From contig BLLK01000051.1 in the NCBI GenBank assembly GCA_021927905.1, positions 930,001 through 994,000 on the forward strand: DNA of 64,000 bases, given 5' to 3'. A program made the position numbers and the translations under genes. Source of the DNA: Chaetoceros tenuissimus. Lineage: Eukaryota; Bacillariophyta; Thalassiosirophyceae; Chaetocerotales; Chaetocerotaceae. Shown here in pieces: positions 1-64,000 of this stretch. The notes under the pieces are model-generated. The model was given only the letters and a program-made list of their open reading frames with translations. It made no database searches and was not told the DNA's origin. The stretch's first letter is position 1, and every line of letters begins with the position of its first letter.

Positions 1-48
1 TTCTTTTTTCGCATCCTTCTGCTTGCTTCTTTTTCCTTTCTTTCCCAT
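1..48 (-). CDS. 5' exon of a MYND-TPR family gene, cut by window edge
   Basis: The minus strand carries an ATG at 48 followed by a lysine-rich reading frame (MGKKGKRSKQKDAKKE) that runs off the left edge. The peptide is nearly identical to exon 1 of the MYND gene at 2700-3978, which also begins MGKKGKRSKQKDAKKE and then splices into a long second exon. This is therefore the first exon of another family member, whose zinc finger lies outside the window. It diverges from the F-box-like gene starting at 742, the same arrangement as the 3978/4721 pair. The start is supported by family alignment; the splice donor is not visible here. Confidence 0.75.
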   Translation of the reverse strand, partial: MGKKGKRSKQKDAKKE

Positions 49-741
49 GCTAGCTACGTATGCAATCTATACAGTGATAGACATGAGTTGAAGTTGTGGA
101 CTTAGGAGAGTTGTTCCAAATTCAAGTGAATCCTTTTCTCTGTTTTGAAATGTTCCTTCGTCACTGGAACAACACCAGGAACAAAATGAAGCAAAAAGAA
201 TCTCCTCCATTTTGGCGCCAAAAAGCTCAGCATCGCAAATGGCCTCTTGTCTTGTTCGGCTCTCTTTGGAAAATCGAAGAGACTGTTCAACAATACAAAG
301 TGTCCCCTTGATACCTATGACAGGTTCATCTATAGAATATTCTATTTATTTATAAATATATCTGTGGAAGGTATAATGAGGTAATTTACAAATAAATTCT
401 ATCTTGTTGTCGATGAAGTCAACTGATAGTGCGACTTTTCAGTCTCACCTTTTCCCACAGCCCCAGATGATTCGATTCAATTGCAATTTCAATTGAAGTT
501 AACACTCCTCCAGTTCAATCCACGCATTTATAGGCCAATCACAGTATTTAGAACAGTAGAGACACAAATGTAAGAAATCTTGGCATCTCTTCGAAGAACG
601 ATGCTAGCAGCTAGCCTAGTTGTCTCATTATCTACGAATCTTGCAGCGGTCTTATTCTATCTAGTCTTCAAATTGCCTCGGAATCACGCACATTCATACA
701 CAACTGAAACTAACGTCACTTTTCTTTCCTTACTTTATTAG
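49..741. other. Divergent intergenic region between MYND and F-box-like genes
   Basis: No convincing gene. The region aligns in patches with 3979-4720, the equivalent spacer of the second module. Shared patches include the sequence around 100-300 (with a GGCGCC palindrome), a patch near 540-610 containing 'gaacagtagagacacaaatg', and the pyrimidine-rich stretch ending in tattag just before the F-box start. It probably holds a bidirectional promoter for both genes. The open frames at 96-311 are part of this duplicated spacer and show no family resemblance. Confidence 0.6.
210..223. promoter_or_regulatory. Perfect GGCGCC palindrome (E2F-like) upstream of MYND gene
   Basis: TTTTGGCGCCAAAA is a perfect 14-bp palindrome about 160 bp upstream of the MYND start at 48. 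The same core occurs at 4150-4159 and 54383-54395, at similar distances upstream of two other MYND genes. It contains TTTTGGCGCC, which resembles the E2F/DP site TTTSSCGC. The repeated position is seen directly; the binding factor is inferred. Confidence 0.5.
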
Positions 742-1932
742 ATGGAGATGGTAACTGATGAATACCTCGAAAAGCTGAATAATGCGATACCATATAATGA
801 TAGAGTTCATGAGGGTCCAACTATTGAAGATCTTAGAGGACTTGCCATCAAACTCTTAAAAAAAGGAAACGGACCACCTGCTATTGCGGATTCGAGTGCT
901 CCTACAATCAATGTGATCGCTGATTTTGGCACCTGCTGTAATCAAATTAGATTGCTTTGGTGGGATAGCTTGAGCGGTACTAAGAATGTATCCATGTCAT
1001 ATTGCAATGACTTCCTCGAAGATATGGGTTTCGATATTCCCAGTTCGGAAAAGCATTACGTTTGGAGATACAAAGAGTCAGAGGCAACTATTCACATTGG
1101 AGAAGCTAATATTGACAGAGCCCTTTATGATATCGGTGTTCAAATGGTTCTTAGAGTTATGAAAGAGGGCCTCATTCGACGTATCTTTGACAATCGCAGG
1201 TATGCAAATGAAAACTATTCTATCTTTGATGATGATAGGATTCCTAAGAACGTAGACGAAGGACTTGCATGGAACAGACATGAGGAAGAAAAGAGTCTGC
1301 TGAAAATAAGCGATTTTGATTCTCCCGCTTCATATAACAAAGAAGTAATGCGCCTCTTTTCCATCGCGAAGAAGAAGATTTTACTTTCAACTCTAAAGTC
1401 GAGGTTTTTAGAAAATGCGACTAGAATGGTATCAAAAGAGGTGCATTTTTCTGATACAATAGTATCTGATGACTGCAACTGCCTTTTACTTTCTCTGCCA
1501 TTGGAAATTCAGAAGAGGATTTTATTTTGTCTGTGTAGTAACAAAATGTATGCGGAGAATCGTCCATGCCATTGGCGTTGCAATGAAAATATGGGGTGTT
1601 ACAAAATGAAGGAATTGGTACAATTCGGCTTGACATCCAAATCTTGTCATTAGATCTTTTACAACGTTATTCACTCTTTCCAAGCGGATGAGAATATGTG
1701 TAAAGTTGATGCTGATAGAGAAGAAAAAGTGGTTCGTTTCCACCACTTTGATGAGTTCTTTGAAGGTATGACACCTCATGATATTACTCGAGATTATGAT
1801 GAGTTGGTCTGTCGTAGAGAACATGGTGTGTGTATATGTCATAACGTACACTTTGACATCCGAAAGGAGTCTTGGTTTGAGAAAAACAAGTTGGTGGTTT
1901 GGGAGGATGATGAATTTGTAGTAGTGTCGTGA
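742..1932 (+). pseudogene. F-box-like protein gene interrupted by one in-frame TAG
   Basis: A 303-residue frame from the ATG at 742 ends at TAG 1651-1653, but the same frame stays open afterwards to TGA at 1930-1932. Both parts align with the intact paralogue at 4721-5875. There the residues are FGLASKSCYKIF; here they read FGLTSKSCH, stop, IF, so a lysine codon has become TAG. An F-box-like helix (LSLPLEIQKRIL) lies near residue 250 and survives in the truncated product; the last ~90 residues, including the FHHFDEFFEGMT segment, would be lost. Otherwise the frame is intact, so this is a young pseudogene, a truncated functional allele, a readthrough gene or a base-calling error. It diverges from the MYND exon at 1-48. 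Partners are unknown; F-box proteins normally bind Skp1 in SCF ubiquitin ligases. Confidence 0.75.
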
Positions 1933-2699
1933 GTATTTGCATGCTGGGAATTTAGTACTTTTGAGATGAGACTTTTGATTTGTGCTCCATGCTCACTTTG
2001 GGGAAATTGAATTCATATCCTTGAAATAATGTTGAATATAAAGTACAGCATGTTGCTTGAAAAGACATACTTGAATTCCTTTTTCTGTATTTCAAAATAA
2101 TTGTCTATCATTGTTCCCTTACACTATCTGGATGTAATGGAGGTAATGATTTCGCATCCAGCATATCCGCTGGACTCCTGAATTTCGCCATTATAATCTT
2201 TATATCAATCCATTATCTCCAAGTCATATGAAGTAGACATTCACAAAGTTCATTTCTTTTCTTTGAAGTCGCAATGTGCGATATAGCTAAGTAATGAAGA
2301 ATCTGATTGCTGAGTGTTGACAAGGAGAACTAGGGGAGAAAACTTTAAGCACGAGTAGAATTACTGTTCTACTATTCAACATTTTCTGTCATCTCATTAC
2401 TAGTATGAAAATATGGAATGGGAAACGATAAGGATATATGTGAAATTCAAAATCTGATTCAAAAGAAGAATGATAAGCGAAGAAAATGCTGAAATTTTCC
2501 ATACTGAGGCAAATGATTCATAGCGTATTCTTGAAACAAACGATACCATAATTCTTTACATCATTCTATTAGGTCAGATTAGTTCTATCTATGAAAATAA
2601 ATGCCATTGTGATTTTCAAAACTCTGTGTGATGATATAAATCCTATTCATGATGATTACATAGAATCGTATGTCAAACTTAGGTCTTTCTTTATAAATC
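1933..2699. other. Convergent intergenic region, no gene seen
   Basis: AT-rich spacer between the 3' ends of the F-box-like gene and the next MYND gene. Short frames such as the one at 2591-2818 overlap the neighbouring 3' end and show no recognisable protein. I see no RNA gene or clear repeat. Confidence 0.5.
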
Positions 2700-3978
2700 C
2701 TACATCTGTTTTTCAAGAGGAAAGCGCTTGTTCTTCAAGCCCAATCCATACTCGAGAAACTTTAGACATTCTCTATCATAGCGTCTTTTCATCCTCGACT
2801 CTTTCTCTTCGTCTTTGAGATCCCTTGCTCGTGTGTATTTTCTGCAAACCTTGTAGAGAGGACACAGAATCTCATGACCAATATGCATCCCCATTACTGC
2901 CTCTTTTTTCCAGGTCATTCGCTGATGGTCAATACTACAATAACAAACCACACGGCAGCCACTACATAAGTATTGCACTTCGGTGGAGGTAACAGCTTGG
3001 TCGCATGTGCAACAATTACTCATTTTTATTTCCCAGCGTTCAGATGATACCTTCTTTGAAGAGCGGTAAATGAAAACACCAACCATTTTTGTAGCCATAA
3101 TGATGCTCGTTTGTTTAGAATTTTTGCCGTAAGCGATTGCTTGATTGCAAATAAGATAGTACCACTGTGCTAGTACCAAGCAATATTCAGAACTACCATA
3201 ACTAGAAAAGTTACCATCTGGTGGATACTCTGTCATTAATGAGTCAATGAGGTCATTGATTCTTCCGATATCTTCATTTCTCATTTCCGATCGCTTATGG
3301 AAGTCTACTCTGTATTGTTCAAGGTACGTCAATGCTAGAGACAACTTTCTCTTTAGCGTAGTACTCCGTGTCTGAGACTGAATCGTCATTTCTAGTCTAA
3401 TTGCTGAATCAAACTGCTTATGAGCTCTAAATGCGAGTACAGCGTCTGTAAAAATAAGCGCATAGAAAACGAGATCTCTATCTTCATGTAAGATGTAATG
3501 AATAAAATCTGAAAGTTGGCATTCTTGCCCACTTAGTCTCAACATGATAAGCTGATAATAAAGTGAGGCAGTACTTCTAAATGTTGGATGGCCATGTCTA
3601 GGATTTGCCTTGATGTAGTTGTAGCAATCAATCGCTGCCTTGTAATTCCATCTTCGGTACTCTGAAGTCATTAGCGTACAGAATACATTTATCTGCTCTT
3701 CTCTGGTGTAGACTATCAATTCCTTCTTTGATTCTAAAAGTCGAATGGCCTGTTTTATCTGACTGACACCTGTAGAAAACAAAGCCTTCTCTAGGTCGTC
3801 CAAAGCTCCATTCATTAAAATATCACTCTCCCTGATAACTGAAGAAGGAAGTTGAATGATTTCAGTAAAGAATTTCATGAATTTACTATGTTCATTAGAC
3901 CTAGATCATTCCAAACTTACTCTTGTCTGCTTCTTTCTTCGCATCCTTCTGCTTGCTTCTCTTTCCTTTCTTCCCCAT
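2700..3978 (-). CDS. MYND zinc-finger protein with N-terminal TPR-like helices, two exons
   Basis: Exon 1 is 3978-3921 (MGKKGKRSKQKDAKKEADK plus one base). The intron 3920-3839 begins GTAAGT and ends CTTCTTCAG; exon 2 is 3838-2700. The joined frame gives 398 residues. The middle is alpha-helical and TPR-like (for example YNYIKANPRHG, FRAHKQFDSAIRLEM, ALTYLEQYRVDF). Near the C-terminus is a MYND zinc finger: CCTC, then CSGC, YC and SIDH, closing at GHEILC. The spacing before the last ligands is longer than in a classical MYND, and one ligand is His rather than Cys. MYND domains bind proline-rich peptides and recruit partners; no SET domain is present. It diverges from the F-box-like gene at 4721 across a spacer with a GGCGCC palindrome. 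Function is unknown; an adaptor role is inferred. Confidence 0.85.
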
Positions 3979-4720
3979 AGCAGCGACTTTTGCAATCTAA
4001 CAGTGGTTGGACATTAGTTGTGTTTGCAATCTATACAGTTGTAGACAATAGTTGTGGACCTAGGAGAGATTGTCCGACTGCCTTCCTTTGATTGTTTTTA
4101 ACCCCACTGCTGTGCTGCAACTTTTGGAACAAAAAGAAGCTCCTCACTTTTGGCGCCAAGACTGAATTTCTGTTCCCAAATGGCCTCTCCTCTTTTTTGG
4201 CTCTCTTTGGAAAATAGAGGACCGTCCAACAATACAAGTGTTCCATTTGCACAAGGCATTTCGACCTATAATCTTTTATGTAACTAGTAGCATATATGAT
4301 GGAGATATGGTAGATATATCAAGTAAATACAGTGCAATTGTATATAACCAAATTCTAAAATGTCTTGTCTTTTGGTGTCAATGAAGTGTCAATTAAGTCA
4401 ACTGATACTGCGACTTTTTCCTGTTCAACTCACACTGTTCCTTTTTTGCTTTTGCACTATTTTGAAATCACAGCGTAGCGATCTTGCAAATTGAATTACC
4501 GGCTTATTTCACAGCACCTGTATCCTATCACAAGCATCTAGAACAGTAGAGACACAAATGTAAGACAGAAATCTTGGCTTCCCCGAGAAGAACGATGCTA
4601 GCTAGCCTAGTTGCGGTTGTGCTTGTTCTAGCTAGCTACATCCTTCCTTAGATACAGCGAAAATGCGTACATTCATTCACTACAGTAACTGACGTCTCTT
4701 TTCTTTCCTCATTTTATTAG
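3979..4720. other. Divergent intergenic region, copy 2 of the module spacer
   Basis: Spacer between the MYND start at 3978 and the F-box-like start at 4721. Patches match 49-741: the segment around 4050-4250, 'agaacagtagagacacaaatgtaag' near 4545, and the pyrimidine-rich run ending in tattag before the ATG. I see no gene. The final pyrimidine tract resembles a splice acceptor directly before each F-box ATG, so a 5'UTR intron is possible. Confidence 0.55.
4150..4159. promoter_or_regulatory. TTGGCGCCAA palindrome upstream of MYND gene
   Basis: Perfect 10-bp palindrome about 170 bp upstream of the MYND start at 3978. It sits inside sequence that also matches the spacer of the first module on both sides ('ggaacaaaa', 'aaatggcctct', 'tctctttggaaaat'). 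Retention of the core amid diverged flanks suggests a binding site, possibly for E2F/DP; this is inference. Confidence 0.5.
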
Positions 4721-5875
4721 ATGGCAACTGAAGAATATCTCAAAAAGCTGAACAAAGTACTTCCCGTTGGTGATTACGATGAAGAGCCAACTATGAATGG
4801 ACTTCGAGCTCATGGTATCCGATGCCTCATTCGTAAAAAGGAACCGCCAGTTATTGTGGATCCTAGTGCTCCCACAATAAATGTGATTGCCGATAGTGAA
4901 TACTGTAGTGCTTTCCCTGAATTGAATCTGTTTGAAGTGGAGACTTTGAAAGGGTCTTGTTGGGATTCCAACATCTGCATGGCATACTTCAATGATGTGG
5001 TGAAATTAATGGGTATCGATATTCCCAATTCGGAAATTCATTACATTTGGAGACACCAGAAGGCTGAAGCTAAAATTCATTTAGGAGAAGCAAATATTGA
5101 TAGAGCGATTTACGATATTAGTGTCCAAATGGTTCTCACCAAAATGAAGGAAGGTCTCCTGAGGCGTGTATTTGGTTATGACTTTTTTTCTGATCTCATA
5201 TTTGGTGACTATAACGAAACAGTTCCGACTGAGGTAAATGAAGATCTTGTCTGGAAACAGTACGAAGAAGAAAAAAGTAAAGTGAATAGAAGCGATTTTG
5301 ATGACAGTAGAACATACGACGAAAAGGTGAAGAGCCTATTCGACAATGCAAAGAGAAGAGTGATGCTCCCAACTCTAAAGTCAAGGCTGCTACAAAATGT
5401 CAATACCATGCTTTCGCGAGAGGGTTTTGTTTCTAAACAGGCGTCATCTGACAACAGCAACAATCACTTTCTTGCTCTACCAACTGAAATTCAAACAAAG
5501 ATTTTGCTTTATCTTCATGAACCTGGAAGCAAGAGGGACCCGATGGAATGTAAAAAAATCATGAGCTTGGTCACCTTTGGTTTAGCATCTAAATCTTGCT
5601 ACAAAATATTTTGCAAAACAATTCATTCCATCAAAGAAAATACCGACATCGACGAGGATCAAGGAGAGAAACTTGTTCGTTTCCACAACTTCAATGATTT
5701 GTTTGAAGGAATGACTATTCAAGAGATCGCCTTGGCATTTGATGAGTTGGTTTTGCATGGAGACTATTGCGGAAGTTTCTTTTGCGTTGACTCAGATGTT
5801 GAGATCTGTAGAAGTTATTTTGAGAAAGATAAATTGAACGTCGCTAGTGTTGGTGAACCTTGGTGGGGAATGTGA
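4721..5875 (+). CDS. F-box-like protein, intact paralogue
   Basis: An uninterrupted 384-residue frame. The N-terminal two thirds are helical and unrecognised, with a conserved block EAKIHLGEANIDRAIYDI shared with the gene at 742. Around residues 248-265 is an F-box-like start (LALPTEIQTKILLYL), followed by a helical segment and the FHNFNDLFEGMTIQEI block near residue 325. F-box proteins normally link substrates to Skp1-cullin ligases; the substrate-binding part is not a known repeat. The ATG is the first in frame and follows the tattag sequence conserved with the paralogue. It diverges from the MYND gene at 2700-3978, so the two are probably co-expressed. The F-box call is moderate; the family call rests on the paralogue pair. 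Confidence 0.8.
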   Translation: MATEEYLKKLNKVLPVGDYDEEPTMNGLRAHGIRCLIRKKEPPVIVDPSAPTINVIADSEYCSAFPELNLFEVETLKGSCWDSNICMAYFNDVVKLMGIDIPNSEIHYIWRHQKAEAKIHLGEANIDRAIYDISVQMVLTKMKEGLLRRVFGYDFFSDLIFGDYNETVPTEVNEDLVWKQYEEEKSKVNRSDFDDSRTYDEKVKSLFDNAKRRVMLPTLKSRLLQNVNTMLSREGFVSKQASSDNSNNHFLALPTEIQTKILLYLHEPGSKRDPMECKKIMSLVTFGLASKSCYKIFCKTIHSIKENTDIDEDQGEKLVRFHNFNDLFEGMTIQEIALAFDELVLHGDYCGSFFCVDSDVEICRSYFEKDKLNVASVGEPWWGM

Positions 5876-6087
5876 ATTATCGAAATAGTTGAATCTTGAC
5901 TAGTGGCATAGAGTCCGATCCGAAAGTGGGCTCAGTGAAAGCAAATGCAAGTTCGAGATTTCTATCTAAGGTAAAGGAAGCCTAACGTTAGACCAAAAGG
6001 CAAAACATTATGTGGATTACCAAGTACCGTTGATGGGTTGGGTTATTCCTATTATAAACGAAAGTAAAGGCACTTCAAATTCGCAAG

Positions 6088-6187
6088 GGAAGCACTTTTC
6101 TTTCAAGCCTAGTCCATCCTCAAGAAACTTTGTAATACTCTACCCCAGCGTCTTTCCACCCCTGCCTCTTCGTTCTTTCTTCCCCAT
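6088..6187 (-). pseudogene. MYND gene relic: C-terminal codons joined to start codon
   Basis: The minus strand carries a decayed copy of a MYND-TPR gene with its middle deleted. About 6090-6175 resembles the 3' coding end of the gene at 6356 ('tttcaagcc.a.tccat.ctc.agaaa', then 'agcgtcttt'). It runs directly into sequence resembling the exon 1 start of the gene at 2700-3978 ('ttcttccccatcgcagctactttt' compared with 'ttcttccccatagcagcgactttt'). The ATG would be at 6187. The rest of the 5876-6355 spacer shows nothing else. Confidence 0.6.
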
Positions 6188-6355
6188 CGCAGCTACTTTT
6201 TTATTCTTTCTGAACTCAGTTACTTTTAAGTATAGCTGAGCACAAATATAGAGCGGATGTTCCGAGTGAAAATGTTCTTCATGAAAGTATCTTGTTCATG
6301 AGAGGATAGAATAAAAGTATGTTACTTCAAAAGTAATCATCAAATTTCTGTGTTC

Positions 6356-7592
6356 TCAGAAGCTACGAAGGTTGAAAAATAGGGATTGATATTCACAAGG
6401 AATGCATTTGTTTTTCAAGCCCAATCCATACTCGAGAAAATTTCTACATTCTCTTCTGAAGCGTCTTTGCATCCTTGATTTTTTCTTTTCGTCTCCGTAG
6501 TTCCTTGCGATAGTGCATTTTCTATAAGCTTTGTAGAGAGGACACAGAATCTCATGACCAATACGCATTCCACTCACTGCCTCCTTTTTCCAAGTCATTC
6601 GCTGATGGTCAATACTACAGTAACGTGCTATTCGGCAGCCACTGCATACGTATTGTACCTCGGTGGAGGTGACAGCTTGGTCGCACGTGAAACATCTTTG
6701 AAAAGGTAGTAATTTGGATGCACATTCAAGGTATGATTCAATCATTTCTGAAGCCCCATCAATCAGTTGTTTTTCTGCCTTGTCGTCATCAAATACAGGA
6801 TGAATAATGTAGTACCACTGTGCAAGTACCAAGGCATATTCAGAACTGCGATGATCATTCGGAGGATACTCTACCTGCATTGATGTAATAAAGACATTCA
6901 AGTCACGGACAAAATTCTTTCGAATATCTTTCTTGCTCCTTTGTAATCCTTTGAATTCTATTCTGTATTGCTCGAGGTAAGTCAATGCCAAAGACAACTT
7001 GGTCTCTAGTACATTACTCCGCATTAGAGATCCTAACGCCATTTCTAATCGAATTGCAGATTCAAAGTGCTTATGAGCTCTAAATGTGAAAACAGCCTCT
7101 TCGAAAAAGTTACCAATTGCTTTATTGCCACTCTTGTACTCCTGTTCGATTTTGCTTACGAAATCTGAAAGTTGGAACTCCTGACCACTAAGTCTCAACA
7201 TAATCAATTGATAATAAAGCGAGACTTCCTCTGTACATGATGCACTGCTCTTCATGGAACATAAGCAATCGATTGCTGCATTGTAATTTCTTCTATAATA
7301 CTCAAGAGTAAACAGAAGAATATATGCTGTAGTGTAGACCCTCAACTCCTTCTTTGATTCTAAATGTCGAATGACCTTTCTATACTGATCGGCAGCATTT
7401 GATAACAAACAATCATCGTGGAGCTTCGATGCTACTTTCATTAGCTTGTTGCCTTTGATAAGGACTGAAGAAGGGAGTTAAGTATGGACACGAGGCAAAC
7501 TACAAATCAATTGATAAACAGCACTGGTACTCACACTTGTTTGCATCCTTCGAAGCAGCATTGCATTTGCTTTTCTTTCCTTTCTTCCCCAT
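6356..7592 (-). CDS. MYND zinc-finger protein with TPR-like helices, two exons
   Basis: Exon 1 is 7592-7535 (MGKKGKKSKCNAASKDANK plus one base). The intron 7534-7465 begins GTGAGT and ends CCCTTCTTCAG; exon 2 is 7464-6356. The product is 388 residues. TPR-like helices fill the first 270 residues (YYRRNYNAAIDC, FRAHKHFESAIRLEM, ALTYLEQYRIEF). The MYND finger is complete: CFTC, CSGC, YC, SIDH and GHEILC, with the same extended spacing as its paralogues. A basic tail follows. It has no divergent F-box partner and its upstream region lacks the GGCGCC palindrome, so it may be regulated differently from the paired copies. An exon 1 relic at 9752-9789 resembles this gene most. Role unknown. Confidence 0.85.
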
Positions 7593-8147
7593 GGTAATAG
7601 ATAAGGCTTGAATTTCTGATCTCGTTTTGATATCAAAGTTTGAGAAGCTTCAACACTTGCTTCAGTAATCCGAATTATTTCGAATTTCTAAATGGCCTAC
7701 TCAGTTTGGGCTTGACAGGCTTGTCAAATATTGTGAATGCTTTCCAATACATGCTTTGTACAGAGTCACGAAAAATACATTGGTCTCATTGAAAATTGTT
7801 TCTTTACAGTATTATATGGATCCTAGTCCTTCACCTTCAATTATGAATACAATAAATGAAAGAATAATCAATATTTCACCGTACAAATTATAAATTCAAG
7901 GACAGCATAGGTACGACTCCGAAGATTTTCCGGAGAAATAGATTGTCCGATACTTTTGTGTATACGTACACAAAGGGAAGGGTAAAAGAGAAGGGTAGAA
8001 ATCACATTATTTCGTAATTTCGTTGGGGCTCTTCCATCATCTTGTGATTGGGGTTCTTCCCATTCCTTCTTTTCTCTATTCTCTATTTCTATTCTCCACA
8101 TACCGAACCCTACAATCCTACATCATCTTTCAGTCATAAAACAAAAC
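7593..8147. other. Divergent intergenic region, no gene seen
   Basis: AT-rich spacer between the MYND start at 7592 and the receptor start at 8148. Part of the first 100 bases recurs, diverged, next to the exon 1 relic at 9752-9789. The small frame at 7868-8101 shows no family features. Confidence 0.5.
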
Positions 8148-9721
8148 ATGTCGAATTATGAAGTCGAGAAATTATACAGTCTACAAATATGTGGGGCATC
8201 CATTTCACTGATAGCATCTTCAACCATTGTCTTCGTATCAAGGAAATCATTCTTTGTAGTTTTCAACTCAGACCAAGCTTCGGAAACGGACGCAAGAGAT
8301 AAAATATGCACACCTTACAGACGAGTTTTGATTGGAATTTCCTTCGTGGATATGTTACAATCACTCTCGTTAGTGATTGGTCCAATCATCACTCCATCAG
8401 GTTCGACGCCTTGGGGTCGAGGAAATATAGCTTCATGCGAGACGTTTGGGTTTCTTTTCCTCATGGCAAGTCTTGCGGCTCCAATATTTGTTGTACTTTT
8501 GAATTTTTACTTCCTGTGTAAGATCAAGTATAAATGAGCAACGAGAAATTTCGAGAGACGTACGAAAAGAGAGCGTATGCTTTAATTTGGTTGTTTGTTG
8601 GACTCACAAGTCTAGCTGCACTATTTACTGGAAGTATCAACAATATTCCCTCTGGAAGTGCGTGCCATGTTTCATCCATACCATATGGATGTCGGGATGA
8701 TCCAGATATTGAATGTGTGAGAGGTGGGCAAACTGTTCTCGTATTCATTTTCATTCATGTCATAACGTCCATATTTTCCCTTTTTTCTGTGGTGATTCTA
8801 TTGACAATCATTTGTCGACAAGTTTTGCATAGAGAATCCATTTCTCACGGAGGTAGCGAGAATTTGAGTAAACGATGGTGTCGATTTTGTAGACTCATCT
8901 CACATGTGTTCCAACGTCATGATGATGAAACTGACAACATGTACATGTCTAGAATGTATCTCTCTCAAATGTTGATACAGGCTCTACTATATACATTTGT
9001 CTTTGTCTTCACATTTCTTGGAACGTGGATCTCGTCTAGTTATAGGATATTTGGTAAGACACCACCACAATGGAACCTGTATATATTTTACTGGTGGTTT
9101 CCTTTTGGCGGAGCATTGAATATTCTTGTGTTGACAAGGCCCAAAATTCGTGTCCTCCGTATGCAACATCCAGATTTGAGTTGGTTTCAATCCTTTTGCT
9201 TAGTTTTGAAGGCAGGTGTAGATATTCCAGACGAAGAAAAGATTGCAAAAATTCAGAGTGAATGCGATTCCCCTAAAATTGTAAAGACTGGTCCTTCTTC
9301 CAATGTACACAGTTCAATAGGAAGTGTAAGTCAATCTGGAGAAGGTAACGAGACCGATGTAGACATTGAATACCTCTTTTGCTGTTGGGGATTATGGTAC
9401 ACACAGTTTGATTATAGTGAGGATGTAATGCATTCAAGTGAAGTTTCATCTTATCACGATGATGTTGATGATAATAATGATGATGAAGAAGATACCATGC
9501 CTGTATCTTCAAAAAGACAACAAATGAATAGAGGAACCAGTTTAAGAAACAATGTTCATAATAGTACTTTGGAAAGTATAGTAGAAGAAGGAGTGAACTC
9601 TAAAATTGGTTCAGTGGATGATGCTGAGCACATTGTAGATCATTGTGACTACTCCTATTATCAACATGTTTTGAATCTGGTGGATGGCGATGGAAACATT
9701 GACTTCTTTTTTACTAATTAA
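8148..9721 (+). pseudogene. Seven-transmembrane receptor-like (GPCR) gene with a one-base frameshift
   Basis: Two overlapping frames, 8148-8537 and 8534-9721, together encode one protein of about 524 residues. Seven hydrophobic helices follow in order: ICGASISLIASSTIVFV, RVLIGISFVDMLQSL, GFLFLMASLAAPIFVV, ALIWLFVGLTSLAALF, VLVFIFIHVITSIFSLF, ALLYTFVFVFTFLGTW and YIFYWWFPFGGALNIL. There is a cysteine at the third helix (SCETFGF) and cysteines in the second outer loop (CHVSSIPYGC), as in GPCRs. Three helices precede the break and four follow. At 8532-8537 the text AAATGA stops frame 1, while one extra A would give KYKMSNEK continuously. A deleted base, an assembly error in the A-run or programmed slippage could explain it. 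The C-tail is acidic and serine-rich. If intact it would signal at the plasma membrane; ligand unknown. Confidence 0.75.
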
Positions 9722-9751
9722 AGAACTAAATAACTTTTCTACATCTATCAT

Positions 9752-9789
9752 AGCAGCATTGCGTTTACTTCTCTTTCCTTTTCCCCCAT
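9752..9789 (-). pseudogene. Relic of MYND-TPR exon 1
   Basis: On the minus strand from 9789, ATGGGGGAAAAGGAAAGAGA and the bases after it match exon 1 of the gene at 6356-7592, with a one-base loss that shifts the frame and leads to TGA within 14 codons. Upstream sequence to about 9840 also resembles the region upstream of 7592 ('gaagaagctt' near the same distance). No MYND body follows; the receptor gene occupies the downstream side. It is a fragment of a past duplication. Confidence 0.6.
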
Positions 9790-9920
9790 AGTAGCTTTGT
9801 TTCTTAGATCTTGTTTCGAAAGTTGAAGAAGCTTAACATTATCATGATCCTATGCTCCTCAACAAAAGCAAACATACAATTAATTTTTTAATTTACCCCC
9901 AAACCCCAAAGAATCCAGTA

Positions 9921-11468
9921 CTATAACTCCCATCGTCGAGCCATTGACATCCTCCTAACAGGTGGAGGAGATGGCACTGGAGGCGAAGGATGCAACCGCA
10001 TATGAGCATTAGAGACAGTTGAATTCCTTCGTGATATATAACTCTTTTCTTTGTTGAAGTCAAATCTTTTACTCCTTCGTAGAATCTCATCATCGTCGGA
10101 AGGAAGGCTGCTTTGGATGGATTCATCTGAAGGATTAGGATTAGGTACATGCACATAGAGTTGAGGCTTGACAGGTTCATTTTGAATATGTACATGTCTT
10201 TTTGAAGATTTCTGCTTTCGTAAAGCTGGTCTTGGAGGCGACGGTAGTTTATGCCTTTGATTATAGCTCTCCGTATCACTCTGACTTTTATCAACACTAT
10301 GACTCATACTAATGCCATTCATGGAATCTATTGCAGCCTGTTCTTGTCGCAGTGCATATTTTATCTGATTTTCAACTGAATGCAGTCGATTACTGACCTT
10401 TTCACGTAAATGAACATCCATTTCTTGAATCTCCTTCTGCATTTTTCTCTTTTCATTTCTTCGCTTTTCTTTCTCACCATCTATTGCTTCATTCGCTCTT
10501 CTCCGTACAAAGTCAATTACTGTCTTTGCATCCTTCTTCACATGGTCAATTTCTTGAGATAGTCTTGTAACTTCTTCACGATGACTTTTGATCAAGGCTT
10601 CTCTAGTATTACAATAATGTTTTCTCTCAATTTCCAATTTTTCATCGTATTCTCTCGATTGATCCTTTGCTTTTCTTTCGGCAAGTTCTAGGTCATGCTC
10701 CGTCTTTTTCAATCGATCTTGCAATTCCATAAAGTCCTCGGTAGTAACATCATCAGACATCATAGAAAAGTGACCAGATCTTCCATTATATTCTGGATCT
10801 ATTCTTCCCCATCTCGAGCTGGTATGTATTGCATCTCGGAAACATTCGCGAACATCGTCGTTGACAATCTCCGCATCTAGAGCTTCCATTCCATCATCAG
10901 CATACTTTGAAGAAAAGGTACTATTTCTTCTCGATCGGAGGATGCTTGCACGCTTCGTTCGACTTTTATCTACCCCCACAGTATCATGTTCATGCTTTTC
11001 AATAGCATCAATTTGAGATTGGATTTCTTGTGCCATTTGAATGACATACCTCGATGCTAAAGAAGAGTACTGCCCTGCGCATTTTGCTTCGTAATGTTGA
11101 CAAATCTTTCGAATCGATTGAAGAGAAGGTGGCGGCAATGCTCGAAAAGAGACTAGAGATATGGATTCGTTAGCTCTGAATAAGAAATTGAAACACGATT
11201 ATGAGTCTTTAGCGGATGGACTTACTTCCAGATGAAATTCCTCTTGGTGCAACTCTATTCAACACACATGAAAAACATGAGCATCATGTTTATTTTCAAA
11301 TCATTTCCAGCAAAAAACAAAACCTTTCAACACTCACCTGTGCATTGGCTCTGGAATCAATGGCTGCATGGATCGCGGAAGAGCCTTGTCCCTTTTTCCA
11401 TCCTTGTTTGAATCCGACACTTTACTTCCTTCTTCCTGTTTCTTCTTCATAATTTCTTCCACAATCAT
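9921..11468 (-). CDS. Coiled-coil protein, three exons
   Basis: Exons are 11468-11338, 11254-11226 and 11152-9921, with introns GTGAGT...ATAG and GTAAGT...CTAG. The joined frame is 463 residues, beginning MIVEEIMKKKQEEG. The first exon is charged, and the 29-base middle exon keeps the frame. Residues ~180-330 form a long charged coiled coil (DFMELQDRLKKTEHDLELAERK, then basic KRRNEKRKMQKEIQEM). The tail is proline- and serine-rich and basic, ending PVPSPPPVRRMSMARRWEL. It may be structural or microtubule-associated, but nothing identifies a family. The ATG at 11468 was chosen because it is the first in the open exon. The splice joins are inferred from sequence and frame only. Confidence 0.65.
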
Positions 11469-11807
11469 TTCAATCTAAAACTGAAATCGAATGTCCAGCA
11501 AATCTATCTAAAATATGAATGGCAACCATGTTATAGACATTTTAGTTGCAAGAGACTGGTGTAGACAATGAGGTGTAGACATAAGCACAACACTACAGTA
11601 TTCCACAAGATGTGAAAGAAAAACTATTTTCTCGTACTAACACTGAACTGACAGCTTTGTGTCAAACACTCACAGTTGTTGTGGTATATCAATAACGTAC
11701 GAATTAATGTTTATTCCAATTTTTTGAATTCCTCCAATTCAGTAGAAGCAAATACGCAACTACAACCATCTCCATATTTCTAGCTTAGCATTTCATCACC
11801 AAAGTAA
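11469..11807. other. Intergenic, no gene seen
   Basis: AT-rich spacer upstream of the coiled-coil gene start and downstream of the twin-CX9C gene. It probably holds the promoter of the former. No open frame or repeat of note. Confidence 0.45.
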
Positions 11808-12289
11808 TTAGTTTGCAAGTTCACCAGCCTTATTCTTGACCAAACACAAATCCAATCCCCTCTTCAACTCTTGACACTGTGCCCAACTTCTCTTGTTACT
11901 CTCCAAACAACTCTTCATCAAGTCATACTCTCCACTACATGCCGAGTTTGCAGTTTTTGCAACGGAAGCAACGCATGATTGAAGCGAATCAATTTCCGGT
12001 TTTTTATCTGCTGGACTTTGTTTCAGTGCTGATTTAGTGGTGAATGCTTCTGCTGCAGAGTTGCAGCATACTCCAATTCCCTATTATAAAAATTGAATTA
12101 GTACATGCGTCAATTATTACAGAGGTTTCAGAAGTAATATTAGAAGGACAGAAATTGTCTTGGATACATTGTTTCTCTTTCGAGAAATCGCCATTTTCTA
12201 AAATGAAGCGTTTTCAGTCAATTTCCAGCCAATTTTTTACTTACGGATCCTAGAGCATATAGTTCAGTGCTATTTAATTCAGCAGACAT
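11808..12289 (-). CDS. Small twin-CX9C (CHCH) mitochondrial protein, two exons
   Basis: Exon 1 is 12289-12245 (MSAELNSTELYALGS); the intron 12244-12081 begins GTAAGT and ends TTTATAATAG; exon 2 is 12080-11808. The product is 105 residues. The C-terminal half contains CSGEYDLMKSC and CQELKRGLDLC, two CX9C motifs, with an earlier CVASVAKTANSAC cysteine pair. Twin-CX9C proteins are folded by the Mia40 relay in the mitochondrial intermembrane space. They include the complex I subunit NDUFA8 and COX assembly factors. The extra upstream cysteines and a length near 105 would suit a complex I NDUFA8-like subunit, but I cannot separate that from other CHCH proteins. The phase-0 splice and motif spacing make the gene convincing. 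Confidence 0.75.
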
Positions 12290-12381
12290 GTTGATTTAAT
12301 TGAAAAATAGGTTTGAATAGGTGGAAATGTGTTCTAAAGATGGACACACTTGATGTTGTTTTGATAAGGATGTGTATTGGC

Positions 12382-12677
12382 TCAAGCCTCACTCGAGCTG
12401 CTAGGGAAAGAAAGGGGAAGGAGAGAAGGAAGAAATATTACAATTTATAAAATGCATACAAAGTGAACCCCTTTGAATAAAACATTTCCCGTACTTACGT
12501 ATCTTGATAGTTTTCTACACGAATACCCTTCTCTCTTCGCGCACTTTCCACTTTTGAGATCAAAAATGAAGGGAAGCCTCTGCCAAAAACTGCATCAAAA
12601 ACAGATGTTGGTGTATTGTTATTACTCCAACTAACTCTGTGGCAAAATATATTCCACTGACTATTAAAGAAGGCATT
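12382..12677 (-). CDS. Possible small two-exon gene, start uncertain
   Basis: On the minus strand an open stretch contains TSVFDAVFGRGFPSFLISK and then RREKGIRVENYQD. It meets a good donor (GTAAGT) at about 12498. A polypyrimidine acceptor ends at 12401, and the joined frame closes after a few codons (TSSSEA) at 12382. This suggests a real 3' end. However, the frame has no ATG before a stop; a neighbouring frame does start with ATG near 12677 (MPSLIVSGIYF) and would need a one-base shift. It is divergent from the gene at 12701. It may be a small membrane protein or chance. Confidence 0.3.
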
Positions 12678-12700
12678 TAACAACTTAGCTACACCCTAAG

Positions 12701-13301
12701 ATGGCATCTCGAATCATATCAATTGTTCGTGTTTTTGGAAGCAGACCAGGACAGGTACGTCTCTCTTTCTTTAGAATTCCATTCTAGAGAACTCTAAACG
12801 AGTTGGCTCGTGTTCTTTGAAAGGAACAACGAAATCTCTGTCTATAACTCTTTGAGATCGAAGGAATGAACTCTAAACATTGATTTAAAGAAATGTTAAT
12901 GACATCAGTACACACCTTTAACTCATATCGTTCTTTCATAGGTCACAAATCCAAACTGGGCAATTCTTTCAGCATGGAGAAGATATCTTGGACTTGAAGT
13001 AGCCGAACACGTCGAAGAAAAAGCACAAGAACAAGATCAAATTGATGCATATAATGGTGAAAATGAGTATCAAAGTCATGGACAAGATTTTGGATCTACA
13101 CCTATAACTTCAGAATATGCAATTCGGACAAGAAATGAATTCTTGATGGAGTCACATAGACGAATGCGAGAAGGAATATCTTCTAGTATGAATATTAGCA
13201 GGAACAATGTACAGTCCTCAAGGAGGACAGAAGAAGAAATATTGGAAAGACCAAATTTGGATATTGTAGTCAATGGAGTATCATGTACAATTGCACAATG
13301 A
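12701..13301 (+). CDS. Unknown 137-residue protein, two exons
   Basis: Exon 1 is 12701-12754 (MASRIISIVRVFGSRPGQ). The intron begins GTACGT and ends TTTCATAG at 12941; exon 2 is 12942-13301. The join is phase 0 and continues VTNPNWAILSAWRRYLGLEV. The N-terminus is basic and hydrophobic, compatible with a short mitochondrial presequence. The middle is acidic (EEKAQEQDQIDAYNGE) and the end hydrophobic (PNLDIVVNGVSC). I do not recognise the family. Support is the splice signals, the sustained frame and ordinary composition. Confidence 0.55.
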
Positions 13302-13861
13302 ACACTGAAACATTTGAAAATCTTGAGCCATAAATGGAAATGAAATGCTTTTTGTCCTCATGGCTAACCATACCATTTATAAAGAAATGCAAAGACTTAA
13401 GGATATTTTTTTAGCTGACAATATTCTACAAACATACTTATAACTGTTTTTATATTCAAATTTGAATCATTTTAGAGCTTGTTCAAGTATTAACTTCAGC
13501 TTAAATTCAATATCTTATAGAGAAATATATTATAATTTCGTCACAGAGCTAGCCATCTTTATATATCAAAGTGTACATTATATAAGGAAGGAACGTACCT
13601 TAGGAATTGCAATTTATTTTTATTGCAAATTTCGAGAACAATTTTCTTTTACTCTTTGGATCCCTTTGCCCCCCCCCCACAACAGGAGAGCAACAACGAC
13701 GAAGGCACTTTTTTCTCTCTATTATTATGTAATGCCAAAACCTAGTCTACGTATTGCATTCTAAGTTTATTTTGAATTGATTTGAGTTGAAATCTTCAAA
13801 CTTCTTTACTATCTTTAGACTGAAACCTGCATTACAAATATCACGAGAAAACTACCTAAAA
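13302..13861. other. Intergenic with a C10 run
   Basis: Very AT-rich spacer. A run of ten cytosines at 13669-13678 stands out and is followed by 'acaacaggagagcaacaacga'. The open frame at 13462-13764 has a composition (many Tyr, Phe, Ile) expected of AT-rich noncoding DNA, so I do not call it. Confidence 0.45.
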
Positions 13862-14797
13862 ATGGAGCCATCATCGTCAAAGACAGCCGATCAAATAGCT
13901 GCACAAAATACCGTCATGTTTGGCACAACGGTATCTACCATATTCAATTCCATTCACGATAACCTAGACCAATCTATAAGGTCTCATATATCATCGCTAC
14001 CAATCATCTGCTCATCACAAGAAGATGACGATACAACCAATGGCGAAAATGATGTACCTAGAGAAGAGCAGATTTACAATAAAATCACTCAAGTTTATGT
14101 CAATCATATGGACGTTGCAAAGTTATATACTGAAAAGGAATTATTTTGTATGAACAAAAAGTGGACTAAAAAGAGGAGAGGTAGAATACTTGACAAGTAT
14201 TTAGAATTAATGGAAACTCCTTTACCATCTACGGATTCTGAAAAGATAGACGGTACAGAGTCAAAAGAGGGCATGAGCAATGACGAAGCAGCTACAAAGA
14301 CCAGATATACCATACCTGTATCTAAAGAGGATATTCCCACAGAGACACAAGTCAAGGATATCCATACTGAATTAAATGAGCTAAGGTTGAAACTACGGGA
14401 AAAGAGTTCCGAAAAAATGAAACTATTGTATCAATTACAGGCATTGGATGCTGCTCAACAATCTTCTGAAAAGGTGGATGCGTCCCTCTCCAGCAAGATC
14501 AAACAAGGTGGATCTGAAATTGAAAAGGCTGTAAAGGAACTAAATGAAACAAAGAAACAAGTCAAGCAGCTTTCATCAGATGGAAACCATCTTTTAGATC
14601 AAATGGATATTCTAAGTTCTCAAAAACAACCTTCAACCGAGACGGAAGAGTTTAGTGAAGCAATGAAAGCCAAAGCTTTACATATCAAAGATAACATGGA
14701 GCAATCAAAGAAACGCTCATTAGAAGAAGACTATCGTGAACGAAAGGAGAAGATAGTTGTCCAAAAGGGAGTTTTAAATCTGTTGAAGAAAAAATGA
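13862..14797 (+). CDS. Coiled-coil protein of unknown function
   Basis: A 311-residue frame from the ATG at 13862 (MEPSSSKTADQIAAQNTVMF); in-frame codons upstream of it have no ATG. An N-terminal helical part (MFGTTVSTIFNSIHDNLDQSI, YVNHMDVAKLYTEKELFCM) is followed by long heptad-like coiled coil (ELNELRLKLREKSSEKMKLLYQL, ELNETKKQVKQLSS) and a basic end. The layout, a short head followed by coiled coil, resembles Mis12-complex kinetochore subunits. I see no diagnostic motif, so that is only a suggestion. No intron is needed. The gene sits between spacers with no obvious partner. Confidence 0.6.
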   Translation: MEPSSSKTADQIAAQNTVMFGTTVSTIFNSIHDNLDQSIRSHISSLPIICSSQEDDDTTNGENDVPREEQIYNKITQVYVNHMDVAKLYTEKELFCMNKKWTKKRRGRILDKYLELMETPLPSTDSEKIDGTESKEGMSNDEAATKTRYTIPVSKEDIPTETQVKDIHTELNELRLKLREKSSEKMKLLYQLQALDAAQQSSEKVDASLSSKIKQGGSEIEKAVKELNETKKQVKQLSSDGNHLLDQMDILSSQKQPSTETEEFSEAMKAKALHIKDNMEQSKKRSLEEDYRERKEKIVVQKGVLNLLKKK

Positions 14798-15011
14798 AAA
14801 AGACAAACTATAATCTCATCACAGTATTCGGTACTGTACAAGAAGTAGGAGCATGGGGCAAGTCTCTTGCTTTTAAAAATTGAATATTCAAATAAATTTT
14901 CACTTCATGTAATTGGAACACATTCATTCTTGCGTAAAAAAATTTAGATTAGGAAAAATTTTGTACATACAGTGTATGGTACATTCTTGAACAGAATGTA
15001 GGTGATAGGGT

Positions 15012-16034
15012 TCAAACCTTCACCTTTAGTGCACTAAGAATACTTAGTAGTTTCAATCTCTTTTGAGGGCTATCGCAAGTTAGAATATTTGGATCAATTG
15101 ATTCTATAACATCTTGAGCGTCATGCATCTTGCTCAGAAAAAGTGTAGCAAGATCGAACGAATTCGTCAGCTCAAATAAGCAATTGATAGCCATGGAACA
15201 AATTGTTTTACTCTCAGAGTTCCTTTTCACAGCTTCAATAATGCTTCGGATACCTCCAATTTCTATAATTTTCATTGTATTCCCGCTATGTCGTCGACAT
15301 AGACTTGTTAATAGTAAAATTCCACTTGCTTGGACAAGTTCTATATCCGAGAATACAGTAAGGGCATCAACAGCGACCTGAATGGCACCATATCTGCCTA
15401 GTATAATCCTATAGTATTCATCTGTAGCATATCCATAGAGAGCTACAAATTTTTCATTTATTTCATTGGTTCTTTTTTCTTGTTGGGATTTGTCTTGTTC
15501 GGCATCATTCGGGTTCTCTGGTATCAAGTCCCTCAATCTCTCGACAACTTTCTTTACAAAGTCTCTACCGGAACGCTGAACATATTGGAAAGTAGCGTTG
15601 GTCTCCCCAGACTCGGAGGAAGAACCAGGCCTCTTCGCTATGGCGTTCACCAAGAGTGTTTCTGACGATCGATGCCTCTTCAGTTGCCCCCGAAGAGGAA
15701 TGGTACAGGAAGACGAGTCTCTAGACTCTTCACTGAGTATTAACGAAGGCGATGGGGTAACTAAAGGACTATTGTCTCTCTTGGTCTCATTGCTGCCTTG
15801 TTGCTCCAGTGGATTGGATGGTTTACTTGATAATGACGAAGACGAGGTGACACCAAACTTTTCTTCTAATGGATGCGGGATATCTTGGTCTTCACTTACA
15901 CTTTCTTTTTCTCTACGTAGTTGACCGAATGGCTTGGAAGCAGTCGCTATAGCTCCATTTGACACTATTAATTTCATTATTTCGCATTGGTTATCCAGAG
16001 AGGATGTAGGATCTCTAGATTTAGACAGCGTCAT
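15012..16034 (-). CDS. Armadillo-repeat-like protein
   Basis: A single-exon 340-residue frame. The first ~160 residues are low-complexity, rich in Ser and Lys (SSSSLSSKPSNPLEQQ). The remainder folds as ARM-type helices: YRIILGRYGAIQVAVDAL, VQASGILLLTSLCRRHSG, IIEIGGIRSIIEAVK and ICSMAINCLFELTNS. The GGIRSIIEAVK unit is a typical ARM helix-loop. ARM repeats are protein-interaction scaffolds; there is no enzyme domain. Its partner is unknown. It is convergent with the coiled-coil gene at 13862-14797. The ATG at 16034 is the first in frame. Confidence 0.7.
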   Translation of the reverse strand: MTLSKSRDPTSSLDNQCEIMKLIVSNGAIATASKPFGQLRREKESVSEDQDIPHPLEEKFGVTSSSSLSSKPSNPLEQQGSNETKRDNSPLVTPSPSLILSEESRDSSSCTIPLRGQLKRHRSSETLLVNAIAKRPGSSSESGETNATFQYVQRSGRDFVKKVVERLRDLIPENPNDAEQDKSQQEKRTNEINEKFVALYGYATDEYYRIILGRYGAIQVAVDALTVFSDIELVQASGILLLTSLCRRHSGNTMKIIEIGGIRSIIEAVKRNSESKTICSMAINCLFELTNSFDLATLFLSKMHDAQDVIESIDPNILTCDSPQKRLKLLSILSALKVKV

Positions 16035-16392
16035 TAGAAAACTTTTTTATGTTTTGATTGTGTACGAAAAAGTTTCTCCATTTCTTTGTTTTCTCTGGCG
16101 AGCAACCCCCCGAAATGTGGAATCCGGACTTTTTATCCGTGTCAAGTAGTGATGGGGTTACAGCCAGTAAAAATCAAAAAACACAACAACCAACCTCTAT
16201 CGTCCGTCCATCACCGATAAACACCAAACAAGCACTTGTTCTGAAACATGACCATTAGGACGCATATACTGTAACGGTGGTTTGCCTGGTCATCGAACAA
16301 GCCGCTTAGTGAGGTCTGAACTTAGCACTAACCACTACTCCTAGCTAGGCTTGGTGAGAAGCCTAAAAATATGGTATCTATTCTTTATGTAT
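16035..16392. other. Intergenic, short hairpin only
   Basis: Spacer between the ARM gene start and the end of the transposase-like gene. It contains an inverted repeat near 16340-16365 (taggctt...aagccta) but no gene. I looked here for a terminal inverted repeat matching 19324-20000 and saw none. Confidence 0.45.
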
Positions 16393-19323
16393 TTATGTGT
16401 TTGAAGTAGGTCTCTCCACCGTCGGTCTGTCGATCTTTGGAGAAACAACTGCAGCTTCTCGCAATTCCAAACACTTCAGAATCAAGGACCCTCTGTTCTT
16501 CTGCTCCTCACTACTGAGTGGAACTTTATATGTAACCCTACCTGTGCTCGCAAGTTTGACAAGCTGAGGTGATCGTACCTTGAGAAAAGCCTTCAAGAGT
16601 TCGTTACCGGGGAAGAAATATTTCTTTGCTGGCTTCTCGCCAAAGTGTGCAGCAACCAAGTTACTGAGAGTAAGTTCCACAGATGCTTGATTGTTCACAG
16701 TAGCCAATCTCTGCATGCTTTTTTTCAACATATCCTCACATTCTTTATTCTTTGCAAATACCTTTTGTTCAGATTCATACCTATCCCACTGCTGCATTAT
16801 AGATGCCTTCCTACGTTCATCCAATAGTTTCTTTCTCTCTTCTCGCTGCCTTGTGTGAGAAAGAACCTTCGCCCTCTGCCTATGCTCCTGTGAGATGGAA
16901 AAATCCCGCTCATGAATTTTACCAGTGGTTGCAGTATCTTTTCCTATATTATTCTCATCAAATTTTTCTTCTGAAATCATTCCAGTTACAATCATAGGAT
17001 CATAAAATGCTTTGAATAAAAGCTCAAAGTGATCACGATACTGAAGTACATTATCTTCAGATAAATTTGAAAAAGGTATGTATTCATGCCGCATTGTATT
17101 CATAATTTCTATTCCATCTGGGACTGAAAAACTCTCACCATCAATCATCCCATTTCCCAGAAATCCTGACATCAGGTGTACTCGTGTGTATGCCTTCATC
17201 ATTATTTGTGGAAGTTTACTCACAAATAAGACAATGGAATTGCGCTTGAAGGATGGTAGTACTATTTGGTTTGACTCTTGTAACTCTTCAAATTTCATGG
17301 ATGTCTTTTGGTGGAGAAATAACATTTTTTCGTTCACAGAAAATATCTGCGTGAAATGTCTCACTAAATACTTCAGCAATCGAAAGGCTGGCGACACATC
17401 TGCTGCTTGTTCTACACCTGTTCTTTTCGCATTGTGTTTGCAACGGACTATATTCCTTTTATCATCTTCAACCAAGGAAGAATCAGATGTTAGTAAGGAG
17501 AGCTGCCCTTGCGCTCCATCGATCCATGCTACTGCTCTTAAGTGATTGGGAACTTGTGAGGTCCCATCCCATGTATATCCAGCATATTTCTTTCTGATAT
17601 AATCAATAAATGGATAATATACTTTTTTGGAATACAAATCTGTAACTCTTGCTTGTTTTGATGCATTTGCGTTATTTTCGTCATTTTCTTCCAAATTTTC
17701 CCCTGTTTCAGCATCAATCTTTCCCCGAACAAAGCAAATAAATCCAGTTTGCGATAGATCTTCTCTCATATTCAGACCCTCTATAGGAATAAGACAAATA
17801 TCTTCTTCTCCTGGCATTTCATCAATTGAAAGCCCATAAATTGAAGCCCAAATTGGCGCAGCATCACCTGTTGCGTTCCAGGTATTATTAAGACAAATGC
17901 GCAGCCCTCTCATATGCTTGTCACCTGTTAGCCCCGTATGGTAGATATTTCTTTTGGAGGAATCAGGCTTCTTACAAAGGGGATCTTCCTTCACAGTCAA
18001 GAAGAACTCGTCAGGATCTTCAACGTCACTCATTGTTGCAAACACTGTCGTCTCATCAGTAGTAGTAACAAGCCAAGGCAGAACATATATCAAATCCTCA
18101 TTTTCTTTTGGAGGATTGAACACCTTTACTAGATCATACATAAGCTTCGCACCTGTACTCATTTTTTCTCTAGGAACATGATAGGCTTTGTCAAACTTCC
18201 CATGGAAGAAATGTGTAGTGATGACACAAAATAGGTAAGACAACGCAGCCCTTACAGAATTCTCCGCAATCTCCCTTAATTCATCTTTATCTGACACCCG
18301 CTTGTATTCATTAAATCTAGGATCAGCTCGGATTATAGAAATAGCTCTATGGAGCTGGTGGCTAGAAGGAGCTTTGAAGGTAGACCTTGGCTTCCCAGAA
18401 CTTACCCAAAGCTCAAGTGCTGAAGCAATTATCATTTTGGAAATCTCCTTATTAGATATTGTCGCCCCATTAGCAAAGTTTCCTTTTGTTATTAAAGACT
18501 CAATCAATGCACAACAATCAACAGCAGCAGATCTTCCACTGCTGTCCTTCCAATCACGGTGACCATAATTTTCTTCGGTCAGTCCTTCAGTAGAGAGTAA
18601 GTCGTACAATTTTGTTCTTTTACAATTGACATAATTTTTCTCCAACACAAATCTCACCAACGCTCCTTTTATATTTCTTTCATTATCTTTAGGAAACCAT
18701 TCTTTTTCCTTTTCATTCAATATGGTATCAGTTATTAATTTGTAAATTTGGTATGGTTTGTAAAAACTACCATCAGAAGGAGGAGGAATGAAATTTGAAG
18801 GATCAAAGCATTGACTTGTAGATATCATCTGGGGAGGACTGCCTTGAGTTAGAATAGATTCACTATCTGAAACTTCATTTAAACTAATCTCATCATCATT
18901 GAATTTGATCTTTTTATATAGTCGTAGACTCTTCTCTGAAAATGCATGTACAGCAACTGGTAGCTGTCGTTTGTTTGTGAGCGCAGTCTTTGCAAGTGCA
19001 AACTGGTAACTAGAACTCTCCTCAGCACCTGTTATTTTCAAAGTATCATTGGAAGACTGGAAATCTTTCCTTGATTCTACCAGCATGTCTTGTACAGCAT
19101 TTGCCATGAATTGAATTGATTCAATATCTTTCTTTTGTGATGGTATGCACGAGGATTGTAGTGAAATCGCTGCCTTCTCTATTTCCTTAACAGCAAATCC
19201 AGCAACCTTAGAAGCTACACTTGCTTTTGTTACAAGATGAGATCTATTTTTTCTTTTAGATCCTCTGTGATGAATTACTTTTGTAATAGGAGGAGGTGAT
19301 ACGAGTTGATGTTCCGATGACAT
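16393..19323 (-). CDS. DDE-type transposase-like protein (DD39D-like)
   Basis: An uninterrupted 976-residue frame. Residues 1-200 are basic and low-complexity. From ~215 there are helical segments (YNHGHRDW-like region, FKAPSSHQLHRAISIIR), possibly DNA-binding. Three acidic positions fit a DDE_1 (pogo/Tigger-type) catalytic core: D423 in LVTTTDETTVF, D602 in AVAWIDGAQGQLSLL and D642 in EQAADVSPAFRLLK. The last resembles the QPLDVxxFxPLK motif, and 39 residues separate the second and third. The first-to-second gap (178) is long, with an acidic insertion. The C-terminus is charged and coiled. No terminal inverted repeats or target duplication are visible, so it may be domesticated or an old copy. 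Product: a nuclear DNA-cutting enzyme or its relative. The triad assignment is inference. Confidence 0.6.
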   Translation of the reverse strand: MSSEHQLVSPPPITKVIHHRGSKRKNRSHLVTKASVASKVAGFAVKEIEKAAISLQSSCIPSQKKDIESIQFMANAVQDMLVESRKDFQSSNDTLKITGAEESSSYQFALAKTALTNKRQLPVAVHAFSEKSLRLYKKIKFNDDEISLNEVSDSESILTQGSPPQMISTSQCFDPSNFIPPPSDGSFYKPYQIYKLITDTILNEKEKEWFPKDNERNIKGALVRFVLEKNYVNCKRTKLYDLLSTEGLTEENYGHRDWKDSSGRSAAVDCCALIESLITKGNFANGATISNKEISKMIIASALELWVSSGKPRSTFKAPSSHQLHRAISIIRADPRFNEYKRVSDKDELREIAENSVRAALSYLFCVITTHFFHGKFDKAYHVPREKMSTGAKLMYDLVKVFNPPKENEDLIYVLPWLVTTTDETTVFATMSDVEDPDEFFLTVKEDPLCKKPDSSKRNIYHTGLTGDKHMRGLRICLNNTWNATGDAAPIWASIYGLSIDEMPGEEDICLIPIEGLNMREDLSQTGFICFVRGKIDAETGENLEENDENNANASKQARVTDLYSKKVYYPFIDYIRKKYAGYTWDGTSQVPNHLRAVAWIDGAQGQLSLLTSDSSLVEDDKRNIVRCKHNAKRTGVEQAADVSPAFRLLKYLVRHFTQIFSVNEKMLFLHQKTSMKFEELQESNQIVLPSFKRNSIVLFVSKLPQIMMKAYTRVHLMSGFLGNGMIDGESFSVPDGIEIMNTMRHEYIPFSNLSEDNVLQYRDHFELLFKAFYDPMIVTGMISEEKFDENNIGKDTATTGKIHERDFSISQEHRQRAKVLSHTRQREERKKLLDERRKASIMQQWDRYESEQKVFAKNKECEDMLKKSMQRLATVNNQASVELTLSNLVAAHFGEKPAKKYFFPGNELLKAFLKVRSPQLVKLASTGRVTYKVPLSSEEQKNRGSLILKCLELREAAVVSPKIDRPTVERPTSNT

Positions 19324-20492
19324 GATAAATGGTATGATATTTTGTATAAATGTATATTATGAAAAGAGCTACATATGATGTACATACTTTTATTTAGTTT
19401 TGAATTATCTTCTTTATTTTTAAATAGATGAGGGCAATAGTAATTAGTCGCAGAGGCAATAGTAATTTTGGCACGAAAAAAATTTGAAACTAGTTTTCGA
19501 ATTATTTAGCTCATGATAGAGCACCAATCCATCCATGCTCGTGCCGCTTATTCAATCGTGAGTTATGAAGGAAGAATATGATTTCTTTTTGCTATCAGAC
19601 ATCTTTGTTATAGCTCAACGATAGCTCAAAAGTAACATAGAAGGTGAAAGAAATTGAAATGAGTTGTGAAGATCGGGAGGAGCAGTGAAAAGAGGATGGA
19701 ATAGAAATGTGTCAAGAAAAATGGCGGGAAGTATTCAAATAGCTAGACCCTAGCCTAGTACGGTTGAAAACAGACGGAATCCGTTCACATCTCCAATCCG
19801 CAATTTCTTGCTGGGCTAGCTGGTTTTGATGTAAATGATAATTCGGGCAAAACAGCCGAGCACGCGTTTCACAGAAATAGAGAATCAGAAAAGCAAGGAA
19901 GAGAAGGGGAGAAGGGTATGTTATACATTTGTATGGCGAACGCCCTCATTCTTAATTTCTAAAAATATCTACTTTTAACGTAACAAGTGTAAAAATAATA
20001 CACCATTATATGAATAATATTATTCCATTTATATGTGCGGAATGAAACAACATGTTTCAACAAACAATCCATTCATGAGTACTAATTTTCAAAAATAGTC
20101 AGTGTTGATTGCTCGTGCGTCACTCCTATTTCCATGACCTGTATTTCTAAAAGATACTCAGAACACTTTTCCCACTTTCTTTATCCGCATCACATCCAGA
20201 AACAGTGAATTATTCCTTTCGGAAGCAGAAGCCGATCTGGCCAATCATTTAATGTTCCATGTCTCATCTGGATCTCATTTTGTGTAGTCCCAAAGAAATG
20301 CAGAAGGAGCAGATGTCTTCATTCCAGTCAGACAGTTTCAGTTCGGAAGGTTGGAAAGTGGAAGTGTCAACCTTTCATTTGAAATATATTTCCTTGATAT
20401 TTTTGATTTTTTATCACATCGATCTATGATGTTCGTAGTTTAGAACATTATTGTGTGATACACGGCCTTCAACTTCGATGGACTTTTGAACA
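19324..20492. other. Gene-free spacer, 1.2 kb
   Basis: AT-rich spacer upstream of the transposase-like gene and left of the 1145-bp repeat. The words 'gaggcaatagtaat' and 'gagggcaatagtaatta' occur twice close together near 19430-19470. No coding frame, RNA gene or terminal repeat recognised. Confidence 0.45.
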
Positions 20493-20733
20493 AGATAATG
20501 AGATAGGTGCAAGAGTTTTCTGAGTTTTAACTACCGTTGTTTTTGTTTTATTTGAAGTTGGATTATTTGAACTTACTGCAATACCGTACAAATACCGAGC
20601 GCTGAGGGATTCATGGGCATATTCTCTTATTACAACGTTGTATAAAACAACCACCTTTTCTCTTTTCTATCTCTTTCTATTTGTATCTTGTATTCAAGTA
20701 CGTACGTAGTTTTAATCCAATGTCTGTCTCTAA

Positions 20734-20838
20734 GTGCCTGCGGCACACCGCCACAAAGTGGTAGAGGGCGAGTCGCTGCGCTCCTTTTACCGCCCTCTAA
20801 CACTTTGTGAACCTCTAACACTTTGTGGTGCCTGCGGC
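20734..20838. repeat. GC-rich hairpin with nested repeats inside the 1145-bp repeat
   Basis: The arm CACAAAGTGGTAGAGGGCG (20752-20770) is inverted at 20791-20809 with one mismatch. The second arm's motif CTCTAACACTTTGTG is repeated directly at 20813-20827. Outer GTGCCTGCGGC words occur in direct orientation at 20734-20744 and 20828-20838. Base composition is far richer in G+C than the surroundings. The same structure occurs at offset +3842. It could be a structured RNA, a small element or a regulatory site. Confidence 0.6.
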
Positions 20839-21491
20839 GCCCTAAAGAAAGGATGCACACGTACGCTGCGCGGCGGCGAACCCTTGGACTCTCCCGTGAT
20901 CAACTGATTGCTTGGTTTATCTGGCAAAATCTTGTAATTGTGTGTATAATTATTTTTGTGGTATGATTTGTACGCTATGTCATTGTGTAAATTTTTTCCT
21001 GGTATTCTTTGTACGTATGGGTCATCCTAAAAGTCTGTTGGGAAGAGCTTTTTACGTTGTATGGGAACAACTTTTTGCGATTTATGGACTGAGGTCCTTC
21101 CAATGACCAATGACACTGAATAAAATCTATACTGAAGTCACGAAGTCACCTAGTATCTGAAATCATGGCATTGCACTCTTGACACATACTTTATATTATG
21201 AGTTCAGAAATTAATTTAATCAGACAACTAGGCTTCAGTTGCTCAAGTGCACAGGCAGGTAGGATAGACCATCAAATTTTCGACAAATGAGAGGAGGAAA
21301 AATGACAATTTTCATTATTTATTATAAAGCTTATAATCAGGGATGGCACTATCTACGAGTTATTCCAAATAGAAAAATAAAAACTTGTTTCATTTATATT
21401 TCGTATTTTTTTTTTACTATATTGCTTGTCATTCACTGACAAAAATCCCACAAATGTTTCTATCCCAGTAACAACGAATATACACTCCTAT

Positions 21492-21637
21492 TTAAACCTC
21501 AACTTCTGGATCTTTCTCCGTTGTTGTCGCTTCTACAGGAGTTTCCGAAGTAGCTCCCTCTTCTGCAGGTGTCTCTGCTGGTTCACCTTCCTTTGCCTCT
21601 GCAGGTGCTTCACCTTCAGCAGCAGCTTCCTTTGCAT
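21492..21637 (-). pseudogene. Truncated 3' end of the MYB gene
   Basis: Within the left repeat copy, these bases encode the last ~48 residues of the MYB protein at 25334-26831 (glutamate- and alanine-rich, ending EKDPEVEV), including its stop codon. The frame is cut at 21637, where the TTTAGG array begins. There is no upstream MYB sequence, so the fragment is not a gene. Confidence 0.85.
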
Positions 21638-21659
21638 TAGGTTTAGGTTTAGGTTTAGG
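21637..21659. repeat. Telomere-like TTAGG(TTTAGG)3 array at a duplication junction
   Basis: Four tandem hexamer-like units (one short) lie exactly at the point where the left repeat copy stops matching the right copy. They resemble eukaryotic telomere repeats (TTAGGG, TTTAGGG) but lack the third G. Short interstitial telomere-like arrays often mark repaired breaks; chance microsatellite growth is the alternative. Confidence 0.7.
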
Positions 21660-24334
21660 TTATCGTTCTATTACACTTGAGCTTGCTACCACCGTTCCCA
21701 CTATGACGCCACTCCACTGGGGAGGACAGTGTTAGAAGATGTTTTGTAGCACGCCTCGGGACCATGATCACATAGGATGAGGAGTGCCGCACGTCACTTT
21801 GCGTGCCGCGTGCACTCGACCTCCTTTAGACGAGATCGGGGACACTGACGGAGAAAGGTGCTCCTATCCATGCCCCGGTTACAAAGAAGTCCTCTTGGCG
21901 AAGAAGACTCCTAGGGGTAGGTCACCAACCCACCACCAATTTGTAGAGCTGCTGCCGAGGCAGCTGCTCCACTGGTTCGATTATACACCCAATCTATTCC
22001 ATCTCCTATTACAAAAAAAAAAAAGAAAAGAAAAAAGAAAAAACGAAAAAACAAAACTCAAAAGTGCTTGGATTTGAAGATGTAGGTGCTCGAAGGATGA
22101 TGTGAGTTGCTTGTGTAAGGCAGTTTGGTACGTATCGGGATTTGGAGTCAAGGGTTGGAAGAATGTGTTTGCCATGTGGCATGTGATCGTTGAGCTGATA
22201 TTCCTCTAATTGTTGGTCCAATTGAGGCATTAATTTGATGTGTCATTTTGAGGAATTGTGATAGTGACAGTGACTAAGTTAGCTTTAGCTGCATATCGTG
22301 CAAATTTTGATTTTCCTGATAATCTAATCCTTGTGATATATATCTATTGCAGCTGCAATCGAGTGGCAGTTGTGCATAATACGAGTATGTGATGTTAACT
22401 ATGGTAGATGGTAGATGTTGATAGAAGCTAATGCCTTGTCGGATTTCGACAGAGATCCAAAGTCGAAGAGTGGGGTGAGGATAAAAAACGTTTGATTTTG
22501 GTTATTCCATGCTCATCTTTTGGCCACTATGGACGAACACTTTTTTCTCAGATATTGTTTTAATGAACACTTAAATTGGATTTATTGTACATCTGGATTC
22601 AAATATTGTATGCAGAAACTTTGTTGACATTTTCGTTGTGGAGTGGATTGCATTGCACCAGCGTCTTGACTGAATGCTTAATCTGTCTGACATAATCTTT
22701 TCTTTATGCCTTTATCTTTCATCAACAGAATATGGTGGTCAAGCTTTGAGTGCCGATTTTGTTTTTTCAACTTTGTGGATGTTTCTCTCTGCGCAGTTCA
22801 CTAATTTTTGCTTCGAATAAATGTCTGATACCTGATCTTATCTTCTTGAAATAGAGAGATGCTGTTTCTTACTTTCTCGAAATAGAGAGATGCTGTTTCG
22901 GAATTGGAGGTCAGTTAGATAAATGGTGACTGTAAATATGGCCTTTGGATATCGTTGGGGTTAGGTGTATATATTACTATGGTTCCTGAAATTTGCTTGA
23001 ACGGAGTATAAAAAGTTTAGAGTGTATCTTTCTCATTTGCTATTCCGCGTTTTGTGATGATCCAGTGATTGAAGAATTCTGCTTCCGTGGAGGCTAATGT
23101 TACTTGTTCTTTTTTTTTTTTTTTGCATTGCTGGGCATGTCAGAGGTGCACACACTATTGTTTCTATGACAAAGAATGTATGGTTGTGGTTATCAATGCA
23201 TTGGTGCTAGAGTGGCATAAGATATCATCTATGGACTGGACTCATTGTTAGACGAGAGAGCAATTTTAACTTGCGGACAGGACAGGAGGAGAGACTGCTT
23301 TTTGCATTCGTGCTGGAGGGAAGTAGGGACAAGCTAGAGTCGAGTCAGCGAAGTGGAGACGTGAGATATTTGATAGAAAGATGATGGCAAGAAGTCATGA
23401 GGAATTGAGTGAAGAATCAATAGTAGATGCCGACATTATTCAAAAAGGTTTGGTCTGTATTATTTGGTAAGTACGTAATGTTGTCCGTATGGTACCAGTA
23501 AGTGAAAATAGATAGTTGGGTCATGCAACGTGTCATGAACAACGCACTCGTCATGAGCGGAAAGGGAGAATGACAGAGCTATGAACATGACTTTGGAAAA
23601 GTTATGTGGGGAACCCGGAGGCGGGATACGACAGGAAGTGGAGCATGACAACAGTGAGGAGGAAGATGTGTCCTGGTCATGGAGAGAAAAAGGAAGCGTC
23701 ATGTAGACTGCTGTAAGTGAGTATGGTGAATGGTTGAGAGGAGTGCACAGCATGGGGTGCTTTTTTCTCGTCGGGGGGCGATGATGGCATGTGAACATCG
23801 TCCCACATGGGTATGCTAGGCTCTCGCCATTTGCAGATAAGTAAGTTATAGTTGTGTTGTGTTTTGGGGTAAGGGTGAAAAATAAAATAAAATAGATTAG
23901 TGACGTATGGAGCACATCATGAAGAGGGATGACGAGCGTGAGTCGTCATGACTGGAAAGCGAGAAGGGAATGGTGAGGTGCATGACGGGGGAGAGTTTAT
24001 GTGGGGAACCCGGAGGCGGGGTACAGTAGGGAGTGGATACGGACAACAGTGGAGAGGAAGATGTGTCCTGGTCATACAAAGAAAAAGAAAGCGTCATGTA
24101 GACAGCTGGAAGTGAGTATGGTGAGTGGTTGAGAGGAGTGCACAGCATGTGGTGCTTTTTTCTCGTCGGTGGTCGATGATGGCATGTGAACATCGTCCCA
24201 CATGGGTATGCTAGGCTCTCGCCATTTGCAGATAAGTAAGGTATAGTTGTGTTGTGTTTTGGGGTAAGGTTGAAAAAGAAAAAAAGGATAGAGTATGAAG
24301 GTAAAACAAAGGTATACACTGTACCGAGGGGAAG
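21660..24334. other. Gene-poor 2.7-kb insert between the repeat copies
   Basis: No supported gene. 21660-22010 is richer in G+C than its surroundings and ends in an A-rich tract (22012-22060), as a retroelement 3' end might. A 21-bp word occurs twice at 22848-22868 and 22879-22899. A T16-like run lies near 23110. A diverged 395-bp tandem repeat fills 23520-24285. Open frames at 21784, 23460 and 23897 show no known protein features and overlap the repeats. Confidence 0.55.
23520..24285. repeat. Two-unit tandem repeat, 395-bp period
   Basis: Words recur at exactly +395: 'ttatgtggggaacccggagg' at 23602 and 23997, 'gtgtcctggtcat' at 23668 and 24063, and 'gtatgctaggctctcgcc' at 23811 and 24206. 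Units differ by scattered substitutions, so the duplication is older than the perfect 1145-bp repeat. No coding function seen. Confidence 0.8.
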
Positions 24335-25479
24335 AGATAATGAGATAGGTGCAAGAGTTTTCTGAGTTTTAACTACCGTTGTTTTTGTTTTATTTGAAGT
24401 TGGATTATTTGAACTTACTGCAATACCGTACAAATACCGAGCGCTGAGGGATTCATGGGCATATTCTCTTATTACAACGTTGTATAAAACAACCACCTTT
24501 TCTCTTTTCTATCTCTTTCTATTTGTATCTTGTATTCAAGTACGTACGTAGTTTTAATCCAATGTCTGTCTCTAAGTGCCTGCGGCACACCGCCACAAAG
24601 TGGTAGAGGGCGAGTCGCTGCGCTCCTTTTACCGCCCTCTAACACTTTGTGAACCTCTAACACTTTGTGGTGCCTGCGGCGCCCTAAAGAAAGGATGCAC
24701 ACGTACGCTGCGCGGCGGCGAACCCTTGGACTCTCCCGTGATCAACTGATTGCTTGGTTTATCTGGCAAAATCTTGTAATTGTGTGTATAATTATTTTTG
24801 TGGTATGATTTGTACGCTATGTCATTGTGTAAATTTTTTCCTGGTATTCTTTGTACGTATGGGTCATCCTAAAAGTCTGTTGGGAAGAGCTTTTTACGTT
24901 GTATGGGAACAACTTTTTGCGATTTATGGACTGAGGTCCTTCCAATGACCAATGACACTGAATAAAATCTATACTGAAGTCACGAAGTCACCTAGTATCT
25001 GAAATCATGGCATTGCACTCTTGACACATACTTTATATTATGAGTTCAGAAATTAATTTAATCAGACAACTAGGCTTCAGTTGCTCAAGTGCACAGGCAG
25101 GTAGGATAGACCATCAAATTTTCGACAAATGAGAGGAGGAAAAATGACAATTTTCATTATTTATTATAAAGCTTATAATCAGGGATGGCACTATCTACGA
25201 GTTATTCCAAATAGAAAAATAAAAACTTGTTTCATTTATATTTCGTATTTTTTTTTTACTATATTGCTTGTCATTCACTGACAAAAATCCCACAAATGTT
25301 TCTATCCCAGTAACAACGAATATACACTCCTATTTAAACCTCAACTTCTGGATCTTTCTCCGTTGTTGTCGCTTCTACAGGAGTTTCCGAAGTAGCTCCC
25401 TCTTCTGCAGGTGTCTCTGCTGGTTCACCTTCCTTTGCCTCTGCAGGTGCTTCACCTTCAGCAGCAGCTTCCTTTGCAT
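24335..25479. repeat. Perfect 1145-bp direct repeat, right copy
   Basis: Identical to 20493-21637. This copy is continuous with the intact MYB gene: its last 146 bases are the gene's 3' coding end, and the bases before that are the gene's downstream spacer. It is the likely source copy. Confidence 0.9.
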
Positions 25480-26831
25480 CCTCGACAGGTGGCACAGCAT
25501 AACCAGGATGTCCATATGGATATTGTCCTGTATAATTTGGTTCTTGAGCATATCCTTGTGGTGGAGGATAGTAACCTTCAGCACCAGGGATTGGTGGTGC
25601 GAGAAGTGGAGGAGGAGGATTGGTAGTCTGCGAATAGGTAGCCCCAGGAGTAGAATTGTTGAAATTCTTATTTGGTACAATCTGTCCTTGCTTATTGACC
25701 ATAAGCTGCACCTGTTGAATAGCAGCAGCAATCAACTTTTCTTGTCCATGAGTTTGGAATTTTCTTTGGATCGTGGAATACCAATGATTTTTGATATCAT
25801 TATCTGATCGACCTGGAAGCTGTTTGGCAATATTCGCCCATCTATTTCCATGGTGTTCATGAAGAGCAATCAATATCGCTTCTTCATCGTCAGACCATTC
25901 ACCCTTTTTCAAATTAGGATCAAGATGGTTGACATAGCGTTCACGACATTGTTTTCCTTGACGACCAGGAAGATGTGAAGCAATCTTAGCCCATTTTCTA
26001 CCATAGAGCGCACGCTTTTCACGAAGGATAGCATCTTCTTCTGGAGTCCAAGATCCCTTTCCTTTGATTGATGGTGGTTTCGACATGCTATTCCATTTCT
26101 GAAGACAGTCGAATGAACTTTTATCTGGGAAAGTATTTGCAATATCTGTCCATCTAGGCGCATCTGTTTATCAAGTGAGTAGAAAAAAAGAGTTAGAAAA
26201 GATTGGATTCAGTCCATATTCATATTCAATAACAACCATGGCATGATCCTTTTTCTTCTGCAGTAATCTAATACCTTTTCACAGATAGGATACATACACA
26301 CTTGGCGACAATCATTGACATTCAAATTCAATACTTACTGTTTGGATACTGGGACACCAATAGCTTGAGGTTAGCAACTTCTTCATCAGTCCATCCATCA
26401 TCATCGAGTCCCATGGTAACCTTCATCTTCTTGACAGAAGTATCTTCTGTAGCATCAGCTACCTCAGCAGCAGGTCTCTTTTTACTCGGATCAGCAATCT
26501 CCATAATTTTCAACTTGGCATATCTCTGCAAACAATGAATGGCAGTCTTGGAAGGGAATTTCTCCGCGATCTCATCCCAGCAAGATGCGCAATCATCATC
26601 TAACAAATCTGCTCCTGCATCTTTGGACTTTAGAACTTCATTGACATATGCCATGAGAGCTGATTCATCATTGGAGGTCCAAGAAGAGGATGCAGCAGCT
26701 GCTGTCATCTCAGCATCTCCAGATGCTTCACTAGTGTTCGCAATTTGTCCAGCTGCAGATTCAGCAAGTGTTACTGCTGCTTCTTCCGTTGCAGCAGTTT
26801 CATCGTTCATAGGTTCTACCTTTTCTGACAT
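25334..26831 (-). CDS. Four-repeat MYB/SANT transcription factor, two exons
   Basis: Exon 1 is 26831-26339; the intron begins GTAAGT and ends GATAAACAG at 26164; exon 2 is 26163-25334. The joined protein is 440 residues. Four MYB/SANT units follow in order: SSWTSNDESALMAYV (~50), DDGWTDEEVANLKLL (~145, spanning the splice), GSWTPEEDAILREKRALYG (~200) and GEWSDDEEAILIALHEHHG (~250). The last two have the classical W spacing and end QCRERYVNHLDP and DNDIKNHWYSTIQRK, so they match R2 and R3 of animal MYB and should bind DNA. The tail is Pro/Gln/Tyr-rich and then Glu/Ala-rich, a likely activation region. It acts in the nucleus. The 3' end is duplicated at 21492-21637. Upstream lies a 193-bp tandem duplication. 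Confidence 0.9.
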
Positions 26832-27628
26832 GTTATTTTTAAAAGACAGAATTGAAAAGTGTTGCTTTATAACGTTTGTAAAGAAAGGGTTAGGATTCAG
26901 TTGAAAGATGTTACCGTCTCTTGAATGAGATAACGCTTTTATGTGAGTGGAAGGCTGCCTTTCCTTCCAGCGGTTTGCTTGAGCGGTTGGAGTTGAACAA
27001 CGCGGTCCTGTGTTGGTTTACAAAAATAGCGTCGTGTACGTATCTGCTTGGTAAATGACTCGTAACTGTCGTCATTTTTGAAAATGGAACAAAGGAATTA
27101 GAAATGAAAGGTAGGTTGGAAAATATACATATTTAAAAACCATCTCGATAGTCGATATAATAAAAAATTGAATGAGCGGTTGGAGTTGAACAACGCGGTC
27201 CTGTGTTGGTTTACAAAAATAGCGTCGTGTACGTATCTGCTTGGTAAATGACTCGTAACTGTCGTCATTTTTGAAAATGGAACAAAGGAATTAGAAATGA
27301 AAGGTAGGTTGGAAAATATACATATTTAAAAACCATCTCGATAATATAATAAAAAATCATTTACTTTCCTAACGGTTCCTGCCTTTAGAAAATGTCAAAA
27401 TGTCAAAAAATATAAGACAAGTAAGAGAAGGGAAGCAAAGAGAGAAATAGTTTTTACAGCTGACGTCATCAGACACAACATCGAGAAAGATCTCTTGGCT
27501 TGTGACAACCTCTCTCTTTTTTGCTGCTGAAAAATGTGAGGCAATGTGCTAATGCAACTCCTACTTCCATCATTCTTTCATTCTCTTTCTATCTCAAGAA
27601 AGTTTTACACATTTAATTAAAATAGAAT
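26832..27628. other. Divergent promoter region with tandem duplication
   Basis: Spacer between the MYB start and the quinone reductase start. It contains the 193-bp tandem duplication at 26981-27356 and an AT-rich stretch after it. No gene seen. Confidence 0.5.
26981..27356. repeat. 193-bp tandem duplication in a shared promoter region
   Basis: 'gagcggttggagttgaacaa' and the following ~170 bases occur at 26981 and again at 27174, essentially identical until 'catctcgata', after which the second copy lacks a few bases (gtcgat). The spacing is 193 bases. The duplication doubles any regulatory sites for the flanking divergent genes, including a 'gactcgtaactgtcgtcat' stretch. Confidence 0.85.
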
Positions 27629-28844
27629 ATGTTTTCCCTAGCTTCCAGACGCGTCGCTTCCAATGTAACCAAGGCTTCTCCAGCCTTTGCTTCTTTCAGA
27701 TTCATGTCTTCTCTTCCATCGACCATGAGAGTAAGTGAGATAAAGTCACCGCTGTTAATTGCTAGCATATAATCATATATGAATTGCCCATATATCTTTT
27801 TCATAACATATCCCATCTCACACAAAAATCATCCCATCATAGGCAGCAGTTGTAAGAGAAACAGGAGATGCACATGCACTCAAGCTCGAACACGACTTCC
27901 CAACCCCTGAATTAAAGGCTGGAGGAGTAATCGTTAAAAACAAATACGCAGGAATCAACTTCATCGATACCTACCACCGTAAAGGATTGTATGCAAGAGA
28001 CCTTCCATTTGTAGGAGGACAAGAAGGAGGTGGAGAAGTTGCAGCTGTTTCCGAGGAGGCAGCAGCACAGGGAATCAAAGTGGGTGACCGTGTGGCATAT
28101 TCTGTATTTGGATCCTATGCGGAGTACACTGCTGTTCCAGCTGCGAAATTGTTGCCTGTGCCTGATGGTGTTGATATTGATGTGGCAACTTCCTGTGTGG
28201 TACAGGGTATGACTGCTCATTATCTTGTTTCTTCTGCACATGCAGATTTGATCAAGCCTGGTGAGTGGTGTCTTATTCATGGAGTTGGAGGAGGAACCTG
28301 TCAGTGGGCAGCTCAGATGGCAAAGATTAGAGGATACAAAGTGATTGGAACTTGTTCCAAGGGTAAGGAAGATGTCTGTAAGAATCTTGGATGTGATGAA
28401 TTGATTGCTTTGGATGAAGTTCCAGGAACTGCTTATGAGGATTATGAATCCATGGATATTGTACAGAGAGTAATGGAAGTTACCAATGGAGAAGGATGTA
28501 AGGCTGTTATTGATGGAATTGGAAAGAGCACCGTTGACATTTCCATCAATTCACTTGCACACAGAGGAATCTTTGTTTCCTTTGGAAATGCATCGGGAGC
28601 TGTTCCTGCATTCCCAGTTTTGAGATTGATTGGAAAGTCAGCATACGTTACCAGACCAAAGCTTTTGGATTACACTACTAATAGAGAAGAACTTCTTTGG
28701 CGTTCAAATGAAGTATTTGGATGGTTGAAGGAAGGAAAGCTTAATGTCAAGGTTGATACTACTTTCCCTCTGGAACAAGCTGCTGAGGGACACTTGTATC
28801 TCGAGGCTGGAAAGTCCAAGGGTAAGGTATTGTACGAAATCTAA
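27629..28844 (+). CDS. Quinone oxidoreductase (zinc-free MDR family), mitochondrial presequence
   Basis: Exon 1 is 27629-27730 (MFSLASRRVASNVTKASPAF...STMR); the intron begins GTAAGT and ends CATCATAG at 27842; exon 2 is 27843-28844. The product is 367 residues. The first ~34 residues are basic with Ser/Ala and no acid, a mitochondrial targeting peptide. The body is the quinone reductase type of medium-chain dehydrogenase: KYAGINFIDTYHRKGLY, GGQEGGGEVAAV, the nucleotide loop HGVGGGTCQWAAQMAK and GYKVIGTCSK. No structural or catalytic zinc ligands are present. The enzyme reduces quinones with NADPH. It diverges from the MYB gene over a duplicated promoter segment. Confidence 0.9.
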
Positions 28845-29119
28845 ATGAAAATGGAAAAGTGATTTCGAAATAATTTTGAGTAATGAAAGTTATAAAAATA
28901 TTACTTGGAATATATGCATTGTGATGTATTTACAATGCTTCTTTTCATCCGCACCAATTACTTGTAACAATAAAACAAGACGCAAGCTACCACGGCTTCA
29001 GTTATTTCTACAAAAATAAAGTAGTTTTTCACTTTCTCAAAAGTTATGATTTCTGTATTATCTCTTATGTATTATGACGATAGTTTTTCATATGTTTCTT
29101 ATGCTATAATATTCAGAAG

Positions 29120-31180
29120 CTAGCCTTTGGTTGATTTCGCAGTGCCCATACTCATATTGTCCAGTTCCCTAGAGACATCTGACAAGACATCACTGTAGAC
29201 GGACTCTTTCTTCATTCGAGATATTGACTCAAATTTTTGTCGGGTGATGGCATTTACTGAATAGTCAGCGTCCGAGAGGTCTGACATCATTGTCTTTGTA
29301 GAATTTTGATGTTGGTTCAGATAATTTGAATTATGATGTTGGTTCAGATAATTTGAATTATGATGTTGTCTAGAACTATAGTGGTTGTCATGCAGGTCCA
29401 CATTGCGGTTGTTGCGACTGTTGACTGTCATATTACTAGATTGACTTTGATTATGCATTTGTGTGAGGTGTGAGTTCAAACTAGGACGAGCTTCTGAATA
29501 GCTTGATCCATTTCTAGGACTAGGATTGCACGCTTCATTCTCCTTGATACTATTTGGGAGAGTAGGAAGTTTTTGAAATACCGAATCGATATCAGTAGGC
29601 ATCATGTTCTCAAGTATATTCGATTCAAATGGGAGAAGCGAATCTTTTACAAGAGATTTATCAGAGTGCTTGAGCATAGTGGTGTTTCCAATTATGCCAC
29701 TGTCTCGAATATCGAGAGGCTCAAGATCATGCAATCCATGGCTGTGACTATTCATACTTTCATCATCAAACTTTAGAGAATTTTGAGCCCAAGATGATTG
29801 ATGAGTATCCATTGCTGTAGAAAATAGTTCAGTAAAGTCATCCCTATTGTCGAAGCTAGGGTCACGCTTTCTTCTATGATGATCGCTCTTTTCTTCTGAT
29901 GCAACACTATAAGTATCGTTGCCATTACTTGGAAGTTTACCCATGTATGCGTTGACCGAATTGTTGTACTCTTCCTTTGTCATATTATCAAATTTGGAAT
30001 TTTGACCATAGTTGAGATTATTTCCAAAATCATTGTTGATCCCATATGCTTGGTTTAGGATATCTTTAGGACGAGCCTCTCTAGACATTGCAATCCTTAC
30101 ATCAGCTTCCTTCGCCTCTGCTTCCAGTCTCGCTTGAGCTTGTTGTAGCTCTTCAATTTCTTTCTGGATTTGATCCTTGAGTTCTTGAGCAGATAATTTC
30201 CTTTTCAATCTGCTACCTCCGTCAGCTGATGGAGGACGAGACGATTTTCTACTGCCAGACTGGGATGATTCCACTTGAGCCTCTGAAGAATGAGCAGATG
30301 AATGAGGCATTGGCTGCATTTCATCATGAGGATATTGAGCATGATTAAAGGAAAATCTCCGATCTTGCTGTTGCGATGTAACATTCATTGGAATAGGCAT
30401 AGAGCTAGACCTTTCATACTGAAAATTATTTGAAGAAATTTGTTGCATCGGCTGCGGCTGTTGGGGCATTTGCATATCATGCATTCCATATCCGCCCGAA
30501 ATGACGGGGAGCGGTTGTGGCTGAGCCATGGAGGGAACAGAATCTCCCTGAGTCATTTTCATGATAGACATTGGCAAATATGCATTCAAAGCCTGATGTG
30601 CCGTGATTGCAGCTTGTTGCTGCTCTTGTAACAATTCTCTACTGAGATCGTCGGCCTTCAGCTTACTTTCCCTCCTAGAAGAGTCATCTCCCTTTTCTAA
30701 ATTTTCCGCTTCTTGTTGGTACTTCATTTGTAAGTCCAGCTTTTTAACAAAAGGAAGAACTTCTGGTGTCCTTTCTCTTAAACATTGTGAAGCCTTTTCT
30801 CTAGCTTTCTTATCTCCTATGTCACTCCATGTGCCACCACCAGGTTGGTTCGAGTCTTTCTTGCTTTGTTGCAGGAAGCGACCAGGGGGCTGAAGTCCTC
30901 GCCAAATAGTAACTACCTCCTTGGAGACCATAGGCTTCTCACTCTTGGTAGCGGCTAAGTATCTAAGCTTGTGGCCATTGACTAGTTGACGGAAGCGAAT
31001 ATTTCCAATGTGATTGTTGGTTCCTCCTCCTCGACCACACATTACATCGTTGACCCCAGGCACCTGAATATCGGTCAGCTGCTGCTGAGACTCGACTATA
31101 GGCTGCACGCCCCTCAGTTGAGGCGGCATGGCCATACCTGGATACATTTGCTGCATCATCTCGTCGCTTTCTTCGTACAT
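29120..31180 (-). CDS. Diatom-type regulator with MCGRGGG (DUF6824) domain
   Basis: A 686-residue frame from the ATG at 31180 (MYEESDEMMQQMYPGM). In-frame codons run further upstream but contain no earlier ATG. Residues ~40-155 hold the domain GVNDVMCGRGGGTNNHIGN...FRQLVNGHKLRYLAA...GGGTWSDIGDKKAREKASQCLRE. This matches the stramenopile DUF6824 family, widespread in diatoms and likely DNA-binding. The rest is low-complexity and rich in Gln, Asn and Ser, with a coiled-coil stretch near 325-370 (ELKDQIQKEIEELQQ). It includes a short tandem repeat (YLNQHHNSN) near residue 625. A nuclear role is likely; targets unknown. Confidence 0.75.
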   Translation of the reverse strand: MYEESDEMMQQMYPGMAMPPQLRGVQPIVESQQQLTDIQVPGVNDVMCGRGGGTNNHIGNIRFRQLVNGHKLRYLAATKSEKPMVSKEVVTIWRGLQPPGRFLQQSKKDSNQPGGGTWSDIGDKKAREKASQCLRERTPEVLPFVKKLDLQMKYQQEAENLEKGDDSSRRESKLKADDLSRELLQEQQQAAITAHQALNAYLPMSIMKMTQGDSVPSMAQPQPLPVISGGYGMHDMQMPQQPQPMQQISSNNFQYERSSSMPIPMNVTSQQQDRRFSFNHAQYPHDEMQPMPHSSAHSSEAQVESSQSGSRKSSRPPSADGGSRLKRKLSAQELKDQIQKEIEELQQAQARLEAEAKEADVRIAMSREARPKDILNQAYGINNDFGNNLNYGQNSKFDNMTKEEYNNSVNAYMGKLPSNGNDTYSVASEEKSDHHRRKRDPSFDNRDDFTELFSTAMDTHQSSWAQNSLKFDDESMNSHSHGLHDLEPLDIRDSGIIGNTTMLKHSDKSLVKDSLLPFESNILENMMPTDIDSVFQKLPTLPNSIKENEACNPSPRNGSSYSEARPSLNSHLTQMHNQSQSSNMTVNSRNNRNVDLHDNHYSSRQHHNSNYLNQHHNSNYLNQHQNSTKTMMSDLSDADYSVNAITRQKFESISRMKKESVYSDVLSDVSRELDNMSMGTAKSTKG

Positions 31181-32191
31181 TATGAGTTGATGGAAGACTT
31201 TAGGTTGGAAAACACCGAAACTCTCAAGGTATGTTCTTGTTTGCACCACACACGTAGTATCTGCGACTTTTCAAATAGCCTTTGACACGTTATGAATTAT
31301 AGATATGAATTATGAAATGAGGTTGTAATGTGTGGTTTTGATTCAAGCTTGGCGCCACAGGTTCAAGTGAAAGCAGACGTTGCAATTGTGTTTTGTTGTG
31401 AATGCTTCTTATTAAAAGTATGAAGATAATTCGAGAAATTGTTCAAGACCTGATCTGACTAGATAGTAGAGGAATACCTAACTATTTAGGTTTTGACGTC
31501 TTCATGTGCAATGAGCGACTATGCCTGAATCAGGCGTTTTTGGGTCTTTTTCATCCAAAATTACTCCGCGGTCCAGGAAGACAACCATGTTCCAGAAAAA
31601 TCAAAAATTAATTAGGAAGATCCACATGGCATATTCAAATCCTTTCCACAGATGATGACGAAGTTCTCCTGTGAGAATGGGAACTAGTACATACTGAACG
31701 GATGTGATCTATTTTTTTCAAGTAGGTTATCCGAACAAGGTTCTCAAGTAATCTGAAAATTACTTACAGTACTATGTGCTTTCAATAAAAAAGGAAGATT
31801 TTCTTTTTTCAATTACAAACTGCAGTCTAGGTTGCATATTGCAAAGCAATCTATTTCTCCTCTGCATGATGCTCGCAGTATCGATCATGAACTAAGTGTT
31901 CCTCTTCATACATACTACATACTTGGCAATAATAATCTAGTAATCTAGTTGCCCTCCATAAGTGGCGAAGGTAAATTGTCGTATTACTACATCGGCAGGA
32001 AGATGAGAAAGTTGCACATACAAAGTACCAAAAAAGTCATAAGTCATTTACCAGGCGAAGCAACTACTGCATAGAGACATGTGTTCATGGAAACATAAAC
32101 ATACAATAAAATTTTTGGATGAAAACGAGAATCCCCAATTACACAGTTGTAAACCATAGTTGTAAACTGAACCTAGTTTTATGCATACTTT
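31181..32191. other. Spacer, no gene seen
   Basis: About 1 kb of AT-rich DNA between the DUF6824 gene start and the end of the FNR-like gene. A TTGGCGCCA half-palindrome near 31350 lies ~170 bp upstream of the DUF6824 start, but its flanks do not match the MYND promoters. No other signal. Confidence 0.45.
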
Positions 32192-33376
32192 TTATTCTTG
32201 GTTCATAGCTTTGGCTATTCTATCTACAACTTCTTCCCTGGGCTTAGCAGTGTGATCGAAGTAGATTTCTTCAGTGATGCGATCCTTTGACACTCCAGCT
32301 TTTTGCAAACCTTCTCTGAACTCATTGACCATGCTTCCATTCCCAATCAAGTGATAGTGAGTGTTCTCCAAAGCACCACGGAAATCTGTTCCTTTTGAGC
32401 ATAAATAATAGCTCATCATGTTTTCTGTAGAAGAGAGTCTTCCTTGATAGTTTGAAAGAATACTTTGCCAATCGAATTTCCTAGCAAACTTTTCTTTCAA
32501 AGCAGTCAAATAAGTTCCATAGACGACGTCTTCATTTTCTCTGTATAAGCCCAAAAGTTCAACTTTTGGAAACTCTACTTCTGCATTCGCTTGTTCTTTC
32601 GACAAATATAGGAACCTGAATCGTTCCAAATTCTCGGCAGGGTCATCATCCTCTAATTGATTTGAGAGCATATTTTCTACAGCACCAATACATGGTCCAA
32701 CACCTACTCCAGTACTAATCATTACAATTTTATCAATGCTCCCACCATTTTCCTTCGCTTTTTGCATAGATTCTACAATCCCATCTTCAATCGGTACTTT
32801 AAACTTTCCCCCAAATCTTATAGGAGTATTTTCAGGTGCATGAGCCAATGTATACGATTTATCTCCTACAACTTTAATCAAGATATCAAATGAATCTTTT
32901 GTCGATCTTGTGATTGTAAACGGAGCTCTGAGCCATCCATCATTATTTTCCAAGTCTTTTAACGTCTTTTCTGTTCTATCGTATGGATTTTGACCAGGTG
33001 TTTCAGTATCTGCTTTGATTTCAAGAGCAATGACATGTCCTGGTTTATAAGGTAAAATACTTTCTGAATCATTATTGGATGGAGCAGTTATGTGAAGAAG
33101 ATAGGAGTTATCTGCTAAACGATGAGATGTTTCAAGGGTTCCCTCAAACGTATCGTATTGAGGCGAGGATGCATAAAGCTGAGAAGGCGATCTAATCGTG
33201 AGAGGAATGGATAGGTCATGTGCAATGCGTTGGAGAACATTCTCATTTGTCGCAGAAGAATATTGTTGTTGCCAACATAATGTTGATACATGAGGTGGCA
33301 GCGTCTGGAATGCATCCACTTCAACTGACGTTGCAGAAAAGGCAACAAAGGTGGCGAATAAAGAATTGAGCTTCAT
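32192..33376 (-). CDS. Plastid-targeted FNR-like oxidoreductase
   Basis: A 394-residue frame from the ATG at 33376 (MKLNSLFATFVAFSATSVEVDAF). This begins a hydrophobic signal peptide ending VDA^F, the phenylalanine-containing cleavage site of diatom plastid presequences. The body is ferredoxin-NADP reductase-like: a FAD-side barrel (YKPGHVIALEI, WLRAPFTITRS), a nucleotide loop (MISTGVGVGPCIGAVE), a segment HYHLIGNGSMVNEFREGL and an acidic-aromatic end (EEIYFDH). The usual RxY[ST] FAD motif reads RAPFT, so it is a divergent relative and not the photosynthetic FNR itself. It is expected to transfer electrons between NADPH and a flavin or iron-sulfur partner in the plastid stroma. An earlier ATG would add 11 residues before the signal peptide. 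Confidence 0.75.
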   Translation of the reverse strand: MKLNSLFATFVAFSATSVEVDAFQTLPPHVSTLCWQQQYSSATNENVLQRIAHDLSIPLTIRSPSQLYASSPQYDTFEGTLETSHRLADNSYLLHITAPSNNDSESILPYKPGHVIALEIKADTETPGQNPYDRTEKTLKDLENNDGWLRAPFTITRSTKDSFDILIKVVGDKSYTLAHAPENTPIRFGGKFKVPIEDGIVESMQKAKENGGSIDKIVMISTGVGVGPCIGAVENMLSNQLEDDDPAENLERFRFLYLSKEQANAEVEFPKVELLGLYRENEDVVYGTYLTALKEKFARKFDWQSILSNYQGRLSSTENMMSYYLCSKGTDFRGALENTHYHLIGNGSMVNEFREGLQKAGVSKDRITEEIYFDHTAKPREEVVDRIAKAMNQE

Positions 33377-33715
33377 AGTCCTATTTTGTTGTACACAATA
33401 AGTGTACAAGGGTAAGTGCTATGTTCAATGTAGCTTGTAGCTTATTATGTTAGAAGTTGAATGTTGATGTTGTCGGTGGTCGTTTCTTGATGAATGGCGG
33501 CGAGCGAGTAACCTATTGCCACCCCGCTTTCCTTCCCCTTTATTTCTTTTTCTAATTGAATTGATGTGCCAGTCGTAAAAAATACGACTGAAGAGAGAGT
33601 GTCGTCATTGAAACTCTTCTCTTGCAAGCGCAGTGTCATTCTATACAATTTGGATCCATTTGTAAAAGTATTATACGTACCTATTCAAATTATTCATATA
33701 TCATAATAAACAAAT
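33377..33715. other. Divergent spacer, no gene seen
   Basis: Lies between the FNR-like start and the small cysteine-rich frame. Open frames here are short and unlike known proteins. It probably holds promoters for both. Confidence 0.4.
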
Positions 33716-33907
33716 ATGAGTGAAAACAATACCTGCAACTGTGAAATTTGCACTTGCAAAGAACAATCAGATGGACATCATTGCTTTGAGAGTTGTCCTC
33801 CAGCTGGTGGTGTTTATATATTCTGCGATGTTAGTACCTTGGATGAATGTTGTAGAGAAGTCAAAAAGAATATAAATGAAAATGTTGAAAGTAGTAAAAA
33901 GCGCTGA
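33716..33907 (+). CDS. Small cysteine-rich protein (63 residues), possible metallothionein-like
   Basis: The frame starts MSENNTCNCEICTCKEQSDG and contains nine cysteines in the first 46 residues. They include CNC, CTC and CC, plus two adjacent histidines and a Lys-rich tail. There is no signal peptide. Clustered CxC motifs bind metal in metallothioneins and copper chaperones; the second half lacks such clusters, so the resemblance is partial. It diverges from the plastid FNR-like gene. A frame this short could be chance, but the Cys density is unusual for AT-rich noncoding DNA. Confidence 0.5.
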   Translation: MSENNTCNCEICTCKEQSDGHHCFESCPPAGGVYIFCDVSTLDECCREVKKNINENVESSKKR

Positions 33908-34844
33908 CATAACTATGGCTCTTCATTGAACAAGATATTTCAATTTTGTCGAATTCAAAATGATGAAAGTGCTTAGGACAAAAAGATTGATACATAGAAG
34001 CCTAACACTTTACAAATCGCTAGAAATATTTAGATTTAGAATGAATTTTTATAAGAATATATATTATAGATTCTCCAGTGATAATTAGCTCCTTTCCATA
34101 AAATAAAGACTGTATAGTAGAAAATACTCGTAAAGTATTACAGTATATAATCTTTCCACAGAATCTTGACTATACCTTGCTTCTTTCTTTATTCTATCAG
34201 TTTATCAATTGTCTACTGCACATCATTTGATCAAAAGGCAAAGTTAGGACCGTCTGAAAACTCTTTTCAACATGGGTGGAACAGTAGCAATATCAACATA
34301 GCACAAATAAGAAACAAGCACAAGGAAAGGATAACCAAGAAGAAAGCATCCATCAGCGGTCAAAAAGATTTTATCTTGATTCTGGAGCCCAGCAGATATT
34401 GCATCACTCGGATCTTGAGGATTGTATTCAATTTATAAGGTCCCAACCCTTTATATTTAAGCTTGGTTTTGTGTGTATACGATTGGCCATCAATTTCATA
34501 TTCCAAGTTCAAAACCAATGAGCGTCATTGGGTGCACTTTTCTTCCCTTTTCTTCCTTTTATAAAAGTATAGGTAAGGATATAGAAAGAATAGGTTATAG
34601 ATCCTACCAAGAATGCCCTCATCTTTCTTCACAGAAAATGTGAATGAAAAGAGTCCGTCAACCTATCAAAACCTTGCACATTACATACTACCCACCATCT
34701 CGAGTTCATCTCGACTGTTTCAATAGTTGCTGCAAGCACCTTACTTGCAAAGTGTACAGTTGTTGGTAGAAAGATTAACATCGAAGTGGAGTGCTTCATT
34801 TGAGCAGCATCCAATACAAATTCATATTTTTACGCACCAGCAAA
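33908..34844. other. Spacer, no gene seen
   Basis: AT-rich sequence upstream of the TEL2 gene. The open frame at 34166-34438 shows no protein-like features. No repeat or RNA gene recognised. Confidence 0.45.
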
Positions 34845-37556
34845 ATGAGTGAACCATCAACTAAAGATGAATTCTTGAGCAAACTTGAACAGATTCATCA
34901 CCAGTCATCAAAGGATCCAGAAAAGTTTACAAACTCACTCAAAGACTTGCATTTATATCTAAAAGAGCAGCGAACACACATGGATGAATCTAGTGACAAA
35001 GATACATATATAGAGTTTGCGTCATTCATTTTAGAGATACACGTTCTTCGGATAGGATCTAGTTTAGAACGAGAAATTCAATCAATCATTGATGAGTGCT
35101 TAAATGTATGTGGATACAATGAAACATTTCGAGCTGCCATTTCTCTACTCAAAGAATGTAAACTTGTCTCAGAAAAAGATGTAGATCGGAAAAGATTCAT
35201 CTTGGAGAATGTACTTTATACAATCAAACGAATATTATTGACAGAGGCTCAAAATGAACAATTTATCAATGTCGCCGTAGATATCATTGGTTTGAAAATT
35301 TTTGATAGACATGCATATACGACATGCGTGGATATCATTTCGCAACTACCGAGTCTTATTTCCAACGCATGCTTTGAGGTAAAGATACAATTGCCTCTTT
35401 GGATTCAAAAGGCCAAATATTATTCAAGAGTTGTGTACTGCGCATTACACAACATATTTTATGCAAATGATATTGAAACAAGCTTATCAATGGAATATGC
35501 AAAATGTTTGGTTCAAAAGTTGGTTCATCTTGGAATGCTCGAGTTTGTGATTTCAGGGGTACATCACTTCCAATTATTTGTCATGAAACATGAATCAAAT
35601 CACAATCAAAGGATAGAAGATGGAATTAGTTTCATATCGGAAATATATACCAGTCTACATTCTCCACGATATGTTGCCTCACTTCTTTGTGCGAATATTA
35701 GGCATGTCATTACACATCAAGTAGAATTGATTGGGAATAAGATGGGGTTGGAAGAAGTCAAATCTATTTGTACAAATGATTGTATACCTCTTCTTGAAGA
35801 AATATGGCTACCAATATTATGTAGGTCCATGATTAGAGATTCCTTTCTAGATATTGCTATCCTAGCCCCCAGTTTGACAATTGAGGTTGAATACCAAAAA
35901 ATATTTGTTATGTGTGTAGTGTTGATGTTGTCCAAAGTTCAAATGGAGCAAGTAGAGTACTCTGACGATTCTTCCGATGAGGAAGACTATGCTAAGCCCA
36001 TGGATACTTGTAATAACAATCACGAAGAGGTACTTGGCAATTGTCTGCTCCAAGTTGCTGTCATTTGGAGTGGTGCAACTTTTGTAAATGACGTTGATGA
36101 AACGAGACAGCGACATGTTACTCTATTTATTTTGTACTCAATCAATCAATTGAAGCAATCTAAAACTATCACAATGACAGAAGCCATTCAAGAACTGACA
36201 ATTGGAGTATCAAATAGACTCAAAGTCTTAGAGGCATCACGTGTAGATGGTATGTTTGTTGCTGAAGCTATTGCAAATCATTTAGGACAATCTCTGCACT
36301 TTGATGAACTGGATCCCTACAGAGAAGGATGCTCAGGTAGTGCAAAGCTAGAAGAAAGCTTTGAAGAAAATAAAAGGGCTACTGCTCATGATAAACCAAA
36401 GAAAAAGAATTATTGCAGAAAAGTGACTCAAACGATTATTGATCCTGACGAGGAATATGACAGTTGTGACGATTCGTCAACCATTAGTGATAGTAGTGAG
36501 GATAGTGATTACTCGTCTGACAGCGAATGGGACGAGGACGAATTTATTGCATCAAGTAATATCAATGATGACGAAACAGATCTTCATGTTGTAGCAAAAC
36601 CAAGATATCTTCGGGATTGTCTTGAGCTTCTTCAGGCAAATGGTGACGACCATGAGACCATGTGCAAGCATCATGTTGCTTTCGAGGAACTCCCAAAGCT
36701 TGTACGAAATCAGCCTCCTGATCTCTCAGATTTTGGAATTTCTCTAGTGAATGAAGTTTTCCGTAACGAAAACAAGTTTGATATTGAAAACTTTTCACAT
36801 CTTTGTTTGGATGCGCTGAGTTCTTTGGCAGTTCATGACGAGAGATGCGTTGCAAAAATCCAAGAAGTAGTATTTGCGCAAGATTTCTCGATTGGAAAAA
36901 GGATAGATGCTTTACAAGTTTTGAATCATGCAGCATACGAGCTGAGTGGACAACTGAAAATGGATGAAACAAAGAAAGAACCACGGCATTCTTCTTCATT
37001 GCTACCGAAAACTCGAAGGAAAGGTGAAGCAATCATCAGCCAGAATCTATCCAATCTGAAACTGGAGCAAGGTAATGTCGAATTTTCAAAATCTAGACGT
37101 TGGAGACAAGGTCGACCGAAAGAAACAGTCAGTGTCCGAAATACTTTTGGACCAAGATCGCCTTACTTCTTCTATCCTCTTATGAAAGGTTTCAAAGAAT
37201 CAAAAGACAACACATTCTTATGGGGAGGTGAAAATGGAGGCATTCTCTTAACGCAATTGATCAATACTTTATCAAATTTCATTTATGCATCAGGGTTTCA
37301 TCCTAATTCAAAAGTAATGGCAAATGATCTATTCGAATTAGTTTGGCCATTACAATTTGCCGAGAATCCGCAAGTTCGTCGGTCAATCCTATCTGCTTCG
37401 TTGTGTTGCCTGCCTCATTTGCCCGAGGAAATTGTAGTTGGTAGCATTCTCTCTCGACCTGAAGTTCTAAAGCATTTGCAGAATACATCAAAAAAAGATG
37501 GCGATACTGAATGTCGTCAGCTTTCTACGGCGATCTTGCATGGATTGCTTGAGTAA
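34845..37556 (+). CDS. TELO2: Telomere length regulation protein TEL2 homologue
   Basis: A 903-residue, intron-free frame starting MSEPSTKDEFLSKLEQ at 34845. The N-terminal ~650 residues are helical HEAT-like repeats, broken by an acidic serine-rich stretch (YDSCDDSSTISDSSEDSD) near residue 545. The C-terminal part matches the TEL2 C-terminal domain: FGPRSPYFFYPLMKGF, TQLINTLSNFIYAS and ELVWPLQFAENPQVRRSILSA. TEL2 joins TTI1 and TTI2 in a co-chaperone complex that matures PIKK kinases (ATM, ATR, mTOR) with HSP90; the acidic serine stretch fits a CK2 phosphorylation region for chaperone docking. It acts in cytoplasm and nucleus. Upstream in-frame codons lack an ATG. Confidence in the C-terminal match is high. 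Confidence 0.88.
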   Translation: MSEPSTKDEFLSKLEQIHHQSSKDPEKFTNSLKDLHLYLKEQRTHMDESSDKDTYIEFASFILEIHVLRIGSSLEREIQSIIDECLNVCGYNETFRAAISLLKECKLVSEKDVDRKRFILENVLYTIKRILLTEAQNEQFINVAVDIIGLKIFDRHAYTTCVDIISQLPSLISNACFEVKIQLPLWIQKAKYYSRVVYCALHNIFYANDIETSLSMEYAKCLVQKLVHLGMLEFVISGVHHFQLFVMKHESNHNQRIEDGISFISEIYTSLHSPRYVASLLCANIRHVITHQVELIGNKMGLEEVKSICTNDCIPLLEEIWLPILCRSMIRDSFLDIAILAPSLTIEVEYQKIFVMCVVLMLSKVQMEQVEYSDDSSDEEDYAKPMDTCNNNHEEVLGNCLLQVAVIWSGATFVNDVDETRQRHVTLFILYSINQLKQSKTITMTEAIQELTIGVSNRLKVLEASRVDGMFVAEAIANHLGQSLHFDELDPYREGCSGSAKLEESFEENKRATAHDKPKKKNYCRKVTQTIIDPDEEYDSCDDSSTISDSSEDSDYSSDSEWDEDEFIASSNINDDETDLHVVAKPRYLRDCLELLQANGDDHETMCKHHVAFEELPKLVRNQPPDLSDFGISLVNEVFRNENKFDIENFSHLCLDALSSLAVHDERCVAKIQEVVFAQDFSIGKRIDALQVLNHAAYELSGQLKMDETKKEPRHSSSLLPKTRRKGEAIISQNLSNLKLEQGNVEFSKSRRWRQGRPKETVSVRNTFGPRSPYFFYPLMKGFKESKDNTFLWGGENGGILLTQLINTLSNFIYASGFHPNSKVMANDLFELVWPLQFAENPQVRRSILSASLCCLPHLPEEIVVGSILSRPEVLKHLQNTSKKDGDTECRQLSTAILHGLLE

Positions 37557-37723
37557 AGTGAACCATATACATACATAGGAAAAATGGGAAATGCTGATAA
37601 CTACAAACATTACGACTTGTTACTAAAAAACTTGGAACAAGGTTTAAGAAACACCAGGTATAATCATGTTGATACCATTGAGAGACACCATTGAGAAGGG
37701 GACAAAGAAAAATAACTCAGAGC

Positions 37724-39347
37724 TTAAGCATCATGAAATGCACCATCCTCGTGGAAAGAATCTTTCACATGCTGAGTATTATTAATACCAGCTGCACTCT
37801 TTGTGTACTTTGCAAACGCTGCCTCGATAGCACTGTGCTTCTCTACTCTTACACCCTTTCTTGCACGCTTCTTGGTTCCAAGTACCATAAGGAAGATATG
37901 TGCTCCGACTACCCCAAGAGAAAACATGGAAGATGCAAAAGTTGGAGATGGCTGACCTCCATAGGAAGCTGGGTTGAAAAGTCCACTCCATCCCTTGTAT
38001 CCCATAAAGATAAGATGGAAAGTTGCAAGAAGAATCGCAAGTGGTGATACATAATTGTAGACAGGCTTGAGCTTCATCCAAGATCCTTCCTTGATCAAAG
38101 AACGGATGGTAAGCATAGTCACAAGTACAAATGCAATGACTCCACATGCAAGACTGAGTTCGTAGTTTCCGTAGAAGCGTCCTTTGTTGTCAGCATCGAA
38201 CCACTTGGACTTGTATTGTGGAATAGCAACCAAGCTACCCATGAATGCGTGAGTCATGAGGAAGAAGAAAGAAATGACACCAGTCTCAGTCTTGAGTGAT
38301 ACAAGATCTACGAGCATGGACTTGAACGAGATGGATTTTTCCCAACGAGTGAAGATGTTACGAGCAAGAGCCCATGTGATCCATGGGAAAATGAAGGAAA
38401 AGACTGGTACAGCCATGATTACAGCACATACTGCTGCATTGATGGTATCAAGTCCATTGGTAGCACCTGCGCCAGAGAAAGTGTTCATGATAGCAAGAAG
38501 GTTACCTGCGAATGGTGCAGCAGACATCATCCAAAGTGCGGTCCATCCAAACGCTTTATCTGCGATGTAAAGTGGGATCATAGTATCTGGGTATTTTCCG
38601 TTTACATATTGTGAGTAACGAGAGAATACGTATCCAAATGCAGTAGCGTATACTGCGAAGGAAAGCCATGCAGCATCATACCAACGTTCGACTTCAGCAC
38701 GAGTCATGAGGCGAGCAGCAACTTCAGCAGATAGAGTATTCTTTGGAGCTGGTTGCCATACGATGCCTGGGATATCAAGTGCAGGTTGTGTGGATGATGT
38801 AGATGAAGTGTAGATGATAGCATTTTGGTTGCCCTGTGAATATATGATAGATTGTATTTGGGTTAGGAAATGACTTTGTTCAATCAACTATGATGTGAAT
38901 ATGTTGATGAGATATACTTACAGTGTGACCAGAGACATCGTAGCTGCTTAGTCCAGTGACTTTCCATACAACTTGATCTGGAGTAGATGCAACTGCAGCA
39001 GCTACAGCCACTGCGCCATCGAAGCTTTCAGTTTGTGGATCTGGGTTGGACCAATCAATGAACTGAAGTAGTGGAGCCTTTCCAGAGGAGGAAGAGATGT
39101 TTCTTGCGCCTTGAAGAGCAGCAGCCATGAGTGAAGCGTTTTCAGAGAGTTTTCTTCCACAGTACATTACAAAAGATGCATTTGTAAGGACTTGGCTCAT
39201 ATCTTCAGCAGACATGGAGAAGAACTTGGTAGCAGAGATTTGTTCAACAGATAGGGTTGCATTAGATGTAGGGATGGTTGCTGATTCAAGTCCTTGAGTG
39301 AGAGAGTTTCCAAACTCTCCTTTACCAATTACTACAATCTTTGTCAT
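37724..39347 (-). CDS. STEAP-like metalloreductase (F420/NADP domain plus haem membrane domain), two exons
   Basis: Exon 1 is 39347-38922; the intron begins GTAAGT and ends TTCACAG at 38834; exon 2 is 38833-37724. The protein is 511 residues. The N-terminus is a dinucleotide-binding F420-like fold (KIVVIGKGEFGNSLTQGL). The second half has about six membrane helices. Candidate haem-axial histidines are H337 (MTHAFMGSL) and H415 (ATFHLIFMGYKGW), in the same local contexts as STEAP. STEAP enzymes reduce Fe(III) and Cu(II) at membranes using NADPH, flavin and haem. It lies just downstream of an FRE/NOX-like ferric reductase with the same first codons and promoter, so both probably serve iron uptake and respond to iron supply (inferred). 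A 25-bp tandem duplication lies ~185 bp upstream. Confidence 0.8.
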
Positions 39348-39530
39348 GATAGAGATCTGTTTTTGTTTGAAGTGTGGAGAAAGAAACAGTGAGTATAATT
39401 TGTCATATGTTTAGTTGATGAGAGGAATATGAAAGAGTTTATGAATTTTGGACGTACCTTGTAATAAATATTTTCTTATTCAGTGCGTTGGGAGCGTTTC
39501 AATTTGTGCAAAAATGAAATAATGAGAGGA

Positions 39531-39580
39531 GGAGTGAAGAGCCCCTACGCATGGTGGAGTGAAGAGCCCCTACGCATGGT
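39531..39580. repeat. Perfect 25-bp tandem duplication upstream of STEAP-like gene
   Basis: A 25-base unit beginning ggagtgaagagcccctacgc is repeated exactly at 39531-39555 and 39556-39580. The homologous upstream region of the FRE-like gene (near 42810) lacks it. It could duplicate a regulatory site or simply be slippage. Confidence 0.85.
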
Positions 39581-40248
39581 GACTTGCTTTTCAGATGGAT
39601 TGGGACGAGCGCGGAATGGAAGTCTTTCCAGTCCAGCTTCAGAGATCGAGGTGGCGCGACTTGAAAATTCCATCTAGTTAAAAGTAGATGACGACACCAA
39701 GTACGTGTCGAGTTTTACGTTGAAGTTGTGTTTCTTCATTTGCGGTATACACTGAATTACTCCCTAGAGGTATGAGATTCATTTCAATTATTTGAATTGA
39801 AAGAAGGGTCTATCATCAATTTAGAGAATGGCCCCGAATACACATTTAGTTGTAAAATATGTTACTACTGATTTTGTATGTTGGTTGATATATTTACCAT
39901 GACAAGATTCTGAATTTCTCTTGCCAGTTCAAGGAAGCAAAATTTGAAGTTTGTTACACTGAACGTCTAGGACGTTTTTGCAACTTCCTTTCCAAAAGTC
40001 AGAACTTTTTAGTCGTCTACGTCAGTTTTCAAAGAGAGGCACGTTGAGAATGGAAAAGCAATTTCTTTGATTATTATGCAAGAAAATTTTCTCCACAATT
40101 AATAAGTGGCCAAAGATTATCAAATAGATTTATATAGAATTAGTAATTCAACTTTCATGTACTCTATCTTTGAAAATTTCAATGTTATAGAGTTTCTCCG
40201 TCTGATTCTTCTTGCAAATGGGAATGAAATCGGGCTCTGGGACTTTAC

Positions 40249-40605
40249 AGCCATTCGTACTTGTCGCTGGTATGATAGAGTAAGTATCACAAAAAGGGTG
40301 TGTAGTGATTCGTCTTCCCACATACACTCTCGTAGTGAAGCTTTGGTATGTCCATGTAAGATTTTATAACTTTTCTTTTTCTATCCGCCTTCTTGCCTTT
40401 CCCAGCTTCCTTTTCCTTCTTTTCCTGATAAGAGAAAGTGATGGGAATCTAGTAAATTTAAATTGAAGAATGGAGTCAATTACTTGCTTGAATATAGAGC
40501 TGAATAGTTTATTTAAATCCAATTTAACGTGATAACATTGCTCTAATCGAGAATGTAGGAAGTCACAGAAGACTATGAAATCCAGTATCTTAGCTAGTCT
40601 CAATA
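40249..40605. repeat. Dispersed direct repeat, copy 1
   Basis: Matches 43224-43566 with few differences and small indels, in the same orientation. The two copies flank the FRE-like gene. Left edges diverge before 'agccattcgtacttgtcg'; right edges diverge after 'agctagtctcaata'. It contains no long frame. Copies may be relics of the event that duplicated the reductase promoter or a small element. Confidence 0.85.
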
Positions 40606-40735
40606 TCGTGGTGGTGAAACAACAAAAAATAAACATCAATTGTGTTTCGGAATTCTACTGTTCTACTACTATTTACTATTCATTATCATAAGTGAAAGAA
40701 ATACCTACTATATAAGTTCACTATTTCTTTCCAAT

Positions 40736-42658
40736 TCAATGGCCTCCCTCGCCACCGTAAAATGAAGAATTATTCTTTTTGCATAACTCCTCTACAGCAT
40801 TCTTGAAGGATGCGCTACCCTGGCAAAATACGTCGGCCTCACTGTCTATCTCTTTGCGTAGATCGATACGATCATCCAAAACAGTCAAAGAGCGAGTACT
40901 TGAATTCAAATTATGCATACTAGATGTCAAGGATTGAGGCAATATGCCGACTTCACCAGTATTGGACAGATGAAGATCAACTCTCTTGGCAAAATGTTCA
41001 TCGCATTTCTGAAGTATCGATGCAAGAGTTACAGTTACCCACTCAAAGAGATCAAGATCTCTCGTGGTGTAGATGATTTTGATGAGAGAAAAAGTGTCAC
41101 GAGAAGATATAGAAATATGTTTATTGGATCCGGCCCACAAAAGGAAATCTAGAATAAAGTTGCACGCAGAACCTGCTCCAACCAATATAATGTTTCTACC
41201 AGAGACTTGTTGACTCTCAAGAGCCGATTTCAACTGGAGTGACATTTCTCCAGGAATTGGTCCACGGATAATGTAGTCTGGGCTTTCTTCGTACATCCTT
41301 TTCGTATGAGAAAAGGGCTCACGCTTACCAAGACGAGGAGTACGAGCGTCACGAAATACACGAATGACGCACGCTGTATCCCACTTCATGCTTAAGTTTG
41401 GATTATCTTCAAATACAGTATCTAAATCCTGCGAAGATACATGATACTCGAAGCCTTCCTTGTCGAGAGCGGCAATATCTGGAATCGGCAAATCCAGACG
41501 ATTTTCAAGGCATGTGAAAATATGTTTCTCCTCCAACACAGCAGACTTCTTCATAATGATGGTGTAATGCGGAGCGATAAACTTTGAACTTTTGAATTTC
41601 GATACCCAGTAAAGAACCATGTAATCTTTTCCTAATGGCATCCTAGTCACCTCAGGGAGAACGTCACGGCGCCAGAAAGAGCTCCAAACAAATGCATCAA
41701 TGCAGTAAATGACAAAGATAGGGGTATTCAAGATCCATGAATGAGGGTGAGAATGACGTCTCACAATGTCCACAAAGTACACAATATTGATGAGCCGATG
41801 AAGCTGGATGGCTGCATGCCAACGGGTAGCAAGCCATTTTACACTCAAAGGCATGAGAATCATTAAGAAAAGAGTCATCTCTACCAAACGAAATACATCG
41901 TCAGCTTGTAGGCCCATCTGCTTCAACTCGTTGTTCGCATCTCCAGGCCAGCAACCTGGGACGTCTTTAACAGAGCACTTGACTGGTGTTCTCTCAGAGG
42001 CAGGCCACTCCCAAACTCCAGGAATCATCTTGGCTGTATAACCATGGGTAATACAAGGAAATAGGATGCTCCAGATGTGCAAAAGCGTGAGTACACAAAG
42101 GCCGATGCCATTGTAGTTGTGAAGACGATTATTGGCTTCGACTACGTTAGCACAGTCCAACAAGTACCGAGCTACGAAGGAATCATTCATGAGCCAATAT
42201 TCTAGACTTTTGAGACGAGTAATGAGAAGGAAGTTGTAGCACAGGATCGCATATCTTCCACTAATGCGTGCGAGGATGTCATACAAAACCACCGACCATG
42301 GACCAGGCTTGAATCCAACGAGTCTATCGCTCCCTGCAGATCCAGCTCCAATAGAAAATGTTTGGCGAGGCCAAACGTTCCATACGAAGCGATCAACAAT
42401 TGCAAGGCCAGTAGTTGTGATGAACATAAACCACATGAATGCTTCATATGTGATGATTGGAGTTGGGCGTCTTTTGCCAATTCCTGCTTCATCTTTTTCG
42501 ACAGGACGACCAAGGTCAAGCTTTACTTCTTTGATAGTAGAGGTGTATTGTACTGTTCCATCACCACTACTTCCATCACCAATTTCGAGTCCTTGTTGTG
42601 AACGAGTAAGTGACGAGTTGCCAAACTCTCCTTCGCCGATTTCTACAATCTTTGTCAT
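40736..42658 (-). CDS. Ferric reductase / NADPH-oxidase-like membrane protein
   Basis: A 640-residue frame. Membrane helices carry haem-ligand pairs in the FRE/NOX pattern: HNYNGIGLCVLTLLH with 13 residues between the histidines, and a later pair in QLHRLINIV...VRRHSHPH. The second half is FAD/NAD-domain-like (APHYTIIMKK, RNIILVGAGSACNFILDF), although the usual HPFT and GGTGITP motifs are not obvious, so it is divergent. The first ~24 residues (MTKIVEIGEGEFGNSSLT) copy the start of the neighbouring STEAP-like protein, where they belong to an F420 domain; here they are a vestige with no fold behind it. It reduces extracellular iron or oxygen across a membrane. It is in tandem with the STEAP-like gene. 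Confidence 0.8.
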   Translation of the reverse strand: MTKIVEIGEGEFGNSSLTRSQQGLEIGDGSSGDGTVQYTSTIKEVKLDLGRPVEKDEAGIGKRRPTPIITYEAFMWFMFITTTGLAIVDRFVWNVWPRQTFSIGAGSAGSDRLVGFKPGPWSVVLYDILARISGRYAILCYNFLLITRLKSLEYWLMNDSFVARYLLDCANVVEANNRLHNYNGIGLCVLTLLHIWSILFPCITHGYTAKMIPGVWEWPASERTPVKCSVKDVPGCWPGDANNELKQMGLQADDVFRLVEMTLFLMILMPLSVKWLATRWHAAIQLHRLINIVYFVDIVRRHSHPHSWILNTPIFVIYCIDAFVWSSFWRRDVLPEVTRMPLGKDYMVLYWVSKFKSSKFIAPHYTIIMKKSAVLEEKHIFTCLENRLDLPIPDIAALDKEGFEYHVSSQDLDTVFEDNPNLSMKWDTACVIRVFRDARTPRLGKREPFSHTKRMYEESPDYIIRGPIPGEMSLQLKSALESQQVSGRNIILVGAGSACNFILDFLLWAGSNKHISISSRDTFSLIKIIYTTRDLDLFEWVTVTLASILQKCDEHFAKRVDLHLSNTGEVGILPQSLTSSMHNLNSSTRSLTVLDDRIDLRKEIDSEADVFCQGSASFKNAVEELCKKNNSSFYGGEGGH

Positions 42659-43675
42659 GTTAGAGATCTATTGTTGTCCGAAGCGTGAAAAAGAATAAAC
42701 AGTGAGGATAATATGTTGAGATGGAATATTCTACAATTATGCGTTTTGGATGTACATTTTTATACTTGAAAATGCAGGTGCGCTGGAAGCGTTTCAACTG
42801 TGCAAAAAGGAAATAAAGAAAGGATGACACTTTCTTTTCAGATGCCCAAATAGTCTTTTCAGTCAAGCTTCAGAGTTCTGGAATATCCTTTAGGAAAGTG
42901 AAAATGACGCATTGGAGATACTTATATTGAAGTTTTTTTCTTCATTTTGCTGCATACATTGCATCAGTTCGTAATTAATCTTTATGTAGAGGTTTGAGAT
43001 TTACTTGGAGATTTTTTCATGAAAGAAGAGTCCGTCATCAAATTTAGAGAATGGCTCAGAATTCAAACATTGTTAATCACTAATTAATTTACTTATCGTA
43101 TTTTGAGTAGGGTCTGCTATTTCCTCTCCTGTATCTTAGCTAGGTTCATAGCTATCTTGGCGCCTTTTACCTCATTCATTCTTATTTCATCTATGATGAT
43201 GGATCAGATTTTGGGATTTCTCTAGCCATTCGTACTTGTCGCTGGTATGATAGAGTGAGTATCACAAAAAGGGTGTGTAGTGATTCGTCTTCCCACATAC
43301 ACTCTCGTAGTGAAGCTTTGGTATGTCCATGTAAGATTTTATAACTTTTCTATCCGCCCCCAGCTTCCTTTTCCTTCTTTTCCTGATAAGAGAAAGTGAT
43401 GGGAATCTAGTAAATTCAAATAGAAGAATGGAGTCAATTACTTGCTTGAGTATAGAGCTGAATTGTTTATTTCAATCCAATTTAACGTGATAACATTGCT
43501 ACTCTAATCGAGAATGTAGGAAGTCACAGAAGACTATGAAATCCAGTATCTTAGCTAGTCTCAATAGCTATCATGGCATCATTCACATCACACATTTCCA
43601 TTTTGTGTAGTCTACTTCATGTTTTATTACAAAAACTTCCAATATTCAATTCATGTCAGCATTAATAAATTGACA
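42659..43675. other. Spacer with duplicated promoter and repeat copy 2
   Basis: Starts with the FRE-like promoter, which matches the region upstream of 39347, then holds the second copy of the dispersed repeat (43224-43566). An earlier ATG at 43619 is in frame with the fibrillin gene. Nothing else seen. Confidence 0.55.
43224..43566. repeat. Dispersed direct repeat, copy 2
   Basis: Counterpart of 40249-40605. It lacks about 14 bases present in copy 1 near 'cttctttttc' but is otherwise nearly identical. It lies upstream of the fibrillin gene. Confidence 0.85.
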
Positions 43676-44968
43676 ATGTGGACGGGGCTTGATCCAAAGA
43701 AAGCGAGTGCTATGGTAGTAGTACTGCAGCTAGTACTACTTTTTTGTACGGCGACTACTTCTTGTGCCCTTTCCATAAAATCTTCTTCCTCATCACAAGC
43801 TACTCGCAGAAACTGGTTTACTAAATGTATCACTGCATCGTCTATTATTTTAGAAACAAACAGCCCCATGAGTGCCTCTGCCGAAGTCGAAGCTCTTCCA
43901 AATGAACTACGACAGTACACAGCTCTGGCTCCTTTAGGCGCTGCTACATCGACTGGTGAGAAACTGACCAATCTGTCATTACAACAAATAGCCGAGACAC
44001 TCGCACGGGACTTGGAGTTTGGAGCCAATGACAACGGAGGCTACTTCATATCGGGTGACTTGACACCACAAATATTTCGTGATGATTGCACATTCATAGA
44101 TCCAACAAACTCGGTCTCTTCATTGAGTAGATATCAAAATGCACTCAAAATTCTATTTGAGCCTGAATCATCTTATGTGCACTTGCTAGATATGTCCATG
44201 AATGAAGAAACGAATGAAATTTATGCAAAGATTGAAAGTGGAGGTATACTTCAATTGCCATGGAAAGCTAGAATTAGTACATATCAAAGTGACATTGTAT
44301 ATAAAATCGATCACGAGGGGTTGATCTTGTCTCAAAGTCAGGTATGGAGTATACCCGCTTCACAAGCCTTGAAAGAGACATTTACTCCATCTTTTCTCAA
44401 TCCTCCATATTCCAATATGGCCAAACCCGATGATGAGCCAGAAGAAGTGACTAAATTATTTGAGTTAGTGAATGGTCGTGATGTTGATTCCTATTCGCAA
44501 GAAATGAGATTTGAAATTGCAGACTTGATTACTGAGATTGTTGATAAGCAATATTCTTGGAATAGAAATGATTTGGAGGGAAAATGGGCACTTGCATATT
44601 TACAACCTGGACCTAATGGAGGAGGAATAGATCGAAGAATTCCTTTTCCAGAATTGCCTTTCAATCATAACTTTCAGATTTTCACAACCGACTCAGTCAC
44701 AAATGTAGGTGAACTTCTAGGTCCTTTGTTGGAAGTTCGAGTAGGTGGATCCCTTGTTGAAGACGATGTAAGTAGTTTGTCTACACCAAAGAGATTCACA
44801 GCAAATATTGAGAATGGTGGAATTTGTGCTGGAAACTTTGACAAATGCATCCCACTTCCAATCCGAGGAGAGGGTCTCTTCGACGGGGTTTATCTTGGAA
44901 AGAGACTTCGAATAGGTCAGAATTTGAATGGTGGAGGTGCTCGTGTAGTACAAATCAAATTGAAATAG
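43676..44968 (+). CDS. Plastid lipid-associated protein (fibrillin) with N-terminal SnoaL-like domain
   Basis: A 430-residue frame from MWTGLDPKKASAMVVVLQLV, a signal peptide; an ATG at 43619 would add 19 residues before it. After a Ser-rich transit-like stretch, residues ~95-200 form a SnoaL/DUF2358-like domain (LARDLEFG, YFISGDLTPQIFRDDCTFID). Residues ~285-430 are a PAP/fibrillin domain (LEGKWALAYLQPG, GKRLRIGQNLNGGGARVVQI). Fibrillins bind lipids in plastoglobules and thylakoids. The presence of both domains in one chain suggests a stress- or lipid-linked plastid role. The plastid cleavage site is not sharply defined (CALSIKSS). Confidence 0.8.
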   Translation: MWTGLDPKKASAMVVVLQLVLLFCTATTSCALSIKSSSSSQATRRNWFTKCITASSIILETNSPMSASAEVEALPNELRQYTALAPLGAATSTGEKLTNLSLQQIAETLARDLEFGANDNGGYFISGDLTPQIFRDDCTFIDPTNSVSSLSRYQNALKILFEPESSYVHLLDMSMNEETNEIYAKIESGGILQLPWKARISTYQSDIVYKIDHEGLILSQSQVWSIPASQALKETFTPSFLNPPYSNMAKPDDEPEEVTKLFELVNGRDVDSYSQEMRFEIADLITEIVDKQYSWNRNDLEGKWALAYLQPGPNGGGIDRRIPFPELPFNHNFQIFTTDSVTNVGELLGPLLEVRVGGSLVEDDVSSLSTPKRFTANIENGGICAGNFDKCIPLPIRGEGLFDGVYLGKRLRIGQNLNGGGARVVQIKLK

Positions 44969-45391
44969 GTCTATGTAACGTAAGTATGATAACAGCTTCG
45001 AAACATATAACTTTTGCTCTTATTTATTTCTATATATTCATCTTTATAAGTTTTGCATTATAAAATTGGCCAATGCGATCTTCCAGTCTCTTTTCCTTCC
45101 TTGCTCTTCTCTTTCTATTTTGGATTTGCTTCCCATTAAATTTTCGGCAGTAAAAATCGCCAGAAAGTTGTCAAGATTCAGATGATGGTAACATTTTGTG
45201 CAATTTTCTTTCTTTCCATTAGAGTTCTCCCTATCCTCATCTTCATTACTGCTATTGAATCATACTTTCATTAGTTGCCATAGTATTCAAAGTTGATTAG
45301 ATAGAGAGAGGAAAGAGAAAAAAAGGCTGTCAGAAAAAGACCTTTGCACATCAACTTCAACAACTATTGAGTCAAGTCATATCCATACATC
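44969..45391. other. Spacer, no gene seen
   Basis: AT- and pyrimidine-rich promoter region of the SET-like gene. No repeat or RNA gene recognised. Confidence 0.4.
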
Positions 45392-47017
45392 ATGACAGAT
45401 CCTAAAGAAGATTCCTCCGAAGAACATCACGTTCAATTCAAAGAAGAAGACGTCTTACGAGTCTCCAATAAAGCACACAAGGAGTATCCAAAGGATGAGA
45501 CTCTAGCACCGCCTACACCTCACGTACACTTCAAAGGAGAAGATGTCGCACGAGTAGTTGGCAAAGAACACAAAGATTATCCCAAAACTAACGCACCGAA
45601 ACAGCACAAGGTACACTTCAAAGGAGAAGACGTCGCTCGAAAAGCCGGCAAAGAACATCGAGACTTTCCAAAAACACACAGACCTGCCGGTGAATCTGCT
45701 TTGAAATCTGGAAAGGTTAAAATCTCCAAGGAGGACTTTTTCATGCATCTCACAGTGATGGTTGGAATGACGGTTCTTTTCTTCCTTGGTGTCTATTATA
45801 GCTCAGGTGATCCCTATGATTACGAATCTGTAAAGAAGAAGTCTACCCTTCAAACGATTACAGAGTTGGCTAAAGAGAATGCGAAAAAGTTTACTGAATT
45901 TGCTGAACCTAGTTTACCACACAGTCGATTTTCGAGTCAGGATCGAGTACAGGAATGTGATTTGTTCTTGACTGAAAGTTCCATCGTCGAGTCTGGGCTG
46001 GGTATATTTTCCATTGTGAAATATGAAGAAGGAGATGTCGTCATGGCAAAAGGGAAATTGATGACTGTGGCTGGGGAAGAAATTGAGTCTTCGGCGATGC
46101 TTTTGAAACATCATCCTTATTTCTCAAATGTGAAAGCTACTAGCAATGGAATTATTGCGACAAAGACTATTGAAGCAGGTGAAGAGCTTTTCATTAATTT
46201 GAACGATATGTCCGAGTCCTATGCAGAATACTACCATTCTTCTTTGCATCCAAATGATCCATTGGACAGTGAATACGCAAAAGCAGATGATATCACAGAA
46301 AGAATCATGGATGCTATTCCTACTAAAATCTACTATCCATACGAAGGCAGAAAGAACTACAAGAATACGAAAAAGAAATATGAAGACCCAATCGTTACTC
46401 CGATCATGGACCCTGGCATTATTTTGGATATTGTTCATGACACCATGGGAGATGTGAATCCGAGATTAGCAAAAATTATTCCAAACACAGCTACCGAGGG
46501 AAGAAGTTTGTTGAAAGAAAACGGGTCTCAATTCTTTATTTCGCGTCAAAGAGAACTCAGCTGGATCACCAAAAATGGTGTTTGTCTTAGCGGAGTGAGT
46601 AGTCAGAGTTCATGCCCTGCGAAACAAGCCATGATGGTACAAGAGGGGAGACAATATGGTGCATTCGTAACAAGAAATGTGGTCAAAGATGAAGTCATTG
46701 CATCGGTGCCATTGTTTGCAGTTGCTTCTGAAGATGCAGAATCAAACTGCATGAACGCTTCTTGGGTTGAAGGAGTTTCATTTTGTCCACTAGGTGCTTT
46801 CGCTAGTGTCCGCAAAGGAGGAGACTGTAATGAAGGAGATCAAGAATGCTCATCCTCATCGGTTAACGTGGAGTATTCATGGTCTGATTCCAACTCTTAC
46901 AATCAGTCAAAGGAAAAGAAATCCAAGGAAGAATTGTTGGAATTTCCAATGACAGGGTTCACATTAGACATTATTGCGAAAAGAAATATTGGACGCAACG
47001 AAGAATTGTTTCTTTGA
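45392..47017 (+). CDS. Membrane-anchored SET-like protein with triplicated N-terminal motif
   Basis: A 541-residue frame. The first 100 residues hold three copies of a ~33-residue unit (HVQFKEEDVLRVSNKAHK, HVHFKGEDVARVVGKEHK, KVHFKGEDVARKAGKEHR). One membrane helix follows (FMHLTVMVGMTVLFFLGVYY, ~118-138). The rest contains two SET-like halves: SSIVESGLGIFSIVKYEEGD with ATKTIEAGEELFINLND, and later GAFVTRNVVKDEVIASVPLF with IIAKRNIGRNEELFL at the very end. SET domains methylate lysines; the Tyr and cofactor motifs are not clear, so activity is uncertain. It is probably a type II membrane protein of the secretory system. The VHFKGEDVAR repeats are unrecognised. Confidence 0.65.
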   Translation: MTDPKEDSSEEHHVQFKEEDVLRVSNKAHKEYPKDETLAPPTPHVHFKGEDVARVVGKEHKDYPKTNAPKQHKVHFKGEDVARKAGKEHRDFPKTHRPAGESALKSGKVKISKEDFFMHLTVMVGMTVLFFLGVYYSSGDPYDYESVKKKSTLQTITELAKENAKKFTEFAEPSLPHSRFSSQDRVQECDLFLTESSIVESGLGIFSIVKYEEGDVVMAKGKLMTVAGEEIESSAMLLKHHPYFSNVKATSNGIIATKTIEAGEELFINLNDMSESYAEYYHSSLHPNDPLDSEYAKADDITERIMDAIPTKIYYPYEGRKNYKNTKKKYEDPIVTPIMDPGIILDIVHDTMGDVNPRLAKIIPNTATEGRSLLKENGSQFFISRQRELSWITKNGVCLSGVSSQSSCPAKQAMMVQEGRQYGAFVTRNVVKDEVIASVPLFAVASEDAESNCMNASWVEGVSFCPLGAFASVRKGGDCNEGDQECSSSSVNVEYSWSDSNSYNQSKEKKSKEELLEFPMTGFTLDIIAKRNIGRNEELFL

Positions 47018-47261
47018 TTATTTTGAAGAGAGTATGATTTTATATACATGAACACTACTGCACGTATATAGCTGAAACAGATGATATTCAAATACTGACC
47101 TGTGTAGAATATTTTAGAGCACATTCATAACGAAAAAAAAAAACAGTATATCTGCCAAAGACTAAAAATACGTAGTAGTCCGATAAGACCTATTGGACAT
47201 GGTCACTTGGACCTTTTTATCCGCTAAAAGTAATGATTTCACGTATTCAATGTATTGGAAT

Positions 47262-49394
47262 TCATTCATCATCATCGTCATCAGCAAAGTCATCTCCCTC
47301 GAACTCATCTGCAACAAAGTCTACTATTTCTTGTGCATTTGCACACATGAATTCAATATTCACTTTGCAACTCTCAGCGGCTTCGAGGCCTTTGAATGTG
47401 TACTCTGACGTTGGAACAACCTTCACGTTATAATATCCTCTGAGACGAGGATTTAAACTTTCATTATTTGATTGACCTTCTAGAAATAGTCCATTGCTTT
47501 CTACTTCATGTCTGCTCCAATAATGTCTCTGTTTTATCAACTTCAATGATGGACATTTACAATGCTCTATATGGAAATATTGTGTACATTTTTCAACGTC
47601 CAATGATTGAAGTGACGGTGATTCAATCGTCATTGTACCTTCAAATCGTATGAGGTATAGAGATTCAAGATTTGAAAACATAGCAAGACTCTGATTGAGA
47701 CATGAATGATTGTTGGAACGAATACTGAGGTAGGAAATTTTGTTGCGATCCATAAATATATGATCCAATGAATTGTATTGTCCAATGCTACAAAACAATT
47801 TTGTCAACTTCGGGCAGCTACAAACATCAACAACGATCTTTGATAGAGTATACTTTTCACACAAACGAAGTGTTGAAAGGGATCTGGACTTGATGGATAA
47901 AGTAGAAATCTCGTCTACGTCGATTGCATCGATTCTAAGATAGCGAAGCGAAGGTAAAACCTCAACCAATGCCTCCACATCTTTTGCATAAGGATTATCT
48001 GGGATGAAATCCAAAGAGACATCTGTGAGTTCTCCATAATGGCTTCCATGTAATATAATTGGCATTACCCCATCCACTTCCAACTTTCGCAAGTTTGGAC
48101 AATTTATTTCAAAAGCTCCACTATTCCATGGAATTGACAAACTAAGATTGCGAATTTTCTGCGACTCCAAAGTAAATAAATTGGGATTTGGAAGCTTGAA
48201 ATAAAGATGAAGTTTTTCAAGATTTGGCATACTTTTGATCTCTGTTAATAATGACTCGATTTCCTGTTTCTGTAATGTAGTCCAAAAATCTAAATCTAGT
48301 TTGCAAAGATTTTGCTTGTTGTAAAAAATGCAGCCTAGATCTCCATACTCAAAGATTTGTAAAACTAAATATTTCAAGTTTGGACAGGTAATATCCCAAG
48401 TTTTATGATGCGATTGGCTGCTGTTGAGATCTATTGTCAGATCTACCAACTTCTCTGATTTTAAGGCAAAATGATAATTACATATAGATTCACTATCATA
48501 ATCTCCAACATATAATGTTTCAAGATCATGTAGCCTCGAAAGTGAAGATTCCATGTATTTACTTGTGGTTTGGTTGACCACTTTGTCATCGAATAAAATT
48601 GTCAAATCTTTGATCGTAGTCATGTAATCAAGAAGGAAACTGTTGGAAGAAACAATTTCAACTTTGTGCAATTTCTTAAATTTGCCCATTTTTGCGCTGT
48701 CGAGAATGAAGATGAGCAAATCAATCCATGACAACGAATGAGAGCGTATCAGAACATGATGAGGAACGCCACATTTTCGTGCCTCTATGTAATCCGGGTG
48801 ATTTTGAATATGATGATAAATTGCTCCTGTCTGTGATGGATCCATTGTATCGATTCTTTCTTTATTGAACATGTGTCCAAACATATCTTTTCTTCGAAGA
48901 TCCAATTCTTCTAATTCACTCACATCACATGATTCTAGAAAGTATAACATTGTAGCTATGTCAATTTCATTTAACTTGTCCTCTTTTTTCTGTTCCTCTT
49001 CTTTCCCCCTTACATGTACATAAAATCTACGCAGTCTGATCCTATTTTTACTTGCTAACCAGGAAAGCATTTTCTTATCAATATATTTGTGATAGCTAAT
49101 AGTTACTGGTGCATATCTCAAAAATTTGGTAAACGATGCATATAGCTGTTTAGAGCATAAACTCAACTTGTACACATCTCCAATGTCAGATACACTTGCA
49201 AAACATTCTTGATCAGACTCGTAATCATAGTATAAGTATTCACAAATCTTGAACATTAAGTCATCAGACAATGTATCAAATATGCAATTAGGAGACAGGC
49301 TTGGATTTCCTTTCATAGGAATAGAACTGAATAGCCTGTCCGATGCTTGTGAATCCCCATCTCGACGTTTCCTTTTCAATGGCTGTCGCTCCAT
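47262..49394 (-). CDS. Leucine-rich repeat protein with F-box-like start
   Basis: A 710-residue frame. A basic start (MERQPLKRKRRDGD) is followed by an F-box-like segment near 40-85 (LSDDLMFKICEYLYYD, YKLSLCSKQLYASF). The remainder is leucine-rich repeats with irregular spacing, e.g. SMPNLEKLHLYFKLPN, PNLRKLEVDGVMPI, SLRYLRIDAIDVD and NLESLYLIRFEG. It ends in an acidic tail (EFEGDDFADDDDDE). The layout fits an F-box/LRR substrate receptor of SCF ubiquitin ligases. It is unrelated in sequence to the F-box-like pair at 742 and 4721. The acidic tail is encoded by a GAT/GAA repeat. The call is moderate because the F-box is short. Confidence 0.65.
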   Translation of the reverse strand: MERQPLKRKRRDGDSQASDRLFSSIPMKGNPSLSPNCIFDTLSDDLMFKICEYLYYDYESDQECFASVSDIGDVYKLSLCSKQLYASFTKFLRYAPVTISYHKYIDKKMLSWLASKNRIRLRRFYVHVRGKEEEQKKEDKLNEIDIATMLYFLESCDVSELEELDLRRKDMFGHMFNKERIDTMDPSQTGAIYHHIQNHPDYIEARKCGVPHHVLIRSHSLSWIDLLIFILDSAKMGKFKKLHKVEIVSSNSFLLDYMTTIKDLTILFDDKVVNQTTSKYMESSLSRLHDLETLYVGDYDSESICNYHFALKSEKLVDLTIDLNSSQSHHKTWDITCPNLKYLVLQIFEYGDLGCIFYNKQNLCKLDLDFWTTLQKQEIESLLTEIKSMPNLEKLHLYFKLPNPNLFTLESQKIRNLSLSIPWNSGAFEINCPNLRKLEVDGVMPIILHGSHYGELTDVSLDFIPDNPYAKDVEALVEVLPSLRYLRIDAIDVDEISTLSIKSRSLSTLRLCEKYTLSKIVVDVCSCPKLTKLFCSIGQYNSLDHIFMDRNKISYLSIRSNNHSCLNQSLAMFSNLESLYLIRFEGTMTIESPSLQSLDVEKCTQYFHIEHCKCPSLKLIKQRHYWSRHEVESNGLFLEGQSNNESLNPRLRGYYNVKVVPTSEYTFKGLEAAESCKVNIEFMCANAQEIVDFVADEFEGDDFADDDDDE

Positions 49395-49899
49395 TTCTGA
49401 GAAAATTTGAGCGGTGCTTTGATGGCTGATAAAATACTCTTTAAAACAGCAGGAATTGAATATAATAATTAGATAGGCTTGGCTTTTGCAAAAACGAAGA
49501 GATATGAGATTATAAAATTGACCAAATCAATTAAAATTGACCATATATGTCTGTATGTCGTACGTATTACTTAACCGTTTATAACCCCCGGGTAAATGAC
49601 TGCCGTCATTGTCTATTTTGTCCATACCGTATGTTATCCAGATGGGGTTGGGGGATATCTCTTACGTTCTACTACGTACACCACCTGAACCTTCTCTGTA
49701 ACTTTTCTCATTACTCTCATTTCATCTGCTATTCTTAGATAGGAAGGACTTCCATAAAAAAATCATTACATAGAGGCAGTCTACATACACTGAGATAGAA
49801 TATATTAGAGACAATAGACATTCTTCTTTTGTCTTGAATAAAAGACGCTCAGATCTCGATGATAAGCACTGCGCATAGTTGAGGAAGCTTTGCCAAATA
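49395..49899. other. Divergent spacer, no gene seen
   Basis: Promoter region between the LRR gene and the BspA-type gene. No repeat or RNA gene recognised. Confidence 0.4.
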
Positions 49900-50694
49900 A
49901 TGAGGGTCGATATCGTGAACGGCCTCAAGACTCTTTTCTATGATGGACGAGAACTCTACAATCATCACCTAGACCAAGACGCTATGTTCTTGAAGGAGTC
50001 AGAACGAAGTGAAGAATGTCTGGCATATCATAGGGAAAGAGAATCATGGGAGCAAATAATTGTTTTGGACGGCGTAATCGAAATCGTCTCATGGGCATTC
50101 AAAGGCTGTAAAAATATCCAAAAAGTGATTCTTGCTGATTCTGTGATGCGTATCGAAGGAACTGCTTTCTATGACTGCTTCAAGCTTGCCTTTATCAAAT
50201 GGTCACGAAATTTGGAGTATATTGGTAATGTTGCATTCTTCAATTGCTTTGCATTAGAGGCAGTCTATCTTCCACCATCGTGCAGAGAAGTCGATCATGG
50301 AGCTTTTATCGGCTGTAAGAATTTGATTATATTTGTTGTTGGACAGAATACACAATTAGGGGAGGAGGCTCTTGTCGGTACAAAAATTCTCAAGAAATCT
50401 CCATTCGAAACTGCGCAATTTGGAATATATAATAATGAAGAGGTCCATACATGGGTGAGGAATCTCAACACTTCTCCAGAGTTTGAATTACATGGAGTAT
50501 GCTCATCATTTGAGCCATTGGATCTTCATGATTTCTATTTACTTTTGAAACAAAGTGGATTAAATAGTATGAATGTTCCCAACGATATCGGAGTCACACC
50601 TTCCGAGTATTTAAACAGGAATCCTTACGCCAAAATCAAAGAATCTCAGCTTGCAAAATACTATGTTCTTCAATTGATGGGCGAAGTTGTTTAG
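49900..50694 (+). CDS. BspA-type leucine-rich repeat protein (LRR_5)
   Basis: A 264-residue frame starting MRVDIVNGLKTLFYDGRELY at 49900. Repeats of the BspA/LRR_5 type follow (VIEIVSWAFKGCKNIQKVIL, RIEGTAFYDCFKLAFIKW, YIGNVAFFNCFALEAVYL, EVDHGAFIGCKNLIIFVV). A ~90-residue C-terminal block ends GVTPSEYLNRNPYAKIKES...LQLMGE. This head-repeats-tail plan matches a large family in Chaetoceros-like diatoms (from memory, not searched). There is no signal peptide, so it is probably intracellular. These genes often occur in expanded clusters; only one is seen here. Confidence 0.75.
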   Translation: MRVDIVNGLKTLFYDGRELYNHHLDQDAMFLKESERSEECLAYHRERESWEQIIVLDGVIEIVSWAFKGCKNIQKVILADSVMRIEGTAFYDCFKLAFIKWSRNLEYIGNVAFFNCFALEAVYLPPSCREVDHGAFIGCKNLIIFVVGQNTQLGEEALVGTKILKKSPFETAQFGIYNNEEVHTWVRNLNTSPEFELHGVCSSFEPLDLHDFYLLLKQSGLNSMNVPNDIGVTPSEYLNRNPYAKIKESQLAKYYVLQLMGEVV

Positions 50695-51019
50695 ATTACT
50701 CTTTTGTCAAAGAAGGATACTGCTCCAAAACTGAGATTTTCTCAAACAATTCTCGCATGGAGTATAAGCCCGCACATATAATTGGAATGGCGGCAGTGAG
50801 TTCATGGTATCGTGAATTGGAGTTACAGAACGAAAGGAATACCAAAAGAATGATTATCCCATTGAATACCTGTTCAATCTTCTTGTATAAACTTCACGTC
50901 AACTTTCGAAGCCATATCAAGGTCCTTTGAAACAAAGAAAGCCTTTGAAACAAAGAAAGCAAACAGATTGCGAAAACACGCCAGATCAATGATAAAGTCT
51001 ACTTTAGATACATTTTAGC
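50695..51019. other. Convergent spacer with an 18-bp tandem repeat
   Basis: 'cctttgaaacaaagaaag' occurs twice in tandem at 50923-50940 and 50941-50958. No gene is seen between the BspA-type gene and the MYND-Sel1 gene. Confidence 0.5.
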
Positions 51020-52192
51020 TTAGCAATATTGTAAGGGTTCATCAAATCCATGTAAATCCCATTCCACCTGCTCTTTTCCACGTGCAATACGTTCTTTGTA
51101 CTTGAACAACTCATTTTTGTTCATCTCCGACAAACTCTTTTCGATCTGAGGTACTTGGAAGTACGTCCATTGTTCTATCCAATTAGGTTCTACGATCCCC
51201 TGTTGAACTAACATCATGCCCTCACCTATCAATCTTTCACAAGCATGAGTGTGACCTTGTTCAGCTGATAGACGATAATACTTGAGACGATTTAAATAAT
51301 CATCGCTTGAGACAGAACCAGTTTTGGCAGATTTTTTACTATAATAGATTGCAATACACCAAGCAGCTCTACCTCCATCACCCCCACGCTGGGCACATTT
51401 TTCCAATAATTCAAGCCCTTTCTCAACGTTTGGTGCATATGAAAAGTATTCATTTCCACGTAAAAGCAATAACCCAAGCATGTATTCGCACTCAATTTCA
51501 CCTGTTTGAGAAAACTTGTTCATGTACTCTATAGATTTAGAAAAATAATGATGGTGCTCCTCTCTTGGACAAGGGTATTTACCACACCAACCCATTGCTG
51601 CATTTGAATACAAATCTTGCATAGCATCTAGTGCCATAGGCACTGGAAAATCTTCTTCAACAAAAGGCATAATCTCTTCAATATACTTTGTAGGATTCCT
51701 CATCATATCCTCTTCATCTAGATGACTTGCATATTTATTCCAAGATTCAATCTTGCTCCAATTTGCAAGTGCTTGAGGTTTCTCTTCATACTCAAAACCA
51801 GGGTATCTGTAAAAGAATCTACTCGACCCCAGAAGTGCATCCTGAGAAACTGGCCAATGCTCTTTCAATGGCCAACCTGGTAGAAACGGTATTGACAACC
51901 CTATCGGATTGAATATTGTATTTGTTTTTATACCGAGCTTCACTGCCTGAGGCCGAAATACACGTGGATCATTTGTCTGCTTTTCATGTGCAATTTTAAG
52001 TGACGAATTGTCAGGCTTGCGGACACAAGAATTCTTCTTGTGCATTTTCCAATCTTTTTTCTGACAATCTTTGGAACAATAAGCCACTAACTTGCATTTC
52101 GCACATAGTTTTCTTTTTTCTTCTGGTAGAAATTTAGTGCAATGTCCACAGTGGGAAAGGTCATAAAGACCAGAGATAGGTTTCGTTTCCAT
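51020..52192 (-). CDS. MYND zinc-finger protein with Sel1-like repeats
   Basis: A 390-residue, intron-free frame. A canonical MYND finger sits at the N-terminus (residues ~15-55: HCGHC, CAKC, YCSKDC, DWKMHKKNSC). A central segment is shared with the paralogue (PFLPGWPLKEHWPVSQDALLG). Sel1-like repeats follow (SQTGEIECEYMLGLLLLRG, GLELLEKCAQRGGDGGRAAW, YYRLSAEQGHTHACERLIGEG). Sel1/TPR-like repeats and MYND both bind proteins; ER-associated degradation factors use Sel1 repeats, but there is no signal peptide here. It diverges from the MYND-TPR gene at 52560 across ~370 bp, so the two may share a promoter. Confidence 0.85.
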   Translation of the reverse strand: METKPISGLYDLSHCGHCTKFLPEEKRKLCAKCKLVAYCSKDCQKKDWKMHKKNSCVRKPDNSSLKIAHEKQTNDPRVFRPQAVKLGIKTNTIFNPIGLSIPFLPGWPLKEHWPVSQDALLGSSRFFYRYPGFEYEEKPQALANWSKIESWNKYASHLDEEDMMRNPTKYIEEIMPFVEEDFPVPMALDAMQDLYSNAAMGWCGKYPCPREEHHHYFSKSIEYMNKFSQTGEIECEYMLGLLLLRGNEYFSYAPNVEKGLELLEKCAQRGGDGGRAAWCIAIYYSKKSAKTGSVSSDDYLNRLKYYRLSAEQGHTHACERLIGEGMMLVQQGIVEPNWIEQWTYFQVPQIEKSLSEMNKNELFKYKERIARGKEQVEWDLHGFDEPLQYC

Positions 52193-52559
52193 TCTTCACA
52201 AAATGAAACTTCTCTATCAGTAGAGAAATAGATAGATGAGTGTAATGGATTTGTGAGAATGAGTATGTTCAATTTCACCTTTGGCCTTTGGATTTCCTGC
52301 TGGCAATTTTTGTGCTTGCCTCGCTGAAAGGCCTTTATGATATTGGAAACGTGGCCTAATGAACCTAAATTAGTTGTAAACCTTTGAGTGGTCATTGTTC
52401 TTTTCGCTTCTTTGTTGTTCTTTTCGAACTGAGGGGAGGAGGAAATCGAATTCTATGATTCTTCGTCGTCACTTTATACTCTCTACCGATTGGATATTCA
52501 ATCGTTGGAGTAATTAGATACACAGTCGTACGTTTCGCTACAGTATCATCTATCTAGCT
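52193..52559. other. Divergent spacer between MYND-Sel1 and MYND-TPR genes
   Basis: Shared promoter region for the two MYND genes. The last ~70 bases resemble those before 54530 ('caatcgttggagt', 'tatctagctatg'). The motif 'gttcttttcg' near 52427 may be a decayed form of the GGCGCC site at 54383. No gene seen. Confidence 0.45.
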
Positions 52560-53820
52560 ATGGAAAAGAAAGGAAAGAGAAGTAGACGGAAGGCAGTAAG
52601 TGCTGCGGATCGAGGTAAGTTGCAATCGTTTAGTTGCAAGCAAATCTCTTTGAAAGACCTGTGAGTAACATCGCTTCGATTCACTACACTTTATAATAGC
52701 CTCTATTGTTGCTGTGCTAACAAAAATGGACGAGTTAATTGTCAAAATTACCAAGAGTTATCACCTCGATCTTTTTTCTCAAGCTGCAAATGAGCTAAGA
52801 GAAGGAATCCAATTGATTGAGACAACAATGCTTGATTCAAGCGATACCTTGCTTCGGATGAATCTACAAGCTCGGTTCATTGAAAGCAAAGTATTATTTT
52901 ATTCAAATCTAGTGTCTATTGAGTTCAGTCGAAACAACTTTGATGATGCAATTCAAATTTACAAGAAAATTTTTGAAAGAGGTAATCTCAAAATGAAGCT
53001 TCCTTCCCCTAGGTTTCATTGCTTGCAATTGCAATACCACGAGGCTCTCTTGAGACAAGGTAAAGGAAACATAGATACTTTTATCTCACTCAGTAAGTCG
53101 CGTATTACCCTTCCAATGAAACATGACGTTGATCTTGAGAATGATTTGCGTCGATCTGCTGATTTTCTGAGGACAACAAAACATTTTGACGCTGCTGCAG
53201 TTCTTGGTGAACAATTGGAAGAACTTTGCGGAGACAAATTTTCCCTAGCCACTACGTATTTGGAGCAATATATAATTGACGATAAGTCTCTTCAGCAGTA
53301 TTTAGTTGACGATAAAGAATTTCTCCCTGAAGATTTCGTTGAAATTATGACCGAAGTGATGCAGAAGCATCAAAATGAAGGTACTACCGCTTATGTGCTG
53401 GTGCTTGCACAGGCGACATACTTACTCCATCAGTTATATGATGACACAAAAGAAGCAAGGAGGAAAGCGATATGCTTTATTGAAAAGTACTTAGATTCGT
53501 TCTCGATAGCAGAAACTCGTTGCATTACATGTGGCCAAGCTGGTACCCCCACCGAGGTACAACTCGTATGTAGTGGATGCCGAGTAGCTTGCTACTGTAG
53601 TATCGATCATCAACGGATGACTTGGAAGAAAGAAGTAGTCAGAGGAATGCGTTTTGGGCATGAGGTACTCTGTCCAGTGATGAAAGCTTACAGAAAGTGG
53701 AGACATGCAAACGATAATGGTGGCAATAAACGAGTCTCAAGATTGAGACGACGTTTTGAGAGGGAATGTTTGTATTTTTTGTCAGATGGCTTGGGTCTGA
53801 AGGACATATGTTTCGAGTAA
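52560..53820 (+). CDS. MYND zinc-finger protein with TPR-like helices, two exons
   Basis: Exon 1 is 52560-52614 (MEKKGKRSRRKAVSAADR plus one base); the intron begins GTAAGT and ends TTTATAATAG at 52699; exon 2 is 52700-53820. The product is 391 residues. TPR-like helices (AANELREGIQLIE, FSRNNFDDAIQIYKKIF, EALLRQGKGNIDTFISLS) precede a MYND finger (CITC, CSGC, YC, SIDH, GHEVLC). It is most like the gene at 54530 and shares the phase-1 intron with the copies at 2700 and 6356, 45-50 kb away. The start codon is MEK rather than MGK. Function unknown. Confidence 0.85.
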
Positions 53821-54529
53821 GAAATAATATTAGGCAGTTTTGTGAAATTCAAATGCAAGGAGCATTCCACTGTATGTTGCGATAGACTTTGAAAGTACAC
53901 CTACGATAATAAAACTACTCAACATTTGATTGTATGTATTTATCTTGAGAAAGAGTAGGTAACTTTAGAATATAGGAATAAGATAGAGAGTCATTATCTG
54001 TATAGGCCACAGTGTCTACCTCGTATTTTTCTACTTTTTTCAAACCGATAAAGCTAGAATATCTGCATATTATTAAAACAATAACACTTCTGCAGACATT
54101 TTGATCTATAATAATTTGTACTTCCATGGAACATTGACTGTCTTCCTGAAGCTGTCTAGAACCGCTGCAACAATTAAATCATAATAATAGCATTTCCATA
54201 ATACAAACTAGACATATGGATACCTCTTTGCTCGAAGGAACAGATACTACATTTATCTCAGCCAAAATTATTATCAAGCGATTATACTAAGTCATTTTCG
54301 CTTGCAAAGAGCTCTTTTCACGCAAGGCCATTTCTGAAAATTTCGAAGTGGGACTGATGTTCTTCCGGCTTCTTTTTGTTCTTTTGGCGCCAAACCTGCA
54401 GTATGATCTTCAGCAAGAAATGTTCATCTTATTGAACAACTTACTTCAACTCTCACCCTGGACATTCAATCGTTGGAGTGAATAGATTTACGCAATCGTA
54501 GGTGTCACTACAACACCAACTATCTAGCT
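53821..54529. other. Spacer upstream of the last MYND-TPR gene
   Basis: AT-rich region with a GGCGCC palindrome at 54383-54395. The sequence near 54465-54530 matches that before 52560. No gene seen; the frame at 53915-54127 shows no protein-like features. Confidence 0.45.
54383..54395. promoter_or_regulatory. TTTTGGCGCCAAA palindrome upstream of MYND gene
   Basis: Third copy of the palindrome seen at 210-223 and 4150-4159, here ~135 bp upstream of the MYND start at 54530. Its neighbourhood ('gttcttttggcgccaaacc') is otherwise unlike the first two, so the core is conserved independently of flanking homology. Confidence 0.55.
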
Positions 54530-55819
54530 ATGGGAAAGAAAGGAAAGAGAAGTAGACGGAAGGCAGTAACCACTACAGATCAAGGTAAGTTGCAATCGTG
54601 TAAATGAAAAGAAATCTCTTTGAAAGACCTGTAAAGTAACCCAATTCATTTGGCTTTACCATTAATAGCCTCTATTGTTGCCAAAATTAAAGAGAAAGAC
54701 GATAATTTTCAAGAATGTTTCGATAGCAATCTTTACTCTCAAGCTGCGGATGAGCTAAGAGAAGGAATCCAATTGATTGAGGCAACAATGCTTCGGGCGA
54801 ATAATATCCAAAGTTTTCTCTTGAAAAACAAAATATTATTTTATTCGGATCTGATGTGGACTGAGTTCGATCGTCGTAACTTTGATGGTGCAATTCAAAT
54901 TTATGAGAAACTTTTCCAGAAAGATAAACTCAAAACAAAGAGGAAAATGGAGATTCTGTCGGATAGTTTTCCTAGCTTGGAACTGAAATACCACGAAGCT
55001 CTCTTGAGACAAGGTAAAGGAAACATAGATACCTTTATCTCGCTCAGTAAATTGCGTCTTACCCATGTAAGAACAGATATTGATTATATTGACTTTGATC
55101 TTGAGAATGATTTACTTCGATCTGCTGATATTCTGAGGATGACAAAACATTTTGACGCAGCAATAGTTATTGGCAAACAATTGGAATATGAAGAACTAAC
55201 TGGAGACAAAGTTTCCCTAGCCACTACATATCTAGAGCAGTATTTGGTGGAATATTATCCCAAGTTTGGTAGGACTGTTGACTATCTCCCTGAAAATTTC
55301 GTTTCAAATATGGGCAACGCCTTTGGAAGTCTGATCGAGAAGCATAACAATGGAGGTTTCAATAAAAATAATGCCGGTCCTTTACTGGTGCTTGCGCAAT
55401 CGACTTACTTACTCCATCGGTTTTCATTTCATGGCACAGAAGTAATAACGAAAGCGATTGGTTTTTTGGAAGAGTACTTGGATTTGTTCTCGGAAGTAGA
55501 AACTCATTGCAGTACATGCGGCCAAGCTGGCACTCCCACCGAGGTACAACTCGTCTGCAGTGGATGTCGAGTTGCTTGCTACTGTAGTATCGATCATCAA
55601 CGGATGACTTGGAAGAAGGAAGCAGTGAAAGGGATGCATTTTGGGCATGAGGTACTCTGTCCAGTGATGAAAGCCTCCAGAAAGTGGAGACATGCTTTGT
55701 CCAACGATAAAGATGGTGAGGACGACAAAGTGTCAAGATTGAGACGACGTTTTGAGAGGGAATGTTTACATTGTTTGTCAGATGGCCTGGGTCTTAGAAA
55801 AAAGTGTTTCCAGAAATAG
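54530..55819 (+). CDS. MYND zinc-finger protein with TPR-like helices, two exons
   Basis: Exon 1 is 54530-54584 (MGKKGKRSRRKAVTTTDQ plus one base); the intron begins GTAAGT and ends ATTAATAG at 54668; exon 2 is 54669-55819. The joined protein is 401 residues, beginning exon 2 with ASIVAKIKEKDDNFQ. TPR-like helices (ADELREGIQLIEATML, FDRRNFDGAIQIYEKLF, DAAIVIGKQLEY) and a MYND finger (CSTC, CSGC, YC, SIDH, GHEVLC) follow. It shares ~60% of its residues with the gene at 52560 by eye. The palindrome lies at 54383. It forms a tandem pair with 52560 between two MYND-Sel1 genes. Confidence 0.85.
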
Positions 55820-56042
55820 ACAAAACATTGAACAGCTTTTATATGTTCGATTCAAGGCATAAGAAACGGGCCAATTCAAATATGAGCTACACTCGTTTGT
55901 AAAATCTACGACTTTATTGCCTAGCTGAAGAACTTTTCCAAATTCAATTTATTTCATAAATTTACTTTTGAATTACGATTATTGTATTCACTACAATTTT
56001 GTAAACTTTTCAATCCTACATTAGACGCTAATTTTAGCAATA

Positions 56043-57479
56043 TTACATAGCTTCTTCAAATCCATATAAATCCCATTCAACTTGCTCTTTTGCCCGTGCG
56101 ATACGTTTTTTGTACTTGAACAACTCAATATCATTCATCTCCGACAGACTCTTTTCGATCTGAGGTACTTGAAAGTACGTCCATACTTTTATCCAGTTCG
56201 GTTCTATGTACCTCTGTTCAACTAACTTTCTACCCTCACGTACCATTTGCTCACAAGCATCAGCGTGACCTTGCTCAGCTGCTAGACGCAAATACTTGAG
56301 AATATTCAAGTAATTTTCGTACGATTCTGAACCAGTTTTAGCAGATTCTTCACCATAATAGATTGCAATACTCCAAGCAGCTTCACCTCCATCACCCCCA
56401 CGCTGGGCACATTTTTCCAATAATTCAAGCCCTTTCTCAACGTTTGATGGATATGAAAAGTCTTCATTTCCACATAAAAGCAATAACCCAAGCATGTATT
56501 CGCACTCAATTTCACCAGTTTGAGAAAACTTTTTCATGTACTCTACAGATTTAGAAAAATAATGTTTGTGGTCCTCACTTGGACGAGAGGAATTTTTTTG
56601 CCATTCCATTGCTAGAACTAAATACAAAAATTGCATAGCATGCAGTGCCATAGGTACTGGAGAATCTTCTTCAACATACGGCATAATCTCTTCAATATAC
56701 TTTGTAGGATTCATAATCATTTGCTCTGTATCTAGATGACTTGCATACTTATTCCAAGATTCAATCTTGCTCCAATTTGGAAGTGCTTGAGGTTTCTCGT
56801 CATACTCAAAACCAGGGTATCTATAAACAAATTCGTGTAAACCCAAAAGTGCATCCTGAGAAACTGGCCAATTTTGTCTCAATGGCCAACCTGGTAGAAA
56901 CGGTCTTGACAACCCTATCGGATTGAATATCGCCTTTATTCTTAGACCGAGCGTCAATCCCATCAATGTGTCATGTCTAACTGCATTTGGATCACTCGTT
57001 TGCTTCTCATGTGTCATTTTAATTCTTGAACCATCTGGTATGCAGACGCAAGAATTCTTCTTGTGCGTTTTCCAATCTTTCACCTGACACTCTTTGGAAC
57101 AATAAGCCACTAACTTGCATTTCGCACATAGTTTTCTCTCTTGTTTCGGTAGAAATTTATAACAATGTCCACAATGGGAAAGATTATAAAGACCAGCGGA
57201 AACAACGATTTCATCTTCATTACCAATTTTATCAACTTGGTTACGTCGAAGCGTTTCTGGCTGCTTCATTGATGGAAGTTGATCGGGAGCCATGTTTCTT
57301 TGTTGCTGTCTTTGTCGCTGTCTTTGTTGCTGCCGCTGTAGCTGACGCTGTAGCTGAGGCGGAGGTGCAGCAGCTTCTTTCTGTAAGTAGAAAACTATAG
57401 CGACCACAGCCGCCGCAACTACGGCAGCTTTGAGAAGAGACTCGACCTCTCCAGCAGTAAAACCTTGATCCGACGACAT
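56043..57479 (-). CDS. MYND-Sel1 protein with an N-terminal membrane helix
   Basis: A 478-residue frame. Unlike its paralogue at 51020, it begins with a ~40-residue hydrophobic region (ESLLKAAVVAAAVVAIVFYL, ~13-33), then a Gln/Arg-repeat linker (RQRQRQQQR) encoded by a short repeated codon pattern near 57300-57360. The rest matches the paralogue: a MYND finger (~100-140: HCGHC, CAKC, YCSKEC, DWKTHKKNSC), PFLPGWPLRQNWPVSQDALLG, and Sel1-like repeats (GLELLEKCAQRGGDGGEAAW, YLRLAAEQGHADACEQM). It is probably a tail-out or signal-anchored membrane form. The extra N-terminus may have come from fusion or from an ancestor that the paralogue lost. Confidence 0.85.
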   Translation of the reverse strand: MSSDQGFTAGEVESLLKAAVVAAAVVAIVFYLQKEAAAPPPQLQRQLQRQQQRQRQRQQQRNMAPDQLPSMKQPETLRRNQVDKIGNEDEIVVSAGLYNLSHCGHCYKFLPKQERKLCAKCKLVAYCSKECQVKDWKTHKKNSCVCIPDGSRIKMTHEKQTSDPNAVRHDTLMGLTLGLRIKAIFNPIGLSRPFLPGWPLRQNWPVSQDALLGLHEFVYRYPGFEYDEKPQALPNWSKIESWNKYASHLDTEQMIMNPTKYIEEIMPYVEEDSPVPMALHAMQFLYLVLAMEWQKNSSRPSEDHKHYFSKSVEYMKKFSQTGEIECEYMLGLLLLCGNEDFSYPSNVEKGLELLEKCAQRGGDGGEAAWSIAIYYGEESAKTGSESYENYLNILKYLRLAAEQGHADACEQMVREGRKLVEQRYIEPNWIKVWTYFQVPQIEKSLSEMNDIELFKYKKRIARAKEQVEWDLYGFEEAM

Positions 57480-57883
57480 TTAGTGATGCGATAGAATATG
57501 ACTTCTGGCAATATGTTCAAGCTTTGGTATAGTGAGTCAACACGAGTTGTCACTATCAGTAGAGAGATTGATGAATTCAGCAAAGCTATCTGTTTGAAAA
57601 AAGGTAAAGCTGTGCAGGATGGAGAGATGATGCTGCGTGGACGAATAATCCATCAAAAAATCAAAAATGGATACCTTGTCGTATAGGCCTTTTATGTCAC
57701 GAAGAATGTCATTATAAGCTTAATTAGATGAGCTTGGTTGCATTTTTCTTTTTTACAAATTTCAAATTAGTATTGTATAGATACCACCACCAACCACTAG
57801 ACCATAAGGGTCACCTTGTAGTCTAATGCTTGGCCATAGTATCTATACAATTATTAGATGATTATTTTACAAAAATTAAAGGA
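57480..57883. other. Spacer with a MITE-like hairpin
   Basis: The 62-codon frame at 57498-57686 lies in sequence that resembles the 5' flank of the other MYND-Sel1 gene ('atcagtagaga.atgatga'), so it is noncoding. The hairpin at 57771-57852 is the notable part. Confidence 0.5.
57771..57852. repeat. 82-bp hairpin element flanked by ATTAG
   Basis: Outer arms ATTGTATAGATAC (57772-57784) and GTATCTATACAAT (57839-57851) are perfect inverted repeats. Inner arms CCAACCACTAGAC and GTCTAATGCTTGG pair with three mismatches, leaving an ~18-base loop. ATTAG occurs immediately on both sides (57766-57770 and 57853-57857), as a 5-bp target duplication would. It fits a small MITE or a transcribed hairpin (precursor-like). 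It lies just downstream of the mannosidase gene. Confidence 0.65.
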
Positions 57884-59699
57884 CTATTCTATGCGCAGAG
57901 GATGTGCCTCTGTATTGAAAACGTATTTGTTAAAATCTAGCTTTGATTCTGGGTCAAATAGTAAATAGAAATACTTGAGTGTCTCTCCGAGAAAGAAACT
58001 TTCCATTTTATCATTGATGATGGATTTCTTGTCTTGTACATTTTGAACACTGCCATATCCATAGTTGGTCTTACTATACTTTTCTATATTTTGAAAAATC
58101 TCCCAACCTATATGAAAAAAGAAATATGTTTTTTTATAACGTGAGTGCCTTCAAGCAGCATGGAGGAGACAAAAAGAAAATAATAGAAGAAGAAGACGCA
58201 CCCCATTCTCTATATATTGGATCACCAGTAATACGATGCAAAATGAAAAACGTCTCAATTGTCTCAGGGCGTAAAATGTAATATGATTCTCTTATGGACT
58301 TGGGCTGAAGTTTCTTTATGCCATTTTTACCTTGAGGAAATCTGACAACCTCAGGGGAAAGTCCAGTTTCCATAGTAGCATACATTTGATAGCATGTATA
58401 TGCCAAGGCTTTCGCTGTTTTTAAATCTCGTTGTGCGCGTTCACTACTGAATCCTTTTGGGTCAGTAAATGCACCTAGTGCCAGTAAACCGCCCATGAAG
58501 CATGACAAATGATCCATTTCATTTATGCGTTGGTCTAAAAATATATAAGTTAGGTTGTTGCTTGATGTTTTCAGTTTTTCATCGTGCAGACCTTGAATGG
58601 ATTTATCATACATGTCTCTGTACATAGATTCTGTCTTCATTCCTTGCAACCATATTTTCAACTCATACTCGTAAAAGCTGTCACCCATGGAACCAAACGA
58701 GATATCATGTCCACTTAGTTTGACAGTATTAGTGTTCAAATTTTTGCGCAGTAGCTTTGGGAACAATCCGGACTCGGGCTGCAAATCTTTCAGAACTTCG
58801 AATATATGTTGAGACTTTTTGGCATAAGTATAATCTCCACTATGCTTTGAAAGATCACGAAACTCAAGCGTCAAAGTTCCCGACCCGGCCAATGTCATTC
58901 CATTTCCCAACCATTTCGCATATTCAGTCTTTCCAGTCTTGAGATTAATTCGTCCCAATGGAAAGCCTCCGGTGCTTGTTTCATCGAAAGCCTTTGAAAG
59001 GCGGTTGCCTATGTCCTTTGCCTTTTCAAGGAAAATTACATCCTTGGACCAATCATAAGCACTTAGTAAGCCTCCTAGTGATCGAATTGTCGTCTCAAAT
59101 ACACTCACTACATAATCCTTATCAAAGTCCAAGTTCTTTGCAATCCAGTCCCTCGCTTCTCGAAATTCTTCGTCCATTCCCATGAGTATCAATGTATCTA
59201 ACGAGTCTACAAGCGTTACACTAATGCCTCCCCAACATTCACCTTTTTCGCCACTCACTGGTTTCAGTTCATCTGCCCCATATGCATATTTTTTATAATT
59301 GTCCCATGCGAATTTCATTGCTTCTCTGACATGCTCTCTTCTACTTCTTGCAAGATTGTCACTTTTCATTTGCTGAAATGTTGTCACATTATAGGGTGAG
59401 TTTCCATCTTTCCATTCTGAATACCGATCTGGGCCTTTGGGTTCATACGATTCGCTGTGAATATGTGTCGTTCCAAAGTACTCATCAGGGAAAAGATTCT
59501 CAGTAGGAAAGTATTTGCTTTGAATAAATGTGTTTTCCCGTGTCAGTTGGTGTATGTGATTACTTGACTGCCTATAATACCCAAATAACTTGATATAGAT
59601 CGTCACATATGTTACGCAAATGGCAATAAATATGATATATCTTCTTCCGTCTCTACCACCATACAGTCCTCTTTTTAATGTAATCGTAGACCGAACCAT
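57884..59699 (-). CDS. Mannosyl-oligosaccharide 1,2-alpha-mannosidase (GH47), two exons
   Basis: Exon 1 is 59699-58202; the intron begins GTGCGT and ends TTCATATAG at 58108; exon 2 is 58107-57884. The product is 573 residues, of class I (GH47) type. A membrane helix at ~20-41 (YIIFIAICVTYVTIYIKLF) gives a type II Golgi/ER protein. Conserved blocks: VTLVDSLDTLILMGM, VSVFETTIRSLGGLLSAYD, YILRPETIETFFILHRITGD, then in exon 2 QNVQDKK, KMESFFLGETLKY and VFNTEAHPL, the calcium-binding TEAHP end. The enzyme trims mannose from N-glycans. Without the splice the protein would lack the TEAHP end, so the intron is essential. Confidence 0.92.
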
Positions 59700-59996
59700 A
59701 GTTGACTAATGTACTCGTAGATGTCGTCTTCAAGAGATTACAATTTTTGCTTGATTCTAGAGCTGCTCGTACATATGTACCATATACCATCTGTGGTTAG
59801 ATATGCAGAGATACTTTGTTCAGTAATTACTAAGGTGAGAGTTTTATTCAATTTGACCCAAGCAAAAGTGATCTGTAGATTGGGGCGTTGGCTGTTGGCT
59901 GTTTTGGACAGAGGTTAGAAGGGGGAAGAAGAGGGAGGGAAGTTGTGAATACAAAAGATAACGGTAATTGACCGTTACAAATAAACTTCTATTTTT

Positions 59997-61712
59997 TCAT
60001 CTATCCAAGTTGGATTTTTTGCTTTTCTTAATGACAATTTTCTCATAAGGATCGTCAAATGTACCAGATCCTCCTTTCATATATTGTTTCACTTCTTTCA
60101 ATTCTTGCCTTTGGCAAACATCAAGATTTCGATGGGGTATATGAAAATTGTATGATCCGCAACGTGGATCCAACTGAGCATTGACTGCATTCCTGATATC
60201 CAACCATGTAGGTTTTTGCTTCTTCGCTATATGAACCATTTTATCACTCGTATCTTTATTGAATCTTACAAGAAAGTATTCTTCTTCAAAATCTGGCTCT
60301 CTCTTTAAATTTGGTTGGGCAGAAGTTACGTCTTCGATTATGCTATCGTCATCATCTTCTTCTCCAGAAATTTGTTTTGCATCTTCGTCATCACTCGAAG
60401 AATCGATGCATATTACTTCGTGATCGGGTAAATTTGATTCAGATGTTTCCGGTGCAGGTGTAGCTGTATTTGTTACATCTACAGCTACTTGATGGAAGGG
60501 AATAGATTCTTCTACAGTATCGACACTCTCTTGCTTCTCGTCGTCTTCATCATTGTTATTATCATCATCCCTAACTTCCTGCTTTATTTCCTCCTGAGCC
60601 TGTTCCTTCACTTCAGATACTTCTGGCAATTCTTGAGGATTTCTTGATACTGATATTGATGTAGAGATTGGTATTGTTGACATAGATTTTTCTAAAGTAT
60701 CGATACTCTTTGCATCACCGTCGTTGTCATTATCGCCATAATTACCATTACTGGCTTCCTGCTTTATTTGTTTTTGTTTCATTTCTTCCTGAGTCTCCTC
60801 TGAAAATGCAGATGCTTCTGGTGATTCTTGAGAATTTATTGAAACTGAAATCGATCTACGAGAAGCCGTTCGTGTTGTTGGCACAGATTTTTCAACAGAA
60901 TGGATACTCTCTTCATCATTACTACCGTCATAATCGCTATAATCTCCCTCGCTAGCTTCCTCCTCCTCTTCTTCCTGAGCCTCTTCCAATGATTCTAATG
61001 CTTCTATTGATTCTTGAGGATTTATTGAAACAGATCTTGCTGTAGAGTTTGGTGTTGTTGAAATGGAATGTGCTAAAGTATCGATGCTCTTTTCATCATC
61101 GCTGTTGTCATGATTATTGTAACTATGATCATCATCGCAATCTCCCAGTGTTTCCATATGAGCAAAATTCTCCATGGTTATCAATTCAGAAATAGGTTTG
61201 TCATGCGCGTACTCAATATATTTTGAAAACTCCTCATCAAACCTATCAAATTGAAAATAGGTCCTCGCACAGATTTCTTTATTTTTGTAGTATTCTTTAG
61301 TCCTTCTTAGTACATTGGTCACTTTCCAATGGCCAAGATAAGTTAAACCTTTCCCAGTGTCTGCACCACTCTTGGTACTTTGATCTTTAGGTTCTAAAAA
61401 TATAGGAACGACATGAGGTGTATCTTTCATAGCTTGAATTTGCTTTGGTAATTCTCCTTGTATGTATGTTTTGGTAACAATTTTGTGAATGATCAGCTCT
61501 TCTTTATTATTATCAGGAAATGGTAGATTCATTTCCTCCTTGACATTAATGTGGTGCACACGATTACCTTTCTGAGCAAAACTTCCTTGGCCACAGTAAT
61601 TAAAGGGTGTTCCTAATTTGAGAAAATTGGGACACTTCTTTTTATTCACTGTTCCTCCAGATATACAAGCCAACTGCTTTCTAGTGATGAGACTAGACTG
61701 CTGCAAAGGCAT
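59997..61712 (-). CDS. Acidic repeat protein with YLGHWKV motif and SUMO-interaction-like motif
   Basis: A 571-residue frame. The first 180 residues contain KGLTYLGHWKVTNVL, resembling the YLGxxxV core of DUF6697-like domains, near a cluster FLEPKDQSTKSGADTGKG. Residues ~200-420 are about three tandem units of ~60 residues starting SIDTLxxSxST and ending in Glu-rich EEAQEE-like stretches. After them VICIDSSSDDEDAKQ resembles a SUMO-interacting motif (hydrophobic core then acidic serines). The C-terminus is FNKDTSDKMVHIAKKQ...KKSKKSNLD. It is probably nuclear and regulatory. The neighbour at 61947 carries a similar YLGRYRAV motif; the two may be related and diverged. Confidence 0.55.
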   Translation of the reverse strand: MPLQQSSLITRKQLACISGGTVNKKKCPNFLKLGTPFNYCGQGSFAQKGNRVHHINVKEEMNLPFPDNNKEELIIHKIVTKTYIQGELPKQIQAMKDTPHVVPIFLEPKDQSTKSGADTGKGLTYLGHWKVTNVLRRTKEYYKNKEICARTYFQFDRFDEEFSKYIEYAHDKPISELITMENFAHMETLGDCDDDHSYNNHDNSDDEKSIDTLAHSISTTPNSTARSVSINPQESIEALESLEEAQEEEEEEASEGDYSDYDGSNDEESIHSVEKSVPTTRTASRRSISVSINSQESPEASAFSEETQEEMKQKQIKQEASNGNYGDNDNDGDAKSIDTLEKSMSTIPISTSISVSRNPQELPEVSEVKEQAQEEIKQEVRDDDNNNDEDDEKQESVDTVEESIPFHQVAVDVTNTATPAPETSESNLPDHEVICIDSSSDDEDAKQISGEEDDDDSIIEDVTSAQPNLKREPDFEEEYFLVRFNKDTSDKMVHIAKKQKPTWLDIRNAVNAQLDPRCGSYNFHIPHRNLDVCQRQELKEVKQYMKGGSGTFDDPYEKIVIKKSKKSNLDR

Positions 61713-61946
61713 AGCTTGTAAATATAATGGTAATGTTTATGCGATGAAGACTCAGTTGAGAGTGTTGGCTTTTGTTAAGATGTTGTTGATTGATTTCATG
61801 AAAGTGCCTCTTTTCTGTGTTTCTGTGAAACGAAACGGGTCGCGAGATGTTGAAAATGGCGTTGGGTCCAGTCCCATCTTTGGTGTCAACGTGTCAATAG
61901 AAATTAATGATAAAAGTTTGCAAGTGCCTTTAAATCTTTTAGAAAG

Positions 61947-63542
61947 CTACAATGGTCCAAGCTCAGTTGGTTCCAAAGATACTTCTCCACTGTCTGCTCC
62001 AATCTCTACAAGTTTCTTGTAAAGATTTTCATCATAGTCCACGAACTCAATAGGACGAATTGATAAAAAGTAGTCGTTATCAAGTAGCATTTCAATCCAA
62101 GCTCGTTCCTTCTTTTTCTCGATTGCCAATGATTCCCATAAGCCTTCTTTTTCATTTTCAGCTTTGGTCTTTGCAGCGTCTGCATATACTCCCATGGCGA
62201 GATCAGTATTCAGGGAAAGGTATTTATTCTTACGACAATTCTTTCCTGCATCTATGTTGACATTATGCAACACATTCCATTCAGCATGTGTCATTTGCGA
62301 GTCCCATTCTAGAGAACGAAACAGAAACTTCTTCTCTATAATATTGACTTCCTCTTGATCTTGAGGCACTGCACGATAACGTCCAAGATATAGTCGCTTC
62401 CCTTTTGCATTCGGACCAAGATAATGTGGTAGATAGCTCTTTTTTGCACAATCTAGGAAGCAATGAAATAGCTCTTGCTTTTCGCGATCAACTAGACCTA
62501 TGTTTTTGATATTTCTTTGACCAGATATCATGTCAGAATCAACAAATCCAACATCACCAGGATACGCTGGGGTCCATGGGTTCCAATCGGATCTACCTGC
62601 AAAGTAGTACTGCCCTCTTTGAATGAATGGATTGATTCCATTCTCAAATATATCAGTTGGAACCACCCTCACAATTGGACATGGTGATGTCCCACATCCT
62701 CCAAGTACTTGAGTTAATGTAGCCTTTTGACAGCCACGGCGAAATACCTTTCTTGGTGCACCACCAGGCTCTTTCAATGCTTGCATTCTAGCTTCAATTC
62801 TTCGCTGACGTTCCAAGTAAGTACTACTAACTCGTCTTGCAGTTGCCTTTCCAAACATTTCCAATTTGACCTGTGACAAGCCTCTAGGTGCAGTGTCACT
62901 GACAAGTTGAACTTCTTCCTCTTCCTCTTCCCCAGGTTCCACTTTTGTTGCAGGGGTTAAGGACGACAAATCTTCTGAGTACGTAACATCCAAGCTAGAC
63001 TCGCTTACAGCTGTAGTCTCATTTTCCTCTTTTACTTCTTTCTTTAGATTTGTTTTGCTCCATTCAATCCACGCTTTGTACTTTTCCACCAATTTCATTG
63101 CTTCCTTCTTACTCACTTCTTCACTATAGCCATCCACATCATATGTTACCGTGTACGTTTTATTTCTGCCTTTTGTAAGTCGTGTTATTTTTCCACCAAA
63201 GGTACGAAAAAAATCTTTGAGAATTTTTGTTCCTACCGGAAACTTTTCAGTAAATCCATACTCGTATTTCTTTCTTTTTCGGACTCCTCCTCCCATTGAC
63301 TGATGGTAGTAAGCTGCATAGCGCTTAACTTCGTTATAAGTCACATCTTCCTTATCACCATCCTCATATATGATTCCATAGAGATCCAAATAATGATCAG
63401 GTGTTACAGTTACTTCTCCTTCAAAAGGGGAATTGAAATCTTTCGCAATATATTGTCCAAGAAAGAGCTCATGTTCTTCTGTTTGTCCTCCGACTGCTGT
63501 AGATTTTACCAGGTCAGCTGAAACTGACTGAGAGTCATTCAT
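61947..63542 (-). CDS. Tudor-like / YLGRYRAV-motif protein
   Basis: A 531-residue frame starting MNDSQSVSADLVKSTAVGG at 63542 (an earlier in-frame GTG is ignored). Residues ~25-90 fit the diatom Tudor/chromo-like pattern FNSPFEGEVTVTPDHYLD...YEDGDKEDVTYNEVK, and a second copy-like stretch lies near 95-145 (FRTFGGKITRL, YTVTYDVDGYSEEV). Such modules read modified histones. Residues ~290-430 form a domain with QRGQYYFAGRSDWNPW and KGKRLYLGRYRAVPQ, sharing its core with the gene at 59997. It is likely a nuclear chromatin-associated protein. The family name is uncertain; the Tudor-like call is moderate. Confidence 0.55.
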   Translation of the reverse strand: MNDSQSVSADLVKSTAVGGQTEEHELFLGQYIAKDFNSPFEGEVTVTPDHYLDLYGIIYEDGDKEDVTYNEVKRYAAYYHQSMGGGVRKRKKYEYGFTEKFPVGTKILKDFFRTFGGKITRLTKGRNKTYTVTYDVDGYSEEVSKKEAMKLVEKYKAWIEWSKTNLKKEVKEENETTAVSESSLDVTYSEDLSSLTPATKVEPGEEEEEEVQLVSDTAPRGLSQVKLEMFGKATARRVSSTYLERQRRIEARMQALKEPGGAPRKVFRRGCQKATLTQVLGGCGTSPCPIVRVVPTDIFENGINPFIQRGQYYFAGRSDWNPWTPAYPGDVGFVDSDMISGQRNIKNIGLVDREKQELFHCFLDCAKKSYLPHYLGPNAKGKRLYLGRYRAVPQDQEEVNIIEKKFLFRSLEWDSQMTHAEWNVLHNVNIDAGKNCRKNKYLSLNTDLAMGVYADAAKTKAENEKEGLWESLAIEKKKERAWIEMLLDNDYFLSIRPIEFVDYDENLYKKLVEIGADSGEVSLEPTELGPL

Positions 63543-63894
63543 ATTCTTTTCACTATGTGCAAGGTCTCTAGACACTAGAAGTTTTTCTATTTTGAATAGT
63601 ATTTTTATCTGAGCTGAAAGAAGATGTCATGCAGAAAAGAAAAATGTGTGGAGAGAAAAAGATACTTTTTCTGTGGTGTCATTGGCGACATTGACTTTCA
63701 TTTTTGACACTTGACATGTCTTTTCTCGTACTTCCTGAACTTTTCTCTTAGCAAAGATACAAAATAGATTATGAAATAGCATCAGCGCATCAGCAGATCT
63801 CTGAGATCTGCATCATCAGAATGGATTGCACTGGTTATAGATAGACATTGTTTCCCTTCAATCAATTGAAATCAACAACTAGATAGAGTACAAC
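63543..63894. other. Divergent spacer, no gene seen
   Basis: AT-rich region between the Tudor-like gene and the plastid gene at the right edge. It probably holds promoters. No repeat seen. Confidence 0.4.
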
Positions 63895-64000
63895 ATGAGA
63901 GTCCTCACTTTGTCCATGCTGTTGGGCTTTTCATCAGGATTCCTAGCGCCGCAAAAATGCATCATCGACTTGGGCAACCTTTCTCATCGACAGGAACTGG
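63895..64000 (+). CDS. Plastid-targeted protein, 5' part only
   Basis: The frame starts MRVLTLSMLLGFSSGFLAPQ at 63895 and continues to the window edge. A hydrophobic signal peptide is followed by SSGFLAPQ, close to the ASAFAP cleavage motif of diatom plastid proteins, with Phe at the +1 site. The mature protein lies outside the window, so its function cannot be called. The gene diverges from the Tudor-like gene. Confidence 0.65.
   Translation, partial: MRVLTLSMLLGFSSGFLAPQKCIIDLGNLSHRQEL

Follow-up and report, generated by a model that had tools for sequence, protein, structure and literature searches.

A STEAP-like gene (STEAP-A) has very probably undergone a partial duplication in which its 5' end became fused in frame to the main part of a distinct FRE/NOX-like gene, giving a chimeric gene, and we strongly infer that the transfer ran from STEAP to FRE. 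Both genes lie on the minus strand of the window, by which is meant the whole 64-kb stretch of DNA that was analysed. The parts are arranged in the order STEAP-P-B-FRE-P-B, where P is the presumed promoter region and B is a block of DNA further upstream, as follows:

37724..39347, minus strand: STEAP-like gene A (STEAP-A), 511 aa; the splice model gives one 511-aa frame
39347-38922, minus strand: STEAP-A exon 1, 426 nt by the modelled splice, with a presumed Rossmann-type start
38921-38834, minus strand: modelled STEAP-A intron, GTAAGT..CAG
38833-37724, minus strand: STEAP-A exon 2, membrane domain
39303..39347, minus strand: STEAP-A codons 1-15 (MTKIVVIGKGEFGNS), from which the captured start was likely derived
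39348..39842, minus strand: 5' leader of STEAP-A and its presumed promoter (region P); the DNA upstream of FRE runs collinear with this stretch
40249..40607, no strand assigned: copy A of distal block B, lying on the upstream side of STEAP-A and ~130 nt beyond the FRE stop
40736..42658, minus strand: FRE/NOX-like gene, putatively chimeric, a single open frame of 640 aa
42614..42658, minus strand: FRE codons 1-15, start codon included, probably captured, MTKIVEIGEGEFGNS
42659..43065, minus strand: leader and presumed promoter of FRE, both probably captured; similar to the STEAP-A upstream DNA
43224..43568, no strand assigned: distal block B copy F, matching block B copy A

No tRNA was found within the 64-kb window by a tRNA search run in the bacterial setting.

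The shared 5' end of the two genes

An earlier note on this DNA had claimed that the FRE-like and STEAP-like proteins start almost identically and that the bases upstream match as well, and both observations hold. The first 45 nt of FRE and STEAP-A are identical at 39 of 45 positions, while the runner-up ungapped match to this start, on either strand of the window, reaches 26/45. In a gapped protein alignment of FRE residues 1-36 with STEAP residues 1-32, 20 of 36 positions are identical (E=6e-6), SLT and QGLE included. The comparison of FRE nt 46-200 with STEAP, in which 98 of 1000 shuffles score equally high, does not rise above shuffled sequence. Consequently, the end of the match is uncertain, falling somewhere between codon 15 and codon ~20, the latter limit coming from the protein alignment rather than from the DNA. 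Since the match thus ends within the 426-nt STEAP exon 1, the event is not the 5' exon duplication that the earlier note had proposed; in addition, FRE is a single open frame.

Alignment of the upstream DNA by BLASTN gives 72.5% identity over 233 columns (39304-39533 versus 42615-42827, E=1.7e-30), a match that takes in the first 15 codons as well as the proximal upstream sequence. Beyond it lie collinear matches at 39621-39647/42852-42878 (27 nt, 88.9%, E=1.9e-4), at 39765-39842/42987-43065 (77.8%, E=5.8e-11), and, within block B, at 40249-40605/43224-43566 (92.8%, E=2.3e-155). The collinear region extends for ~0.9 kb on the FRE side and ~1.3 kb on the STEAP side, with intervening stretches that no longer align. 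Because the DNA homology continues through non-coding sequence, convergence of the two proteins is excluded.

A second STEAP copy elsewhere in the genome, STEAP-B, carries the same 5' end: its first 45 nt are identical to those of STEAP-A at 43/45 positions and its upstream DNA at 128/196. Within the 200 nt adjoining the ATG, STEAP-A and FRE are identical at 122 of 181 aligned sites (67%) and differ at the other 59. Given this similar divergence, the capture seems to date from about the time of the STEAP-A/B split; if so, the open FRE frame has persisted equally long. In the whole genome, a codon-degenerate pattern for the start occurs at three places (STEAP-A, STEAP-B, and FRE) and its reversed control at none, and a whole-genome search reports the proximal part of P at three loci. 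A gapless promoter-box pattern found only the STEAP-A promoter in the genome and missed that of FRE, so this pattern is uninformative about other genes. No FRE was detected on the STEAP-B contig, and none appeared among the ORFs in the 8 kb surrounding STEAP-B.

The two reductases and the FRE paralogue

The assignment of the donor comes mainly from its second exon. A profile of three exon-2 members, which takes in a third, distant STEAP-like member besides STEAP-A and STEAP-B, matches the STEAP2, STEAP1, and STEAP4 chains with E values from 1.5e-10 to 5.5e-8. A search with STEAP-A alone, for which the exon-2 frame carried 18 extra residues from the intron at its front, matched no STEAP other than STEAP2 (E=0.017). 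Two histidines of exon 2, His195 and His273, are invariant in all three aligned members and are candidate heme ligands. Exon 1 of STEAP-A has a glycine-rich start and no Pfam match; the distant third STEAP-like protein (L003) has an F420_oxidored match above the cut-off at its N-terminus.

For FRE, the Pfam scan gives a weak match to PF08030 (Ferric reductase NAD-binding, NAD_binding_6) with E=0.0013 and 19.3 bits against a cut-off of 22.2, and a paralogue of FRE on contig C33 matches the same family, also weakly (E=0.0049, 17.4 bits). PF01794, the Ferric_reduct membrane domain, is absent from the FRE protein scan up to E=10 and from the 14 genome matches. No PDB sequence match was found for FRE, and NCBIfam gave nothing for FRE, for STEAP exon 2, or for the longer paralogue piece. 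The structure models are poor (mean pLDDT 40.1 for FRE and 33.4 for STEAP exon 2); at this low confidence, the FRE model predicts six long helices ahead of residue 330 and, after them, a mixed domain at the C-terminus. The reading frame is unbroken across the junction, with 640 codons counted from the captured ATG. As the next in-frame Met is only at residue 75, within a helix predicted with low confidence at 71-95, the captured ATG is probably the translation start of FRE.

The earlier note had also claimed that the duplicated upstream DNA and first codons stand before a different reductase, and this claim is borne out. Beyond its N-terminus, FRE does not significantly resemble STEAP exon 2 (BLASTP E=0.074; profile comparison probability 0.9%) or the remainder of STEAP exon 1 (next best E=0.33). 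Furthermore, the C33 paralogue, which matches FRE in two stretches with 56% and 44% identity, lacks the captured N-terminus, and its upstream DNA gives no match to the captured upstream sequence. It begins MTKRKEGKNR, ~13 residues ahead of the point that matches the start of predicted helix 1 of FRE, where FRE itself has 70. A form of FRE without this start, which the earlier note had proposed seeking in other diatoms, is thus present within the same genome and favours capture; this pre-capture form is known only as this one paralogue, split over two frames.

Origin of the captured start and of block B

Taken together, these results indicate that the 5' end was most likely STEAP's originally, because it is found at three loci, two STEAP and one FRE, because STEAP-B has no FRE neighbour, and because the C33 paralogue lacks it. 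Sequence identity is by itself symmetric, and it would fit equally a history in which the N-terminus and promoter were first those of FRE and then passed to STEAP. However, the start is present in two STEAP copies, one of them on a contig with no detected FRE, and in STEAP it occupies the beginning of the presumed NADP-binding fold, the region where the third STEAP-like protein matches F420_oxidored. Together with the FRE paralogue that is devoid of this start, these observations make the reverse direction extremely improbable.

If the transfer was from STEAP to FRE, the duplicated piece would have comprised distal block B, promoter region P, the leader, and the ATG with the first 15 to ~20 STEAP-A codons, and a linker of roughly 40 codons would bridge the captured codons and the FRE/NOX-like body. 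Transcription of FRE would now begin at a STEAP-type promoter, and its translation at the captured ATG. Since only the beginning of the presumed NADP-binding fold was taken, the added residues would be a passive cytosolic tail rather than a working NADP-binding domain. Less surely, the event may have been a tandem duplication whose breakpoints lay within both genes, in STEAP near codon 20 and in an older FRE, beside block B, near its start. One such duplication would give STEAP-P-B-FRE-P-B in a single step, with subsequent loss of the older full FRE copy; this step is deduced from the order of the parts alone, and a search beyond block B found no remnant of such an older copy.

The same order is predicted, and P and B would again be collinear over ~1 kb, if the whole STEAP gene and its upstream DNA had been duplicated in tandem and FRE had later landed in the second copy, replacing its body from codon 15-20. 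However, no STEAP remnant is seen after the junction: in addition to the shuffle result given above, comparisons with later starts are equalled by 703/1000 and 696/1000 shuffles. Nor does the 3' flank of FRE match that of STEAP (best E=0.33), and therefore no trace of a full STEAP copy is seen. As this history also requires an additional insertion and the loss of most of the STEAP sequence, it is unlikely. Another explanation, that two loci were stitched together in assembly at the near-identical block B, draws on the 331 identical sites among the 342 aligned between its copies (40249-40607 versus 43224-43568). Outside block B, however, the 5' match is ~30% diverged and in frame with FRE, a pattern that mis-joining of near-identical reads would not explain, and such an artefact is very improbable.

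Capture by partial duplication leaves block B to be considered in its own right. Its copies differ at 11/342 sites, far fewer than the 59/181 in the promoter (P=3e-20), which suggests that block B was later converted or recopied between its two places; in the proposed history, it would have been homogenised or recopied after the duplication. The apparent age of block B is not that of P, a difference that a single event does not explain. Block B was rejected as a mobile element, with only two copies reported in the genome, and as a gene, with no Met-started frame of more than 25 codons in the six frames of either copy. Copy A does contain one Met-less frame open for 80 codons, the counterparts of which in copy F contain stops.

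The position of block B upstream of both genes, as well as its low divergence relative to P, would also be expected if it were a control element of the two genes whose likeness is maintained by selection and not by conversion. However, its boundaries are sharp on both sides, it has no Rfam match, and the folding of copy F is not unusual (z of -0.37 and 0.07). Moreover, whole-genome searches report it twice only, and not at STEAP-B. Selection as a control element is thus rather doubtful. A broader proposal, still somewhat less likely, is that, through the captured promoter, two different membrane reductases have become a co-regulated pair, with the copies of block B kept alike, by repeated conversion or by selection, as a shared control element.

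Comparison with known systems

Two scans for relatives on viral contigs gave no match, and a scan of prokaryote genomes with the STEAP alignment yielded 39 pattern stretches, none of which was confirmed. In the main text of a C. tenuissimus transcriptome paper (PMC12305248), neither "ferric" nor "STEAP" occurs, and STEAP has no whole-word occurrence in the main text of a diatom-centred paper from the literature on diatoms, STEAP, and ferric reductases. No description of this locus was found in the literature consulted on diatom STEAP, ferric reductases, iron-responsive promoters, promoter capture, and chimeric genes.

STEAP-A resembles the STEAP metalloreductases in its exon-2 profile, which matches STEAP2, 1, and 4, and in the invariant His195 and His273, but differs in having an exon-1 domain without a Pfam match. 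FRE resembles the FRE/NOX superfamily in its predicted six-helix part and C-terminal domain (both at low confidence) and in its weak NAD_binding_6 match; unlike that superfamily, it has no reported PF01794 match and carries an N-terminal extension of probable STEAP origin.

The locus offers a clear natural case in which the donor, a second donor copy, and an uncaptured paralogue are found together in one genome, and in which a gene appears to owe its upstream DNA and start codon to another, neighbouring gene. Should both genes respond together, the locus would show how one rearrangement can connect an additional electron-transfer route to a response that an alga already has. Chimeric genes formed by partial duplications are known in Drosophila (PMC5460883). 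Compared with those described there, the event here is old, with 59 of 181 upstream sites changed, only 15-20 codons were taken, and both partners look like membrane reductases. The likeness lies in the architecture: in the Drosophila genes too, the 5' end and its regulatory DNA come from one gene, which is kept, and the 3' part comes from a neighbour that has the same orientation. The present locus is a well-preserved, otherwise ordinary chimeric gene by partial duplication, the product of a kind of event familiar in other eukaryotes.

Shared 5' ends of the two reductase genes

The STEAP-like gene and the FRE/NOX-like gene are arranged head to tail, both on the minus strand, with FRE about 1.4 kb upstream of STEAP-A in a window whose GC content is 38.7%:

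37724-39347, minus strand: STEAP-like gene (STEAP-A), 511 aa, one modelled intron at 38834-38921
40736-42658, minus strand: FRE/NOX-like gene (FRE), 640 aa, single open frame

An earlier note reported that the two genes share their first codons and upstream DNA, and this observation is confirmed. The first 45 coding bases are identical at 39 of 45 positions (the runner-up 45-base match within the window reaches 26/45); of the six mismatches, two alter the protein (V6E, K9E) and the remaining four are synonymous. The protein match extends over FRE residues 1-36 and STEAP residues 1-32 (20/36 identical, E=6e-6). In BLASTN comparisons, the leader and proximal upstream DNA are 72.5% identical over 233 columns (E=1.7e-30), and beyond them lie two short blocks (27 nt, 88.9%; 81 columns, 77.8%) followed by an extended distal match, block B (92.8% over 360 columns, E=2.3e-155). 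All of these upstream matches are collinear and are separated by DNA that can no longer be aligned. At 39528-39577, the STEAP-A upstream region carries a 25-base tandem duplication, where the FRE copy is gapped. The term "exon" duplication used in the note is incorrect, since the match stops at codon 15-20, inside the modelled 426-nt STEAP exon 1.

A three-member STEAP profile matches the STEAP2, STEAP1, and STEAP4 chains; the STEAP-A exon-2 frame by itself, run with 18 preceding intron-derived residues, matches only STEAP2 among the STEAPs (E=0.017) and reaches just E=0.16 against PF01794. FRE has no match to PF01794 or in PDB; its sub-threshold match to Ferric reductase NAD-binding is also seen in a paralogue on contig C33, and calling the gene FRE/NOX-like is reasonable, though only tentatively so. 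For STEAP, the shared start is presumably the beginning of an NADP-binding fold, with its glycine-rich motif. No such fold follows the start of FRE in the alignment; consequently, the captured start there is most likely a passive tail.

Direction and age of the probable capture

Within the genome searched (41,027,912 bases, 68 contigs), FRE upstream DNA as a query finds at least three loci (counts in this search are lower bounds, and very common words are skipped): FRE itself, STEAP-A (73%), and one site on contig C16 (70%). The last belongs to a second STEAP gene, STEAP-B, whose exon-2 protein is 86-87% identical. A degenerate DNA pattern for GKGEFGNS/GEGEFGNS, with one mismatch allowed, matches exactly three starts (STEAP-A, STEAP-B, and FRE), and the reversed control pattern matches none in the genome. 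No FRE match was found on C16, nor, by eye, any FRE-like ORF among those listed in 8 kb around STEAP-B. A distant third STEAP-like gene (L003:5072-6436 on C38; F420_oxidored match over the cut-off) lies about 1.1 kb beyond the window end, about 26 kb from STEAP-A.

Apart from FRE itself, the C33 paralogue is the genome's sole FRE match, with 56% identity in one frame and 44% in another. It starts MTKRKEGKNRLISFESILW, its similarity begins only at FRE residue 65, and upstream of it there is no match to the FRE DNA. Its two overlapping frames (L002:2084-3836) may reflect a short intron, a frameshift, or an assembly error. Given that this paralogue lacks the start and that STEAP-B shares it with STEAP-A, the start was most likely STEAP's originally and was later added to FRE, which supports the note's proposal that a STEAP 5' end was placed before an unrelated ferric reductase. 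In FRE the captured start is followed by a linker of about 40 residues, whose DNA, as part of the FRE-upstream query, has no other match in the genome. Since the next methionines (residues 75 and 78) fall within the first predicted helix (71-95, low-confidence model), FRE probably uses the captured ATG.

Across exon 2, 291 of 368 third codon positions are identical between STEAP-A and STEAP-B, as are 52/74 intron sites and 128/196 sites in the 200 nt upstream. Over the same upstream distance, FRE matches STEAP-A at 122/181 sites and STEAP-B at 113/181, and some upstream DNA common to STEAP-A and FRE is not found at STEAP-B. These values indicate that the capture is about as old as the STEAP-A/STEAP-B split and that the captured DNA probably came from the STEAP-A locus. 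The shared coding stretch does not have the length needed to test for selection; FRE has kept its frame open since the capture, which suggests that it is a used gene.

Block B

The two reported genomic copies of block B (40249-40607 at STEAP-A and 43224-43568 at FRE) are identical at 331 of 342 aligned sites, with gaps of 3 and 17 bases, and are thus far more alike than the 200 nt adjoining the genes (Fisher P=3.5e-20). This is best fitted by a likely recent conversion or recopying of block B over an old duplication. Selection on a shared element could also have kept the copies alike; block B has no match to RNA families, no long Met-started frame, and no unusual folding.

In the FRE upstream region, an imperfect 55-base direct repeat flanks most of block B: 43127-43180, on its promoter side, resembles 43542-43596, which spans its outer edge (score 48; best among 2000 shuffles, 30). 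The former resembles the STEAP-A copy more weakly (score 30, equalled by 10 of 2000 shuffles). The repeat is a trace of an older rearrangement. A divergent ORF with a DUF2358 match (43619-44968) adjoins this region, and because its first ATG is about 50 nt from block B, block B together with P, the leader and presumed promoter region, might be a two-way promoter.

A possible route to the chimera

A tandem duplication with one breakpoint near codon 20 of STEAP and the other within an FRE gene adjoining block B would in a single step yield the order STEAP-P-B-FRE-P-B; the original FRE copy would have been lost afterwards. Comparisons revealed no remnant of either the original FRE copy or another STEAP body. 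Partial duplications have given rise to chimeric genes in Drosophila (PMC5460883). The kind of event is thus already known, and FRE is a further case.
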